Origin: Hericium rajendrae
Lineage: Eukaryota; Basidiomycota; Agaricomycetes; Russulales; Hericiaceae
Length of the DNA: 64,000 nucleotides
Direction: 5' to 3'
Assembly (NCBI GenBank): GCA_033439255.1
Contig: CM065888.1
Coordinates: 1,798,001 to 1,862,000 of the forward strand
The notes under the pieces are model-generated. The model was not told where the DNA came from. It was given only the letters and a program-made list of their open reading frames with translations, and made no database searches. The position numbers were made by a program, and so were the translations under genes. Below, piece after piece: positions 1 through 64,000 of the stretch. Positions within the stretch are counted from its first letter, which is position 1. Each line of letters opens with the position of its first letter.

Positions 1-227
1 ACCTTGACGTTTGCTGCGTCCCAGTCTGTCGGCATGTTGTCCGTACAGTCAAGTCAATGGATATGGACAACGTCGGCGGTCTCGAGGTATGTGCATGAGG
101 GTTGGAACGAAGGCTATGAAGAGGCTTCTGGCAATTATTCAATTGGCTTTCCACGGCGAGCCCTTGCCGGCGTGACTTGGACCCCCGCCACTGCCAGCAC
201 CTGGCAACCACCGCCAAACCACCGCTA

Positions 228-478
228 CAGCCGTTTACAAATCGATAGGCCTTCCCGAGGATGTAAGATATAGAGATCATGTTTGAGTCGGCGAAGGTCG
301 GAAACTGCTTACGACCGTGCCAGATCATGCTCCGCCCCTCCTGCCGTGCTGCCGTTGCCACCGGTTGGCCGCCAGGTGCGAGCTAGAACCAAGCTCCACC
401 TGTATATTGAAGGTCCGACGGAAGCTGCAATATCTATCAACTTCTGCCGAAAAGGGCCTATGGATTTGTAAACGGCTG
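228..478. repeat. Small Tc1/mariner-type fold-back element (MITE)
   Basis: Two inverted arms of about 26 bp (226-251 and 455-480) match with one difference. The arms begin CAGCCGTTTACAAAT and are flanked on both sides by TA, the layout expected of a non-autonomous Tc1/mariner element with a TA target duplication. The 250 bp between the ends has no convincing coding capacity. The family assignment is inferred from the ends only. Confidence 0.5.
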
Positions 479-1370
479 TAATACTGTAGCTACTTGTATG
501 GTACTAACGGAGGGGCATAGCGTGACAGACGCAATGTCCTACCAACTTGAACCAGCAACGGAATGCCTGTGACGTGTGACTTCCGGACAATTAGCAACGG
601 CAGCACAGTACAGCAATGGCGACACGGTACTGCAATGGCACGTATTTCTGGGATTATATGCTACGGCTCAAGTGACCTACATCATCTGTTGAGATGTGGA
701 AGTACTAGGTCAGCACTTTGTGGAAATTGAGTCAATGACACAATTCTCCGCCAAGACTGAGGACAAAGTCGGTCACTCAATTTAGAAATCAGTCGGGTGA
801 TAGTGGTCCGGATGAAGGTGACAACAATGAAGCGAAACATGGAGCATGATGATAAGCAAACTCACGGGAGGCAGCCAGACAAACAGATTCTTGGATTTTA
901 GACGGTATCATAGACATTTTTTGAACAACCCGGACGATCGCAACGGGCCCTGTGTTAGCCGTGACATTTTCAGGATAAGCAACGCAACAGGCCCTGTGTG
1001 ACGCGTGACCGTTGGTACCATACAAATGGTTACAGTACTTACCAACGCGGTGCAGCACGCAACGTTACGTTCGACGTTCAACAGTCAAGTTGATGGGGAG
1101 TAAATGTCTGATCATTCGTGTTGTACCATGACTGACATGCTGCGCAGGAGAAGTTTATTGTTTCCCAGTCTCCCACGGGCAGAGTCGATCTCTGATCATC
1201 TCAAAATGCATCCACTTAGACTGGTGACCACTGACCAGTCTCTAGCAAACAACGAGCGGGGGGAGATTGTAGCGCATCCACTACCGTTAGAAGAGCGTTC
1301 ACGTCTCTAGCTCACAATCGTAAGATCGACATAACCAGAGCAAATACTTATGCTAACATAGCACTCCCGG
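479..1370. other. Intergenic, no gene recognised
   Basis: Only short unsupported reading frames occur. The part near 1,080-1,140 resembles 6,205-6,290, so the 3' flank of SDR copy 1 was duplicated together with that of copy 2. Confidence 0.5.
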
Positions 1371-2580
1371 CTAATCGAACAGCTTCCCTCCGTCTAATAT
1401 CACAGTTTGTCCTGAGCGCTGTTCAGCTTATGGAAACATCAGCACACTCGAAATCAAGCTTACCTGTCAGAAATTGTGACTGGGGCGATGCCACATAGGA
1501 AACAAAATGGGCGATGTCGTCCGGGTATCCAGTACGCGCACCAGGAAGGTCGAGGATCTGTCATGCCATGTCTATCAACTATCAAACTGATTGTTGACGC
1601 GCAGTGGGCGTACGAGTTTCAGCTGTTCAGCACCGTTGACACCGCCTTGATTGACTGGCGAACGAAGGTCAGTTCCTGAAAGCGAGATACGTGCGCAGAC
1701 CTACTCATTGGAGTCTCTATGACACCCGGAGCATAGGCGTTGACAGCGATATTGTGCTCAGCTAGCTCTAGAGCTAATAGAAGCGCCGCAAGGATCAGTC
1801 ATGAAACCCGGCAGGTAGACGTCATACTCACCAGCGCATTGGGTCAATCCCCTGACCGCGAATTTCGACGCACAGTACGCGCTCAGATTCTTGAATCCTA
1901 TGCTCCGTCCTCAACTGATTGTGAACGGATATAGTATTTCAATATGCACCTTTCTTCCCGCAGAACGACGATGCACCTGCAGAGACCATGGTCGATTAAA
2001 TCATGTCACCCGCTTTAACGCAGAGACCTACCGATAATCCGTCCTCCCTGCCCTTGGCTTATCATCTGCCGAGCCGCGTACTTGTAACAAAGCATAACGC
2101 CCTCGACATTGACCGCGGTCAAATTCTGCCAGTTCTTCAATGGCACTGTGCGAAGAAAGGTTTAGAGGTGCCATGCAGACAGCTATCGACGCACTGTTCA
2201 CGATGGATGGACCCTTCGGACCCACACCGCCATGTCCAACGCCTGCATTTGCAACCATCCGCGGGCCCAGGTGAGCGATGAAGCTGCTGTCTGCTATGCC
2301 ATAAATAGCTCACCACGTCGAGACGTCCTAGTTGCTGCACGGTCTTGGCGACCATGCCCTCGACAGCTTCCTCGGACGTGACGTCCGCAGGAACAGCTAT
2401 CGCGCGCCGGCCCAGCGCCTGGATCTCGATTACGAGTTTGGCTATGTTTTCGGTCTGGGGCTGAATGTCGTTGACGGCGACGTCGAGGCCATCCGCTGCG
2501 AGGCGGAGGGCGATGGCACGTCCGATGCCTTGGGCGCCGCCGGTGACAAGTGCGACTCGGGTATATGTGGTTTGAGACAT
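1371..2580 (-). CDS. Short-chain dehydrogenase/reductase, copy 1
   Basis: Classical SDR enzyme, closest in pattern to diacetyl/acetoin-reductase-like NAD(P)H oxidoreductases, presumably cytosolic; the substrate cannot be read from sequence. The chosen start gives MSQTTYTRVALVTGG. The cofactor motif TGGAQGIG follows at once, then the NAG motif after the first intron, NVEGVMLCYKYAARQM, the active-site YCASK (about 1,880) and a terminal exon VILDGGKLFD ending at 1,371. At least five short introns interrupt it; the first starts right after GRLDV. A TATA-like TATAAATA lies about 60 nt upstream (2,641-2,648). It is one of three paralogues in this window (others at 6,427 and 8,430). Exon limits are hand-placed, and no disabling lesion was noticed. 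Confidence 0.8.
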
Positions 2581-2622
2581 GGTGCAAGAAAATGGGAATG
2601 GGCTCAGATTCTGCCTGATCAT

Positions 2623-3867
2623 TTAGGCAAGGGGTGCGCGTATTTATACTGCAGGACAAGCAACTCTGGCTCTGGACCCATACGAAGTCCGAGCAGGCAT
2701 GGTTAAACCAGTGATAGTGCCGGTGGTCGTCGCGCAAAACTTCAACATAGGAGCGGGGTGTCCAACCGGGTCAGCAAAGTGAAATGTCAATTGCATAAGA
2801 TGATCATGAGTACATTGCAACTTTCACGCATAACAGTACGCAGGCCCGCTTTACGAACATGAAGCTGGGGGGAAGACCCGATGACTCGGGGATCCCCGCG
2901 TGGGCACTGAGCACTTTAGCTATAGGTACCAAATACTGAGAGCACAGTTCCGATAAGTGGTCCCCAAGCCGGTGGATAGCAGGCCCGACTGGCAAGACTC
3001 TCGTAAGTGTTGTCTACGTTTTGTGTTCGGACGACAAGATGTAGTGGGGGCCGCAAGCAAGCCCGGAGATCCGGCATGTAAGCCCTTCATACACGCCTTG
3101 TATGACTTAGTAAGTACGATAAGACGCTGCCTTCCGGGAATGAGGGCATCTAGCGGTAGAGGCTACTAAACACATACCATGCTTTCCTTAGAAAATACGA
3201 GCCTCCCGACCGGCTTATGGTTGTGAGACTTGGCGCGAACGAGCTCTGAAAATGACATGATGATATTGGACATATGAAACCGATAGCACAGTGGGACTCC
3301 ATGCAAGTCAAAATTTAGAAGAATAAAAGCATATACGAACGAGAGTTGCTAGACTCCATCCTTGACGTCGGAACAAGGTGCAGGGGGAGGATAAAAGTCG
3401 ACTGATCGTGATGATTACCTACCACGCATCCCTGCTTTTATATGCTATCGCCTGTCGCTATAAAAGTCAACGTAAGTTCCAAGCTGAGCGCGGACGATTA
3501 TCAATTATGAATGCAGACGATCCCATTAAAGTATTGACATGTATTGTAGGTAAACAGGCGACATAAGAAAGTTGAACTGAAGCGATCGTCGATGACACCA
3601 GTGCGTTCGCCGCATGTTGGCACATCGGCTACATCAGGAAAAAAAAACACGGTTTATACTTGAATTCTTTGGTTGGACAGATACGTTTCGGTCATACGAG
3701 AATTGAGTTGGAAATGAACGTCGAGTGTGTGAGAGCTTGCTAGGAGACGGAACGGCCAATGAGAATGTGGCAGGATCCCGCCTTGCACGATGCCAGCGAG
3801 TCAACATGTAAAAGGCAACATATACACTTGGTATACATCAGTTGATTCATTCTGCTCCCAATTTGAA
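2623..3867. other. Intergenic, includes SDR copy 1 promoter
   Basis: The first 300 bp resemble the upstream flanks of SDR copies 2 and 3. The remainder (about 3,000-3,867) shows no coding sequence or repeat that I can support. Confidence 0.5.
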
Positions 3868-5634
3868 TCAAAACATATCTCTCGCAAGAGTATAATAGCG
3901 CACCTGGTCCACCACAAATAGCGCCTCCTCACTAATCATAAGCGTTGACGTACCGCTGATCCCCTCTGGCAGCGATGCTGCCATCAGCTCCCGCGGCCTC
4001 TCCACCGTTATCGCTTCATCCGCCCAAGTACCCGCCGCGATATAATCTCTGTCGCTAGGGTCGCGAGCAGACAGCGCGCCCGTCCGCACGATACGCGAGA
4101 CATTGCAGTCCCTCACGACCAGGAATGGGGGGACGTCCTCCCCGAAGAGTGCATGCGGCTCGACGGAGCGCATGCCAGCTACGCAGTGCGCACTGGTGCT
4201 GCGACCGAACCAAGAGCACGTGCCGGCGGAGACGACACAGTCGGACCAGGCGGCCCAGGGCAATACGGGATCGGACGCACTGGTGAGTTTGGCCAGAAGC
4301 TTGGAAACGGCGATATAGAGGACAAGCAAGTCGGATTCAGAATCCACGTCGGCGTCGCCTGCGTTTAAGTAGATAAGCTGCTCGGCGTCGCGCGGCTGAA
4401 AGAGCGAGAGAGCCGGGGACGATATGGCCGATGCGGAGGATGGTGTCCGGAAGCGTGAGAGACTGGTCAAGCAGGTTGTGCTCGGCTGGTGATGCGACAA
4501 AGTTAACGGAGGGAGGAGGAAGACACGTGCTGAAATTGCTTCGTTATAGGACCTCCACGTATCATCTTGCATTGTAACATCGATGATAATGATACCATAG
4601 CCCTTATGAGACGAGTGTGGCGAGTCGATTAGGGGCCAGCATTCAGAGACCGCCAACAAGATGCGCGTTTCGTCAATGAATGTGAAAGACCAATCCCATT
4701 CCGCCCCGTATAGATTCTGAAAAACTGTCAGAACAGGCGTCTTCGCATCAGATGTGGTAAATCTTTACCATCTGCAATTTGCCAGTCCTCCAATTCCATA
4801 TGAAAACAGCACTAAACGGGCCAGTAGAGTGAAGGCCTGCAAATTTGACATGGATGCCAACGAAGGAGCCAACAACCTGCATAGAAATAAACTTTTCGCC
4901 TTCACCCTCGACCGGTGGGACAGAACGATTTTTCGACGCCAGCGGATGGAGCAATCCTGACGACAGGGACCTGATTTCAAGGTCAATACCAAAAGCATCC
5001 ATCCTTGCAAGACAAAGAATGCGGAAGTAAGCAAATCTTCAGGCTACGCGCTAATGACCGAGATTAAATGACTGACGGGCTCGTAAGATACGCAAGCACG
5101 ACCAAGTCCTGGGACGGGTCGAGTGCGACTGCCAACTTGTCCTCGCGATCATTATAGTCAAGTTTGAGAGTCAAATCTTCCAGAGTCGAAGTGCCAGGCT
5201 TAAATCGTCGAAAGCAGAGCTCGGGACGTAACGGATGCCGATATGCCAGAATATCGCCTTCTAGCCAGATATGGTCTCGGGCGGTAGTCGCCAGATGAAC
5301 TTTGTCTCCGAAGCGCAGATGCTGCCAAGCGGCTTGGGTATCCTGGAATTTCTTGAGTCGCTCTCGCATGCTCCAGCTTCCTGAGAAGTCATCTTCTAGA
5401 CCGTGCAAAGACAGTTCGATCCGGTATTGAAGCTCGGCGCTGTCTTGAATTAAGAAGCGCCATGCACGGCAGACCTATTGAACTGAGTTGACACTTCGTC
5501 GAGCAATACCCTGTACGGAATCGAAATCTTACTAGCTGGCACGAAATGAGGTCTTGGAAGCCCAGCGGTCTCAAGAGTCCTACTTGAGTCTCTCTTGGTA
5601 ATGACAAGACATGTCTTCTAGTCATCGTAGTCAA
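3868..5634 (-). CDS. F-box domain protein
   Basis: Probable substrate-recognition subunit of an SCF ubiquitin ligase. The N-terminus carries an F-box-like helix set: LSLPRETQVGLLRPLGFQDL then ISCQL, joined by a 58-nt intron (5,475-5,532) to VCRAWRFLIQDSAELQYRIE. The following region (HGLEDD, RERLKKFQDTQAAWQHLRFG) is the pattern of the large agaricomycete F-box family whose C-terminal half is a degenerate beta-propeller-like domain. Further introns lie near 5,000-5,075 and at about 4,716-4,767, where LQM joins NLYGAEWDWSF. The last exon runs to the stop at 3,868 after LARDMF. It lies between SDR copies 1 and 2 with no evident functional link to them. Exon 1 could start at either of two nearby Met codons. 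Confidence 0.75.
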
Positions 5635-6426
5635 AACGCTTAGCGTAGAGAAGTCTGAATCTGCGGAGCTGTAGCTAGTATACTAGTCTTGCTCTTGCAA
5701 TGGAATCGAGTCTTGATAGGTCTTAATCCTCCGATGTTGAACTTGGTATAAGCAAGAAAAGAGAAGCTTCCCAGTGGACCTAAAGACGCCGAGCTAGTCA
5801 AGGCGCAAAACGGGCGGATAACTTTGTTTCTGTTGAAGGGATGCGAGCTGACGCTGGGGAGACCTGAGGAGCGTCGACTCGACGGGAGGAGACAGACTTG
5901 TGGACAGGCGCCGCAGTACTTACGCTCGGCTCGAGGAATTCCGAACGAGCTTTCCCACGGATCGGCTGGCCAACTCAGATCGATCTAGCTTGGATCTAGC
6001 AGCGAGCTTATAGTCTCCCAGGGGCAGAGTAGAAACTGGACTCAACCTTCGTGCCTCAGGATCGTCATATACAGCAAGCAGCCTCGAGCAGCTGGGTCAA
6101 ATCTGAACTCCTCAACCACAGTTTCTACGGTGAATCTAGGTGAAATACCTCCTCCCGCCTCCGCAATCCAGGGTTGATGAAAACCGGTTCTCTTCTGGGC
6201 CAATGATAGTACGTCCAACAGTCAAGTCGACGGGAAGTCAATATTTCGATGTCTAACTATTCATGTCGAACATTGATTGACGTGCAGCGCATATGATTCA
6301 TAACCATTAATTTCGAATGCATTTACTACCACTGCAAGCTGGCCACAATACTAAGGTAACTTTAGATAATTCCCAAAGGGTTTAGATAATTCCCAGAGGC
6401 CTCGACACCACTTCTGAAAGGACAGA
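5635..6426. other. Intergenic, no gene recognised
   Basis: No reading frame of interest. The stretch around 6,205-6,290 is similar to the flank at 1,065-1,140, marking the extent of the SDR duplication. Confidence 0.5.
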
Positions 6427-7651
6427 CTAATCAAAAAATTTCCCTCCATCTAATATCACTGACTGGCCTGAACGCCGTTTAGCTTGCACATTGGACGATT
6501 GAAGACAGAGCATACCTGTCATAAAATGTGACTGGGGCGATGCTGCGAAGGACACAAATTGGGCGATGTCGTCCGGGTATCCAGTTCGCATGCCGACAAG
6601 GTCTAGAGCCTGTCATCATACTCGTCGGCGCCTTGACTGATCGTTAACGCGCGGTGAACTCGACGTACCTCTTTCATCTTTTCCATATTTTCAACACTGG
6701 TCATAGGAACACCGGCGACGGTACCTTGATTGGCTGACGAACGAATGTTAGTCACTGACATCGAGGATAGATGGATGGACACACTCAGCGGAGTATCTAT
6801 GACACCCGGGGCGTAGGCAATTGACAGTGATATTGTGCTCAGCAAGCTCGAGGGCTAGAAGCAAAGCAGGGATCAATCGTAAACCCGACGGACAGACATT
6901 GCACTCACCAGCGCATTGGGTCAATTCCCTGACTGCGAACTTCGACGCGGAGTACGCGCTCAAATTCTTGAATCCTGTGCTCCATCCTCTGAACCGATTC
7001 TGAGTGGGTATAGCTTTCAATGCACACCTTTCTTTCTGCAGATCGACGATGCGCCTGCGGCGCCGATTGTCGGTCATGTTGGTTCGCATATTTCAACACA
7101 AAAACCTACCGATAATCCGTCCTCCCTGCCCTTGACTAATCATCTGCCGTGCCGCATATTTGTAGCAGAGCATGACGCCCTCGACATTGACAGCCGTCAA
7201 GTTCTGCCAGTTCTTCAGGGACACTGCGGAAAAGGGTGATCTGAGAAGGATGCATCCAATGACCTGCCAACGTACTGTCTACGATGGGCGCACCCTCCGG
7301 ACCTACACCGCCATGGGCGACGCCTGCATTCGCAACCATCTGTGCACCCAGGTGAGTTACGGCGCTGCCGTCGACCGTGCGATCACTCACCACGTCGAGA
7401 CGCCCCAATTGCTCTACGGTCTTTGCGACCATGCGCTCGACAGCTTCCTCTGACGTGACATCCGCAGGAACAGCTATCGCCCGCCGGCCCAGCGCCTGGA
7501 TCTCGACCACGACTTTGGCTATGTTTTCGCTCTGGCGCTCGTTGACGGCTACATCAAGACCGTCAGCTGCAAGGCAAAGAGCTATGGCACGCCCAATGCC
7601 TTGAGCGCTACCGGTGACGAGTGCAACTCGGATGTCAGTGGCTTGAGACAT
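6427..7651 (-). CDS. Short-chain dehydrogenase/reductase, copy 2
   Basis: Paralogue of the SDR genes at 1,371 and 8,430 with the same exon plan. The start gives MSQATDIRVALVTGSAQGIG, a glycine-rich Rossmann motif with Ser in place of Gly in the TGGAQ context of the other two copies. Exon 2 begins MVANAGVAHGGVGP after a 51-nt intron; the active site reads YSASK (about 6,945) and the last exon ends GGKFFD at 6,427. A TATA-like sequence lies about 65 nt upstream (7,711-7,720). Tandem duplication is clear from shared flanks. The enzyme is expected to be an NAD(P)-dependent oxidoreductase of unknown substrate. Confidence 0.75.
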
Positions 7652-8429
7652 GGCGTAAGAATGTTCGCAGGCTTGGGTTGCCCCTCAAAATCGAGATGAG
7701 ACGTGCGTGCGCATATAAGTAGCCCAGGGCAAGCGACTTTTGACCCATATGAAGACCGAGAACAGCGGAGTTATTGACCTGATGATGGTGAGGAGCATGT
7801 CCCGAGAGCTTCGACATGAGAGCGAGATGTCAAATAAGCTCGGGCCAGTAATGTGTGGATGTCGATTGCACGAGATATTCACATGGCAAGGGTTTGCGGT
7901 CACTGTGCTTCTCATGGGTATGTTGTATGCTACGTTACGCGATAACGTGTAGGCTTGTTGGTTCACGAATATGCCAGTGTTGGGCGGAAGATCGCATAAG
8001 AGTCTCATGTAAGTCGGAGAATCAAAGCACCTTCACTTGACAGAGAATCAAAGCCGTTATCAAGGGTGCCAAGGACAGAGCCCGCACCTGTATTTGGTAG
8101 TGCACACATATGTATATCCGCAAAATGTAAGTCGACATATAGGAAGACTGCCTGTTCTTCGGCCGCTTAAGGAGAATAGGACCGGTGGGTTTCACGATTG
8201 ACAACCTGTCCATGTTGATAATAAATCAGTTTCTCAGCAATCCTTCTCGCACAAATGTCAGGCCAGCCTCATATGCTTTTAAAAGTCAGTATTGGCTAAT
8301 GAGCTACGTACGGCATCCTCGGTGGCCTGAAGGAAAGAAATGTGCAGGTGGTCTTGAGTCTTAGCCTTTCGACTATGTTAAAAACATAACTTGATGATGC
8401 GAAAACAGGCTGTAGAAAAAGATTGCCAG
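7652..8429. repeat. Spacer of tandem SDR duplication (first copy)
   Basis: This spacer between SDR copies 2 and 3 aligns by eye, with many differences, to 9,643-10,400. Shared words include ATCAAAG, ACAGAGCCCGCACCTGT and TATAGGAAGAC in the same order. The duplicated unit is therefore about 2.0 kb: gene plus promoter plus upstream spacer. Confidence 0.6.
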
Positions 8430-9642
8430 CTAATCGAACAACTGCCCTCCATCCAGTATCACTGACTGGCCTGAATGCCGCCATTTAGCCTGCGGATCGG
8501 ACATGAAATTCAAAAGACAAAACGCACCTGTCATAAACTGCGATTGAGGTGATGCCGCATAAGAAACAAATTGGGCGATGTCGTCCGGATATTCAGTAAG
8601 CGCACCAGGAAGACCTAGAGTCTGTGATCGTGTATCTGTCAACTGCCTCGCTGATTATTGACGTGTAGCATATGTACGATCTTCAAATTTTCAACACCAC
8701 CAACGCTCTCCAGATTGGCTGGCGAAGGACGGTCAAATAACATCGAGAGGAGATGAATAGCCCTACTCATTGGAGTGTCTATGACACCTGGAGCGTAGGC
8801 ATTGACAGTGATGTTGTGCTCAGCAAGTTCGGCAGCTAAAAGCGTAGTAGATATCAATCACGAAACCTGACAGAGACGTTACACTCACCAGCACATTGCG
8901 TTAATGCCCTGACTGCGAACTTCGATGAGCAGTATGCGCTCAGATTCTTGACTCCTATTATCCATGCTTGTACCGATAACGACCAAACGCAGCATATGAA
9001 ACGCACCTTTCTTGCCGCATATCGACGATGCACCTGCAGAGCCTGTGTTCAACCGAATAACTTTGCACGCTTGGCCGCAGAAGCCTACCGATAATCCGTC
9101 CTCCTTGCCCTTGCCTGACCATCTGTCGTGCCGCATGCTTGTAGCAAAGCATGACGCCTTCGACATTGACCGCTGTCAAGTTCTGCCAATTCTTCAGGGA
9201 CACTATGCGAAAGTATGAGTCGAGAAGAATCTATAAAAAGACAGCTACCAATGCACTTTCGACAATGGTTGTATCCGCCGGACCTACGCCGCCATGGGCG
9301 ACGCCTGCATTCGCAACCATCTGGGCGTCCAGGTGAGCGATGAAGCTACAGTCTGTCGTGCCATAAATAGCTCACCACGTCGAGACGCCCAAATTGCTGT
9401 ACGGTCTCAGCGACCATGCGTTCAACAGCTTCCTCCGACGTAACGTCAGCGGGAACAGCTATAGCCTGCCGACCCAGCGCCTGTATCTCGACCACGACTT
9501 TGGCTACGTTATCGATCTGGCGCTCGACGTAATTGACGGCTACATCAAGACCATCGGCTGCAAGGCGCAGAGCAATGGCACGCCCGATACCTTGAGCGCC
9601 GCCGGTGACGAGTGCGACTCGGGTGTACGTGGTTTGAGACAT
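8430..9642 (-). CDS. Short-chain dehydrogenase/reductase, copy 3
   Basis: Third tandem SDR paralogue. Motifs in order are TGGAQGIG (cofactor), NAG in exon 2 (MVANAGVAHGG), VNVEGVMLCYKHAARQM, a GASSICGKKG segment carrying the probable active-site Ser, YCSSK (catalytic Tyr and Lys, about 8,925), ELAEHNITVNAYAPGVIDTP, and a last intron between FMTG and QSVILDGGQLFD. The ends are consistent with classical SDRs of about 260 residues, acetoin/diacetyl-reductase-like. A TATA-like box lies at 9,703-9,710. Introns are all short with GT-AG ends. Substrate unknown; it looks intact. Confidence 0.8.
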
Positions 9643-10400
9643 GGCGTAAGAAGATGGGAATGGGCTTAGGCTCTACCTGGACAACGAGGCAAGAGGTGTC
9701 CATATAAATAACGCACGAGAGGCAATTTGGACCCATATCAAGTCCGAGTGAGGACGACATAGTTGACCTGGTGATGATGCTGAGGATCGTCACGTAGGGC
9801 TTCGACATGGGAGTGAGATGTCAAATAAGCAATTCCAGGTCGGTGAAGAGTGGATATCTATTGCATGAGACGATCACATGGACCTTTGTAAGGGCCGCAA
9901 GAGGGAAGCGCTTGCGGTCAATATGCTTCATGGGTATACTTATTGTACGTTACATGCGCGAAAGCGCGAACGGCTGCACATGTTGCTTTACTGGTATGCG
10001 AGTGCTGGAGGAAGAACCGGATGAGATCCATGCGGGAGTCTGAGAATCAAAGCAGCCTTACTGCTGAGCAGAGAACCAACGACGTCATTATAGGCCCCAA
10101 GTACAGAGCCCGCACCTGTCATTCGCAGTGCTCATGTGGAGCATCAAAGGCAGGCCGGCGTATAGGAAGACCGACTGTCCTCTGGCTGATCTTGTCAAGG
10201 AGAGTGTCCCACTGGGCCAGTGGGCGCCACGATGACAACTGTGTAGTTCGTAGTAGATCAGTTTCTGAACACACACTCTCGCGCAGGTGTCAGACCACAC
10301 TTGCATGCTTTTTAATACTCCATTTTGGCTGAAGAGCTGTGAGTTGCGTTAACACTGTCCTCGGCGGTAGGAAGAAAATACATGTTCGGGTGTTCTTGAG
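9643..10400. repeat. Spacer of tandem SDR duplication (second copy)
   Basis: Diverged copy of 7,652-8,429 without a following SDR gene: the tandem unit stops here and the sequence passes into the upstream region of the alpha/beta hydrolase. It holds the promoter of SDR copy 3. No other gene is seen. Confidence 0.55.
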
Positions 10401-10779
10401 CCATTAGCCTTGCGAGCAAAGGTTTCGCGCTCGTCGCTGACTATTCGGGAAGGTTCATATTTTTGTAAGCCAAGGTAGATAGTCACTTCATACCATGAGC
10501 AATAAGATTCGAGACAGACCGTGTCCAGCACACCCTGTGCAAAATGGACTCGAGGATCTCGTCGAGTGAGAGTAAGTACAACAGTAATACAACGGTGCTC
10601 GCTTGCCGACTTGTATATTAGCGCCCGGGCCGCCCACAGCCGCCATCAGAATCCAGCTCGCAGCGACAGCTTGTTCCCGTCTACATTATTGTAACTTGAT
10701 CGCCTTCGTGTCGCTCTGTTTCTGCATACCTGCAGAGTAGTCCTCTTTGACCCTAGATCTTGCTGTTTCACATGCTATC

Positions 10780-11721
10780 ATGAATACTGCAGATTTGGTC
10801 CTCCAGGATCAGTCAGAGACCACCATGGTTCGGAAGCGATGTGACATCGAGCTGCCTTCAGGGCTCAAACTCGAAGCGATCTGGACGAAGCCCATTTTCC
10901 TGCCTGCGGAGGAGCACGCCGTGAAGCTGGCCGTGTGTCTGCATCCCTGGTCGAGACTGGGAGGAAACATGCACGATCCGTACGTTAACACATTCTCGAA
11001 AGTCATGACATCCATGCTAAATGCCAGCATGATATGCAACCTGCGTGCGTGCAGAGTGCTGGAATCCCTGCTGGAGACGCTGACAGTGGTGCATCGATTT
11101 CGCGTGCTGCGGTACAATTCGCGCGGCGTCGGAGAGTCGTCTGGCTCTGCGTCGTTCACTGGCTTTGCCGAAGCCGAGGACCTACAAGAAGTCGTGCAAG
11201 TCGCGACACAGGAATTAGGCAACGTCAAGGAAGTTCTGATACTTGTAGGTCTAACGTTTTTCTTCCATAAAGCGGCTCGTTGATGCTCTGACTGCGATCT
11301 GCAGGGGTATTCTCATGGTTCTCTTGTTGCGTCCCTTCATCCCATTTTGCCACCCCCAACACGCACCATGCACGTTCTGCTGTCGTACCCTCTGGGTCCT
11401 CGAGGTTTTCTTACGCTCTTCAATTCCCGCACGTATCAAAATCGACTTGAGGCTCTCTTACGCGACTCTCGAGCACATGTCCTCGTTGTGCATGGTGATG
11501 CGGACAATTTCACGGGGGCTGCGGCCTATGATCAGTGGGCCGCTGGACTGAAGGCGGTCGTGAAGCAAAGTCTGCCGGAAACAGACGCGGTTGTCGAGCA
11601 CGATGGGTGGGTAGGAGGCCGCCTATTAGTAGAGCGGGTAGCAGGTGGGACACATTTCTGGTCAGGTACTGCTCATCGGAGTCTGGTACGCGTTCTGAGC
11701 AAGTTCTTGAGGCATGTATAA
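10780..11721 (+). CDS. Alpha/beta hydrolase-fold protein
   Basis: Two-exon gene. Exon 1 carries the start MNTADLVLQDQ (an upstream in-frame Met at 10,747 is possible), the LHPWSRLGGNMHDP oxyanion-side segment and RYNSRGVGESSG. A 60-nt intron (11,245-11,304) joins LIL to GYSHGSLVAS, the nucleophile elbow with its Ser. Exon 2 has LVVHGDADNFTG, containing the likely catalytic Asp, and HFWSG, containing the likely His. The pattern is that of the small serine-hydrolase family that includes KANL3/TEX30-like and bacterial YpfH-like proteins; its substrate is unknown. A region near 11,005-11,060 might be an unspliced small intron. A TATA-like element lies near 10,613. A damaged duplicate follows at 12,344. 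Confidence 0.7.
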
Positions 11722-12343
11722 AGAAGGCGCGCTTTACCAGTGCAAAGAAGTTACCAAAGTAAGCAGTGAACTACGAGTCGAGCGTCCTCCAAAGCTCATC
11801 TGCGCTACCCACAGCTTTCAACGGGAAGCAGCCCGGCGACCCTGTCAAAGGGATGAAGCTCGTGGTCGACTTCGTCCGCGGGGAAGGGCGTCGCGGAGGG
11901 CAGGAAGGTCCCGGACATCGCTCAGCTGGGAAGTGACACCGTGAAGACCGTCACGGCAACCTGCAACGAGACGGTCCATCGTATCGAGGAGGTTCAGAGA
12001 TGTGTTTGCGTCGACTAACTTCCCGAAGGGCGAGTAGAGCTTTGAGTTCACATGACGGCAATCTAGCCCTATGTATCTTTCTACAACACGGCCGGCCAGT
12101 CGCGCATTCATGATATCGGAACTCGCCGGAAGGAAGGAAGGAAGTATTTAAGTACATCATACCTAGCACTGGTCGACAAGTCCTTTTTCAGTTCCGATTG
12201 AAAGCCGACTCATACTTACGGCGACCTGCCGCGACAGGCTTCCATTACTCCAAGACATAACTACATAACGACTCGCACGATCGTTGAATACTTTGAACTC
12301 ACCATCAACTGAATAGACAGGGTACAGATCACACTAGCCTGGT
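11722..12343. other. Intergenic, no gene recognised
   Basis: Spacer between the hydrolase and its damaged duplicate. Only short shadow frames; no repeat recognised. Confidence 0.4.
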
Positions 12344-13013
12344 GTGCAGCTGATCTCCTGCTCTCACAGTGCGAGAACTCCTTTCGGAGACGCTGGTTCA
12401 CCGTCTTCCGTGGTGTGGCGTCGGAAAGTCGTCTTGGCTGCGCGTCCTTCAGTACGTATTGGCTTTGCCGAAGCTGAGGACCTAAAGGAAGCCGCTGCAA
12501 ATCGCAATAGCGGAATTTGGCAACATCGAGGACTCGGAAGTCCCGATATTCGTAGGTTTAGTACTCTTTCTTCCATAAGGTGGCTCGTTGGCATGCTCTG
12601 ACTGCGACCTGTAGGGATGTTCTCATGATTCTCTTGCAGCATCCCTCCTTCCACTTTGCGAATCCAATCTGCACTGTGCATGCTCTTCTGTCGTACCCTC
12701 TAGGCCCGTGAGGATTTCTTACTCTCTTCAATTCCCGCACATACTAGGGCAGGCTTGAGTTATCATGCAAGCGCATATGCTATTTGTGCATGGTGACGCA
12801 GACAACTTCACGGCCGCTGTGGCCTTAAATCACTGGGTCGACGGACTGAAGGCGATCGTGAAGAAGAATCTTCAGGATGAAGACATGGCCGTCGAGGAAG
12901 ACGGGTGGGCTCAAGACCGCCTGTTGATAGAGCGGCTAGAAGGCAGATCACATTTTTGGTCAGGCGTGGTCCACCGGAATTTGGTGCATGCGTGTTCTGA
13001 GCAAATTTTTTAA
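12344..13013 (+). pseudogene. Partial alpha/beta hydrolase duplicate
   Basis: Second, damaged copy of the gene at 10,780. The N-terminal half is missing or scrambled: only fragments matching RVLESLLETL and FAEAEDLQE are left, in shifting frames. The intron region is recognisable (12,556-12,614). The nucleophile elbow reads GCSHDS instead of GYSHGS. A clean C-terminal stretch LFVHGDADNFTAAVALNHW to SEQIF (12,765-13,013) remains open and is about 65 percent like the first copy. Loss of the N-terminus and frame breaks make a working enzyme unlikely. Confidence 0.7.
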
Positions 13014-14799
13014 ACCATTTTTCAACGCACCTCCAGTGTAAGGTGCACATTTCCTCGGAGGAAAGTGATTGCTTACGATGTCATTTTTGCAGTGACTTTT
13101 GGCGTCAGATTCACTCGAATTACCCGCCATCACATCCGCGTATGACCTATCCACTTAAATTGGACTCGAACCATCTCACTCCATTATCGGTCTGGTGGCA
13201 CGGGGCATGAAGTATCCATTATTTTAGATCGCCTCTTCGCATCGAACAGGAGAACGTCTAAGAGATATGACGCATCTCACTCTAATGGGAATGGCATGAT
13301 CTGTGACCCGCCATAACTCCACATCATATGATGGTTGGGGCTTTGGCTGCCGACAATCGACAAACGATTCACTAGGGATTCTTGGTGGTAGGTCCCTCAG
13401 GGACTGTATATACAGAACTCGAAGTTCTGCATATTTTTCAGATGTATCGATGACTAAATGGCCTCGCTAACTATGTTACCCTAGCGCTGACGCAGGAACC
13501 TAAACAACCTCAGGATAACAGCCTAGCCACATTGGGGAGCTGAGACGCGTGAACGAGACGAGACGCGTTTGACGCGTCGCGTCACAGGGAGTCCGTCACT
13601 CATCACGCGCACGAGGCACACGGGCCGACAGAGCTCCGTGCGTCTCTCTCCGGCGCTGGAGGGAGTTCGACTGTTCGGAGTTTACTTACTCTTGTCCTTA
13701 CCACGGTTAAGTACTTGGCAGTACTCGTGAGATCATCCCGAATACCGGCCGCTGACGAAGGCACGGAGATGAGTATAAAAGGAACTGAGAGCGCTCGGTT
13801 TAGTAGGTATGTCATGAAATTTTTGATATGGGCTTGTGTGGGCTTGTGTCCTTGGCTCATCTGCTGCATCGCATCTGCCAGCTCTGCTTTTTCTGACTCG
13901 TCTGTAGATTGCGATCAGCGTCCTTTGGTCAGTCGGAGCATTCTGCCGCTCACTTGAGGCGGGCTTCGCTGCATTCGGATCGCAGTTTCCCCTTCCCACC
14001 ACTCTAAACCAGCGGTGTCAGGAACAGACGCGCTGCTTGTGAGGATCGCAAACACGGGCGCCTCTATCTGTCGGAGCATAGACATAGGACAGCGCGCCCT
14101 GCGACATCGTCTGATTCGTGTTCCTTCCCACATCCCCTCCCTTCTTCTGTGCAGAGCTTGAATTGACACCACCACCACCGCTCTCTTCCAACAAGCCTTT
14201 ATCTTCGTACTTGAGATATAGAAACACGAGACATCCATACAAGATGATGTGGGATCTTAGAGGCGCGTCTCGGTTGCCTGTTTCCCCGCCGGTAATTTTA
14301 CCCAACACAAGTTCCGTTGCGTGCGTGTTTCTCTCTCTCCTGCTTTGCCTGAGCCTCATTCGACCTTTTCTCTCGCTTTGTCTTTTTCTGGTCATCCGCT
14401 GCGCTATCCGGTCACTTATTGTCCCGATTGAGCACACATCTTTCTGCCGCACTGTTCACCCAATGGCCTGCGATCCTCGTGTAATGGCTGAATTTACTGA
14501 ATGATCCATTCGCTCTTCCTCCAGGTTTCCCACTCCTCTGTAAGCTCCCGTTTCAAGCCCACCTCTTGAAGTCCCTTTTCCCGTTCTTCCCTCTACTTTT
14601 GGTACTGCGCGTTCTTCCCCGTCCTCTATCTCACTCCATTCTCGTTGATTCGCATCTTATGCCCTGTTCTTGGTCCGCGTTTGCGCCTCCCCCGCTTGTC
14701 CGATTTTTTCGACGTTATTGGCCCTGGTCATGGACCGTCTGGGATACCGACAGTAACAATCTTCCCCCATATGAGTTCCCGCCCCCATATGCCCCGCTC
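13014..14799. other. Intergenic and metacaspase upstream region
   Basis: No supported gene. About 14,130-14,560 is pyrimidine-rich on the + strand, as is usual for promoter and 5' leader regions of fungal genes, and probably belongs to the metacaspase at 14,800. Open frames at 13,715 and 14,118 have no recognisable domain. Confidence 0.4.
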
Positions 14800-17213
14800 A
14801 TGAGCGAGCCCGTAGTCAACGGCTACGGGTCAAATCACATCCCCTTTCCTGCATCGTGTGTCCCGCTTAAAAGCTCATACTTTCCTGAACTATCTAACCG
14901 AGTAGCAGCTCTCAAGGATATTCTCCAGGATATGGACACCACGGCTCTCGCGCGCCGACGCCTCAGGCAGCATCGCCGCATTATCATCACCGCACGCTAT
15001 CTTCCACGGAACAGCGCCATTATAATACCCCTCAACCTGTCCTGCGTTCTCGCAGCCAATCGTTTACGACCCAGCAGGGGCATCATGCCCGCACGCTCTC
15101 TAATTCACAAGGACATCACCACTCGCGTTCGCATTCGAGACCCAGACATGATAGCCATCAGAGTCAGAGTCATGGGCGTTCCCATTCCCGTAATCATAGT
15201 CGTAGCCATAGCCGCAACCACAACGGCCACGCACAGCAAGTCGCTATCTCGCGTATGTATAGTCCTTCATTGTTGTTGTGCATTCCCACCGCGTCTCATC
15301 CTCGACTCCTGTAGAACCGATCGCCGCACCCTATGTCCCCACCACACACCATCGCAGCCACTCTCGCTCGCATTCTCGCTCGCGCCACCACCACCACCAC
15401 CACCACCACCATCAGCCGCAGCCGCAGCCGCAACCGCAGCAACCGCAGGTACAATTCGCTCTGCGGCCGGAACAGTACCCCGAAGTTCCGCGCATGCTTG
15501 GTCTTTCGCACCATACCGTGAACACGCACGCACCGGCTCACAACGTACCGCGGCCCACGCATCAATCAAGGACGCACCCCAAGTTCTGTTATTCGAAATG
15601 CACAGGGCGCAGGAAAGCAGTCTGCGTGAGTCTTGGCTGAGTTGTACCAGTCGTCCGTGACTGATAACTTCTGTCTTCGCAGATTGGAATTAATTATGCC
15701 GGTAGTCGTAATGAACTGCAAGGATGTGTCAATGATGCAACGCACGTCTATCATTTCCTTAATGGCAAGCGCGACCTCTTCACGTGTCTCTTCTGTTTCC
15801 TGACCAGCCAATTGTCTGTATAGAGAAATATCGTTATCCGCGCGAGTCGATGCTTTTCCTGACAGACACATTAACTGACCCGCGGGCCCGCCCAACCAAG
15901 AAAAATATTCTGCGGGCAATGCAGTGGCTTGTGGAGGACGCGCACCCGCACGATTCCTTGTTTTTCCATTGTACGTATGGGGGTTGAAATTATTCAATGG
16001 TTTCAAGAGTATTTATCATCTTCATTGACAGATTCCGGCCATGGAGGACAAACGAAGGACCTCGACGGAGACGAAGTGGATGGATACGATGAAGGTAAAT
16101 ATTAAATATTTCTTACGGGAGATCGCGTTAAGGCTCATCTCTGTGCAACAGTCATCTTCCCAGAGGATTACCAGTCTGCTGGGACGCTTACAGATGATGT
16201 GAGCACATTTGGAAATCTTGTACTGATCGGTCATGACTGAAACTGCGTGTCTAGGTTATGCACGATGTTATGGTACGTTACGAGATATGTAGTCCGCGGC
16301 AGACCCATGAAATATAATGCAGGTCAGACCTCTTCCGCCTGGGTGTCGCCTGACGGTATGTACATCTGGCTGCGATGCCTCGAGGATCTGCTGACATGAC
16401 ACGCATTGTGCAGGCTGTTTTCGATGTAAGTGTCTTCTGCATATCTATGAGGCCGAACCCCTCACTACGTCTCATGTAGTCATGTCATTCTGGCTCTATC
16501 CTTGGTGAGACCGGTTTCTGACCTTGCATATCGATTTCTGATAACGTTTTCTTAGATTTACCTTACCTGGTGAGATACAATTACCCCGTCTCCATCACGG
16601 CAACGCTTAGTAAAGTGTTTAGTACCATTCGAACGGTCGTGCCAAAGGGAGCCAAGTCAGCGCACGCTTCAGGGCCGACAAGACCACCCCCGCCGATGTC
16701 GTGAGTCGCAGGTATTAATATGTGCTGTTCTTCTCAACCCTCATCCGATGACAGATATCGTGGAGCGGCTGCAAGGATTCGCAGACTAGTGCAGATACGA
16801 CTGAGAATGGTGTTGCGGTCGGTGCGATGAGTTATGTAAGTGTTGTTGAACCCTTTCACGAAGCTCAACTGACTTGTCGGATGTGTTAGGCATTTATGAA
16901 GGTGCTCAGTAAGTAGAAATAATGACCGTTTCTGAAGACGGTACTTAAGACTTCTTGTATGCTAGAGCGGAACCCGGACATCTCGTACCAGGATCTTCTG
17001 CGAGGCATCAGGTTTGTTGACACTGCATTGTGTCTCGGTAGATATTGACACTTTCTCAAGGGCAATCTTGAAGGAGAGGTACAGCCAGAAACCCCAATTG
17101 TCTAGCTCCCACAGAATCGTTAGTCAATTTGCTTCGCATATAAGTCCTTGTCTACCGAACTAATGAATGATGCATCGATGGAACAGGACACGAATCTTCG
17201 GTTTATCATGTAG
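14800..17213 (+). CDS. Metacaspase (type I, caspase-like Cys protease)
   Basis: Multi-exon clan CD cysteine protease linked in fungi to proteostasis and cell death. The prodomain is rich in His, Ser, Arg, Gln and Pro, with a run of nine His near 15,390. The p20 part follows: [38 protein letters not shown](Y)[20 protein letters not shown] with catalytic His near 16,040, and [14 protein letters not shown] with catalytic Cys at 16,483. The p10 part has [21 protein letters not shown] and ends [13 protein letters not shown] at 17,213. About a dozen introns of 40-75 nt make in-frame joins. One (15,765-15,823) needs a GC-AG pair. The start is uncertain: Met at 14,800 ([10 protein letters not shown]) is chosen because a 50-nt intron then joins cleanly to [10 protein letters not shown]; a Met further upstream is possible. 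Confidence 0.85.
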
Positions 17214-17570
17214 CTTTATGCCATCATCCACCTGGCGCAGGCACAGGGCCTATGCAGCTGTGTATGTTTATGTTAAACAGAAATCTAATATAGTTATGTT
17301 ACCAGGACACTGAGTTGTACATGATTTTGGGATGCTTAGAATTCATCGAATTCCACCGCCAATGTCACTCCCTACAGAGACTTGCATTCCATTGACAAAG
17401 CCTCATGTTGAGATGACGACACTACACTAAGTAATGTCACTCGGGACGTTGACATCATGGTTCGACGGATCCGATTGACTACTGATAAACTTTGCCTAGA
17501 TACATGCACATTGACAGAAAACTGTGGCTCAAGGGCTCAAGGACATCACCAGCGCCACGCCGACTGCAAG

Positions 17571-18702
17571 TCACAGAATGCGCACTTCCCACGTCTTTCG
17601 GAATATTACTAGAGTCTCTTTGGTACCTTTCTTTCGCAATGTATGCCCCACCCGATGGTCAATCCTGTATTGACTACTGACGGGCACAAGTGGCACGCCA
17701 CTGAAGCCCATAATCTCCACATCTTGTGGAACGGGTACTGCGTCGCCCTTAGCATCTTCGAACTTGATGATGGTGGATGTCTCGTCGGCTTGGAAGACAT
17801 GAAGGCGGAGGTTGGGCGCAACATCGACGTGGAAAGAAGCAAAGGCTCTGTATGCGTGGGGGATCTGCGCGGAAATGGTCACACTGAGCGGCGTAAATAA
17901 AGTTTCCAAGTTGACCTACCGTATCACCGTATATTCGACGATCGACCCTGCATGTATCTTCGATAGAGAGTCCTGCAACTGGCGTCACTGTCTCCTTCAG
18001 ACGCGGCATCAGAAGATGTTTGACTGCGTCGAAGTTAGTTGGACCCGCAGCGTGTCTGTGATCTGGAGTAGGTGGAGCTGAACATGGGGGTATAACCAGA
18101 CCAGGGGATGTCATATGGCCGAACGAAGGTGTGGCATCTGACTTCTCCGTCACCCATTCCATCCCAAGTGCCAAAATGTCCTTGCCTGTCCGTTTATTGC
18201 GCAAATTCCAGCGAGACCTGTGATAGAGGTGACAGTATTCGTAACAAGCTCCGTGGCTCAAACGAAGCGAGACGGCAGCGATGCTACCCCGTATCGGATC
18301 GTGGAACTCGAGGTGTGGTGGAGGTGAAATGCGTTCGAGGCGGTCGCCATCGCAAATCTTGTGAAACAGCGCGTCCGACGCACTGGTAAAGACTTGATGG
18401 ACTACGAGACACAGGCCGGGCTCGACGTCAACGACGATATCTTCATGGTACTGAGCGCAGGGATCTGTCGGAAGAGGGAAAAGGGTCTGAAGATAGGCCA
18501 CAATGAATAACGGTGCTCGGGAAATCTGGAAAACGTCTGAACTCACGGCTGAATACTCCGAAGCTTCTACGGCGGTCATCCATCCCTCAGGACAGCCGTC
18601 CTTGCATCCTAGCTCTTCGCGTAGGCGACTTTCCTTTGCCGTGTTCGCATATGGGACATGGCGTTTGGACATGCGTGTGCGAAATGACTGCGTCTCCTTC
18701 AT
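17571..18702 (-). CDS. Hypothetical protein, several exons
   Basis: I do not recognise this protein. A long open frame runs from MKETQSF or MSKRHVPY (18,702/18,675) on the minus strand. A likely 60-nt intron (gtgagttcag...ttcag) removes the hydrophobic-looking stretch near 18,490-18,545 and joins EYSA to TLFPLPTDP. The core reads HEDIVVDVEPGLCLVVHQVF and ERISPPPHLEFHDPIRGS. The C-terminal exon is in another frame: NLETLFTPLSVTISAQIP to the stop at 17,571. The join near 17,930-17,990 is unclear, because the frame KIHAGSIVEYTVIR meets a stop just before VNLETLF, so either a small intron lies there or the gene is damaged. An arrestin-like beta fold is conceivable but not shown. Confidence 0.45.
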
Positions 18703-19497
18703 AATGAAGATGGCTCGTCGAGGGAGAGAAGCCAGATAATGTGTTTTGTTCGAGGTGTTGAACGCGAACGTCGAAAGGTAAGAGCTGTAAGTGAAGTCAC
18801 AGGTCGACGGCCACTACCTGCCACTACGCTAGTCGAATTCGGAGTGGCGCAATAGGACCGCGTCTTCCTGTTAAAAAAAGTCACGAACACAACACTCGAC
18901 TCGTTCGTCGAAATCGTATACGAGAGACGGTCACCAGTCTAGGTATTCCATGCATAAACCCGACGCGTTCCTCCCAGCGACGCGTTTGTCCCGTCTTACA
19001 TAACACGCGTTTTGGCTCGCGATACGAAAAGATCGACAATGCATAAAATCATCCAGATGTCGGACAGCTGTGATTTGACTGCCATAAACCATTTTCAATC
19101 GGGTTAATTACAAAGGTGGTTGAAAAGTTTTTCCACGGCTCGCAGGTGTCGAAGAGGGCCGAAACCGGACGGTTTGAAAACAAAAAGGGGACTTTTCATG
19201 AAATCCCAACCATAATTTTCCCTGAAGATGATTTTGCATGATTTAATATGTGTGTCCACTAATATTTGAATGCTTGTGGGAGGTTCTGCATGTAATTTAA
19301 AGTACCACCTCCTGCAAGTATGGATTAATAAAAAAAATCCTGACGGACAGGTACGCTTCCCCTTTCTCTTCACACACCCCCGTCCGGCCATAAATCAATA
19401 CGCATTCACTGCATGACTTAAAGCAGCAGGCCCACCCAAGCCTCTGGGTTGGTTCATGAATCAGACTTCGTCAGGGACATGTACCTTCTTCAATTTA
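18703..19497. other. Intergenic, no gene recognised
   Basis: Spacer between the 5' end of the hypothetical gene and the 3' end of the GH115 gene. ACGCGT words cluster near 18,963-19,010. No repeat or gene is supported. Confidence 0.4.
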
Positions 19498-22400
19498 TCA
19501 AGAAATAAGTATACTCTCCGGAGGCCCTAAGTAACTCGGCTGCACCCCACCCGTATCTGACAAAAAGGTGAGACACACTGGAAATGAATGGACGCAATCT
19601 TTCTTACCGATAATTATTTTCTGCACAACGACGGCCGGCTCAATCATCCATAACTTAAGGACCTGATGTTAGCCATCATGAAGACATCGTATCGTCATCA
19701 TAAACTTACTTTCAACGTATGGGATCCAGGGTTGGCAGTAAAGTTGTTTGTGATGGAGACAATGCTATTCGCGACAAACCCGTCGTTACCACCCCACGCG
19801 TCCGGCTCGTCGCCTGGCGCAGCGGGCGGGATGAAGTACGTGGTTTCTGGTGTCTCTGAGTCAAGTTGGACAGCAAGCGCCAACGGCCGGTCCGCTCCAA
19901 AAGCATTGAGGGATGGCGAAACCTGGACAGTCACCGTGACATTTCCACCTTGGTCAATCGTGTTGAAGTTGTAGAAGTCGTATTCCCTGACACACATGTT
20001 CAAGCGAAGAAGTCGAGGTAAGGCTTAAGCTTAACTTACAGGCTTGGCCCGCTCCCCGCAGTATAATTGGCCTCGTTGTTGCCGAGGCGAGGCCAAGGGG
20101 TCACACCAGACAATGTCCTTCCATAATCTGGGATCTCAGTCCATGTTACATCACCGACAGTGGTATTGCGTGTCGCGTGAGCAGCCTCAATTGAAATGCT
20201 GCCATCGCCTTCCACAAAACCTGCAAACAGCAACATCATTTAATCACTTGATGAGAACAGACTACATGACTCCCACCTTTGAAGCCACTCGGCACTTTCG
20301 TGTGGTTGGCAGTGAAGGTCAGCGGCATGGAGAAAGGTGGTTGGCCCTTCGCTGTTGCATTGAGGAGAATAACAGCGGACGAGACATCAGATACTTGACT
20401 CCAATCGACAGTGATTTGCACACGTTGTTCGGGATTCTGCGGAGACAGCGAACCGTGCTTCGGTGTTACCTTGAGCCAGGAGGCATTTGGCGTCGCAGTG
20501 AAGTCGAATGGGATAAGGCCACCAGAACTGAGATCGACAAAGCGGTTGCCAGCAGGAGCGTAGAAATCAAGAGACATTGCAGGTGGAGGGCATGAGTATC
20601 CGTTGGCACACTGATATGGATTGTCTCCGGGCCTGAATGCTAGTTAAATATATAATGATGGGAAAGAAATTTAGCATACCAAGTTGCCATCGTCCCTTCG
20701 GGTGTAATCCTCATCACGCCTGCGATATTTGGCTTCCTAGTGCTGACTTTGGAGACGGGCGGCATCCTGAACAATGCGTTATTGACGGAACACATGATAC
20801 AAACCGTGATGCGTACGTGTTTTGTGTCGGTTCTTGCCAGTAATAATACATGACATGAGTCTGATCCATCATACTGACGACAGCTCAGGAGGGAGGCACG
20901 GAGATCGGAGGAATGTAGATTGCTTACTGATCCCATTTTCCTATGTCAGACTCGTCAGCTATCATCAGTGAACCGGCAAACGAAGAAATTACCATTCAGT
21001 AAGGTATGATATTCGAGCTCGAGATTGTAATCTTGGTCGAATAACTGCTCTACTTCATCGGCATAGTCATTTGCGCTCAAACGGGCTTGGAAAGTACGCA
21101 GATTATTGATGCCTGCAGATATCCACATGTTTGTGAGGGTATATCCAGCCTGAACCGGGTGATAGACAAGTTGAAAGAAGGCTGGCTGCTGCTCGGAAGA
21201 AAGATTGGTGTAGATACGCAATGCTGATTCGTTCAGTGCTTTCCACTCCGCGAGAACGTTTTCTGCCCTGATGAGGATGCGTCACTCAGTTAAGGTCGGT
21301 GATTGATGAGGAGACCTTACTCTCGGTAGCTTGTGAGGCTATACGTGGTCGCGTTGATCAGTTCGGGTTTCCGCCGAGCGAGGAATCTCGTCGCATTGGA
21401 GATAATAGAGGCAACTTCCAATGAATCTTGGTCGGACAAGTCAAATTCACGGGTTGCCCAACTAGGAACAAAGCTGTCGAAATTGGATATTGACCATTTC
21501 TCCGCATCGTATCCATAGGTCAAGAAAAATTCGATTGACATCTCATATGGTTTGAGATCCCCGACGTTCAGAATCCATATTTGCGTTGCTTCTCGGTCTA
21601 CAGCCAACGACATTTGCTCGTATACCTGCGGAGAATGTCAGTTGGGGATCCCACCTACGTCGATATACCAACCTTCGAAATTTGGGTACTCTTCGCGTCA
21701 AGAAATCATGAGCAAAACAATCCTCGTCCGCAAGATGCAAGACTCACGGTGATCCATTTGAAGTTTCGAGGCGATCCAACCTACATCAACCATCATTCAT
21801 CACGAGGAACAAGGGGAAGGGGGGATCAAAGCACTCACATAGTCATACTGAAGATCTCGCTTGATCAGCAACGCGGCATAAGGCAGAAATAAGGTCGCAG
21901 ACTAACATGATAATACACTCCTGCTCCTCCCGTTCGATTGCGCTCGCTTGGAACGGGAAACCGCCTGATATTTCCGTAGCTGTGGAGATTTGTTATTTTA
22001 ACAACTGGGAAGAACGAGGAAAAATAATCTATTATCACTTGTCGTCAGTCCAAAGAAGAGTAACGTCGTCAGGAACTCGTAGGCCTTGATCATAGTAACC
22101 CTCCACTTCCTTGTCTTTCCTTCGGTTCAGCATGGACGTTGGAAGTGATTGAACAAGAACTTACAGAGACACCACATTTGAGGGATGGTGGTCACGTTCG
22201 TCCCATTGAATACATTTTGGAGAATCTGCCTTTGATCCGAGACGATTTGTTCAAGAGAGGTAATAGCATCCCCGCCGGATAACGGCACTGAAAATCCGTG
22301 CACGGGAGAATGAGCGGAAGCGCCAACAACAACACATGAGACTCACGATCGCCATCGCCTCTCATCCCCATGGTGAACAGGGACTCATAGGGCTTCGCTC

Positions 22401-23719
22401 TCTCTGCGCCCTCAACCCAGAACTGATAGATTGTCTTGTTGTTTGTACTGTAATCCCACGGCCCTGTTCCGAAGAGGCTCCATTCCACTGGAATGCTGCG
22501 CATCATAGGCTCTTCATGGCTAGCTCGCAGTTCGGATCAGCGCATAGCGTGAAAACGAATCGCCGCCTACCTCGTCCCCATCACAATTCCGTAATAGTCA
22601 GCAAGGAATTGGTTCTGTGGGTCATCAACGTTGAAAGCGCTGCAATTATAAATGACATTAGTTCCAGGGCAGGCCTCTGGCGAGAAGAGTAGACTACCTG
22701 CTCCATTGCGCTTTGAAGTAAATTCCCAGTCAGGATGAAATGTACAGACAGTTTTTCTATAGACGTACCAGGCCACAGGTAATTTGCCTTCATCCGCAGC
22801 AGGAGCTCAAAGCTAGCATGATCGAGTTAGCCATGTACAGTTCACGAGGTACGCATGGACTTACAGCTTTGTGTAGAACAGGTGGTTGAAAGGAGAGCCT
22901 GTGAGTGCGGCTCCAGTACCGTTGGTAAACTTCTCCATCGCCCAGTTTTGCAGGGCAGGCTGCTCATCGTTCAGAAATAAGCCGCGATACTTGACTGTCG
23001 GAGTGCCATGCGAACAGCCTGAAGACGATACAAAGACATCTGTGTGCTTGGTCACAGGTACATCTGCCCACCTGAAAAATGGACGAGGCACTTTAACACA
23101 TGCATAATGACCTATGCTTCTCGCAGACTCACCAGTACCACGGAGATACGCCTAATGGTTAATGATTCACAGGTCAATGGCTTCGGTCGGATATGAGCGA
23201 AATTGGCCTGCACTCACCGAATTGCTCTGAATGATCATAGAGCGCAAATATCGTTCCTCGCTTATCAGCTCCGACGATAATGTATGCCTGGTCAAGCCCC
23301 GGAAGGGGATTCTTGACGACCTTGGTGAGGAAAGCCTCCCATTTGCCTTCGATCGAAGTCACATCCAGCTTCGTATGGTTCACGACCTGGTCGATCAAGG
23401 ACGACTTTCCGAGCGTCCCGACAAGAATCGGAAGCGCGGACGAGCGCAACTCCGAAGAGGCAGAAGTGACGTTCGCGAGCCGGGGCTTGGCGCCGGTCAC
23501 TTTCTGGATGTCGGAGACAAAGTCCGACGCGGCGAGCTGCACGCCGGGCCATTCATCGGAGGAGAGGAAGACGGGTGCAGCCTGCCCGTTACTGACGACC
23601 GCGAATGCGGACGAATCGGCGCGTTGGAAGGAGACGCAGGGCGTTTGCCCGATGGCATATGCGGCGGTGCCGAAGGAGAGCACGAGGAGGCCTATGCTCG
23701 GCCACGACAGATGAGGCAT
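19498..23719 (-). CDS. GH115 xylan alpha-glucuronidase, secreted
   Basis: Glycoside hydrolase family 115 enzyme, which removes (4-O-methyl-)glucuronic acid side chains from xylan during plant cell-wall breakdown. The N-terminus [20 protein letters not shown] then YAIGQTP is a signal peptide. Family signatures in order are [96 protein letters not shown], a helical region around [12 protein letters not shown], and the C-terminal beta domain ([27 protein letters not shown]) ending at 19,498. More than ten small introns interrupt it; the last two join LKV to [18 protein letters not shown] and then to DTGG. Length and domain order fit an intact member, although one or two exon borders (22,070-22,190 and 20,600-21,000) were not settled. 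Confidence 0.85.
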
Positions 23720-24444
23720 TGTGCTGTCGGGAGTCCTTTCGTCGCGAAAAAGACCTTGTACATGCACTACGTGTTGCCAATTTATATCCCTCGCATCCAG
23801 AAATATGTCGCGTCATTGGACAATCATTTACGAGATGCCCTTGTGATCGCGAATGCCGAAATTGCATCATGGCGAAACTTCGGTGCAGGAAAGCAGATAT
23901 ATAGGATGAGCGGGTTCAGGGCCGCTGTGGTCAGGGACAGAGTCAGAGGTCACAGAACGGGCCGCGGATGTTCCAAGACGGCCGGGATGAGATTATTTAT
24001 ATCTCTCCGGGTAGCAGCTAGCTATCGGAACGTCCATCACAAGATGACAGAATGGGAGAGCGCGTGACGCTACGTTCAGGAGACATTGACAAGAGCGCAA
24101 GGCCCGATGGAAGCTGAAGATGATCACGGAGTGTAGATGGAGGAAGCAGAAGCTTTTGGGCGTCTATTTGAGAGCGCCCATGGGCTCCCATGCAAGTACA
24201 GGTTGGATAAGCGAGGTTTGATGCGTTTACAGTGAAGCAACTCAACAAGACATCGACGCAACAAAATGGCTATTCGATGAAAGAGAAATTCAGCGGCGTC
24301 GCACTTCAGAGGATAGCACAATACTTCACCTCATCGTTGGTGATATCTTGGTAGACGACAGTGTGACCCCTGGGTCACAATCCAGTGCGAAAGATCCATT
24401 CAAACTAAAGCATAAAGTACAACCCTACATATAGAACGAGCAGC
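23720..24444. promoter_or_regulatory. GH115 upstream region
   Basis: The 725 bp between the GH115 start and the end of the Cdc20-family gene contain no supported gene, so they hold the GH115 promoter and the 3' end of the next gene. No specific operator is claimed. Confidence 0.4.
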
Positions 24445-26095
24445 TCATCTGATACTATACCGGTCAAAGGTACTCTCCCTCTTGTCCGACTCCTCTCTCT
24501 GGCCCCAGACCTTCCACATTTTCATCGCCTCCTCACGATAACAGATTGTGAACACCATCGTGCCGTCGGGGCCGAGACAGCTCTGGCCGACGGTGCCCGT
24601 GTGGGCAGTGACACTTACAAGACGATTGAGCGATGGGTACGAGTGCACGGTGACGGAGTTGGTGAGGGGCGAGGCGATGGGGTCGACTTTGGACGGGAGC
24701 CGCTCGCCTCGGGAGCCCTGCCATGACAGGCCGTGCGTGCTGAGGAGCTCTTTGCAGTGAGGCGACCACTGAAGCGAGTAGATGCTACTGTCAAGCGAGA
24801 TTGTGTGCAGAGGGGTCGGCGACGGGCTCGACGTCAATGCCGCGGTACTCCATATCTGTATTGTTCCATCCGGGTAGGTGCCTCCGGTGGCCAAGAGGTC
24901 GGGTTTCCACGGACACCATGCCACCGCCTGGTCGCGATGAATGAGCTGCAGCGATTGTGAAAGAAGGAGCGGGCTACCTTCACTGAGCCGCCGTGCTTCA
25001 TCTTGCCCACTTTCTTCGCGGACTCGCCCAAATTGCGATGGTCCCAGATGAAGACGCTGCCCCGCCCGTCCGAGCTCACCAGATAGCGACCGTCGGGGCT
25101 CCACTTGAGCCCGTACACGTCCTCGCGGTGCGCCTTGATCTTGAAGACGGCATCGCGCTGGCGCAGATCGTAGAGCGCGATGCGGCCGTCCATGCGGCCA
25201 ATGGTGCATTCGCGGTCGCGCCAGTCAAGCGCGGACACGCCCATCCAGTCGTGGTTGGGCCACTTGCGCAGCAGTTTTTCCGACGCGGTGTCCCAGACCT
25301 GGAGGTTGCCCGTAGTGGTGCCCATGCAGACGACGTCGGGCATGTCGCCCTGCGCGAAGGCGATGGTGCGTATTCGGCCGTGGCTCGCGGTGGGGAGATT
25401 GCAGAGGTGCGAAATCTGGCGCGTGTCGAGGTTCTGGTAGTAGACATCGTGCCCGCAGGCCACGGCGATGACATTGCGGCGCGACCAGGTGAGGGGATAC
25501 GCCCATGGGTCTTGCGGGATGCCGGGCCCGTCGAGGGCAAGGATGAATTGCCGGCGTTTGGCGAGGTTAGCGGAGGAGGATGTGGGAGGGACGACGGAGG
25601 GAGAATAGAAGAGTTGGGAAACGCTCCGGCGTAAAGCGGAAAGCATCTTGCCATCTGGGGTCGTGGTTGGAGAATCGGTGAATTTGAGCAGACGATCGTC
25701 CGCCAGGCCGAATACCTGAGCTATGCGTTTGGTCCGCGGTGTGGTGTTGATGGGAAATAAGACATCAGGACGAGCCGTGATGAACCGGTCAGCCTAGCAA
25801 GACGGAGGCAAATGAGATAGATGCAATGAGCTTGCGAAGTTGTTCATATGTGAACAAGACGTACTCTGGGTTCTGTCGTATGAACGGTAAAATCAGCCTT
25901 TGGCAGGGGTGTGCTCTGCACGTCTATGCTGCCTATCGAAACCCTCTGCCGTTTTGAAGAGAACTCATTCGTGATCGAGACCCGCGAACGCCGCTTCCGT
26001 GGTGTCTTGCATTCTCTGGAGGGACCCGCGACTGACCTGTGCGTTCGTCAGTCTGTGTCACCACGCTGAAAGATTAACCCTGCCTACTCGTCCAT
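24445..26095 (-). CDS. Cdc20/Fizzy-family APC/C activator (WD40), Ama1-like
   Basis: Activator and substrate receptor of the anaphase-promoting complex. The start exon is only MDE(S): a 51-nt intron (26,037-26,087) joins it to SVAGPSRECKTPRKRRSRVS. A second intron near 25,795-25,870 precedes ADRFITARPDVLFP, the C-box (DRFITxR) that contacts the APC/C. TPRTKRIAQVFGLADDRLLK follows, then a seven-bladed WD40 propeller (QVWDTASEKLLRKW, DVYGLKWSPDGRYLVSSDG, VFIWDHR, AVAWCPWKPDLLATGG, IQIWS). The protein ends in the IR tail, RYSIR, at 24,445. The divergent first-blade sequence (DPWAYPLTWSRRNVIAVACG) suggests the meiotic Ama1-type branch rather than Cdc20 or Cdh1; that is inference. No KEN box was noticed. 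Confidence 0.8.
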
Positions 26096-26649
26096 CTGTG
26101 AAAGGGGCAGAGAAGATGGTGGCCGTGCGGACAGACAGGCCCTAAAGGGAGGAGGACGAGGGATGCTTGGGTCCTTCGACTCTCGGCGCCTACTCGGCCA
26201 CTCCTCGCAAGCGGGTCATCACGTGGTCTCAAAGGCTTCAGAGCGCGCTTCGCCCTTGGGCGCTCATTGCTTCACCTCTTTCCAGCTTCGCGTTCCAGAC
26301 TTTGCGTTCAGCGGTCGTGCTTAACGGTCCATTTTGATTCATAGGCTACACAAGGCCTGAGCGTTATCAAAATCTGTTCAATTTCCATGACCATTCGGCA
26401 GGTTGTAAAGACCACAGTGCATTTGAGAAATATCGCTGACCTATGTATCAGCATTAACACCACACAGCTGTTTAGCAATCTCTGGTTGAAACGTGAGGAA
26501 GCTTAACCAACCCCCTGGTAAGTATATATGTATAGCTCTCCCCGGGACTTTATATTTACACGAGCGGTCGCTTTCCAGATACTGTCTCGATTTCATCAGT
26601 GCGCCTTGCTGAATAGCCTACTCAGCCGCGAGCTCATTTCGGTTGTTAG
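26096..26649. promoter_or_regulatory. Bidirectional intergenic region, APC/C activator and COG7
   Basis: The APC/C activator starts at 26,095 going left and COG7 at 26,650 going right, so 554 bp serve as a divergent promoter region. A TATATAT sequence near 26,522-26,530 lies upstream of COG7. Confidence 0.45.
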
Positions 26650-29322
26650 ATGTCGTCCACTTCCCTCGGTGAGGAATCTACGCCATTTCCACCAAATTTC
26701 TTGGATGATCTTGAGTCACTTGATTCTGACGAGGGTTTGGCCGATTGGATCAATGGCGTACTGCGCTCTGACGACGATACAAACCTTGATTTGAACGCAT
26801 TGGATAAGCTCGTATCCAGAGCGATGGCACTCCTCGACATCTCGAGTGAAGACCTATCGTCCAGTCTTGAGCGGCTTATCGATGACATCTCCCGTTCCGC
26901 CTCTCGACTGTCTTACGACTTGCAATTCATGCGGGACGGTGCTGTGAACCTCCAGACGACTCTGACAGCCCTCAATTTCCTGACGAATAGCTCGCGTTTC
27001 ACTGACAGCAGCGATGCCTTGAAAAGCCTCCACCAATTAGACGTTATCAAGTCTCACATGGAAGCCGCCAGAGATGTCCTCCAGGAGGCGGAGAGCTGGA
27101 GCACGCTAGAGTCGGAGGTTACATCGTTGCTGGCGGAACAGACCTACGAGAAGGCCGCCGAGAGATTATCTGAAGCAAACAAAAGCCTTACTCTTTTCCA
27201 GAAAACGCCCGATTTCGAGCAGCGACGGGCGCTGATCACTAGTTTGCAAAACCAGCTCGAGGCCTCACTCAGCTCTTCCCTGGTCGCTGCCATCAACAGC
27301 CAGGACATCTCGCTCTGTCGAACTCATTACACGATCTTTCACGACATCCAACGCGACGCCGAGTTCAGATCTTACTATTATGGTTCTCGCAGAAGTGCGT
27401 TAACGTCGATGTGGCAAGACGCCTCTCTCGTTGAAGACGGCGCTAGTCCCAGTGACATGCAATCTTTCTCGACGTTTCTTCCGAAATTCTTCTCCTCATT
27501 TCTGTTTACTCTGGCAGCGGAACGTCCATCCATATCTGCCATTTTCCCGGACCCCCGCGCTACGCTCGCGACTTTCATCACTTCGACCATCCAGGATTTG
27601 CAGCCGTCCTTTGCTGATAGGCTCTCTGCCGCATCCCACCATGGCGGCGCGGCGGCGCTTCTCGACATCATCGCATCATTTCAGGCCACGGAGGAGTTTG
27701 TGGTAGCCGCCGACAAGATCATAGAGAGTATCCAGGATCCGGCAGCCGGGAGTGATGGTGGTAGTGCCGATCATCTCGCAACATCGAAATCGCATTCTAA
27801 GAGACATTCCCGCCGCTTATCTCTGTCACTTTCCAGTAGGATGTCTGGTCAATCCGCGTCAGCGTACACGTCTTCTGGAGTTGCTTCAGACTGGGATCAA
27901 CCTTTGTTTGAACCCTTCCTAGAATATCAAATGGACTACGGCGCGATGGAGACACGGTTACTAGCAAAAGAGTTTGCAGCGCTGCACCCTGACAGCGAGA
28001 TTGCATCATGGGATGGAGGTCGAGGGTTGCGAGACGGCTCGGTCGACGCTTTCAGGCTTGCAGACGAAGCTTTGGGAAGAGTTCAAGCGTTTACGCATGG
28101 CTACGGTTTTCCCGGTTTCATCAAAGCATTGGACCAATTTTTCGAGTCCTTCCTCGAAAAATCACGGAAACGACTGTCCGACACGCCCCTGCCTGCCGGT
28201 TCTGTCAGCTCGTCGGTCTCGACGTCCGACGACCTCGCGGATTTGGATTATACGCTGGAGGACTGGAGAGCTATCCGGATGCGCATCGATCTGCTCGAGG
28301 CAGTCCGCATCGTTCTTAATCGCTTGATCTTATTCGAGACGCGGATTCATTCGACGGCATATCAGTGCAGCAAGAGCTTGCGCTCGGTTCATGGCTTGAG
28401 CACGCCGATTGTCGCATCTGGGACGTCGCGTGGCGAGATGCAGCTGCTGGCATCGTCGGCACTCAATTCCGTGGAGTTACAGGATCTGCTCAAGCGATAC
28501 GAAACGTCCTCTCCTTATGCAAGCCAAGAAGGAGGAGTTTCATTATCCCACCCCGCTTTGCACCCAGAGTCCTTGTTGACTCGGTCCCACAATATCATCT
28601 CGACCTTCACCATATCGGTGCAGAAGTCGCTGCAAGATGCCATCCTGTCGCCGCTTCGCAAGCATCTTTCTCATTACGCTTCGTCTCCTTTATGGACCGT
28701 CTCGAACGAGGCAAGGGAGAAACAGGCGACCTCGGCTACGAGCGACATACACATCCCACTTTTTTCCCTGTCGCCCAGTGACATCATGCAGCACGTTGCC
28801 GAAGGCCTCCTTAACCTCCCCAGACTCTTCGAAGTTTATGCCGTCGATGATGTCTTCTCGTTCTCCATGGAGACGCTGCCCTTCCTCGACCGCGAACTCT
28901 TCGATGCACTCCTCGAGCAGACAAAAGAATCGCAGGCGATGTCCCGCCGGCAGTCCTCCATCTCGGTGCGCAGCGCAGCGTCGCTCGTCAGTACGGCGCA
29001 CACGCCCGAAGCTGTGACGTCCATCTGGCTCTCGTCTCTCGGCCACTCGATATTGAGCCACCTCACGTCTGTCGTGCTCCCCGGCATATCTTCACTGACT
29101 AGCGCGGGATCGGCGCAGTTGGCTGCGGACTTGGATTACCTGTCCAATATCGTGGGTGCGCTGAACGTACATAGCGGGGAGCTCAAGAAGTGGAGGAGAT
29201 ATGTTAGCTTGGACGATAGCCTCTCGTCAAGTGCGCTCACTCAGGCTGACGTAGATTCCGATGATGCGGTCTTTGAGCAGGTAGCTAGAGTCAGAGGATG
29301 GAGGGTTGATGGCATCAGATAG
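26650..29322 (+). CDS. COG7: Conserved oligomeric Golgi complex subunit 7
   Basis: Single-exon 890-residue protein. COG7 is part of lobe B of the COG tethering complex, which recycles Golgi glycosylation enzymes in retrograde vesicle transport on the cytosolic face of the Golgi. Matches to the family in order are an acidic N-terminus with ADWINGVLRS (about residue 31), a helical coiled region with SRLSYDLQFMRDGAVNLQTT, QLDVIKSHMEAARDVLQEAE followed by SWSTLE, FQKTPDFEQRRALITSLQNQ, AFTHGYGFPGFIKALDQFF, and a C-terminal helical half. The length is slightly above animal COG7 (about 770). Open throughout with no intron needed; the start is the first Met after an in-frame non-coding leader. Confidence 0.85.
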   Translation: MSSTSLGEESTPFPPNFLDDLESLDSDEGLADWINGVLRSDDDTNLDLNALDKLVSRAMALLDISSEDLSSSLERLIDDISRSASRLSYDLQFMRDGAVNLQTTLTALNFLTNSSRFTDSSDALKSLHQLDVIKSHMEAARDVLQEAESWSTLESEVTSLLAEQTYEKAAERLSEANKSLTLFQKTPDFEQRRALITSLQNQLEASLSSSLVAAINSQDISLCRTHYTIFHDIQRDAEFRSYYYGSRRSALTSMWQDASLVEDGASPSDMQSFSTFLPKFFSSFLFTLAAERPSISAIFPDPRATLATFITSTIQDLQPSFADRLSAASHHGGAAALLDIIASFQATEEFVVAADKIIESIQDPAAGSDGGSADHLATSKSHSKRHSRRLSLSLSSRMSGQSASAYTSSGVASDWDQPLFEPFLEYQMDYGAMETRLLAKEFAALHPDSEIASWDGGRGLRDGSVDAFRLADEALGRVQAFTHGYGFPGFIKALDQFFESFLEKSRKRLSDTPLPAGSVSSSVSTSDDLADLDYTLEDWRAIRMRIDLLEAVRIVLNRLILFETRIHSTAYQCSKSLRSVHGLSTPIVASGTSRGEMQLLASSALNSVELQDLLKRYETSSPYASQEGGVSLSHPALHPESLLTRSHNIISTFTISVQKSLQDAILSPLRKHLSHYASSPLWTVSNEAREKQATSATSDIHIPLFSLSPSDIMQHVAEGLLNLPRLFEVYAVDDVFSFSMETLPFLDRELFDALLEQTKESQAMSRRQSSISVRSAASLVSTAHTPEAVTSIWLSSLGHSILSHLTSVVLPGISSLTSAGSAQLAADLDYLSNIVGALNVHSGELKKWRRYVSLDDSLSSSALTQADVDSDDAVFEQVARVRGWRVDGIR

Positions 29323-29998
29323 ATATTGTTGTAGGTGCATACTCACTCCAACCGTACTTGGACTGGATTTTGTTATGTCTACGCACGGTTTTGGCATTCA
29401 TGTTATAGTAGTTGGCAGTGATACAACACTGCTGGATTCATTCAAAAACCTCTGCATACTACAAAAAGAAACAATGCAGATATATCGCAGATAAAATCAA
29501 TATTCATGTTGCATGCTGATACAATTGTGTTTGCACCATACACGATGATACATGATAGTAAGTATGACACACTTTAGGCACGACACCTGAGATCATTATT
29601 GGTTGTTTACACAAATTTCTCCTCTATCAGCTGAACCAGCATCTGGAAAAAGTGTCTGTACTACTTTAGAAGATATGATCTACAATAGCTGTAATAGATT
29701 ATATATTTTCTGTAACATCTGTTGATAGGTGGGTCTTTATCACAAGTACATGTAGTAGTCTATATCAGCCTATAGTCAGCCTGTAGTGATCTATAGTGCC
29801 TGTAGATGTCAGTATCTACTGTAGCTATATGATCCAGCTACTGTAGCTATGTATACCTATAGTATATATATGCTAAGTCTTGTACTGTTCATGTTAATAT
29901 AATGTAAGACAGTATTATTCTTCTAGGTATAGGTATTAGATGCTTGTTATAGTATAGATTTTGTTGGTATAGGAATTAGATGCTTGCTATAGGATATA
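29323..29998. other. Boundary zone into repeat region
   Basis: AT-rich sequence downstream of COG7. From about 29,690 it becomes GCTATAG/CTGTAG-rich simple repeat resembling 39,000-39,165 and 46,720-46,960. No gene. Confidence 0.45.
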
Positions 29999-30493
29999 CA
30001 GTGGCATGCAAAAATATCGCAAGGTCTGCACTTCGAGCAATGTAGGCTGCACTGTGCTCACAAAAGTGACTGTAGTGTAAAACTTTATATATGAAAGTTG
30101 TAGCTTAGGATGTGTAAAATATGAATACAAAAAAAAATTCATGGATTTGACTAATGTTTGGAGGAATCAGAGCCTAGGAATGTGATGAAAAGAAATTTGA
30201 GGCAATTGCATTGCACAAAATCATGTCATGTATACCACAAAATTCATGCAAATATCTCAGCAATTTAGTATTTAGTATAGCCCCCTTTTGCCTCCTTCAA
30301 GGCCTCAACATGGTGTAGCATCGACTTATACAACTTCTGAATGTCCTTCAAACACAATTTCCCCCACTCCTCCTGCAAAACCTCCTACAACTCTCCAACA
30401 TTGTGTGGACAATGTTTACGATGATGCGCAGCCCTGTCCACCATGTCTCATGCATGTTCAATGATGTTCATGTCTGGTAAGAATGGTGCCTAG

Positions 30494-30980
30494 TGTAACG
30501 GACGATAGAGGTCGAGCCGCTACTGCCCAGGAAGTCCAAGGTAGGCGAGCGAGTGAGGAGGGTATAAAGGTGTCGTAGACCTCCTAGAGAGAGTCCACGA
30601 GCTAGAACTAACAGAACCGAGGATGCCTCAGTCCTGCAGCCAAGCAGATGAGTGATGAGCTGGCACCTCCTCTGAGGGCCAGCAGCAGATATAGACCTCC
30701 TGATGAGGGTTTTGGGGGCCACACACCTTCCTTTGAGGGTTGGATCCCAAGAGAACCTTTCAGATATGAGGAGAACAAGCAAAGACTGAGACAAAAGCAG
30801 ACAGATGGTGGTGAGTTGGCAAGATAGATGCTTATTCCCAATAAGGAAATCCGCTCTAAGTACATGATTCAAACTCAGCTATCCTAATAAGGAAACTCTG
30901 CAAAACTCGAAAAGTAAGCCAGGTAGAAAAGAGTAAGAAAGTAGAAGACTATAGTAGTAACTGATAAACCATCCGTTACA
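30494..30980. mobile_element. Solo LTR (retrotransposon fossil)
   Basis: A 487-bp segment begins TGTAACGGA and ends TCCGTTACA, with short TG...CA inverted ends. It is flanked by the 5-bp duplication CCTAG (30,489-30,493 and 30,981-30,985) and sits inside the Tc1-like transposase sequence. No internal retroelement region is present, so it looks like a solitary LTR left after recombination, of Ty3/Gypsy type judging by its ends. It is younger than the Tc1 copy it interrupts. Confidence 0.75.
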
Positions 30981-32089
30981 CCTAGGGCAGTTGTTTAACG
31001 TTATGTTCATCAAGCCAGTTGCGAGCAAGCTTGGAGGTGTGCTTTGGATCAAGATCCTGCTGAAAAAGCATATCTGTGGGTCCAAGATTGTTATCAGAGA
31101 GTGTGCTGAGGAGAGATTCAGAGAGGATGGAGGTGAATTGGGTTGCATTCATGTGATCCTCAACACAATGTAGTCATCCAGGCCCCTTGTATGTCAAGCA
31201 TCCCCAGACCTGTAATGAACCTCCTCCATGCTTGACCATCTTTCGAACATTTCAGAGCAGAAATTCTTCCCCAGGCCTTCTTCGACAGTAAAGGTGCCCA
31301 TCAGAGCCAAAAAGATTGAACTTGGACTCATCACTGAAAATGACATGCCTCCAATCTTTCTCAGTCCATTCCACATGCTCCTCAGCCCACTTCCTACGCT
31401 TCTGCTAGTGGACTTGAGTAAGAAGTGGCTTCTTTTTGTGTACTTGTCCATAGAGACTGAGCCATATGAACATGCAACAGACTGTGGTGGGATAGAGATG
31501 AGGGAATAGTTCATGTTAAACATCAGTTGCATCAGAGCAGTGATCAGGCAGACAGCTCGATGCTTGAAATGAAGTGTTATTGATGTAGGATGACCAGAAC
31601 AGGGTGTCTTACTAGTAATAAAAGTCAGGATGCTGCAGCTAGCACTTGTAGGCTCGTGAGCAATTGGTTGGATCAACATCGACCTTTGGGCCAATTCGTG
31701 ACTATGTACATCAGGAACCCTCAGAACTTTCTGATTGATCTGATTTGATCTGATTTGATCTGATGTCAATCTGATTGATCTGAAAAGAGCTTTAAAGGAA
31801 TTTTGATCTATATATTATATATAAAGAGACTTAAGTATTCTAGTTGTCAATATCTCAGTTCTCAAATACTTGGGGAAGAGGGCCGATGCTCTGCACGGCA
31901 ATACGATTCCTTTTAAATTGTTCTAACTTTGTAGTGTTATTCTCACAGAATTAATAAGATAACAGAGAATTGAATATACTAGTATTGTAATGCTGCAAAG
32001 ATCTCTATCTTCAAAGTATATTGTTTTACACTTATCTCTTATTTTTAAACTTTGCTACCAGCAAGAGTTGAACTAATGACAAAATAATG

Positions 32090-32135
32090 GTCACGTGCAA
32101 CAGCGAGCCCGGTCAGGCTCGCTGTTGCACGTGAC
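32090..32135. repeat. Perfect 20-bp hairpin, 6-nt loop
   Basis: Arms 32,090-32,109 and 32,116-32,135 are exact reverse complements (GTCACGTGCAACAGCGAGCC), around the loop CGGTCA. GC-rich in an AT-rich setting. It carries an E-box-like CACGTG in each arm. Confidence 0.85.
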
Positions 32136-32285
32136 TTCTCAAAAATTGTGTTTACATTTATGAAGTACATAAGTGTGGCCTTTGAAAGTCTATCAACTGT
32201 TGTATGTTGCCTAGATTGATTTTATTTTTGCCTTCTAGGGGTCTGAATCAGTAAGTTGGCTATATCTCTGTCAATTCTCCAGCTA

Positions 32286-32866
32286 CATCAGGAAGGTTGA
32301 CAACTTTCTGATTGACCTGACAATTTCTAACCCTACTGACAGCTTCTGATTGACCTGATCCACCTGAAAGCAATCTTGAGAAGCAAATATCTGATCAGAC
32401 TTTTACATTCAAGAAAAGACATTTATTGTCAGATATATAAGTTTTTAATCTCTAACTAATAGATATATCAAAATCTTTGATATTTGAAATTTTTGAAAAT
32501 CTGAGAGTGTCTGATTTCAAATCTGGAGGTCAAATATCAGTCAGATGGATCAGACAGTGTCAGACACCATCAGATGCTCTCAGACAGTTGCAGATAATTT
32601 TCAGATATTTGACCTCCAGATTTGAAAAAATTCTCAGGTCAGACACTCTCAGATTTAGAAAATTTCAGATATCAGAGATTTTGTTATATCTATTAGTTAG
32701 AGATTACAAACTTATATATCTGACAATAAATCTCTTTACTTAAATGTAAAAGTTTGATCAGATATTTGCCTGTTAAGATTGCTTTCAGGTGGATCAGGTC
32801 AATCAGGAGCTGTCAGTAGGGTTAGAAATTGTCAGGTCAATCAGAAAGTTGTCAACCTTCCTGATG
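32286..32866. mobile_element. 581-bp fold-back MITE (family A), copy 1
   Basis: The ends are CATCAGGAAGGTTGACAACT and its inverse, with arms of about 270 bp that are nearly complementary over their length. TA flanks both ends. The length is identical to the copies at 39,167 and 41,883. TCTGA/TCAGA words fill the arms. No coding capacity. Confidence 0.9.
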
Positions 32867-33034
32867 TATAAACATCAACTCAAGTGTTTCTGAATAGTAC
32901 TATTGATGGCCATATTAACACGATTTTTACTGATTTTTTATGCTACTCAGTATGTGCCTATTCTCAGATGATTTGATGATTTGCCCCTAAACTTGAATGA
33001 TTTTTTCGATTTTTTCCTGCTTATAAATCGCTTA

Positions 33035-33128
33035 TGTAATCCGCAGCACGGGCAAAATAACGTACTCCCGTCCCCCTCATGATGTCATGGGACGGGAGTA
33101 TGTCATTTTGCCCGTGCTGCAGATTATG
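33035..33128. repeat. Long imperfect hairpin
   Basis: Arms 33,035-33,073 and 33,090-33,128 pair with few mismatches (shared core GCAGCACGGGCAAAAT and TACTCCCGTCC); the loop is about 16 nt. It lies inside the SINE-like insertion. Confidence 0.8.
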
Positions 33129-34373
33129 TAAAACCTTGAAAATAGTCAAATAGGAGGTTTTGTGATAATTCGAGTGTACCTCCTTAAGTACTGAAGATAT
33201 CGCCGGTCCCTTTATTGAGTCAGAAAGCCCTTTATTATACCTTTCAAATGATGCTAGGTACATTACAATTGGATGAGTCAATAAAAAGATATGGCCTCAA
33301 CAAGTTTGCCCCTACCTCTAATACCAACCCTTCAGTAATCGCTACCGCGTTTTCTCAATACATATCCGATCATCTTGTATAATATGCCGTTGGAAAGATA
33401 CGAATCAGACCTTTCCAATGGTATCTTTAGCGTGTAAATAGCACCACTCATTGCTCCGCTACGATGCAATCACTATGATCTTCTCCTCAAAGGTATCTTT
33501 TGAAGTGATCTGCTCATATCTCAGTCATTTCTGAACCTATTCTCATGAAAAAAAAATGTTCTGACTAGGTAACATCTGCCTTTATCATATTATCATAGAC
33601 CATACTAACTTACATCAATGACGAGGTGCAGAATATCCTATTAAATATGTTTATCTGTTATCTCAACAAGTTTGCACTTTCTTATACTAAAATCTTTCAG
33701 TTCTAATAAGACTAGCATTGATTTACATATGCATATAGTTTAACACTAATTGAATTTATTTAGTAGACTGATATCTCTAAGAAACATTTAAAATCACAAA
33801 AATGACAATTGCCAGAATCGAACCTACAACCTTACTTTAAGATGTGAGAAATTATTACTATAAAAGGCATTACATTGGCTGGGTGTCATCTTTTTTGAGT
33901 TGAAAAGCGGGTTAGAGTAAACGATTCTAAGGAATCGTAACTTGATTTAAAAAAAATCAGACCAATCAGATTGACATCAGATCAATCAGATTGACATCAG
34001 ATCAAATCAGATCAATCAGAAAGTTCTGAGGGTTCCTGATATAAGGCCCTCATGGTGGAAATCAACAATACAGCAAAGTGTGATTGATGTGCACTTGGTC
34101 ATGGTGATAGAGTGTGTGTGAGAAGGTAGGAAATTGGCTTGTGGACTGTAGAAGATGTGGTTCAAGTGAAAATTTGTCACTCGGTGGCTGAACGTGAGAT
34201 GCATCAAATGCATCGGTCATGTGATCATGTCCATTATCTCATTATCAGGCACCACTCCTCCAGATTCCATAGTATGTCTTTATTTTTTTTTTAGTTCTGT
34301 ATGTATGAGTCATATCTACCACTATTATGTATAAGATCTCGACTGAATGAAAAAACTCCGAGCATCACACAAG

Positions 34374-34683
34374 ATCTGCAACTGTCTGAGAGCATCTGAT
34401 GGTGTCTGACACTGTCTGATCCATCTGACTTATATTTGATCTCCAGATTTAAAATCAGACACTCTCAGATTTTCAAAAATTTCAAATATCAAAGATTTTG
34501 ATATATCTATTAGTTAGAGATTAAAAACTTATATATCTGACAATAAATGTCTTTTCTTGAATGTAAAAGTCTGATCAGATATTTGCTTCTCAAGATTGCT
34601 TTCAGGTGGATCAGGTCAATCAGGAGCTGTCAGTAGGGTTAGAAATTGTCAGGTCAATCAGAAAGTTGTCAACCTTCCTGATG
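34374..34683. mobile_element. Half copy of family A MITE
   Basis: Matches the right half of the MITE at 39,167-39,747, from ATCTGCAACTGTCTGAG to the end CCTTCCTGATG. The left half is missing, so it is a truncated copy that probably removed the right end of the Tc1 element. Confidence 0.75.
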
Positions 34684-36049
34684 CTCAGATAAATATCAAA
34701 ATTTTCAAGTCAAATTTCTTGAATTCAATGGACCCAGCAATAGGTTCTATATTATAAAAGTAGTTAAGTACAGCATCTGTTATAAGTACAGTGCACAGAC
34801 TTCATGCACCCACAATGGCATGCGATGTGGTGCTCATTGTTGCAGTTGGTCATGTGCAGCCAAAGCGTGTGTGCTCAGTCGCTCACATACATGCATTGTT
34901 GCCAGTGTGCGTGGCATGATGCGCACAGACAGGGGTAGCTCAGCTGCTGCCCAAGCATGTGTGCATGTGCAACTGCACTATTGTGGCCATGAGAGCATTG
35001 TCACTGGCATGCATGGCCTTGCATGCATAGGCAGCATTGCCGTACATGGCTACTGGCATCGTCATTTCATATGTGCGTGCATGCATTGTGGTTTGGTTAT
35101 GCATGCACTGTCACCAGTATGCATGGTCTCATGCACACAGATGGGGGACACACACCCTCATTCACACAGATGGGGCCATGCGTGATCATGTGCATGCACC
35201 GTGGCTAGCATGCATGGCCGTATGCATGCTGTGGCTGGCACGCGTGATCTCATGTGCACAGATAGGGACATGCACCCTTATGCACACAGATGGGACTATG
35301 CGTGGTTGAGTGCATGCACTGTGGCTGGTGTGCATGGCCATGCACGCTCAGATGCCAGCCTTGCAGGTGAGGTCATGGATGGCAGCCAGCCTGCAGCTCT
35401 TGGGATTGTCCATGGCAGCTGCATGCACATGTGGGTGCTGGCTGGAATGTCTGTGGCTGCCTGCATGCGAGTGCGTGTGCTGGCACGATCATCCACTGAC
35501 ATGTGTGACCTCTTGCCTGCAGCATGTGCATGCGCAAATGCACTGGTGGTCGTCTGTGACCATGCACATGAAGCTTCTAGCACACAGGCCCCATGCATGC
35601 GTGCACTGGCTGCGAGGGTGACAGCGGGTGCAATGGGACTGTGATAGGGATGATGTGATGGAGACAGCAAGGGGATGGGGATGGTGAGGGCAGCGAGAGG
35701 GCAGATGCAGGGACAGAGGCCTGGGGCTTGCTTGTCAATTTTCCGGTAGAGGGGGGAGAGCACATCGTACAACATTTAATTGGGTCTCATTGCTCTCATT
35801 GCTGTGGCAATGAGACTCAATGGCATCAATGATGGCAGTGTTGAGGGGAGGGATAAGGCAGTGATGTGTGGACCCTGGGAATGGAGGCAGCAGCCAAAGC
35901 CAAAACCAACAGAGTACCAGGGGGTGTAAGGGGACCAAGTATCTCAAGTGAAGAGTGAGGTGAGGGCAGCCGAGGGTCACTGCAGCAGGAACGATAGATT
36001 GACCAGTTTGCTAAGAACAATACTGAAGTGATCTGGTGATAAGCAGCTG

Positions 36050-36431
36050 CATCAGGAACCTTGACAACTTTCTGATTGACCTGCGGCCATCTGATAGCAT
36101 CTGTCAGAACTCGTGCGAGTGAAATCAGATGAATCAGATGGTATAAGCCAGCATCAGACACTATCAGACACTATCAGTTTGTTGGACCTCAAGCTGAGCT
36201 CAGAAATTTCTCAGAATGCTCTTAGTTTTATGTAAATTTTGGATATCAGAAATTATGCTATAGTGGATAGTTAGAGATGGATAACTACTATAGCTAACAA
36301 TAGATGTTAACTCTTAAATATATAAGCTGAATCAGATATCATTATTTGAAAAAGTAATCTCAGACAGATTAGATCCTACAGTAGGGTTAGAAACTGTCAG
36401 ACTCATCAGAAAATTGTCAACCTTCCTGATG
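36050..36431. mobile_element. CATCAGG MITE, 382 bp
   Basis: Ends CATCAGGAACCTTGACAACT and CAACCTTCCTGATG with the 2-bp flank TG on both sides. TCAGA-rich interior, no coding capacity. Inserted in copy 1 of the divergent-promoter repeat. Confidence 0.8.
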
Positions 36432-37154
36432 TGAGAAGGATGAGGAACAGCTGTAGAATGACAAGGAGAATGTCGAGACACATGGGTATCCAATACGACA
36501 GACTGATCCTAGAGAAAAGGACTGAAAAGTGGCTGATATGACTGAATTTGATGAATGATGCTGCAAGCAGACTGGCCTAAAGGAGGGCGGACTTGTCTAA
36601 AGTCTGGAGAATGATGAGAACAACAGTGAGAGAGACTTCTGAGGTCTGAGCTCTGAGGGAGAAAGGTGCATTGAGGGGTTCTGTTCGAAGCTGGGACTCT
36701 GTCTACCATACAAGTAAAAAACTCGCCCTTGGCAGTCTCGTGTGATCTTGGACTCGGCTGCTCTATGATACATCTATGGTCTAAAACTATCAAAAGTCGG
36801 CATCCAGGCATCATGTACAACATAGACCCAGTACCATAATGCCAGCAACCTGATTGGCTCACCAAAACTGCTGAGGACGATCTGGAGTGAACTTGAAGAA
36901 ACCTCGGTGAGGCCTGCAGTAGCTGACAACTCCTGAGATGAGGGACATCACCACTCTGAGTGAGGTTGGTAGGTGAGGAGCTGAAAGCTGGATGGGAATA
37001 AAGGGAAACTGCATGGGAGATGGTGAGATGAGGTCTGACATTACTGAACACAGCTTGAGGTATATCAGCAGGCTCGTGGGTGAAGGTGAGAGGTCAAGAG
37101 CAAGGGGGTTGCAAGAAGATGCACGAGTATCATCATTTGTGCAAATGAACGATA

Positions 37155-37201
37155 CTTGTATCATTAGTGATAAGACAAAAAAGAATAAGTAGTTTACTTA
37201 C
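37155..37201 (-). other. Conserved 47-nt intron of repeat copy 1
   Basis: The minus strand has GGCCTCAG followed by GTAAGTAAAC, a CACTAAT branch-like word and AAG before TATCG. The same layout occurs at 40,681-40,729, 48,194-48,242 and 63,762-63,809. Splicing is inferred from conservation of the signals in four copies. Confidence 0.5.
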
Positions 37202-37489
37202 CTGAGGCCTCCAACACCTCTGCTACTTCTTCCAACCATTGAAGGATGCTGCACATTGTGTATGAAAAAAAAGAGGGATGAGAAGGGGATGGGGAAGAGA
37301 AAAGCTATACAAAAGAAACACACAAGTCGCATGTCCAGTGCAGCCACAGCACTCAAGTCACGCAGCTAGCAGTTTTGAGTGCAACAAATAGAATAAAATA
37401 AAATAAAATCTGAGAAAAAGACAGAAGTTGTAAATCATCTATCTCTACACAACATATAAGCTACATTTGTACTTACCATACTGTACATT

Positions 37490-37720
37490 CATCAGGAACC
37501 CTCAGAACTTTCTGATTGATCTGATTTGATCTGATTTGATCTGATGTCAATCTGATTGATCTGAAAAGAGCTTTAAAGGAATTTTGATTTATGTATTATA
37601 TATAAAGAGACTTAAGTATTCTAGTTGTCAATATCTCAATTCTCAAATACTTGATTTAAAAAAAAACAGACCAATCAGATTGAAATCAGATCAATCAGAA
37701 AGTTCTGAGGGTTCCTGAAG
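37490..37720. mobile_element. CATCAGG MITE, 231 bp
   Basis: Ends CATCAGGAACCCTCAGAAC and GTTCTGAGGGTTCCTGAAG, flanked by TT on both sides. It is the short relative and empty-site form of the element at 31,709-34,041. Confidence 0.85.
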
Positions 37721-37829
37721 TTGCTGCACCAGCAAGCCAACTTAGTGAAATCTAAATCACTAGCCTCTGGTGCAGCACCCGGCAACATCCGGCAGCCACA
37801 TTTTGAGCTTCGCTCTGTACTGGTGATAT

Positions 37830-38110
37830 AAGGCATGCACAATGCATGACCTTTCTTTCCTCTTAACTACTACTATCTCCCTCTGACATTCTCTCATCTT
37901 TTTTTTCCCTCTTTGCTATACTATTTTAACCTTTGTATGTTGTTGGTAAGTCTATTATCTTCTTTATTGTTGATAGTACTAATGTCTTGATTTTGTAGAC
38001 TTTATTTTTGCTTTTGTGATCTTTGAGTAAGTCTTTAGTTCTTTCTTTTGTTTGTTGTTACTAATAATGTGTCATTGTAATAGATTTTTGCTTTTTTATT
38101 ATTATTGATG
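37830..38110 (+). other. TATA-led leader with serial introns and micro-exons
   Basis: A GATATAAGGC TATA-like box is followed by a CT-rich leader. Intron-like segments come next: 37,946-37,998 (GTAAGT, TACTAAT, TTTTGTAG), a 28-nt micro-exon ACTTTATTTTTGCTTTTG... (37,999-38,026), then 38,027-38,083 (GTAAGT, TTACTAAT, AATAG). A third donor may follow. Equivalent signals are on the minus strand near 40,015-40,190 and 50,110-50,240. No long protein frame follows, so it may be a leader that lost its gene or a non-coding transcript. Confidence 0.45.
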
Positions 38111-38399
38111 ATTGGTAATGTTGTATAACTTTTTCTTATAGTTCTCATATTAGTATATTGTAGTCTTACTTTTGTAATGTTTGTATCAGTACTATAAAAG
38201 TTAATATAATGCTTTTAAATTTCGATGTTTTATTTGTCTGAGATATAACAAGACTATTAAGCCTATAAAAGAGCTTAGATATTTTAAATATAGTTATAGT
38301 ATTTCTAAGTAGTATATCAGTTAGTGATAATATAGAATAGATAGCAATCCTATCAAGTTAGATATGATATGATAATGAACATATATAGCATAACTTATG

Positions 38400-39166
38400 T
38401 CACAGATTGCTCCATTTCTCTCTGCCTTCTTCTCTGCCATCAAGGCATCGTATCGATCATGTGCTTCAGCAGCCCCATCACATGTTCACTTCCTCACATG
38501 ACCTAAGGCTATTCTTCACCCATGCCCTTGTTCCCCTTTGGGACATCCTATTGTTCTCCCTCTCATTGTTCTCCTTTTGGCCACTATTGTTCTTACTCTA
38601 TTGTTTGACCCATTATGATGTCCATTGTTCTTTTCCCATTGTCATTCCAGTACTTATAGGCTCCCTGTCGCTCACCTATTTCCCTAGATTGTCCATTTCA
38701 TCTGTACCATACTGTACCTCCAATACAGGTCACTGCACTGCTAGTCGCTCTCTGCTCTCTCACTCCCATCATCACTGGTGACTTGGGTGATTCTTTGTTG
38801 TCTATGACTGAGTTTTGACACCTGGACAATCTTTCATACACCTGCCTCACCTCCTTACTATCGCTCATCATACCTTTCTTCTTTGAACCCTTCACCGCTG
38901 ACATCTTCACCATATCTCGACACCCACATCTGAAAAATGTACCAGTGCTATATTGCTCTATATAAACTATATAGAAGCCATAGCTCCATAGCAATCCCCT
39001 TTTATATATAGGACTTCATAGTTAAAAGGCAGTCTATGATAAGCTATGTAGTCAGATAGGATTGCTATGCCCTGCTATGATGACTATAATAGCTATCAGA
39101 GTATAAGGCATAGCTATGGTAGCTATGAATGCTATGTCAGGTATGCTATATATACTCATTATCATA
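38400..39166. other. Unassigned sequence plus GCTATAG-rich repeat
   Basis: 38,400-38,935 is pyrimidine-rich and holds open frames without a recognisable domain. 38,930-39,165 is a GCTATAG-rich dispersed repeat beginning CATCTGAAAAATGTACCAGT, similar to 49,635-49,930 and, inverted, 42,480-42,735. Confidence 0.4.
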
Positions 39167-39747
39167 CATCAGGAAGGTTGACAACTTTCTGATTGACCTG
39201 ACAATTTCTAACCCTACTGACAGCTCCTGATTGACCTGATCTACCTGAAAGCAATCTTAACAGGCAAATATCTGATCAAACTTTTACATTTAAGTAAAGA
39301 CATTTATTGTCAGATATATAAGTTTGTAATCTCTAACTAATAGATATAACAAAATCTCTGATATCTGAAATTTTCTAAATCTGAGAGTGTCTGATCTGAG
39401 AATTTTTTCAAATCTGGAGGTCAAATATCTGAAAATTATCTGCAACTGTCTGAGAGCATCTGATGGTGTCTGACACTGTCTGATCCATCTGACTGATATT
39501 TGACCTCCAGATTTGAAATCAGACACTCTCAGATTTTCAAAAATTTCAGATATCAAAGATTTTGATATATCTATTAGTTAGAGATTAAAAACTTATATAT
39601 CTGACAATAAATGTCTTTTCTTGAATGTAAAAGTCTGATCAGATATTTGCTTCTCAAGATTGCTTTCAGGTGGATCAGGTCAATCAGAAGCTGTCAGTAG
39701 AGTTAGAAATTGTCAGGTCAATCAGAAAGTTGTCAACCTTCCTGATG
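39167..39747. mobile_element. 581-bp fold-back MITE (family A), copy 2
   Basis: Same ends and length as 32,286-32,866 but inserted in the opposite orientation. TA flanks both ends. Confidence 0.9.
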
Positions 39748-39749
39748 TA

Positions 39750-41830
39750 TCATATCTAGCTTAATGGGATTGCTATCTACTCTATATCATCTTTGAATAA
39801 TATATTGCTTAGAATCACTATGAATGTATTCTAGATATCTGAGCTCTTTCATAAGCTTAATAATCTTATTACATTTCAGACAAACAAAACATCGAAATTT
39901 AAAAGCATTATATTGATTGTCATAATTAACATAAACATTACAAAAGTAAGACTACAAAGAAACTACAAACCAATATAGAAGCTATAAAAGACTACATAAG
40001 ATTACCAAAGTTAAGAAAAAGCGAAAAATAGTCTATCAAAGTAACACATTATCAATATAAAGAAGCAGCATAAGAAGGCTTCACAAGACTTACCCAAAAG
40101 ACAACAAAAGCAAAAATAAAGTCTACAAAGTCAAGACATTAGTACTAGCAACAATGAAGAACATAATAGACTTACTAACAATATACAGATATTGAGGTAA
40201 CATAGGGTAGAGGGAGGAGAAAGATGGGAGAACGTCGAAGGGAGATGGTAGTGGTTGAGAGGAAAGAGAGGTTGCGCATCGTGCAGGCCTTATATCGCCA
40301 GCGCAGTGCGGAGCTCGAAATGTGGCTGCCGGGTGTTGCCGGGTGCCGCGCCAGAGGCTGGTGACTTAGATTTCACTAAGTTGCCTTGTGCTGCCCAGCA
40401 ACATAATGTATTGTAGATACATATCTAGCTCATTCATCATGTAGAACTTACAGATTTATGTGCACTCTGTTTTTTTCGGAATTTAAAAGAATTTCTTTGA
40501 TTTGTTGTAGTCGAACGCACGCGAGTCGAGTGCTGTGGCTGGTGCGACTTTGTGTGTTTCAACTTTCCTCTCTCCATCTCTTCATTTCCCTTTGTCTCCC
40601 CCCCCTCTTTCTTCGCACAAGCGACGCGACACAACGTCGATCAAGGGCTGGGAGCTAGCAGGAGGATTTGGGGCCTCCAGGTAAGTAAAATCATAGTCTT
40701 TTTTTTTGTTTTCATGCTAATCAAACGAGTATCGTTCGTTTTCACGAACAATACTCATACGCCTCGCCTTCGACACTCCACGCCCACGCCCACGACTCCG
40801 CCCCACCCCACTCCCTCGACAATGCCATTGTCGACGTCAATGTCGGGTTTTGTTGCCACGGCAACGAGACCCGACTAAATGTCGTTCGACGTGCCCTGCT
40901 GCTGCCCTGTACCGCAACACCCATGTGCAAGCCCCGCACCTGCTTCGACTCCCCCTCACACTCGCTTTCGACCCCACTGCCAGCCGCGAATGCATGCTCG
41001 GGGACGCACACTTGTGGCCTCGCCAGCATGCGTGGGGCTACGTGCCGGCAAGTCCACGCATGGCTGCTGATGACCGCCAGCACATCCGCACATGCGCATG
41101 CTGCACGGGCAGCTGCGGGCTGCGCGCACGGAGCACGCATGCTGGTGGACAACAGCACCAGCGCACGCACGCGTGCAGGCAGTCGCGGATGATCCGGCCA
41201 GCGTGCACGCATGCGCGGGGCTGCTCGCGGGCGACCCCAACGGCCGCAGACTGCCTCGCCAGCCCATGCGTGGTGCGGGCAGCTGTGTATGGCCTTGCTA
41301 GCACGCAGGCTGTCATACACGCCCCACCCTGCCCTCGTATGGCCACAGATGACTGCACCAGCATGTACGCGCATGGATGCACGGTGAGCGCCACCACGCC
41401 CGACCTTGCCAACGCGCGGGTGGTCGCCCGCGGCTGCACCCCACCTGCACACGGTCGTGAACGACCGCGCCACGCACACATGGCATGGGCAGCCATGCAC
41501 GGCCCTGCCAGTGTGTGGGCTGTCACGCACGGTTCCACCCTGCGTACGGCCACAGACGACCGTGCCAGTGTGCGTACATACGGCGAGATGGCTGTGCACG
41601 GCTGCACTTATTGTGCCAATGCATGCATGCAATGATGGTGCAGGCAGCCACGTACGGTGCCGTCGCACATGCGAGACCACACACGGCGCCCTCTACGCGC
41701 CCGAGGCCATGCACACAGGTGACGACGCATGGAGCCATGCATGTCAGTGATGGCACGTGCATGGCGGTTCCGACGACGGGCGCCACATTGTCTGTGCGTA
41801 CCCTTGTGCGCGCATACGAGGTCTTTAAAT
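39750..41830. repeat. Divergent-promoter repeat, copy 2 (CpG-rich, inverted)
   Basis: Inverted relative to copy 1. From the right: a CpG-rich body (about 40,870-41,810), a conserved block (40,800-40,900; reads NETRLNVVRRALLLP on the + strand), hairpin GAGTATCGTTCG...CGAACAATACTC (40,727-40,755), intron 40,681-40,729, a CT-rich leader (40,560-40,680), a promoter zone, then the leftward TATA unit (GATATAAGG near 40,293) with micro-exons. It lacks the MITE found in copy 1 at 37,490, giving an empty site. The body codes only for compositionally biased frames, so no protein is claimed. Confidence 0.6.
40681..40729 (+). other. Conserved 49-nt intron of repeat copy 2
   Basis: GGGGCCTCCAG precedes GTAAGTAAAATC, the branch-like TGCTAAT and ACGAG, then TATCGTTCG of the hairpin. 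Same layout as in the other three copies. Confidence 0.5.
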
Positions 41831-41882
41831 AGGAACTTAGTTACTTTAATAATGTAGTAGACTGCTTGTAATGTCTCATCCC

Positions 41883-42463
41883 CATCAGGAAGGTTGACAA
41901 CTTTCTGATTGACCTGACAATTTCTAACCCTACTGACAGCTCCTGATTGACCTGATCCACCTGAAAGCAATCTTGAGAAGCAAATATCTGATCAGACTTT
42001 TACATTCAAGAAAAGACATTTATTGTCAGATATATAAGTTTTTAATCTCTAACTAATAGATATATCAAAATCTTTGATATTTGAAATTTTTGAAAATCTG
42101 AGAGTGTCTGATTTTAAATCTGGAGATCAAATATAAGTCAGATGGATCAGACAGTGTCAGACACCATCAGATGCTCTCAGACAGTTGCAGATAATTTTCA
42201 GATATTTGACCTCCAGATTTGAAAAAAATCTCAGATTAGACACTCTCAGATTTAGAAAATTTTAAATATTAGAGATTTTGATATATCTATTAGTTAGAGA
42301 TTAAAAACTTATATATCTGACAATAAATGTTTTTACTTAAATGTAAAAGTTTGGTCAGATATTTGCCTGTTAAGATTACTTTCAGGTGGATCAGGTCAAT
42401 CAGGAGCTGTCAGTAGGGTTAGAAATTGTCAGATCAATCAGAAAGTTGTCAACCTTCCTGATG
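41883..42463. mobile_element. 581-bp fold-back MITE (family A), copy 3
   Basis: Same ends, length and orientation as copy 1. The flanks are CC on both sides, which shows that the duplication is 2 bp and that TA is not required. Confidence 0.9.
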
Positions 42464-42469
42464 CCTTAA

Positions 42470-42735
42470 ATTTAAGAAATTTCTTCGGTGTCTATCTTAT
42501 TGAATATAGCCAATATAGTAATCATAGGAGCCATAGCTCCCCTTACTAAGTAGTATAGCTCTATGTATTTAATCCTACTAGCTATAGAGACTATATATCT
42601 TACACTGCCTGCTATGGAGGCTATGGTAGCTGTCATAGCTCTATATAGCTTAACAAGTCAGAACCATAGACTCCATAGCTCACCTATAGAACTCATAGTT
42701 TGACTCTTTGCTATATAAAAATCAGATTTTTCAGA
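42470..42735. repeat. GCTATAG-rich dispersed repeat
   Basis: Degenerate TATAGCTATGG units, inverted with respect to 38,930-39,165 and ending ATTTTTCAGATGCAT. Similar blocks lie at 46,720-46,960, 48,780-48,910 and 49,635-49,930. Confidence 0.5.
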
Positions 42736-43535
42736 TGCATTCCATCAACCTCACCTCCTCTTCCCTATCACCAACACCATCAAGGGCAGTGCACTCATCC
42801 TCCTCCTCTGCTATTGTGCTGTGAAGCGTTGGGAAGCCGAAGGAGTCTGGTTTTGATTGAGGTCATGAAAACTACGTGCAGGTGCTATCTCCATTGCTTT
42901 ATACATTCAAATTTGAGTTGCCTTTGATGTCGACTTGCAAGAATTCACATTTGGTGTCTCAGACATCGCCTACCACTGTTGCCAACCCAACTGAGGATCC
43001 CCTGCAAGCATTCTGCCATCGACCTCATTCCCCTTTTGCACACTAGGTTTCTTCATCCCAGAACCCTCGCCTGAGCCTGTGTGGGTCAGAGACTGCCTCA
43101 GGCACCAATTCCTCAGAACCCCATACTCCATCACCTTGTACCCTCGTGCCCTTGGACATCGTCCAGTTGTGGCAGACTTCCTGTAGGTTGTCACCATTGA
43201 TTCCATTGACCCCTGCTTCCAGACCACCACACCCTTTTCGCTTGGGATCTTTGAGTCCCTTGAGGACTACCACGTTTACACCCTTGCTGGCATCGTCCAG
43301 ATCCACTTTTCTCACCAAGATGCTGCCACCAACCAGTGGTACTTCGCTGATCATGAAGACTTCCCCTACCTCAAACTCGTTGACTTTGACGTCACCAGAG
43401 AGGAACACCACTGCCTACACCCAGCTACTCCACTACTCCCCACCGCTGCTCCTCCTAGTGTTGACTCCCCTCACACATGCACCGAACTCCTCTTTGTACC
43501 AACAGGTATCATCTTTAACACCGTTACCAGGAACT
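42736..43535 (+). pseudogene. Decayed coding fragment of unknown origin
   Basis: Codon-like, CC-rich sequence unlike its AT-rich neighbours. One frame reads TPFSLGIFESLEDYHVYTLA, GIVQIHFSHQDAATNQWYFA and DHEDFPYLKLVDFDV (about 43,215-43,400), with HTCTELLFVPTGIIFN at its end. Stops upstream break the frame and a CATCAGG element follows directly at 43,536. I do not recognise the family. It could be a captured host gene piece or part of a mobile-element gene. Confidence 0.4.
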
Positions 43536-43735
43536 TATCAGGAACCCTTAGAACTTTCTGATTGTCTGATTTTAATCTGATTGAATCTGATTGAATCTGA
43601 TTGAAATCTGATTGATCTGTAATCTTTTTACAGATCAATCAGATTAATGTCAGATCAATCAGATTAATATCAGATTAAATCAGACTGAAATCAGATTAAA
43701 ATCAGACAATCAGAAAGTTCCAAGGGTTCCTGATG
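43536..43735. mobile_element. CATCAGG-type MITE, about 200 bp
   Basis: Inverted arms TATCAGGAACCCTTAGAACT and its near inverse, an almost complete palindrome of CTGATTGAATCTGATT units. The first base is T instead of C, and the flanks (CT and AA) do not match, so a target duplication is not evident. Confidence 0.7.
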
Positions 43736-44313
43736 AAGTACTATGCATACACAGGCAGTCGGCCGAACCTCTAGGAGGGGTGTTATCCAAGATCTTCCAT
43801 CAACGTGTGCTGGATCATCGGCGGCATAAGATCGATACCATCTGAAATTTTGTTACAATCAAATACATCTCGAGTGCGACACCAGCCATCTGTGACTGTT
43901 GTTCCCTGGTAATACCTGTCATACACGTTATATATCGTAGTCTACGGTGAATACAATGGTGCTGACTGTGCATTGTGACATTTCATGGACGAATTTGGCA
44001 CTCCGTCACTCCGCGCGGCCACCTTCGCAACATCTAAACAAGTCGCTCGTGCCTCTCTGGACGCCGCACTGTGTTGTCTCTTCGCCGTCGTGGACTTCCT
44101 CAGCACCGTTTTCAGTCTAAAACATCACGAGGTCCTTGAAATTGGATCTTAGACATCACCTACAGTGAGTCTCACCAAATTTTTGAAGGATTTGTGCTAA
44201 TCCCCCTGAGTGGATAGATATTCAGCTCTCCGCAGCATTCTACTCACAGCATGGATACCGCACATCCCGTTGATCCCACCCTCGACGTTTACAACCAGCC
44301 TGACAGGCTGGTA
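43736..44313. other. Unassigned higher-GC sequence
   Basis: Non-repetitive within the window. It holds a short frame starting MDTAHPVDPTLDVYNQPDRL near 44,252 that runs straight into the CATCAGG end at 44,314. No family can be named. Confidence 0.35.
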
Positions 44314-44480
44314 CATCAGGAAAAGGGGAAATGTCTGACTGTCTGACTGTCTGACAGTTGTCTGAAATGTCTAAACTTCTGACCCACATATGGATGGAAT
44401 TACATATAGATTATTATTATATAGAGCTCAGATAGACTCAGACTTCAGTCTGACATCAGACAAAAATGTCTGAAAGGCAC
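44314..44480. repeat. TCTGA-rich CATCAGG-ended fragment
   Basis: Starts CATCAGGAAAAGGGGAAATG after TA and continues with GTCTGACTGTCTGACTGTC. The opposite end was not found, so it is probably truncated or interrupted. Confidence 0.5.
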
Positions 44481-44499
44481 TTGACGATAGGGACCCGTC

Positions 44500-45290
44500 T
44501 AATTTACGATTCCTTAGAATCGTTTACTCTATACCGGGTTTTCCTATCGAAAACGACACCAAAACGACCACTACCCCCATTTGGCAGTCAGCTTATCTAA
44601 TTGCAAGATCACTGATCTGATGAGTTTGCAGGTTCAACTCCAGGTCTGGCCGAACTTTTAATTACATTTGATTTAATGTAACTTGATCAGTTCTCAACCA
44701 ATTCACCTGTTCTCAAATGCATCTGGATCTACTCATTTATCGCTTTCTGGTAGTATTTTTTGCATCCTGATCTGTGCAGAACTCACAGAGTGCAATGAGT
44801 TCCTACATTTCCCTCTGCAATATTTGAACTTAAGCTACCTTGGTCAATTCTCAGCCGATTTACTCGTTCTCAAGTGCGTCTAAATCTACTCATTTATAGC
44901 TTTCCAGCCATTCTTTGTGCATCTGGATCGGTTAAGAACTTGCAGAATGCGAAGCATTTCTTTGGTTTCCCCTCTAAAATGTTTGAATCTTAGCTAACTT
45001 GGCCAATTCTCCACCGATTTACTCGTTCTCAACTGCATCTAAATCTACTTATTTATCGCTTTCTAGCCATACCTCATGCGTCTAGAGTGGTCAAGAACTC
45101 GCAGAATGCGAAGCATTTCTTTGTTTTCCCCCTAAAATGTTTGAATCCTAGCTAACTTGGTCAATTCTCCACCGATTTACTCATTCTCAAGTGCATCTGG
45201 ATCTATTAGGAAGCCTGTCTTTAAAACAATTTACTATTTACAAAACGATAGAGCCAGTAAAAAGATATACAGCAAACAAAGATAGATAAT
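44500..45290 (+). repeat. tRNA-headed repeat with tandem body, copy A
   Basis: The head shares ACGATTCCTTAGAATCGTTT with 33,910-33,940 (inverse) and carries an A-box-like TGGCAGTCAGCTTA and the B-box GGTTCAACTCC at 44,630-44,640. About 3.5 tandem units of roughly 158 bp follow (44,680-45,210), each with AATTCTC, GATTTACTCGTTCTCAA and ATTTATCGCTTTC. The tail includes AAAAAGATATACAGCAAACA. This is consistent with a tRNA-derived SINE with a tandem body. Confidence 0.5.
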
Positions 45291-45327
45291 TATGTGATCT
45301 ACCTGTTAACAGCCATTAAGAGGTAGA

Positions 45328-45373
45328 TCACATGGTGTGCGCCTTAACGGCCGTTAAGGCGCACACCATGTGA
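45328..45373. repeat. 46-bp perfect palindrome
   Basis: Arms 45,328-45,350 and 45,351-45,373 are exact reverse complements without a spacer (centre GCCTTAACGGCCGTTAAGGC). It lies directly 5' of a B-box head; the centre recurs imperfectly at 46,571-46,592. Confidence 0.85.
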
Positions 45374-45912
45374 CCTATCTCTTAATACTCATTAGAGGTT
45401 GCAGGTTCAACTCCAGGTCTGGCCGGACTTTTATTTACACTTAATTTAATGTAACTTGATCAGTTCTCAATCAATTCACATGTTCTCAAATGTGTCTGAA
45501 TCTCCTCATTTATCGCTTTCTGATTGTATTTTTTGCATCCTGATCCATGCAGAACTCACAGAGTGAAATGAATTCCTACATTTTCCTCCTACAATATTTG
45601 AACTTGAGCTAACTTAGTCAATTCTCCTCCGATTTACTCGTTCTCAAGTGCGTATAGATCCACTTATTTATAGCTTTCCAGCCATATTTTATGCATCTGG
45701 ATTGGTTAAGAACTCGCAGAATGCAAAGCATTTCTTTGTTTCCCTCTCTAAAATGTTTGAATTCTAGCTAAACTGGTCAGTTCTCTGCCGATTCACTTGT
45801 TCTCAAGTTTGTCTGGATCTATCAGAAAACCTGTCTCCAATACAGTTTACTGCTTATAGAAAGACAAAGCTAGTAAAGAGATATACAGCAAACAAAGTTA
45901 GATACTGTTTAT
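45374..45912 (+). repeat. tRNA-headed repeat with tandem body, copy B
   Basis: B-box GGTTCAACTCC at 45,405-45,415, then about 2.5 units of the same 158-bp body and the same tail (GAGATATACAGCAAACAAAG) as copy A. The two copies lie head to tail. Confidence 0.5.
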
Positions 45913-46540
45913 TACTTAAATGAGCCAAAAATGCAATTTATCAGTAGCACTGGGTTCTGAGACTCTCAGTGATGTGATCCCACAGGACCTTATGTAGCTG
46001 AATGAAGTATTAGCATCTGCTTACATAAGCAAAACATGCATCCAAGAGTTAGCCTACTGTAAACAATGACTGTCTCATAGCTCTGCAACAAATGAATCAA
46101 TCAACAAGCAGTAATCTGGGTTGAAACATACTATATAGCAGCTTTGCAAAACAATTTAGAATGCAAAAATCAGATCATAGGAAGTGAAGATATGATCCAG
46201 TATATCTGCCACATCATCAATCAGTCATACCCCTATATCTTGATTACTAGTGGTGCTATTATGACTCACAAGATATTATCTAAAAGCAGCTACAAATCTG
46301 CTTTCAATGAGCTCTTATCCACCTTCATTGGTGCAGTATTGATAGAGCTAAAATGAAATTAGTCTGCCACATCAGCAAGTGAGATACATACAGGATGACC
46401 ACTACAGCCATCGGGTAGACATCCTCTCCACCCACCCACATCGAGGGGAGGAGAAGTAGTCTGAAAGTGTTACAGCCACTGGTAGAGGGACCACTGGCTT
46501 CAACAACTGTCTGAAGAAAAGGCTAGCAGGGAGATGTTGC
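45913..46540. other. Unassigned AT-rich sequence
   Basis: No gene; the open frame at 46,144-46,356 has no recognisable domain and lies among repeats. Confidence 0.35.
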
Positions 46541-46645
46541 ACTTCAAAACCGAGTTTTGCTTATGTAAGCAATGCCTTAACGGCTGTTAAGGTGTTTGCT
46601 CAGGTTCAATTCCACCTCTGACCATTTTGTTTTTTCTTGTGTTTT
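46541..46645 (+). repeat. Third B-box head, without tandem body
   Basis: A small hairpin CCTTAACGGCTGTTAAGG (46,573-46,590) is followed by the B-box GGTTCAATTCC (46,603-46,613) and a T-run (TTTTGTTTTTT) that could stop RNA polymerase III. The 158-bp body is absent. Confidence 0.45.
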
Positions 46646-46719
46646 AATTTATAATAAATGTGTTTAATGCTTGACAAGTAAAACTTATGTGTATTGACAT
46701 CTGAGAAATTAAAATTTTA

Positions 46720-46960
46720 TATAGTCTAGTGTTCATTTATATGTCCTATCATAATGCTATTAGATCTGTCATCATCTATGTAGCTATCTTTCTCAACTAT
46801 ATAAGGCTATGAGGCCTATCATAGCTTATGTAGCAGTAGTTAGACACTATATAGTGCTATATATTTCTAAGGGGCAGCTATAGCTGCTATATAAATTCAC
46901 TGGCTTGCTATGGTCCCTATGGTCCTTATGATCCCTACAGTAAGTGAGATATGAATACTA
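46720..46960. repeat. GCTATAG-rich dispersed repeat
   Basis: Degenerate TATAGCTATG units as at 38,930-39,165 and 49,635-49,930. Confidence 0.45.
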
Positions 46961-47039
46961 TTATTACTACCTTAGAAGTCAATTAAGTACAAAAAAAATC
47001 AATTATATTTAATGTGGCTAGTAGTACAATCAATTACAC

Positions 47040-48505
47040 TACTAATATGAACAACGCATGCCACACAGACAAGCGCGCTCAAGTGCATCAGGCGCGGCGG
47101 GCGTGCGGAGCACAGGAGTTGTGCGTGCAGCACAGCAGGCCTATCCGCGAGGCGCTGGGCCTGTGCATGAGGCACTGGCCTATCCGTGAGGTGCTAGGTC
47201 TGTGCGTGAGGCACGAGAAGCGCCGGGGCTGTGCGCACTGGCATCGGGCTGTGGCGGGCTCATATGCAAGACACGGGGTATGCGCGAGGCACAGCGGGGC
47301 ACGGCGGTGGGTGTGCTCAAGTCGCCGGGGTGTGGTAGGCCTAAGCGTAAAGCACAGCAGGCATGGGTGACACGTCGGGGTCCGGTGGCCACGCACAAGG
47401 CACGCCAGATGTTGCACAGGGCATGAGGCTCCTGCTGGCTCGTGCATGAGATATTGCGGGCACAGCGGCATTGTACACAGTGTGGCATCGTCCGCGAGGT
47501 GCAGCAGGTGTCCGCAGGATATGGTGGGTGTCTGCGGGATACGACAGGCATCGCGGGCCCGGGGGATGCCGTGGGAGGTGTGAGCGAGGCGTGGAGGACG
47601 TGAGCAAGACGTGGGGGATGTGAGCAAGGCGCGGGGGATGTGAGCGAGGCACGGGGGGCGTGAGTGAGGCACGAGGGGCATGAGTGGGGCACAGGGGGCA
47701 TAGGCGAGAGTGTAGAGGATGTGGGCGAGGTGTGGGAGCATGGACAAGGCACGGGGTGCATGCACGGGGTGCTGGACTGCTGCGGGCCCATACGTGAGGT
47801 ACGGCGGGCATCCTCTGGGTGCTGGCTTGTATGCGGGGTGTGGCAGGTGCAGCGGGGCGTGGCGGGCATGTGTGAGGCATCAGGCTCGTGCGTTACGCAG
47901 AGGCCTGCGTAGAGGCTCTGGGGCCTGCATGTGAGCACGCCTTGCATGGCCACGCATGACGTGCATGTGTGCGTGTACTGGCTGATGTGCCCGTGCATGA
48001 CCATGGCCATCCGCCAGCTGTGTGTGCACTGGCACACCTGGCCCGTGTGCGAAGGGGCATGCATTGTCCGGTGGTTTGTGGAGGTGATGTTGGGAGACGA
48101 GGAGTCAATGAGGGAGGGGTGGCAGCGAGGAATGGCAGTGAGGGAGGCCTGCAAGGGCAAAAGGTGGCAAGAGTATCACTCAAATGAGCGATACTCTCTG
48201 AGTTAGTACAAAAAAAAACATATAGAGGTTTTTTTTACTCACCTGCGGGGCCCTTGGCATCCCGCTACCCTCCTTCGGTGTTCGGTTTGATGGGAGAGGA
48301 CAGACAGAAGGGAGGAGGAGAGGGAGAGGTAAGTAGTGGTGGTCGAAGCTCGAGTTGAACATTCAAACTTCGACATGCATTCAGCCACCGAACGCGCACG
48401 AGTTTGAATGTCTTGAGCTTAGCAAATAAAATAAAATAGCCACAAATCCAAGAAAAAGACGTTGTGTACAATTTACCAATATAATTTGATTGCATGAGCT
48501 AACTA
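47040..48505. repeat. Divergent-promoter repeat, copy 3, body and intron part
   Basis: A GC-rich minisatellite-like body (GTGAGGCACGGGGG units, 47,060-47,900) is followed by a hairpin GAGTATCACTCA...TGAGCGATACTC (48,170-48,195), an intron on the minus strand (48,194-48,242, GTGAGT...CTAAC) and the leader part to 48,505, where a CATCAG end begins. The body gives a long biased minus-strand frame (47,180-48,160) that is compositional rather than a recognised protein. Confidence 0.55.
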
Positions 48506-48926
48506 CATCAGTAAACTAGCATTTGTCTGAATGGTGTCTGACTTTGTCTAATCTGATCTGATTCTGTCTGGTTCTGTCTGGTCCAGATGATCAGACAATC
48601 AGACCACTTGGGGAAAGTGGGCCGATGCTTCACACGGCAAGACGATTCCTTTTTTTTTATTAGTTACATTTAACTTAGAAGAAGAGGGGTGATGCTTCAC
48701 ATAACAAGATGATTTTTTTCAATTGTTAGTTATATTTTAAATAGTGCATAAATGAGTAAAGTCTTACTGGTCAGATTGATTATAAATTGTGGCTCAACTA
48801 CATAGCAGCTATAGCACTATAAAACTAGGCATAGCATTGGCTAGCAGCTATGTAAATTTTACATTTTTGAGATGGCTGCACATCTATGCTCATCTATGCT
48901 GCTACACTGTTAAGTTATATATACTA
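48506..48926. other. CATCAG fragment, CCGATGC repeat and GCTATAG repeat
   Basis: 48,506-48,605 is a TCTGA-rich fragment starting CATCAGTAAAC. 48,606-48,660 resembles the start of the SINE-like unit at 31,873. 48,790-48,910 is GCTATAG-like. Confidence 0.4.
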
Positions 48927-49336
48927 CATCAGGAACCTTAACAATTTTCTGATGGGTCTGACAGTGTCTGACAGTACTCGTGCAAGTCAAATCAGATGCA
49001 TCAGACAGTATCAGATAGCTGTTAGTTAAATCAGACAGCATCAGACTCTATCAGACAATATCAGCTAAATAGACATGCAGACGCTGTAGAGATTGCTCAG
49101 ACTGCTCTCAGATTTGTGAAAATAGCAAATATTAGAAATTCTATTATGATATATAATTAGAGATGGATAACTCCTATAGTGAACAATAGGTGTCCACTCT
49201 TAAATGTATAAGCTAAATCAGATGTGATCATTTGAAAAGTGGCTGCAGACAGATCAGACTCTATGAGCTCTATCAGATACTGTCAGACACTGTTAGACAC
49301 TGCAAATCAATCAGAAAATTGTCAAGGTTCCTGATG
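48927..49336. mobile_element. CATCAGG MITE, 410 bp
   Basis: Ends CATCAGGAACCTTAACAAT and ATTGTCAAGGTTCCTGATG, flanked by TA on both sides. TCAGA-rich, related to the 382-bp element at 36,050. Confidence 0.85.
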
Positions 49337-49929
49337 TACTGTATCAATACGGTCGTAGGCTCATAAACTTTGGCTGTGACAAGATTTTGAAAATTCCAAA
49401 AATCTGAAAGAATATTCTGGGCATATAAAAAATAGGCTCACAGGTCCTTGTGACCTGTGACCTGAGCCTTCGACTATATTGGTACAGTATATAACACTAT
49501 TATCAGAGTCATAGCATCATTGGTTGAAAGTTTAGTACAAAGAAAACTCATTTTTTGGACATACAAAATTGACTTTTTTAAACATTTAATTCAATGTTTT
49601 TGAGTGTAAAAGTTGATTCTACATGTAATATATCCATCTGAAAAATTTAACAGTGGTATATAGCACTATGTAGCCTATATAGCTCTGATAGGGCCATAGC
49701 AGTCTCCTTTTCTACATAGCACTCTATAGCAGCAAGACAATCTATATAGAGCTATCATAGCACTCTATAGCAGTAAGACAATCTATACAGGACTATCATA
49801 GCTATCATGGGATAAGGTAGTAACTATCATAGTCATCATAGTTATTTGTTATAAGATGATAACTATTATAACTGTCATAACATATGATGATTATTATAGC
49901 TATATTAGCTATATGGTATATCCTTAGTA

Positions 49930-50800
49930 TCATATTATATGCAGCTAGTTAGACTATTATTGACTCTATATCATCTTTACCAACAATGTTACTCAAAAGA
50001 TGCTAATTATAAGACATCTCAGATATTCAATATGATACACTATAAGATATGGTAAGACTGTAAGATAAAGACAAGATAAGATAAAAGATAAGATAAAGAT
50101 AAAACTTACTGTCAAGATAAGAAAAAGCGAAAATGATCTACAAAAGAAGTCAACAAATCAGTATCACAAAATAAAATAAAAACATAAGGCTTACCTAAGG
50201 AAATAAAAGCGAAAATGAAGTCTATGAAGAACGTTAGGGTTAAAAACAATCAAACAAAATAACATCAGGAAGGTTGACAACTTTCTGCTAGACCTGCGAG
50301 TAATCTGAGAGCATCTGAGAGCATCTGATTGACCTGCAGATTTTCTGATCTTGTCTGACAAATAAATCAGACACTCTCAGATAAGATCAGAAAATTTGCA
50401 GGTCAATCAGATGCTCTTAGATGCTCTCAGATTGCTCGCAGGTCTAGCAGAAAGTTGTCAACCTTCCTGATGAACAACATACCAAAGAAAATAAAAATGC
50501 AAAAATGCAAAGGCTATAGAAAAAAACATAAGGTTAGATACAATAAAACAAGAATACAACATATCAAACATAAGAAGATTAAAGCAAAAGGGAAGAGAGT
50601 GACGAGAGACGAGAGATGGTGGTGGTAGGGAAGAGAGAGAGCAAGCGCGTCACGCACGCCTTATATAGACATAGCAAGCGCCAAATGTGAGTGACGTGAC
50701 TCGGCCCGGGTGCTGCCGGAATGCTGCATCAGAGACTAAGGTGGCAGACATCATTAAGTTTGTGTTGCTGCCTGGTAGCCTGTAGTACAGTAGCTAGGTA
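49930..50800 (-). repeat. Divergent-promoter repeat, copy 3, TATA/micro-exon part
   Basis: Minus-strand relative of 37,725-38,395: promoter zone with CCGGGTGCTGCCGG, a TATATAAGGC box near 50,672-50,681, a CT-rich leader, and micro-exons around ATTTTCGCTTTT (near 50,120-50,150 and 50,195-50,225) bordered by TAG and GTAAG. A 210-bp MITE is inserted. Confidence 0.5.
50263..50472. mobile_element. CATCAGG MITE, 210 bp
   Basis: Near-perfect palindrome with ends CATCAGGAAGGTTGACAACT and inverse, flanked by AA on both sides. The smallest complete member of the set. Confidence 0.9.
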
Positions 50801-52850
50801 CATCAGTAAACCTCAAATTGTCTGACTTGTCTGAGATTTGCCTGAAATGTATCTGATTTTGCTTGATTTTGCTTAAATATAAGTTGTTAGATAGTCAGAC
50901 ATTCCTACAGGTGTCTATTGTCCAGACATCATCAGACTATATCAGAAAAAATTATCTGATATCAGACAAATATCTGACTCTCAGACCAAAAGTCTGACGT
51001 CAGAATAAAATCTGACTCTCAGATTAGAAGTCTGATATCAGACAATGTCTGAAATCAGAGCATGTCTGACATCAGATATCAAAGTCTGATATCAGACATG
51101 TGTTCTGATTTCAGACTTGGTCTGATATTAGCAATTTATCTGAAGTATCAGAACAGTCCTGATTTTGGTCTGATTTCAGACAGAGTGTCTGAAATCAGAC
51201 AGGTTTATTTTTCAGTCAACACATTGGAACATCAGTTCATATTCCGAAGTCAGACTTGAGTCAGACATCAATTCTATCAACAGATCTTAGATGAAACACA
51301 TCAGACCAGGTTAACCTCCAACCTCAGAATAAGGCAAACTAGCTAGGTTACAAATATATGAGTAATCTAATAGAGGCATGCCAGGGATGTAAAAGCTTCT
51401 GCACACAGTCAGATAGCTGAATACAACAATCATAGTGATGTAGAGTGTGCACAAAGCTGCAGGGCCTAGGTGTGTTAGCATGAGTCAAAAATAAGCCTGC
51501 CACCAAAAACAAGCCCACCTGATCAGAAGAGGAAAACCAGGGGATGCAGATTAGAGTATACCTTGTCAACAAAGTCAGCCAGTTAGAAGTACACCACACA
51601 CCTCACAGGTCGGCATCAGTAATCTTCAAATTTTCTGATTGGTCTGTAAATGGTCTGTAAATGGTCTGATTTTGTCTGATTGTTGCTATCAGACAATCAG
51701 ACAAATCATGTAGGTCCCCTTTTTTCAGACCACTTCAGATCATATCAGAAAAAAACTGTCTGATATCAGAACAAAATCTGATAACTTCAGACATATTTTA
51801 ATACTATCAGACAATCTTTTATATCATCAGATAATCTCTAACAATATCAGAAAATATTTGAAGTTGTCAGACAATCTCTTTTACTATTTAACAGTCTCTT
51901 ATATAATGAGAAAATCTCTTTTACAATGAGACAATGTCTTATACTATTAGACAATCTCTCATACTATCAGACAATCTCTTATACTATCAGATATTATCTG
52001 ATAGTATCAGAAAATCTTTAAAAGGATCAAACATTGTTTAAAGTTCTCAGATAATTTCTGCTATTATCTGAGATTGTCTAACAACTTTAACTATTTTCTG
52101 ATACTATTAAAATTTGTCTGACATTATTAGAGAATGTTTGAAGTAACCAGCCTTTGTTCAGAAGTTTAAAAGTTATCAGAATCAGAGTTTGCATTCATAT
52201 TCAGCTTGATTTAGATGAGTCATGTCAATCAAACATCTCAAAATTTTACTGAACAAAGATCAGACAGTATCAGATATTTATCAGAACATATGAAACTTAT
52301 CAGATGCTATTCAGATACATTGCATTTTATATCAAGTACAAATCAGTCAATCAGATTGAAATCAGAAGAATTCAATTCTGTATTCAGAATATCCAAAAGG
52401 TCTTCAGCTCAAAATCAGACCTTTTGAAGCAGTATTCAGACATTCAAAATCACACCAGATTATCAAAACCACTGCATTCTAAAATTATGCAGGTAAAACA
52501 ACTAAAACGCCCAATGCAGCACAAACCCAAAAAAGTAAGCCATAGATGAATGGAAATTAACAGTAAAAGTAAAGCATTAAAGTCATTAAAATGTCAAATA
52601 TATCAGAAAAGAGAATCTAATTCAGAAGTCAGATCAGATCAAATATCAGACAAGTTAAAACATACCCAGACAAAATTCAGATGCATCAGATTCTATTCAG
52701 AAGAGAAAATCAAAGTCAGAAATTAGCTCAGATCAAAGTCAAATAAAAGACAAACTCAGATAGAATTCAGAGAATTCAAATTCTGTTCAGAATCATATTA
52801 GCAAAATTTTGACAATGAAAATACAAATACAAACTATGTAGGGTATCAGT
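50801..52850. repeat. TCTGA/TCAGA-rich left subterminal region
   Basis: About 2 kb in which TCTGA, TCAGA and short variants (ATCAGACAATCTCTTAT) recur every 10-30 bases. 51,300-51,610 is a break of ordinary sequence. No gene. Confidence 0.65.
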
Positions 52851-52878
52851 TCTAGACTCTAAAAAAAATCAAGTCAGA

Positions 52879-55800
52879 TTACAAGGCAAAAAGATGAAAA
52901 AAATACACAAACTCTTCATCTTCACTCATAAAATCCAATAGCCCTGTCCTACGACGTCCACCAGCATCCAAATTATCACCTTCAGTCTCAGGATGAGTCT
53001 TAGCCCTAGACAAGCTAGCCTTCTGAGCAAGCTCCATAATGGCCTCCCACTTCTGATCTGAAAGGGCATCAATAGCCTTCATATAGTGACGAGAAGCTGC
53101 TCCCCAATTGGCAGAGCTAAATCTAGGATCTTCAAGGACACTTTTGGGAGCCTCTCCTACAGGCAAGAGCAAAAATAAGGCACGCTCCACCTACACAAAG
53201 TTAGCAACAACAAAGAAAAAAATAAGAAGAACTCACAGCCACTATGGCTAAGCAGAGAGCAGCCTTAGGCAATAGATTTGTCCTAGAATTAACAGGAAGA
53301 AAAGCAAGAGGAGACAGATGAGCAAAAGCAAGGGTGTTGATAATCATAGGATTCTTGAACATCCCAGAATGCTCCTATAAGAGACTTGTTAACAAGAGAA
53401 ATTATGATAAGAAGGAAACATACTGGATCTTGACCTGAGACCTTTTTAAAGGTCTGAAACACGAAGGGATATGTCCCACTATCGACATCAGCCTCATCAT
53501 CCCGAGGTCGTGTAGGACGCTCAGGTTCACGTCCAAGCAAGAAGCGAACACAAGCAAGATTCCGATCCTGCTCGTGCTTCTCACCCTTCTTGAACTCCTT
53601 CAGAGCTATCTCGTGCTGCGGCAAGTACTTGGTAACGACCTTCTCAGCGATAGGAGCAAAAGACCTCCTCCATTCGTAGGTACGTTGTCTGACCTGCATA
53701 AAAATTGTCAACAACAAGAAGGACACAGGTACAAGCACTTACCAAACGGAAGGCACCATCTCCTTTTGCAGCAAAGGTGTAGGGCTCGTCAGGGAAGCAG
53801 TGATCAAAAAGCTCTTGCACATGGTCCACTACGCCTGGGAAGTGGAAAGGGTCAGGAAAGGTGCCGCACTTGTCGCGCCACAGCGGAATGAACCAGTTGG
53901 TCCATTTTGATTTTTCGACGGGTGCATCATCATTGCTAGTACGATGGCGACCAGGTGTTGACTGATTGTCGACATCCAGCCCACCATCGGACTCGTCCTA
54001 AAAGAGATAAGTAGTGGACAAAAATAAAACAAATAATACACACCGTCATAGCAGACAATGTACGGCTCTAAGACAAGAATCTCAATCAGTAACAGTAGAT
54101 AACGAAAGATGAAAATATGATACCATTTTGCGTGCACCCGGCGTACGAGCAGCTGATGGAGTCTTCAAGCTTGATGGAGTGTTGGACTTGGATAAGGCCT
54201 TCGAGCTTGACGGCGTGCGGGGCGGGCGTGTCTGCTTCTTGATAGATGGCACAGACAGCGCGAGTGTTGCGGTGGCTTCGGGCTCGATATCGGATCCAAT
54301 CTTGCTTGCATCGTCCTGTTCGTCTTGTGCACTTTGCTCGCCTTGCTCATCGTGCTTGTCTTGTTCGTCGTGCTCGTCTTGTTCGTCATGCTCATCTTGC
54401 TCGTCTTGCCTGTCTTGCATGCCTTGCGTTCCGTACTCAACGTACCTGTCCCACTCAATATCGGATTCCGTCTTGCTCTCTTCGTCACCATCCTTGTCAC
54501 CTTGTCCTCCCATCTCCATCCCCATCTCACCATCCTGCTCATATTCATCTTCGGGATCCATCTCGTACTCGAGGACACGGCCGTCGGGGCCAGCTTCCTC
54601 GTCTTGCCATTCCGCATCAGTTTCGAGCTCGCCAGTCGCCGGTTGTGCAACACCCTTCGCGTTGGACTTCAAGAATTCCGTGGCCTTAGCAGCAGTCGTA
54701 TCCGGGCTGTCCCAGTCCGAATCTGTTGCGCCGCCAATCTCGGCAGGTACGTCGTCTTGATCTGCTTTGCTGGTACTAGGCTCAGGGGTAGGCATGGGGC
54801 GGGGAGGCGGAGTATTAGGAAAAGAAGCTTTCTATGTAGATATAGCTAGTCAGACCATTGTGACAAGGCAAATAAATACTACGTACCTGTTTCCCAGCAG
54901 CCTTCTTCGACATTGTCATCTGCTTCTGTGCAAACGTTCCGGAGGTATTCTGAAACAACACCAGACCATTAGTTAGCAAAGAACCGATGAAATGAGCAAT
55001 CAAAATACATACCTCGAACTTCTGTTGAGCCATGGGTTTCATCTGCAACAATGCGCAAATCCGACATATGAAACCAGAGCAGTTAGCAAATGAAACACGA
55101 ATGAAGCAAAATGAACAAGCAGAACACGTACCTGGGGTTTCTGAGAGGATCCCCCCGAAGATCTTGAGGCCTGATTATCTTCGGAGGGGCCTTTGGCCTG
55201 TAAGGCAGTGTGGGACATGAGGGGTGAGACGACGAAGATAGTTAGCACACGAAACATTTGAAAATGCGAGATACGACGTACCCGCAGTTTCTGAGAGCTT
55301 GAGGCCTGGACACCTGGGGCCGGAGTTTTGGCCTGTAAGAGGGTGCGAAATACGGGTAGTGAGACAAAGAAAGAAGTCAGCACACAAAACGTTCGGAAAT
55401 GCAAGAATACGGACGTACCTTTGTCTTTCCGGATGAACCGGGGGCCTTAGTGACCTTATGGGTGACTTCCACGATATTCTGGATCTACAGAACGAGATAG
55501 AGGAAATGTGACCAAGGAAAAGATGTGAGAAGACCTCACAAGAGATAAAACAACGACGTACCTTCAATCGTGGCTCGGCTCGTACGGACGCCGCCTCCAA
55601 CGTGTCGTCTTCACCCTCTGAATCGTCTGCCTCCGAATTACGGGCCAACACTTGTTGCTTGATGTTCTTACGACCTCTGGACTTCGCTTGCGTGGAACGT
55701 GTGCCGGATGTCGGTTTGGGATCGTCGGAAGGTCGAGGTGTGGCCGAGCCCGAAGTCTTCGAGGCCCCCGGCAGTTTGGACTGCCAGTCTGGACGAATGC

Positions 55801-57289
55801 CGCGAGGTCTAAGAGGTAAAGTCGTTAGCATAGCAGATACAAGGCACAGAGTTAGTAAAGCAGATAAAAAGTACAGTATTTAGACCGCAACGGTGAACGT
55901 GCGGGATGTACAAAGCGTGAGATAAGACGTGCCAGACGTGCGCGTGAACCAACCAGATACGGGTGCTCGTTAATTATCGAAAGAGGAAGTCTTGCTTACC
56001 TTTCATCAGATACCTCTCCGTCTTGAGCTTGAAAGCTAACCTTCTTGCTCCTACCGTTGGCCTTCGACACCTTCCTAGCATCCTCCTCATCGTCTCGCTC
56101 GCTGTCACCTTCGTTCCCTTCATCCTTTTCGTACATCCAACCCTCTTCGCCCTCTTCCGCCTCAACCTCGACGTGCGCGTCTTCGACCTCCGGAATCGGG
56201 CCACGATCGTCACGATCAGACACGATCTGGCGTTTCTTGGTGCCAGTCTTCGGACCTTTGCGGCGCTGCGTTGCGTTGGCTGGTTCGGGATCTTCACGAT
56301 CAACGCGATCGGATTTTCGAGACGGTGTGGAGTGCAACAGTAAGGTGAGTATCAAAGATCCTCCCGCATTGATTAAAAAAACTCACGATTGACTTTCGTT
56401 GGCTCTTGTGCCAGCCGTTCATCCCCTACACCTACGCCCGACTTACGACGTTTTCGACCTTCCTCCGGTATAGTTTCTTCGGCGTCAGCATTCCCTTCCG
56501 TGCGTTCACGCTTTCCTGTCGACTTTCCGGGGGCAGCAATCACGACCTCCGGCTTTAGACGAGAGGTTTGTCGAGGTTTCGACGTGGTTATCGAAGACTT
56601 CGAAGGGTTTACTTTACGTGCATTCGGTGAGTGCCCTTCTGCCGTCAGACGTGCAATATCGACTTACCTGCTGTACCTGTAGGTTTACCTACGGCGTTAG
56701 GAGCTGACACTCGACGATTCGAGTTTGCTGTCGAAGACCCTGCTGCGAGGTGAGTACTCTCCTACTGTCAGGTGTGCGATATCGACTTACCTGCCGTGCC
56801 CATAGGTTCATCTGCGGGATTAGAGGCCGACGCTCGACGTTTCGAGTTTGCGGCTGAAGACCCTGCTACTTTGCAATGTGAGTACACTTTCACTGTCAGG
56901 CCCATGTTATCGACTTACCTGCCATGCTCGTAGCCTTGTCCACGACGTTGGGAACGGAGACTCGACGCTTCGACTTAGTCGAAGGCTCGCCTTATTCGCG
57001 TGTCCGTGTGCAGCGTGAGTACCCTCCCTTCATAGACGATTGATATTATTGACTTACCTCCCACCGTGGCAGACCGACTTGTCACCAATTCAGCATCGTC
57101 GGCCTCGTTGCGCGCACGTTGCTTTTTGCGAGCAGGAGTTGCTGCTGCCTTCGCGGTGGCCTCGTCAGTCACCTGGTCCTCACGCCGCCGTTTCGTGGCT
57201 GCGGCTGTTTCTGCACCCAAAGATCCTAGGTGAGTGTTCGTATTCTTGGCCTTTGAAGTCTGCTGACGGGTCCTCGGTCGCGTATCCAT
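52879..57289 (-). CDS. Many-exon accessory protein of the transposon
   Basis: Starts MDTRPRTRQQTSKAKNTNT at 57,289. The N-terminal two thirds are charged and disordered: KRRR and RKKQR basic patches, three repeated small exons (56,668-56,994), acidic stretches (EDAHVEVEAEEGEEG), and a DEQDEHDEQ repeat near 54,330-54,420. The C-terminal part is globular: KWTNWFIPLWRDKCGTFPDP, VDHVQELFDHCFPDEPYTFA, RTYEWRRSFAPIAEKVVTKY, SGTYPFVFQTFKKVSGQ, FKNPMIINTLAFAH and LPKAALCLAIVAVERALFLL, ending at 52,879. That pattern resembles the basidiomycete DUF6532 group, a tentative call. More than 15 small introns. It lies head to head with the transposase inside the TCTGA flanks, so a role in transposition or target/chromatin binding is inferred. 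No clear lesion seen. Confidence 0.5.
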
Positions 57290-58046
57290 AGGAAAGAGGG
57301 ACGGGACTGAGCCAGAGGTGAAGTCGCAAGACAGCGGACAGAGCTCGGGTACGACTTGTCGCCAAATAGCTGCTGTGTCCTCACGTGATCCCATTGCCTT
57401 CGTCTCCCTCGCGTTCATCTTGCCCACCTGTTTGGACCCCTCGATAACCCAGCTCATCTTATAACTGTGTCTCTGGACAGCATTCACTGCCTCCCCACTC
57501 TATCTGCTTCAGGCCCTGCACAACATCTTTTACTCCCTGCCTCTGTCTGCCTCGGGCTGCATAGGCCTTGACTACTCGCTTGTGCTCCGTTATCAATATC
57601 TGCATTGCCTATCTACTTGGCGCTCCTTGTGCCGTGTGCTGCTCTTGTTATATCTACTCGGAGCTCCTTGTACGCTGTTTTTTCGATCGAGCTTGCTTGC
57701 TTGTGCCTCATCATAGCTCTTCTGAGTCCTTGTGCTGCCTATATTGTGTCCGCTACTTGCTTCTGCCTTGTGCATGCCCATTCATTTACCCGTGCTCTTG
57801 TACTGTCTTTGAGCCAATCTGGTTGATCTTGAGTCTACACATCTGCTACCAGGTCTACTATCACTTGACTAAGTTGACTTTGTATATTGGGACCTCTACA
57901 ACTTATTGATTGAATACACTTGCATGCTACGAGATTATCTGTGACTTTTGAGGGCATTATATCAAGGCCCTTGCACATATCTTTTGTGGCCTCTAAATTT
58001 TGTGTTGATATACACAACACGTGTTATTCTGTTGATTGCTCTTATC
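57290..58046. promoter_or_regulatory. Shared divergent promoter, accessory gene and transposase
   Basis: 757 bp between two start codons facing away from each other. It contains a small internal duplication (TACTTGGCGCTCCTTGT / TACTCGGAGCTCCTTGT). No long gene. It lacks the TCTGA density of the flanks. Confidence 0.5.
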
Positions 58047-61000
58047 ATGGCCCCTTCGAGTCGAAAGTCATATAAACCCCGTACATTTTTCTGTCCAAAT
58101 CCTGTGGGTCCTAGTTGTCGACGTGGGTTTATTACTGCTAGGGGCTTGACACAGCATATGGATGCAATACATCCTGACTTGCACAAAGATGACATTGCTG
58201 CAAAGAAGCCTTATCATCCACCTTCAGCTCCAACTCATCCATCATCATCCAAACAAGGCCAGCCAGATATGTTTTATGCTGATCCACATTATGGTGAACT
58301 TGATAATGATGCAGAGAGTTCAAATGCACAGTCTGGCACAAAAAATATGATGCATCCAGATCTAAATGGAAGACCTTGTGATGATACTGGAAATTATCTT
58401 GATGATGGTGCAGCTCCGCATCCAAAGGATATTCCTGATTCAAATGATTGGTCTCCATTTCGAAATCGGGTTGAGTTTGAGACTGCAGATCTATTATTTC
58501 GAGAAATGCCAGTTTCAGAGAAAAAGTTCAATCGTCTCATAGGGCTCTGGGCAAAGACAACTAAGGCATATCCATATGCAAATAAAGATGATCTTTATGC
58601 AGTGCTTGATTCAATTAAGCATGGAGATGCTGAGTGGTTATGTTTTTCAGTAAAATATAAGGGCAAGCTACCTAAAAAACCACCTTCATGGATGTCAAAG
58701 GAATTTGAAGTCTGGTATCGCAATCCACATACACTTTTACACAACCAGCTAAAAAATCCTGACTTTGCTGGAGAATTTGACTATGCTCCAAGACAAGATT
58801 TTAAGAAAAATAGTGAACGACAGTGGACAGACTTTATGACTGGAGATTGGTCATGGAAGCAGGCTGATACAATTGTAGCTGAAGATCCAACAAATAAAGG
58901 AGCTATGTTTGTGCCAGTGATCTTAGGCAGTGATAAGACTACTGTTTCTGTTGCTACAGGACATACTGAATTTTGGCCACTATATATGTCACCTGGAAAT
59001 GTACATAATAATGTTCGTCGAGCTCATCGAAATGCTGTGAGCATCTTAGGATTCTTGTCTCTTGGAAAGACAGATAGAAAATTTCAAAATCAGGCAGCTT
59101 TTTGTAGATTTCGTAGACATTTGATACACCAGTCTTTGCGCACAATTCTTGAACATTTGCGTCCTGGCATGACTACTCCAGAGATTGTTCGCTGTCCTGA
59201 TGGACATCTTCGTCGTGCAGTTTATGGTCTTGGACCTTATATTGGAGATTATCCAGAACAAGTATTGATATCATGTATTGTTTCAAAACAGTGTCCAAAA
59301 TGCTTGGCTCGACCAAATGATCTAGATAATGGTGGAGAAACCCGAAGTCATACACATACAGAATCCTTGATAAATAAGGGTACTAAGGCAGGAATACTTT
59401 GGGATGACTATGGCATAGTTCCTAATATTATGGTAAGTTCTGTCACCAAAACAAAAATACTTGTTCTGATTTCAATTTCTTTTTAGCCATTCACATATTA
59501 TTTTCCTCGGGCTGATATTCATGAGCTTATTGTATTTGATCTTTTGCACCAAGTGATCAAGGGTGTTTTCAAAGATCATTTAGTGGCTTGGGTTGAAGAC
59601 TATTTGATCAAAGAACATGGACCAGCTCATGCTACTGAAATTATGGCAGATATTGATAGAAGGGTTGCTGCTGCTCCTTCATTTCCAGAGTTGCGTCGAT
59701 TTCCTGATGGACGTGGTTTTCAGCAGTGGACTGGTGATGACTCTAAAGCTTTAATGAAAGTGTGGCTACCTGCAATTCAAGGACATGTTCCAGATCAGAT
59801 GGTCCGAGCTCTTGCTGCATTTATGGAGTTCTGCTATCTTGCACGAAGGTCTGTTATTGATGAGACTACATTAAATGCTATGGAAGCTGCACTTGAACAA
59901 TTTCATAAAGAGCGAGTTATCTTCAAAGATGTTGAAGTTCGCAAAGGATTTTCTCTGCCAAAACAGCATGCTCTGATGCATTATATTGAACTTATTCAGC
60001 TGTTTGGTGTGCCAAATGGACTTTGCACATCTATAACAGAGGCCAAGCACATCAAAGCTGTAAAGGAGCCATGGCGACGCTCTAGCAGATTTAATGCACT
60101 TGGTCAGATGCTGCTAACAAATCAGAGGCTTGATAAATTAGCTGCAGCTAAAAATGACTTTATTGCTCGTGGCATGCTTGATTTGCCTTTAGATCTTGTT
60201 GATATCAAATTTGAGTCACACTCAAATGACTCTGAATCTGAATTCTCATCAGATGATGAAGATGAAATTGAGTTTGATAATGAAGATGAAAATATTGAGA
60301 ATATTGAGAGAGCTACAAAGCATCATATAGATGGGGGACCAGCTCATAATGTACCAGAGTATATGGCAAGTGTCTCTCTTGCTACAACTCGAGCACTCAA
60401 ATATCCTCGACAACTTCATCTGCTTGAAACTTCTCTTGGTTATCCTGAGCTATCTGAGATGATTCAGCGATTTTTGTATGATCAACTTCATCCTGATCAT
60501 TCATTTGCACATGTAGATGAATCTAAACTGCCTCGTGCTCCATATAAAATTGATATATTTCACTCTGCTATTGCTGTATATCGTTCTCCTAGTGATTTAT
60601 CAGGGCTCACAAATATGCATCGTCATCGTATTCGCTCTACACCTGAATGGAGACATGGACCTGGACGTCGAGATTGTATCTTTGTAGAAAATAATTTAGA
60701 ATTGCCTGGAATGCAAGGACTTTATGTGGGACAAGTTCTGATGTTCTTTTCATTTATACATAATACAAAAACATATCCTTGTGCATATGTAGAGTGGTTT
60801 ATTCCTATTGGAGATAAGCCAGATCCAGATACTAAAATGTGGATTGTAGAACGAGAAGTTGATGAAGATGGTCAGAATATTCGTTCAGTAATTCATGTAG
60901 ATACCATTTTGCGAGGAGCTCATTTGATGCCTGTTTTTGGAGAACAATTTCTTCCTTTTGATTTTGATTATACTGATTCCTTAGATGCCTTTTATACATA

Positions 61001-61049
61001 TTATGTAAATAAGTTTTCTGATTATCATGCTAATGAAATAGCCTTTTAG
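58047..61049 (+). CDS. Plavaka-type DNA transposase
   Basis: Two exons (58,047-59,432 and 59,487-61,049) joined by a 54-nt GTAAGT...TTTTAG intron give 982 residues without interruption. The N-terminus has a C2H2-like finger (Cys16, Cys24, His37, His42; GFITARGLTQHMDAIH). Core signatures are LPKKPPSWMSKEFEVWYRNP, WTDFMTGDWSWKQAD, PVILGSDKTTVSV (Asp296), LYMSPGNVHNNVRR, GPYIGDYPEQVLISCIVSKQ with CPKC, DIHELIVFDLLHQVIKG (Asp480), and ITEAKHIKAVKEPWRRSS (Glu647). The three acidic residues are candidates for an RNase-H-fold DDE site. An acidic linker (DDEDEIEFDNEDENIEN) precedes the C-terminal domain. This matches the Plavaka group described in Agaricomycetes, related to CACTA/EnSpm and often discussed with KDZ elements. 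It looks intact. Confidence 0.85.
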
Positions 61050-61637
61050 TTTGAATATTTAGATCTTTTTTCAGTATATTGTATAAAAACAGGTAAATGC
61101 TCTTATTCTACTTTGTAATAATCATAGCCAAGTAATAGAGCTAATTTTTGAAAAGATTTGCATGTTTACTTATTCAAGTTTATATCCGATGTATATGATA
61201 TATCTGACTTTTATCTGAAAGTTTAAATAAATTTTAATATGTCTATGATTTGTAATTTGTCTGACTACTTATTTAATGTCTGATAATTATCTATATGTCT
61301 GACAAGACATCAAAGTCTGACAATTTTGACCTAGTCTGAAAAAAAAAAAAAACCTGTATAATTACTAGTATTTCTGATACTTTTAATTTGTCTAGGTAGA
61401 AATTAAATTTTTGACAGAAATTTTGAAAGTCTTTGATAACAATTATTGTATCTGACAAGATGTCAATATCTGAAAGATCTATGTTGATCTAAAATATAGA
61501 GATCTACATAATTATATCTAACATTTTTAATATTTCTGATTATTCATATAATGTCTGATAACAATTTATATCTCTGATAAAAATTTTATTCTGATAGTTC
61601 TAACTTAGTCTGAAAAATAGAGATCTACATGATTATG
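61050..61637. repeat. TCTGA-rich right subterminal region, outside satellite
   Basis: Transposase 3' end followed by AT-rich sequence with TCTGA-type words becoming denser from about 61,200. Merges into the 142-bp array. Confidence 0.55.
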
Positions 61638-62957
61638 TCTGATATTTGTACTTTGTCTGACTACTTATTCAATTTCTGATGATATGTTCAAGTCTGAAAC
61701 TTCTGATTTTGTCTGTAAGATCAAGACCTACATGATTATATCTGACTTGGTCTGAAAAATAGAGACCTACATGATTATGTCTGATATTTGTACTTTGTCT
61801 GACTACTTATTCAATTTCTGATGATATGTTCAAGTCTGAAACTTCTGATTTTGTCTGTAAGATTGAGACCTACATGATTATATCTGACTTGGTCTGAAAA
61901 ACAGAGACCTACATGATTATGTCTGATATTTGTACTTTGTCTGACTACTTATTCAATTTCTGATGATATGTTCAAGTCTGAAACTTCTGATTTTGTCTGT
62001 AAGATCAAGACCTACATGATTATATCTGACTTGATCTGAAAAACAGAGACCTACATGATTATGTCTGATATTTGTACTTTGTCTGACTACTTATTCAATT
62101 TCTGATGATATGTTCAAGTCTGAAACTTCTGATTTTGTCTGTAAGATTGAGGCCTACATGATTATATCTAACTTGGTCTGAAAAATAGAGACCTACATGC
62201 TTATGTCTGATATTTGTACTTTGTCTGACTACTTATTCAATTTTTGATGATATGTTCAAGTCTGAAACTTCTGATTTTGTCTGTAAGATCAAGACCTACA
62301 TGATTATATCTGACTTGGTCTGAAAAATAGAGACCTACATAATTATGTCTGATATTTGTACTTTGTCTGACTACTTATTCAATTTCTGATGATATGTTCA
62401 AGTCTGAAACTTCTGATTTTGTCTGTAAGATTGAGACCTACATGATTATATCTGACTTGGTCTGAAAAACAGAGACCTACATGATTATGTCTGATATTTG
62501 TACTTTTGTCTGACTACTTATTCAATTTCTGATGATATGTTCAAGTCTGAAACTTCTGATTTTGTCTGTAAGATTGAGACCTACATGATTATATCTGACT
62601 TGGTCTGAAAAACAGAGACCTACATGATTATGTCTGATATTTGTACTTTGTCTGACTACTTATTCAATTTCTGATGATATGTTCAAGTCTGAAACTTCTG
62701 ATTTTGTCTGTAAGATTGAGACCTACATGATTATATCTGACTTGGTCTGAAAAACAGAGACCTACATGATTATGTCTGATATTTGTACTTTGTCTGACTA
62801 CTTATTCAATTTCTGATGATATGTTCAAGTCTGAAACTTCTGATTTTGTCTGTAAGATCAAGACCTACATGATTATATCTGACTTGATCTGAAAAATAGA
62901 GACCTACATGATTATGTCTGATATTTGTACTTTGTCTGACTATTTATTCAATTTCTG
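61638..62957. repeat. 142-bp tandem satellite, about 9.3 units
   Basis: Units start at 61,638, 61,780, 61,922 and so on, at intervals of 142-143. Each begins TCTGATATTTGTACTTTGTC and contains ATTCAATTTCTGATGATATG and GACCTACATGATTATATCTG. Differences between units are few (CA/TG swaps in AGATCAAG/AGATTGAG, ATAG/ACAG). Each unit holds about seven TCTGA words. Confidence 0.95.
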
Positions 62958-63138
62958 AACAAAATTACTTATTTCTGCAAAAATTTAAAAATCTGATGAC
63001 TCTGATAGCATCTGAAGCATGTCTGAAGTCAAAAAAGTATCTATTCATTGTTTTATTCATATTTGAGTATCAGACATTAAAAAAATTTCAGATCAGTCAG
63101 GTCATCAGACCAGCCATTAAGTTTGGCTCTTCCTGATG

Positions 63139-64000
63139 TCTGCTCTGGCAGGGGAAAGGGGATATCATTCATGGACCTAAGGTGTGCACAGCCTGGCGGC
63201 AGACATGTATGAGCTCCTCACGAAGTCATACATGCTATGACAGGGCACTTACTGCTATCACGTGTATGGCATGGCCATTGTAGAAGCCCTGTAGCATGTA
63301 TATTATGAAAAAAGAGATGGTCAGTCAATGTATAGAAACAGAAAAGTGCACTTGCTACTTACCTGCTATCGCGGTCATGCACGAGTGTATTGCAGTTTAT
63401 GCAAAGCATCGTGACGTGGCGCACGATGAAGTCAAGGGCAAGCACACACGATGGTCATGCGTTGAAACTGGATATGAGTGATGCGGCGCAGGACGTTGTG
63501 TCCACGCGCGGCATCGACTGCATGTAAAAAACGTGTCGAAGACCTACGTAGACGAGGCGGAGGTCAAAGGCGAGAGCACATCGTACGAGACGCTTGGTCA
63601 AGTCTCGTTGCTGTGGCAACGAGGCAACAAGACTCGACGAGGGTATCGTCGATAGCAATGTTGAGGGGATGGGAAAGGGCTCGTGGGCATGGACACGGGG
63701 TGTCGAAGGCGAGACGTGGGGGTCACGTAAGGTATATAAGTATCACTCCATACAAGCGATACTCATTCGATTAGCACAAAAACATAAACAAGAAGACTTA
63801 TTTACTTACTTGTGATTTCCTCGGCACATTTCCTAACCCTCCTCCGGTCCTGTTCCTCAGGAAATATAGTGCTGGGGGGGATGGAGCTTAGAGAGGGAGA
63901 GGGAGGGAGAGATACAGTAAGTTCAACGACACGTTGAAGTCCACATGCGTTGCCGGGGATGGCCGGTTGGATATTGCCGACCAGGCCGGTGGCTTGCCGG
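63139..64000. repeat. Divergent-promoter repeat, copy 4, cut by window end
   Basis: Body with CATG words (63,140-63,480); conserved block at 63,560-63,660 (GTCTCGTTGCTGTGGCAACG); hairpin (63,740-63,772) and a minus-strand intron (63,762-63,809); leader (63,830-63,930). The start of the CCGG-rich promoter zone runs off the window. A minus-strand frame (63,455-63,658) reads RLVRCALAFDLRLVYVGLRH, partly matching copies 1 and 2. Confidence 0.5.

Follow-up and report, generated by a model that had tools for sequence, protein, structure and literature searches.

A Plavaka transposon of Hericium rajendrae carries a DUF6532-like gene head-to-head with its transposase gene

In the genome of Hericium rajendrae, a Plavaka transposase gene and a divergently encoded accessory gene are held together in one mobile unit. 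This conclusion is drawn from the recurrence of the head-to-head gene pair, from target site duplications (TSDs) common to both genes, and from an empty insertion site. The window, a stretch of 64,000 nucleotides (C11:1798001-1862000; positions without a contig name refer to it), contains one copy of the pair, and the searched genome comprises 46.8 Mb in 19 contigs; its short introns and its Plavaka and TET/JBP complement point to a basidiomycete.

The Plavaka transposase gene of the window copy (58047..61049, plus strand) starts with the ATG at 58047 and consists of exon 1 (58047-59432) and exon 2 (59487-61049), separated by a single intron of 54 bp (59433-59486, gtaagt...tttttag). Its translation of 982 residues contains no stop, in agreement with the uninterrupted transposase described in an earlier note on this DNA. 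The Plavaka assignment made there also holds, as the protein matches Pfam Plavaka PF18759 with an E value of 8.6e-130 and 433.1 bits, far above the cut-off of 26.3. All the motifs given for the CMCT clade in the accessible part of PMC12730594 (D, D, C(2)C, H(3-4)H and E) are present in the transposase, in strings whose first residues are 294 (GSDK), 399 (IGDYPEQ), 416 (CPKC), 623 (HALMH) and 645 (ITEAKH), the catalytic residues being picked by eye, without an alignment. The dN/dS ratio relative to two near copies is 0.24 (C13:72810 copy) and 0.32.

The accessory gene (52879..57289, minus strand) is modeled as 18 exons forming one open frame from 57289 down to 52879 and encoding 1,087 residues, consistent with the divergent, many-exon gene previously noted. 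Homologues back only the last exons (54831-52879), while for exons 1-12 the model draws only on splice signals and an uninterrupted frame. The 757 bp separating the start codons (57290..58046) are presumed from the layout to be a divergent promoter. A 123-bp exon-intron tandem duplication at 56626-56990 holds three 72-bp accessory exons. The predicted protein has a charged N-terminal half followed by acidic repeats and a C-terminal DUF6532-like domain (exons 53997-53743, 53693-53424, 53374-53237 and 53190-52879). Basic and acidic clusters are abundant in the N-terminal 519 residues, for which a Pfam scan gave no match. A DNA-binding domain was looked for in the accessory protein and none was found, and a PDB sequence search with this protein returned no convincing relative (best E 0.072).

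DUF6532 (PF20149) is the only Pfam match of the window accessory domain, with an E value of 0.022 and 15.1 bits for a cut-off of 24. It is also the sole match of four further paralogues scanned singly, every score being under the cut-off (E values of 0.0024, 0.012, 7e-5 and, for the C9 unit, 1.3e-4; best score 23.2 bits); the 7e-5 comes from the orphan locus C9:1867k, and most of the scanned sequences are projections onto the window protein and therefore lack their own insertions. Five of the seven members of the accessory alignment match DUF6532. Canonical DUF6532 copies in two distant units reach 91 and 83 bits, and hhalign comparison of the accessory protein with same-genome canonical DUF6532 gave probabilities of 0.03% and 0.02% from shallow profiles with Neff below 2. 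By eye, an intron ahead of the corresponding block is common to the window, C9 and canonical genes, with junctions between IVA and VERAL, TAV and VERAW, and LLAV and IENC, respectively. Locus L044 was considered as a bridge to canonical DUF6532 and dropped because its match and the DUF6532 match are on opposite strands. Judged by these matches, the accessory protein is a remote relative of the family, DUF6532-like rather than a member. The charged N-terminus described in the earlier note is thus retained, and the DUF6532 assignment suggested there is reduced to a remote match below the Pfam cut-off.

Genome-wide, the search yielded 132 Plavaka, 99 accessory and 18 DUF6532 matches, clustered into 77 Plavaka loci and 59 accessory/DUF6532 loci. 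These counts are lower bounds because the search proceeds exon by exon and scores the best candidates only. Clustering joins same-strand matches less than 4 kb apart, so that at least two pairs of neighbors on C13 are fused; in the locus list, L002 is the window, and L004 and L048 are a single locus. A head-to-head Plavaka locus lies within 15 kb of 44 of the 59 accessory loci (33/44 of the window type and 11/15 of those found with the DUF6532 model only), 4 loci have one only in another orientation, and 11 have none. Shuffling the strands gave 26.0 +/- 3.1 head-to-head pairs (maximum 36 of 2000) and random positions gave 1.4 (maximum 7 of 2000). The pair is thus found elsewhere in the genome in the very order predicted; we rejected a chance neighborhood of the genes on this recurrence, and a single-copy host gene on the 59 loci. 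Counted by transposase, 44 of the 77 Plavaka loci are paired head-to-head with an accessory gene and 33 are without a detected one.

The accessory gene standing without the transposase, named in the earlier note as evidence against its reading, does occur, at the 11 of 59 loci lacking Plavaka within 15 kb. Codon comparison of four of these orphans, representing three independent loci, revealed stops in two of the three. Stops occur in the orphans C7:2687k and C12:1398k, which are duplicates of one locus, and in C9:1867k; C1:4327k was matched only partly, and the remaining seven orphans may include an intact solitary gene. A dense cluster of Plavaka and accessory loci is seen at C13:48000-141000, where some inverted pairs have identical match scores.

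Ends were read for 11 units with TCTGA arrays, the window copy included, and for one distant unit, all picked for nearness or diversity among 45 head-to-head spans. All 11 TCTGA units start with CATCAG and finish with CTGATG. In eight of them, both genes are enclosed by matching TSDs of 2-3 bp: C11:1982516-1993177 (TA), C7:3056824-3067983 (CA), C4:1699795-1710662 (C4a; CTC, a 3-bp TSD whose last two bases alone are unmatched), C9:1681679-1691546 (CG), C10:75265-85017 (TA), C4:1685208-1695833 (C4b; CA), C4:1832747-1841621 (C4c; TA) and C3:1360932-1375345 (TC), the end coordinates being accurate to a few bases. The TSDs are unmatched in the other three, C12:966055 (cc/ta), C13:51661 (tt/ca) and the window copy. 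The distant unit, C4:1119862-1132277, spans 12,416 bp, starts with CATCTGGAAAAAGTG, ends with CACTTTTTCCAGATG and has the TSD TG; a paralogous segment at C2:~3873245 has no insert and TG once, providing the empty site. This unit holds DUF6532, Plavaka and a Tet_JBP match under the family cut-off, and its flanks are almost without TCTGA. Ends were also sought in the distant units C9:547k, C7:2176k, C2:26k and C4:344k, and none were found. Taken together, these TSD-flanked units and the empty site establish the two-gene mobile unit that had been proposed. As for insertion boundaries between the two genes, which would have spoken against it, the ends lie outside both genes in the end-read units, where little inter-gene DNA was inspected.

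The long TCTGA-saturated flanks of the window copy are borne out by counts of TCTGA plus TCAGA: 88 on the left (50801-52878) against 15.4 +/- 3.8 in order-1 simulations, and 86 on the right (61050-63138) against 17.6 +/- 4.0, with a simulation maximum of 30 of 500 on each side. The left subterminal region of the accessory half (51614..52878, minus strand), delimited by similarity to an orphan locus and by motif polarity, starts with CATCAGTAATC and has 42 of its 51 TCTGA motifs pointing outward and 9 inward. The right subterminal region (61050..63138, plus strand), defined by the counts and by similar ends, has 83 of 86 outward and 3 inward, and ends with ...CTTCCTGATG at 63138; right ends like it are found in C11, C7, C4, C13 and C3 copies. 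A tandem repeat with a 142-bp unit (61599..62958, plus strand; 9.6 copies with 97% matches in TRF) makes up much of the right array. Over 11 flanks of 6 units (14,883 bp), TCTGA occurs 610 times for 124.5 expected and is mostly outward; two of seven units depart from this polarity on one side (C4b right, C4c left). Considering the idea that TCTGA is a decayed CpG motif, TCCGA on either strand was counted in the same 14,883 bp and found once for 0.6 expected. No TCTGA arrays were found in the distant DUF6532 units that were read.

Elsewhere in the window, six short segments bounded by CATCAGGAA..TTCCTGATG, paired by eye, have equal 2-bp flanks: 32286-32866 (TA), 36050-36431 (TG), 39167-39747 (TA), 41883-42463 (CC), 48927-49336 (TA) and 50263-50472 (AA). 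They are probably non-autonomous Plavaka-like MITEs. A tandem repeat with a 159-bp unit (3.3 copies, TRF) occupies 44679-45205, and a GC-rich island (0.64) at 47000-48200, within an AT-rich TE region, contains tandem repeats with 20- and 40-bp units as well as an open frame of 331 codons.

Two lineages have recombined to give the window copy itself, whose left boundary is uncertain. CATCA/TGATG termini, as in PlavakaB, are seen at two left ends and at the right end, and the bases outside them, ta (50801) or gg (51614) on the left and tc on the right, give no matching TSD. Each of the earlier limits of the unit, 50801 and 63138, therefore resembles a Plavaka end, but the additional left end at 51614 and the unmatched TSDs leave the left limit in doubt. 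The outer stretch (50801..51613), recognized by similarity to the C11:1982516 copy and by the flank mismatch, consists of a second Plavaka left end, CATCAGTAAACCTC, and intervening DNA. Positions 50796-51131 resemble the left end of that C11 copy (83% over 344 bp), and the outer end probably derives from another copy. In turn, 51627-52518 resembles the C12 orphan accessory locus (71%), to which the C7 orphan is alike, and the orphan locus has its own left end, CATCAGTAACCCTC, similar to that at 51614. We rejected 50801 as the only left end, as the 51614 end fits the accessory half better.

Codon comparisons are in line with a mixed origin. Relative to the C13:72810/78773 unit, which has one in-frame stop in each of its two genes, the window transposase has a dS of 0.228 and a dN of 0.054 over 975 codons, and the window accessory domain a dS of 1.06 and a dN of 0.23 over 287 codons; the accessory-domain dS relative to the orphan C7:2687k is 0.41. 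In other pairs the two genes agree: C13 and C4a are 95% identical in the transposase and 93.5% in the accessory gene, and C13 and C12:1144k about 96% and 94.4%. Across accessory types, transposases are about 87-93% alike, and accessory domains have 59-73% DNA identity. We infer from these sequences that halves have been exchanged between units, because concordant and discordant pairs are both seen, which an accessory gene evolving faster throughout would not produce. Accessory-domain dN/dS is about 0.2-0.3; the accessory codon comparisons covered 14 merged loci in one set and nine loci plus the window in another.

The window copy may have kept or lost the ability to move. One possible though rather doubtful reading makes it an immobile composite, in which a transposase half and right end recombined with the accessory half and left end of another lineage, beside the left-end relic of a third copy. 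Left ends at both 50801 and 51614, neither with a TSD matching 63138, would be explained in this way, as would the dS of 0.23 versus 1.06 against one C13 unit; yet the transposase and accessory frames are both open, the CATCA/TGATG ends are intact, and mismatched TSDs alone do not prevent movement.

The CpG content differs along the window copy. Observed/expected (o/e) values rise from the flanks (0.07 and 0.02) through the transposase gene (0.42) and the inter-gene region (0.56) to the accessory gene (1.00; GC 0.506), which is host-like; window positions 1-29000 have 1.03. The same gradation is seen at other loci, where CpG stretches were cut by hand with introns included: 0.00-0.15 in flanks of the TCTGA lineage, 0.30-0.44 in the transposase genes of eight distinct loci including the window, and 0.57-1.00 in nine paired accessory loci including the window (0.57-0.99 in the eight others). 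C6 (0.39, five stops, a tandem Plavaka 12 kb off) was excluded from the paired set. Orphan accessory loci range from 0.32 to 0.63 (n=4), with the C18 orphan at 0.17, and overlap the paired range. Canonical DUF6532 loci in distant units have values of 0.65-0.82 (n=4). The CpG-poor flank appears to be a trait of the TCTGA lineage, because the flanks of the distant C4 DUF6532 unit, at 0.66 and 0.86, are not CpG-poor. CpG loss with an excess of TG/CA is the trace that decay of methylated cytosines usually leaves. The escape of the accessory gene is consistent with a long-term lack of methylation; coding constraint or composition could contribute.

Profile searches of the genome gave 46 Tet_JBP and 5 DNA_methylase matches. 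TET/JBP-like matches occur in 6 of the 45 head-to-head spans, in all six beside canonical DUF6532 and on its strand, and no Tet_JBP match was found in the window span or the other window-type spans. Among the units found, a DUF6532-type partner is thus more common than TET/JBP. In C9:547k, a stop ends the TET/JBP-like reading about 250 bp ahead of the start codon of the DUF6532 gene. That gene is laid out like the window gene, with a charged N-terminus followed by an acidic stretch and DUF6532, and the spliced TET/JBP-like part passes Pfam with 36.5 bits for a cut-off of 34.9. Tet_JBP copies form equal-score groups of 4 to 9 across many contigs, as would be expected of a TET-bearing element that moved recently; of the 40 Tet_JBP matches outside Plavaka spans, only one is within 15 kb of a Plavaka locus.

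The accessory protein looks like a dedicated transposition partner rather than a host gene that is nearby by accident, because the pairing recurs in units with matching insertion scars. We favor, with modest confidence, a PlavakaB-type cut-and-paste transposon whose accessory protein acts on its own subterminal DNA, in end assembly or anti-silencing. A DDE transposase with a C2H2-like N-terminus would cut the CATCA..TGATG ends, and insertion would create the 2-3 bp TSD. The nuclear-looking DUF6532-like protein, encoded head-to-head, is a regular Plavaka partner in this genome and may act on the subterminal DNA, that is, on the mostly outward TCTGA arrays in this lineage. It might help to build the transposon ends, like TnpA of En/Spm, or keep the transposon unsilenced, like VANC of VANDAL, and a TET/JBP-like gene joins the unit in one lineage. 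DNA binding, the target motif and either role are putative properties. The distant DUF6532 units without TCTGA arrays and the non-uniform CpG-poor flanks count against this explanation: as these units differ, neither pattern is family-wide, and a simple TCTGA-binding model is weakened because the canonical DUF6532 units that were read have no such array. Also against it are the negative search for a DNA-binding domain, the sub-threshold DUF6532 score and negative profile comparison, the polarity exceptions, the loci of either gene that lack a head-to-head counterpart (33 of 77 Plavaka, 15 of 59 accessory), the 3 of 11 units with unmatched TSDs, and the overlap in CpG between orphan and paired accessory loci.

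These same distant units lend some weight to a cofactor or chromatin adaptor that works by contacting other proteins, TET/JBP or remodelers perhaps being recruited in this way, without recognizing TCTGA arrays on its own. Such a role would suit the long, acidic and basic N-terminus, the TET/JBP-like sequence beside canonical DUF6532 in 6/45 spans, and the lack of TCTGA arrays in the TET/JBP-bearing spans whose flanks were read. It is nevertheless unlikely in our estimate, as all 11 TCTGA units read combine the array with the accessory gene and window-type spans are without any TET/JBP match. Captured cargo with no part in transposition or silencing seems more improbable still. The host-like GC (0.506) and CpG (1.00) of the accessory gene would fit it, as would deeply different accessory types beside transposases that are about 87-93% alike; however, one accessory family accompanies Plavaka transposases of several lineages, its dN/dS is 0.2-0.3, and two of the three independent orphans compared have stops. 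Two independent elements adjacent by chance could explain the unlike GC and CpG of the halves, but the recurrent gene order, common TSDs and empty site make this reading almost untenable.

Beyond action on subterminal DNA, we can only speculate, and think it unlikely in so complete a form, that DUF6532-like proteins constitute a sequence-specific anti-silencing system encoded by fungal transposons. Each type would bind the subterminal DNA of its own Plavaka unit and block cytosine methylation, joined in some lineages by a TET/JBP oxidase that the transposon carries, and swaps of the accessory half would change target specificity. The units reported here offer a first testable role for DUF6532, a domain of unknown function, and a possible fungal counterpart to plant transposons encoding factors aimed at their own subterminal repeats. 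A natural comparison set is at hand in units that have or lack TET/JBP, units that have or lack TCTGA arrays, and units with exchanged halves.

Among known systems, PlavakaB of the CMCT clade is similar in its Plavaka transposase domain, its 5'-CATCA..TGATG-3' termini and its TSDs of 2 or 3 bp, and both TET+ and TET- Plavaka families are described (PMC12730594). In contrast, the accessible part of that article names no DUF6532 partner, and the window unit has no TET/JBP match. DUF6532 and Plavaka both appear, unlinked, in a domain list in the accessible part of PMC8955403, and our literature search, which did not extend to the 2014 paper naming Plavaka, found no link between DUF6532 and Plavaka units. 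Canonical DUF6532 (PF20149) copies occupy the same position in the unit as the window accessory gene, which differs in scoring under the curated cut-off. TnpD and TnpA of En/Spm (CACTA) are spliced from one element gene, whereas the accessory gene here is separate and divergent, with no Pfam match to a TnpA-type family; VANDAL and VANC of Arabidopsis are a transposon and a protein of another kind than Plavaka and its partner. The likeness to En/Spm is in the combination of a transposase and a second protein with reiterated subterminal motifs, which are recognized by TnpA, a protein required for transposition, as far as the accessible text of PMC2613891 describes them. VANDAL, in the accessible part of PMC10398659, likewise encodes a second protein whose motifs lie in noncoding tandem repeats and whose targets diverge fast.
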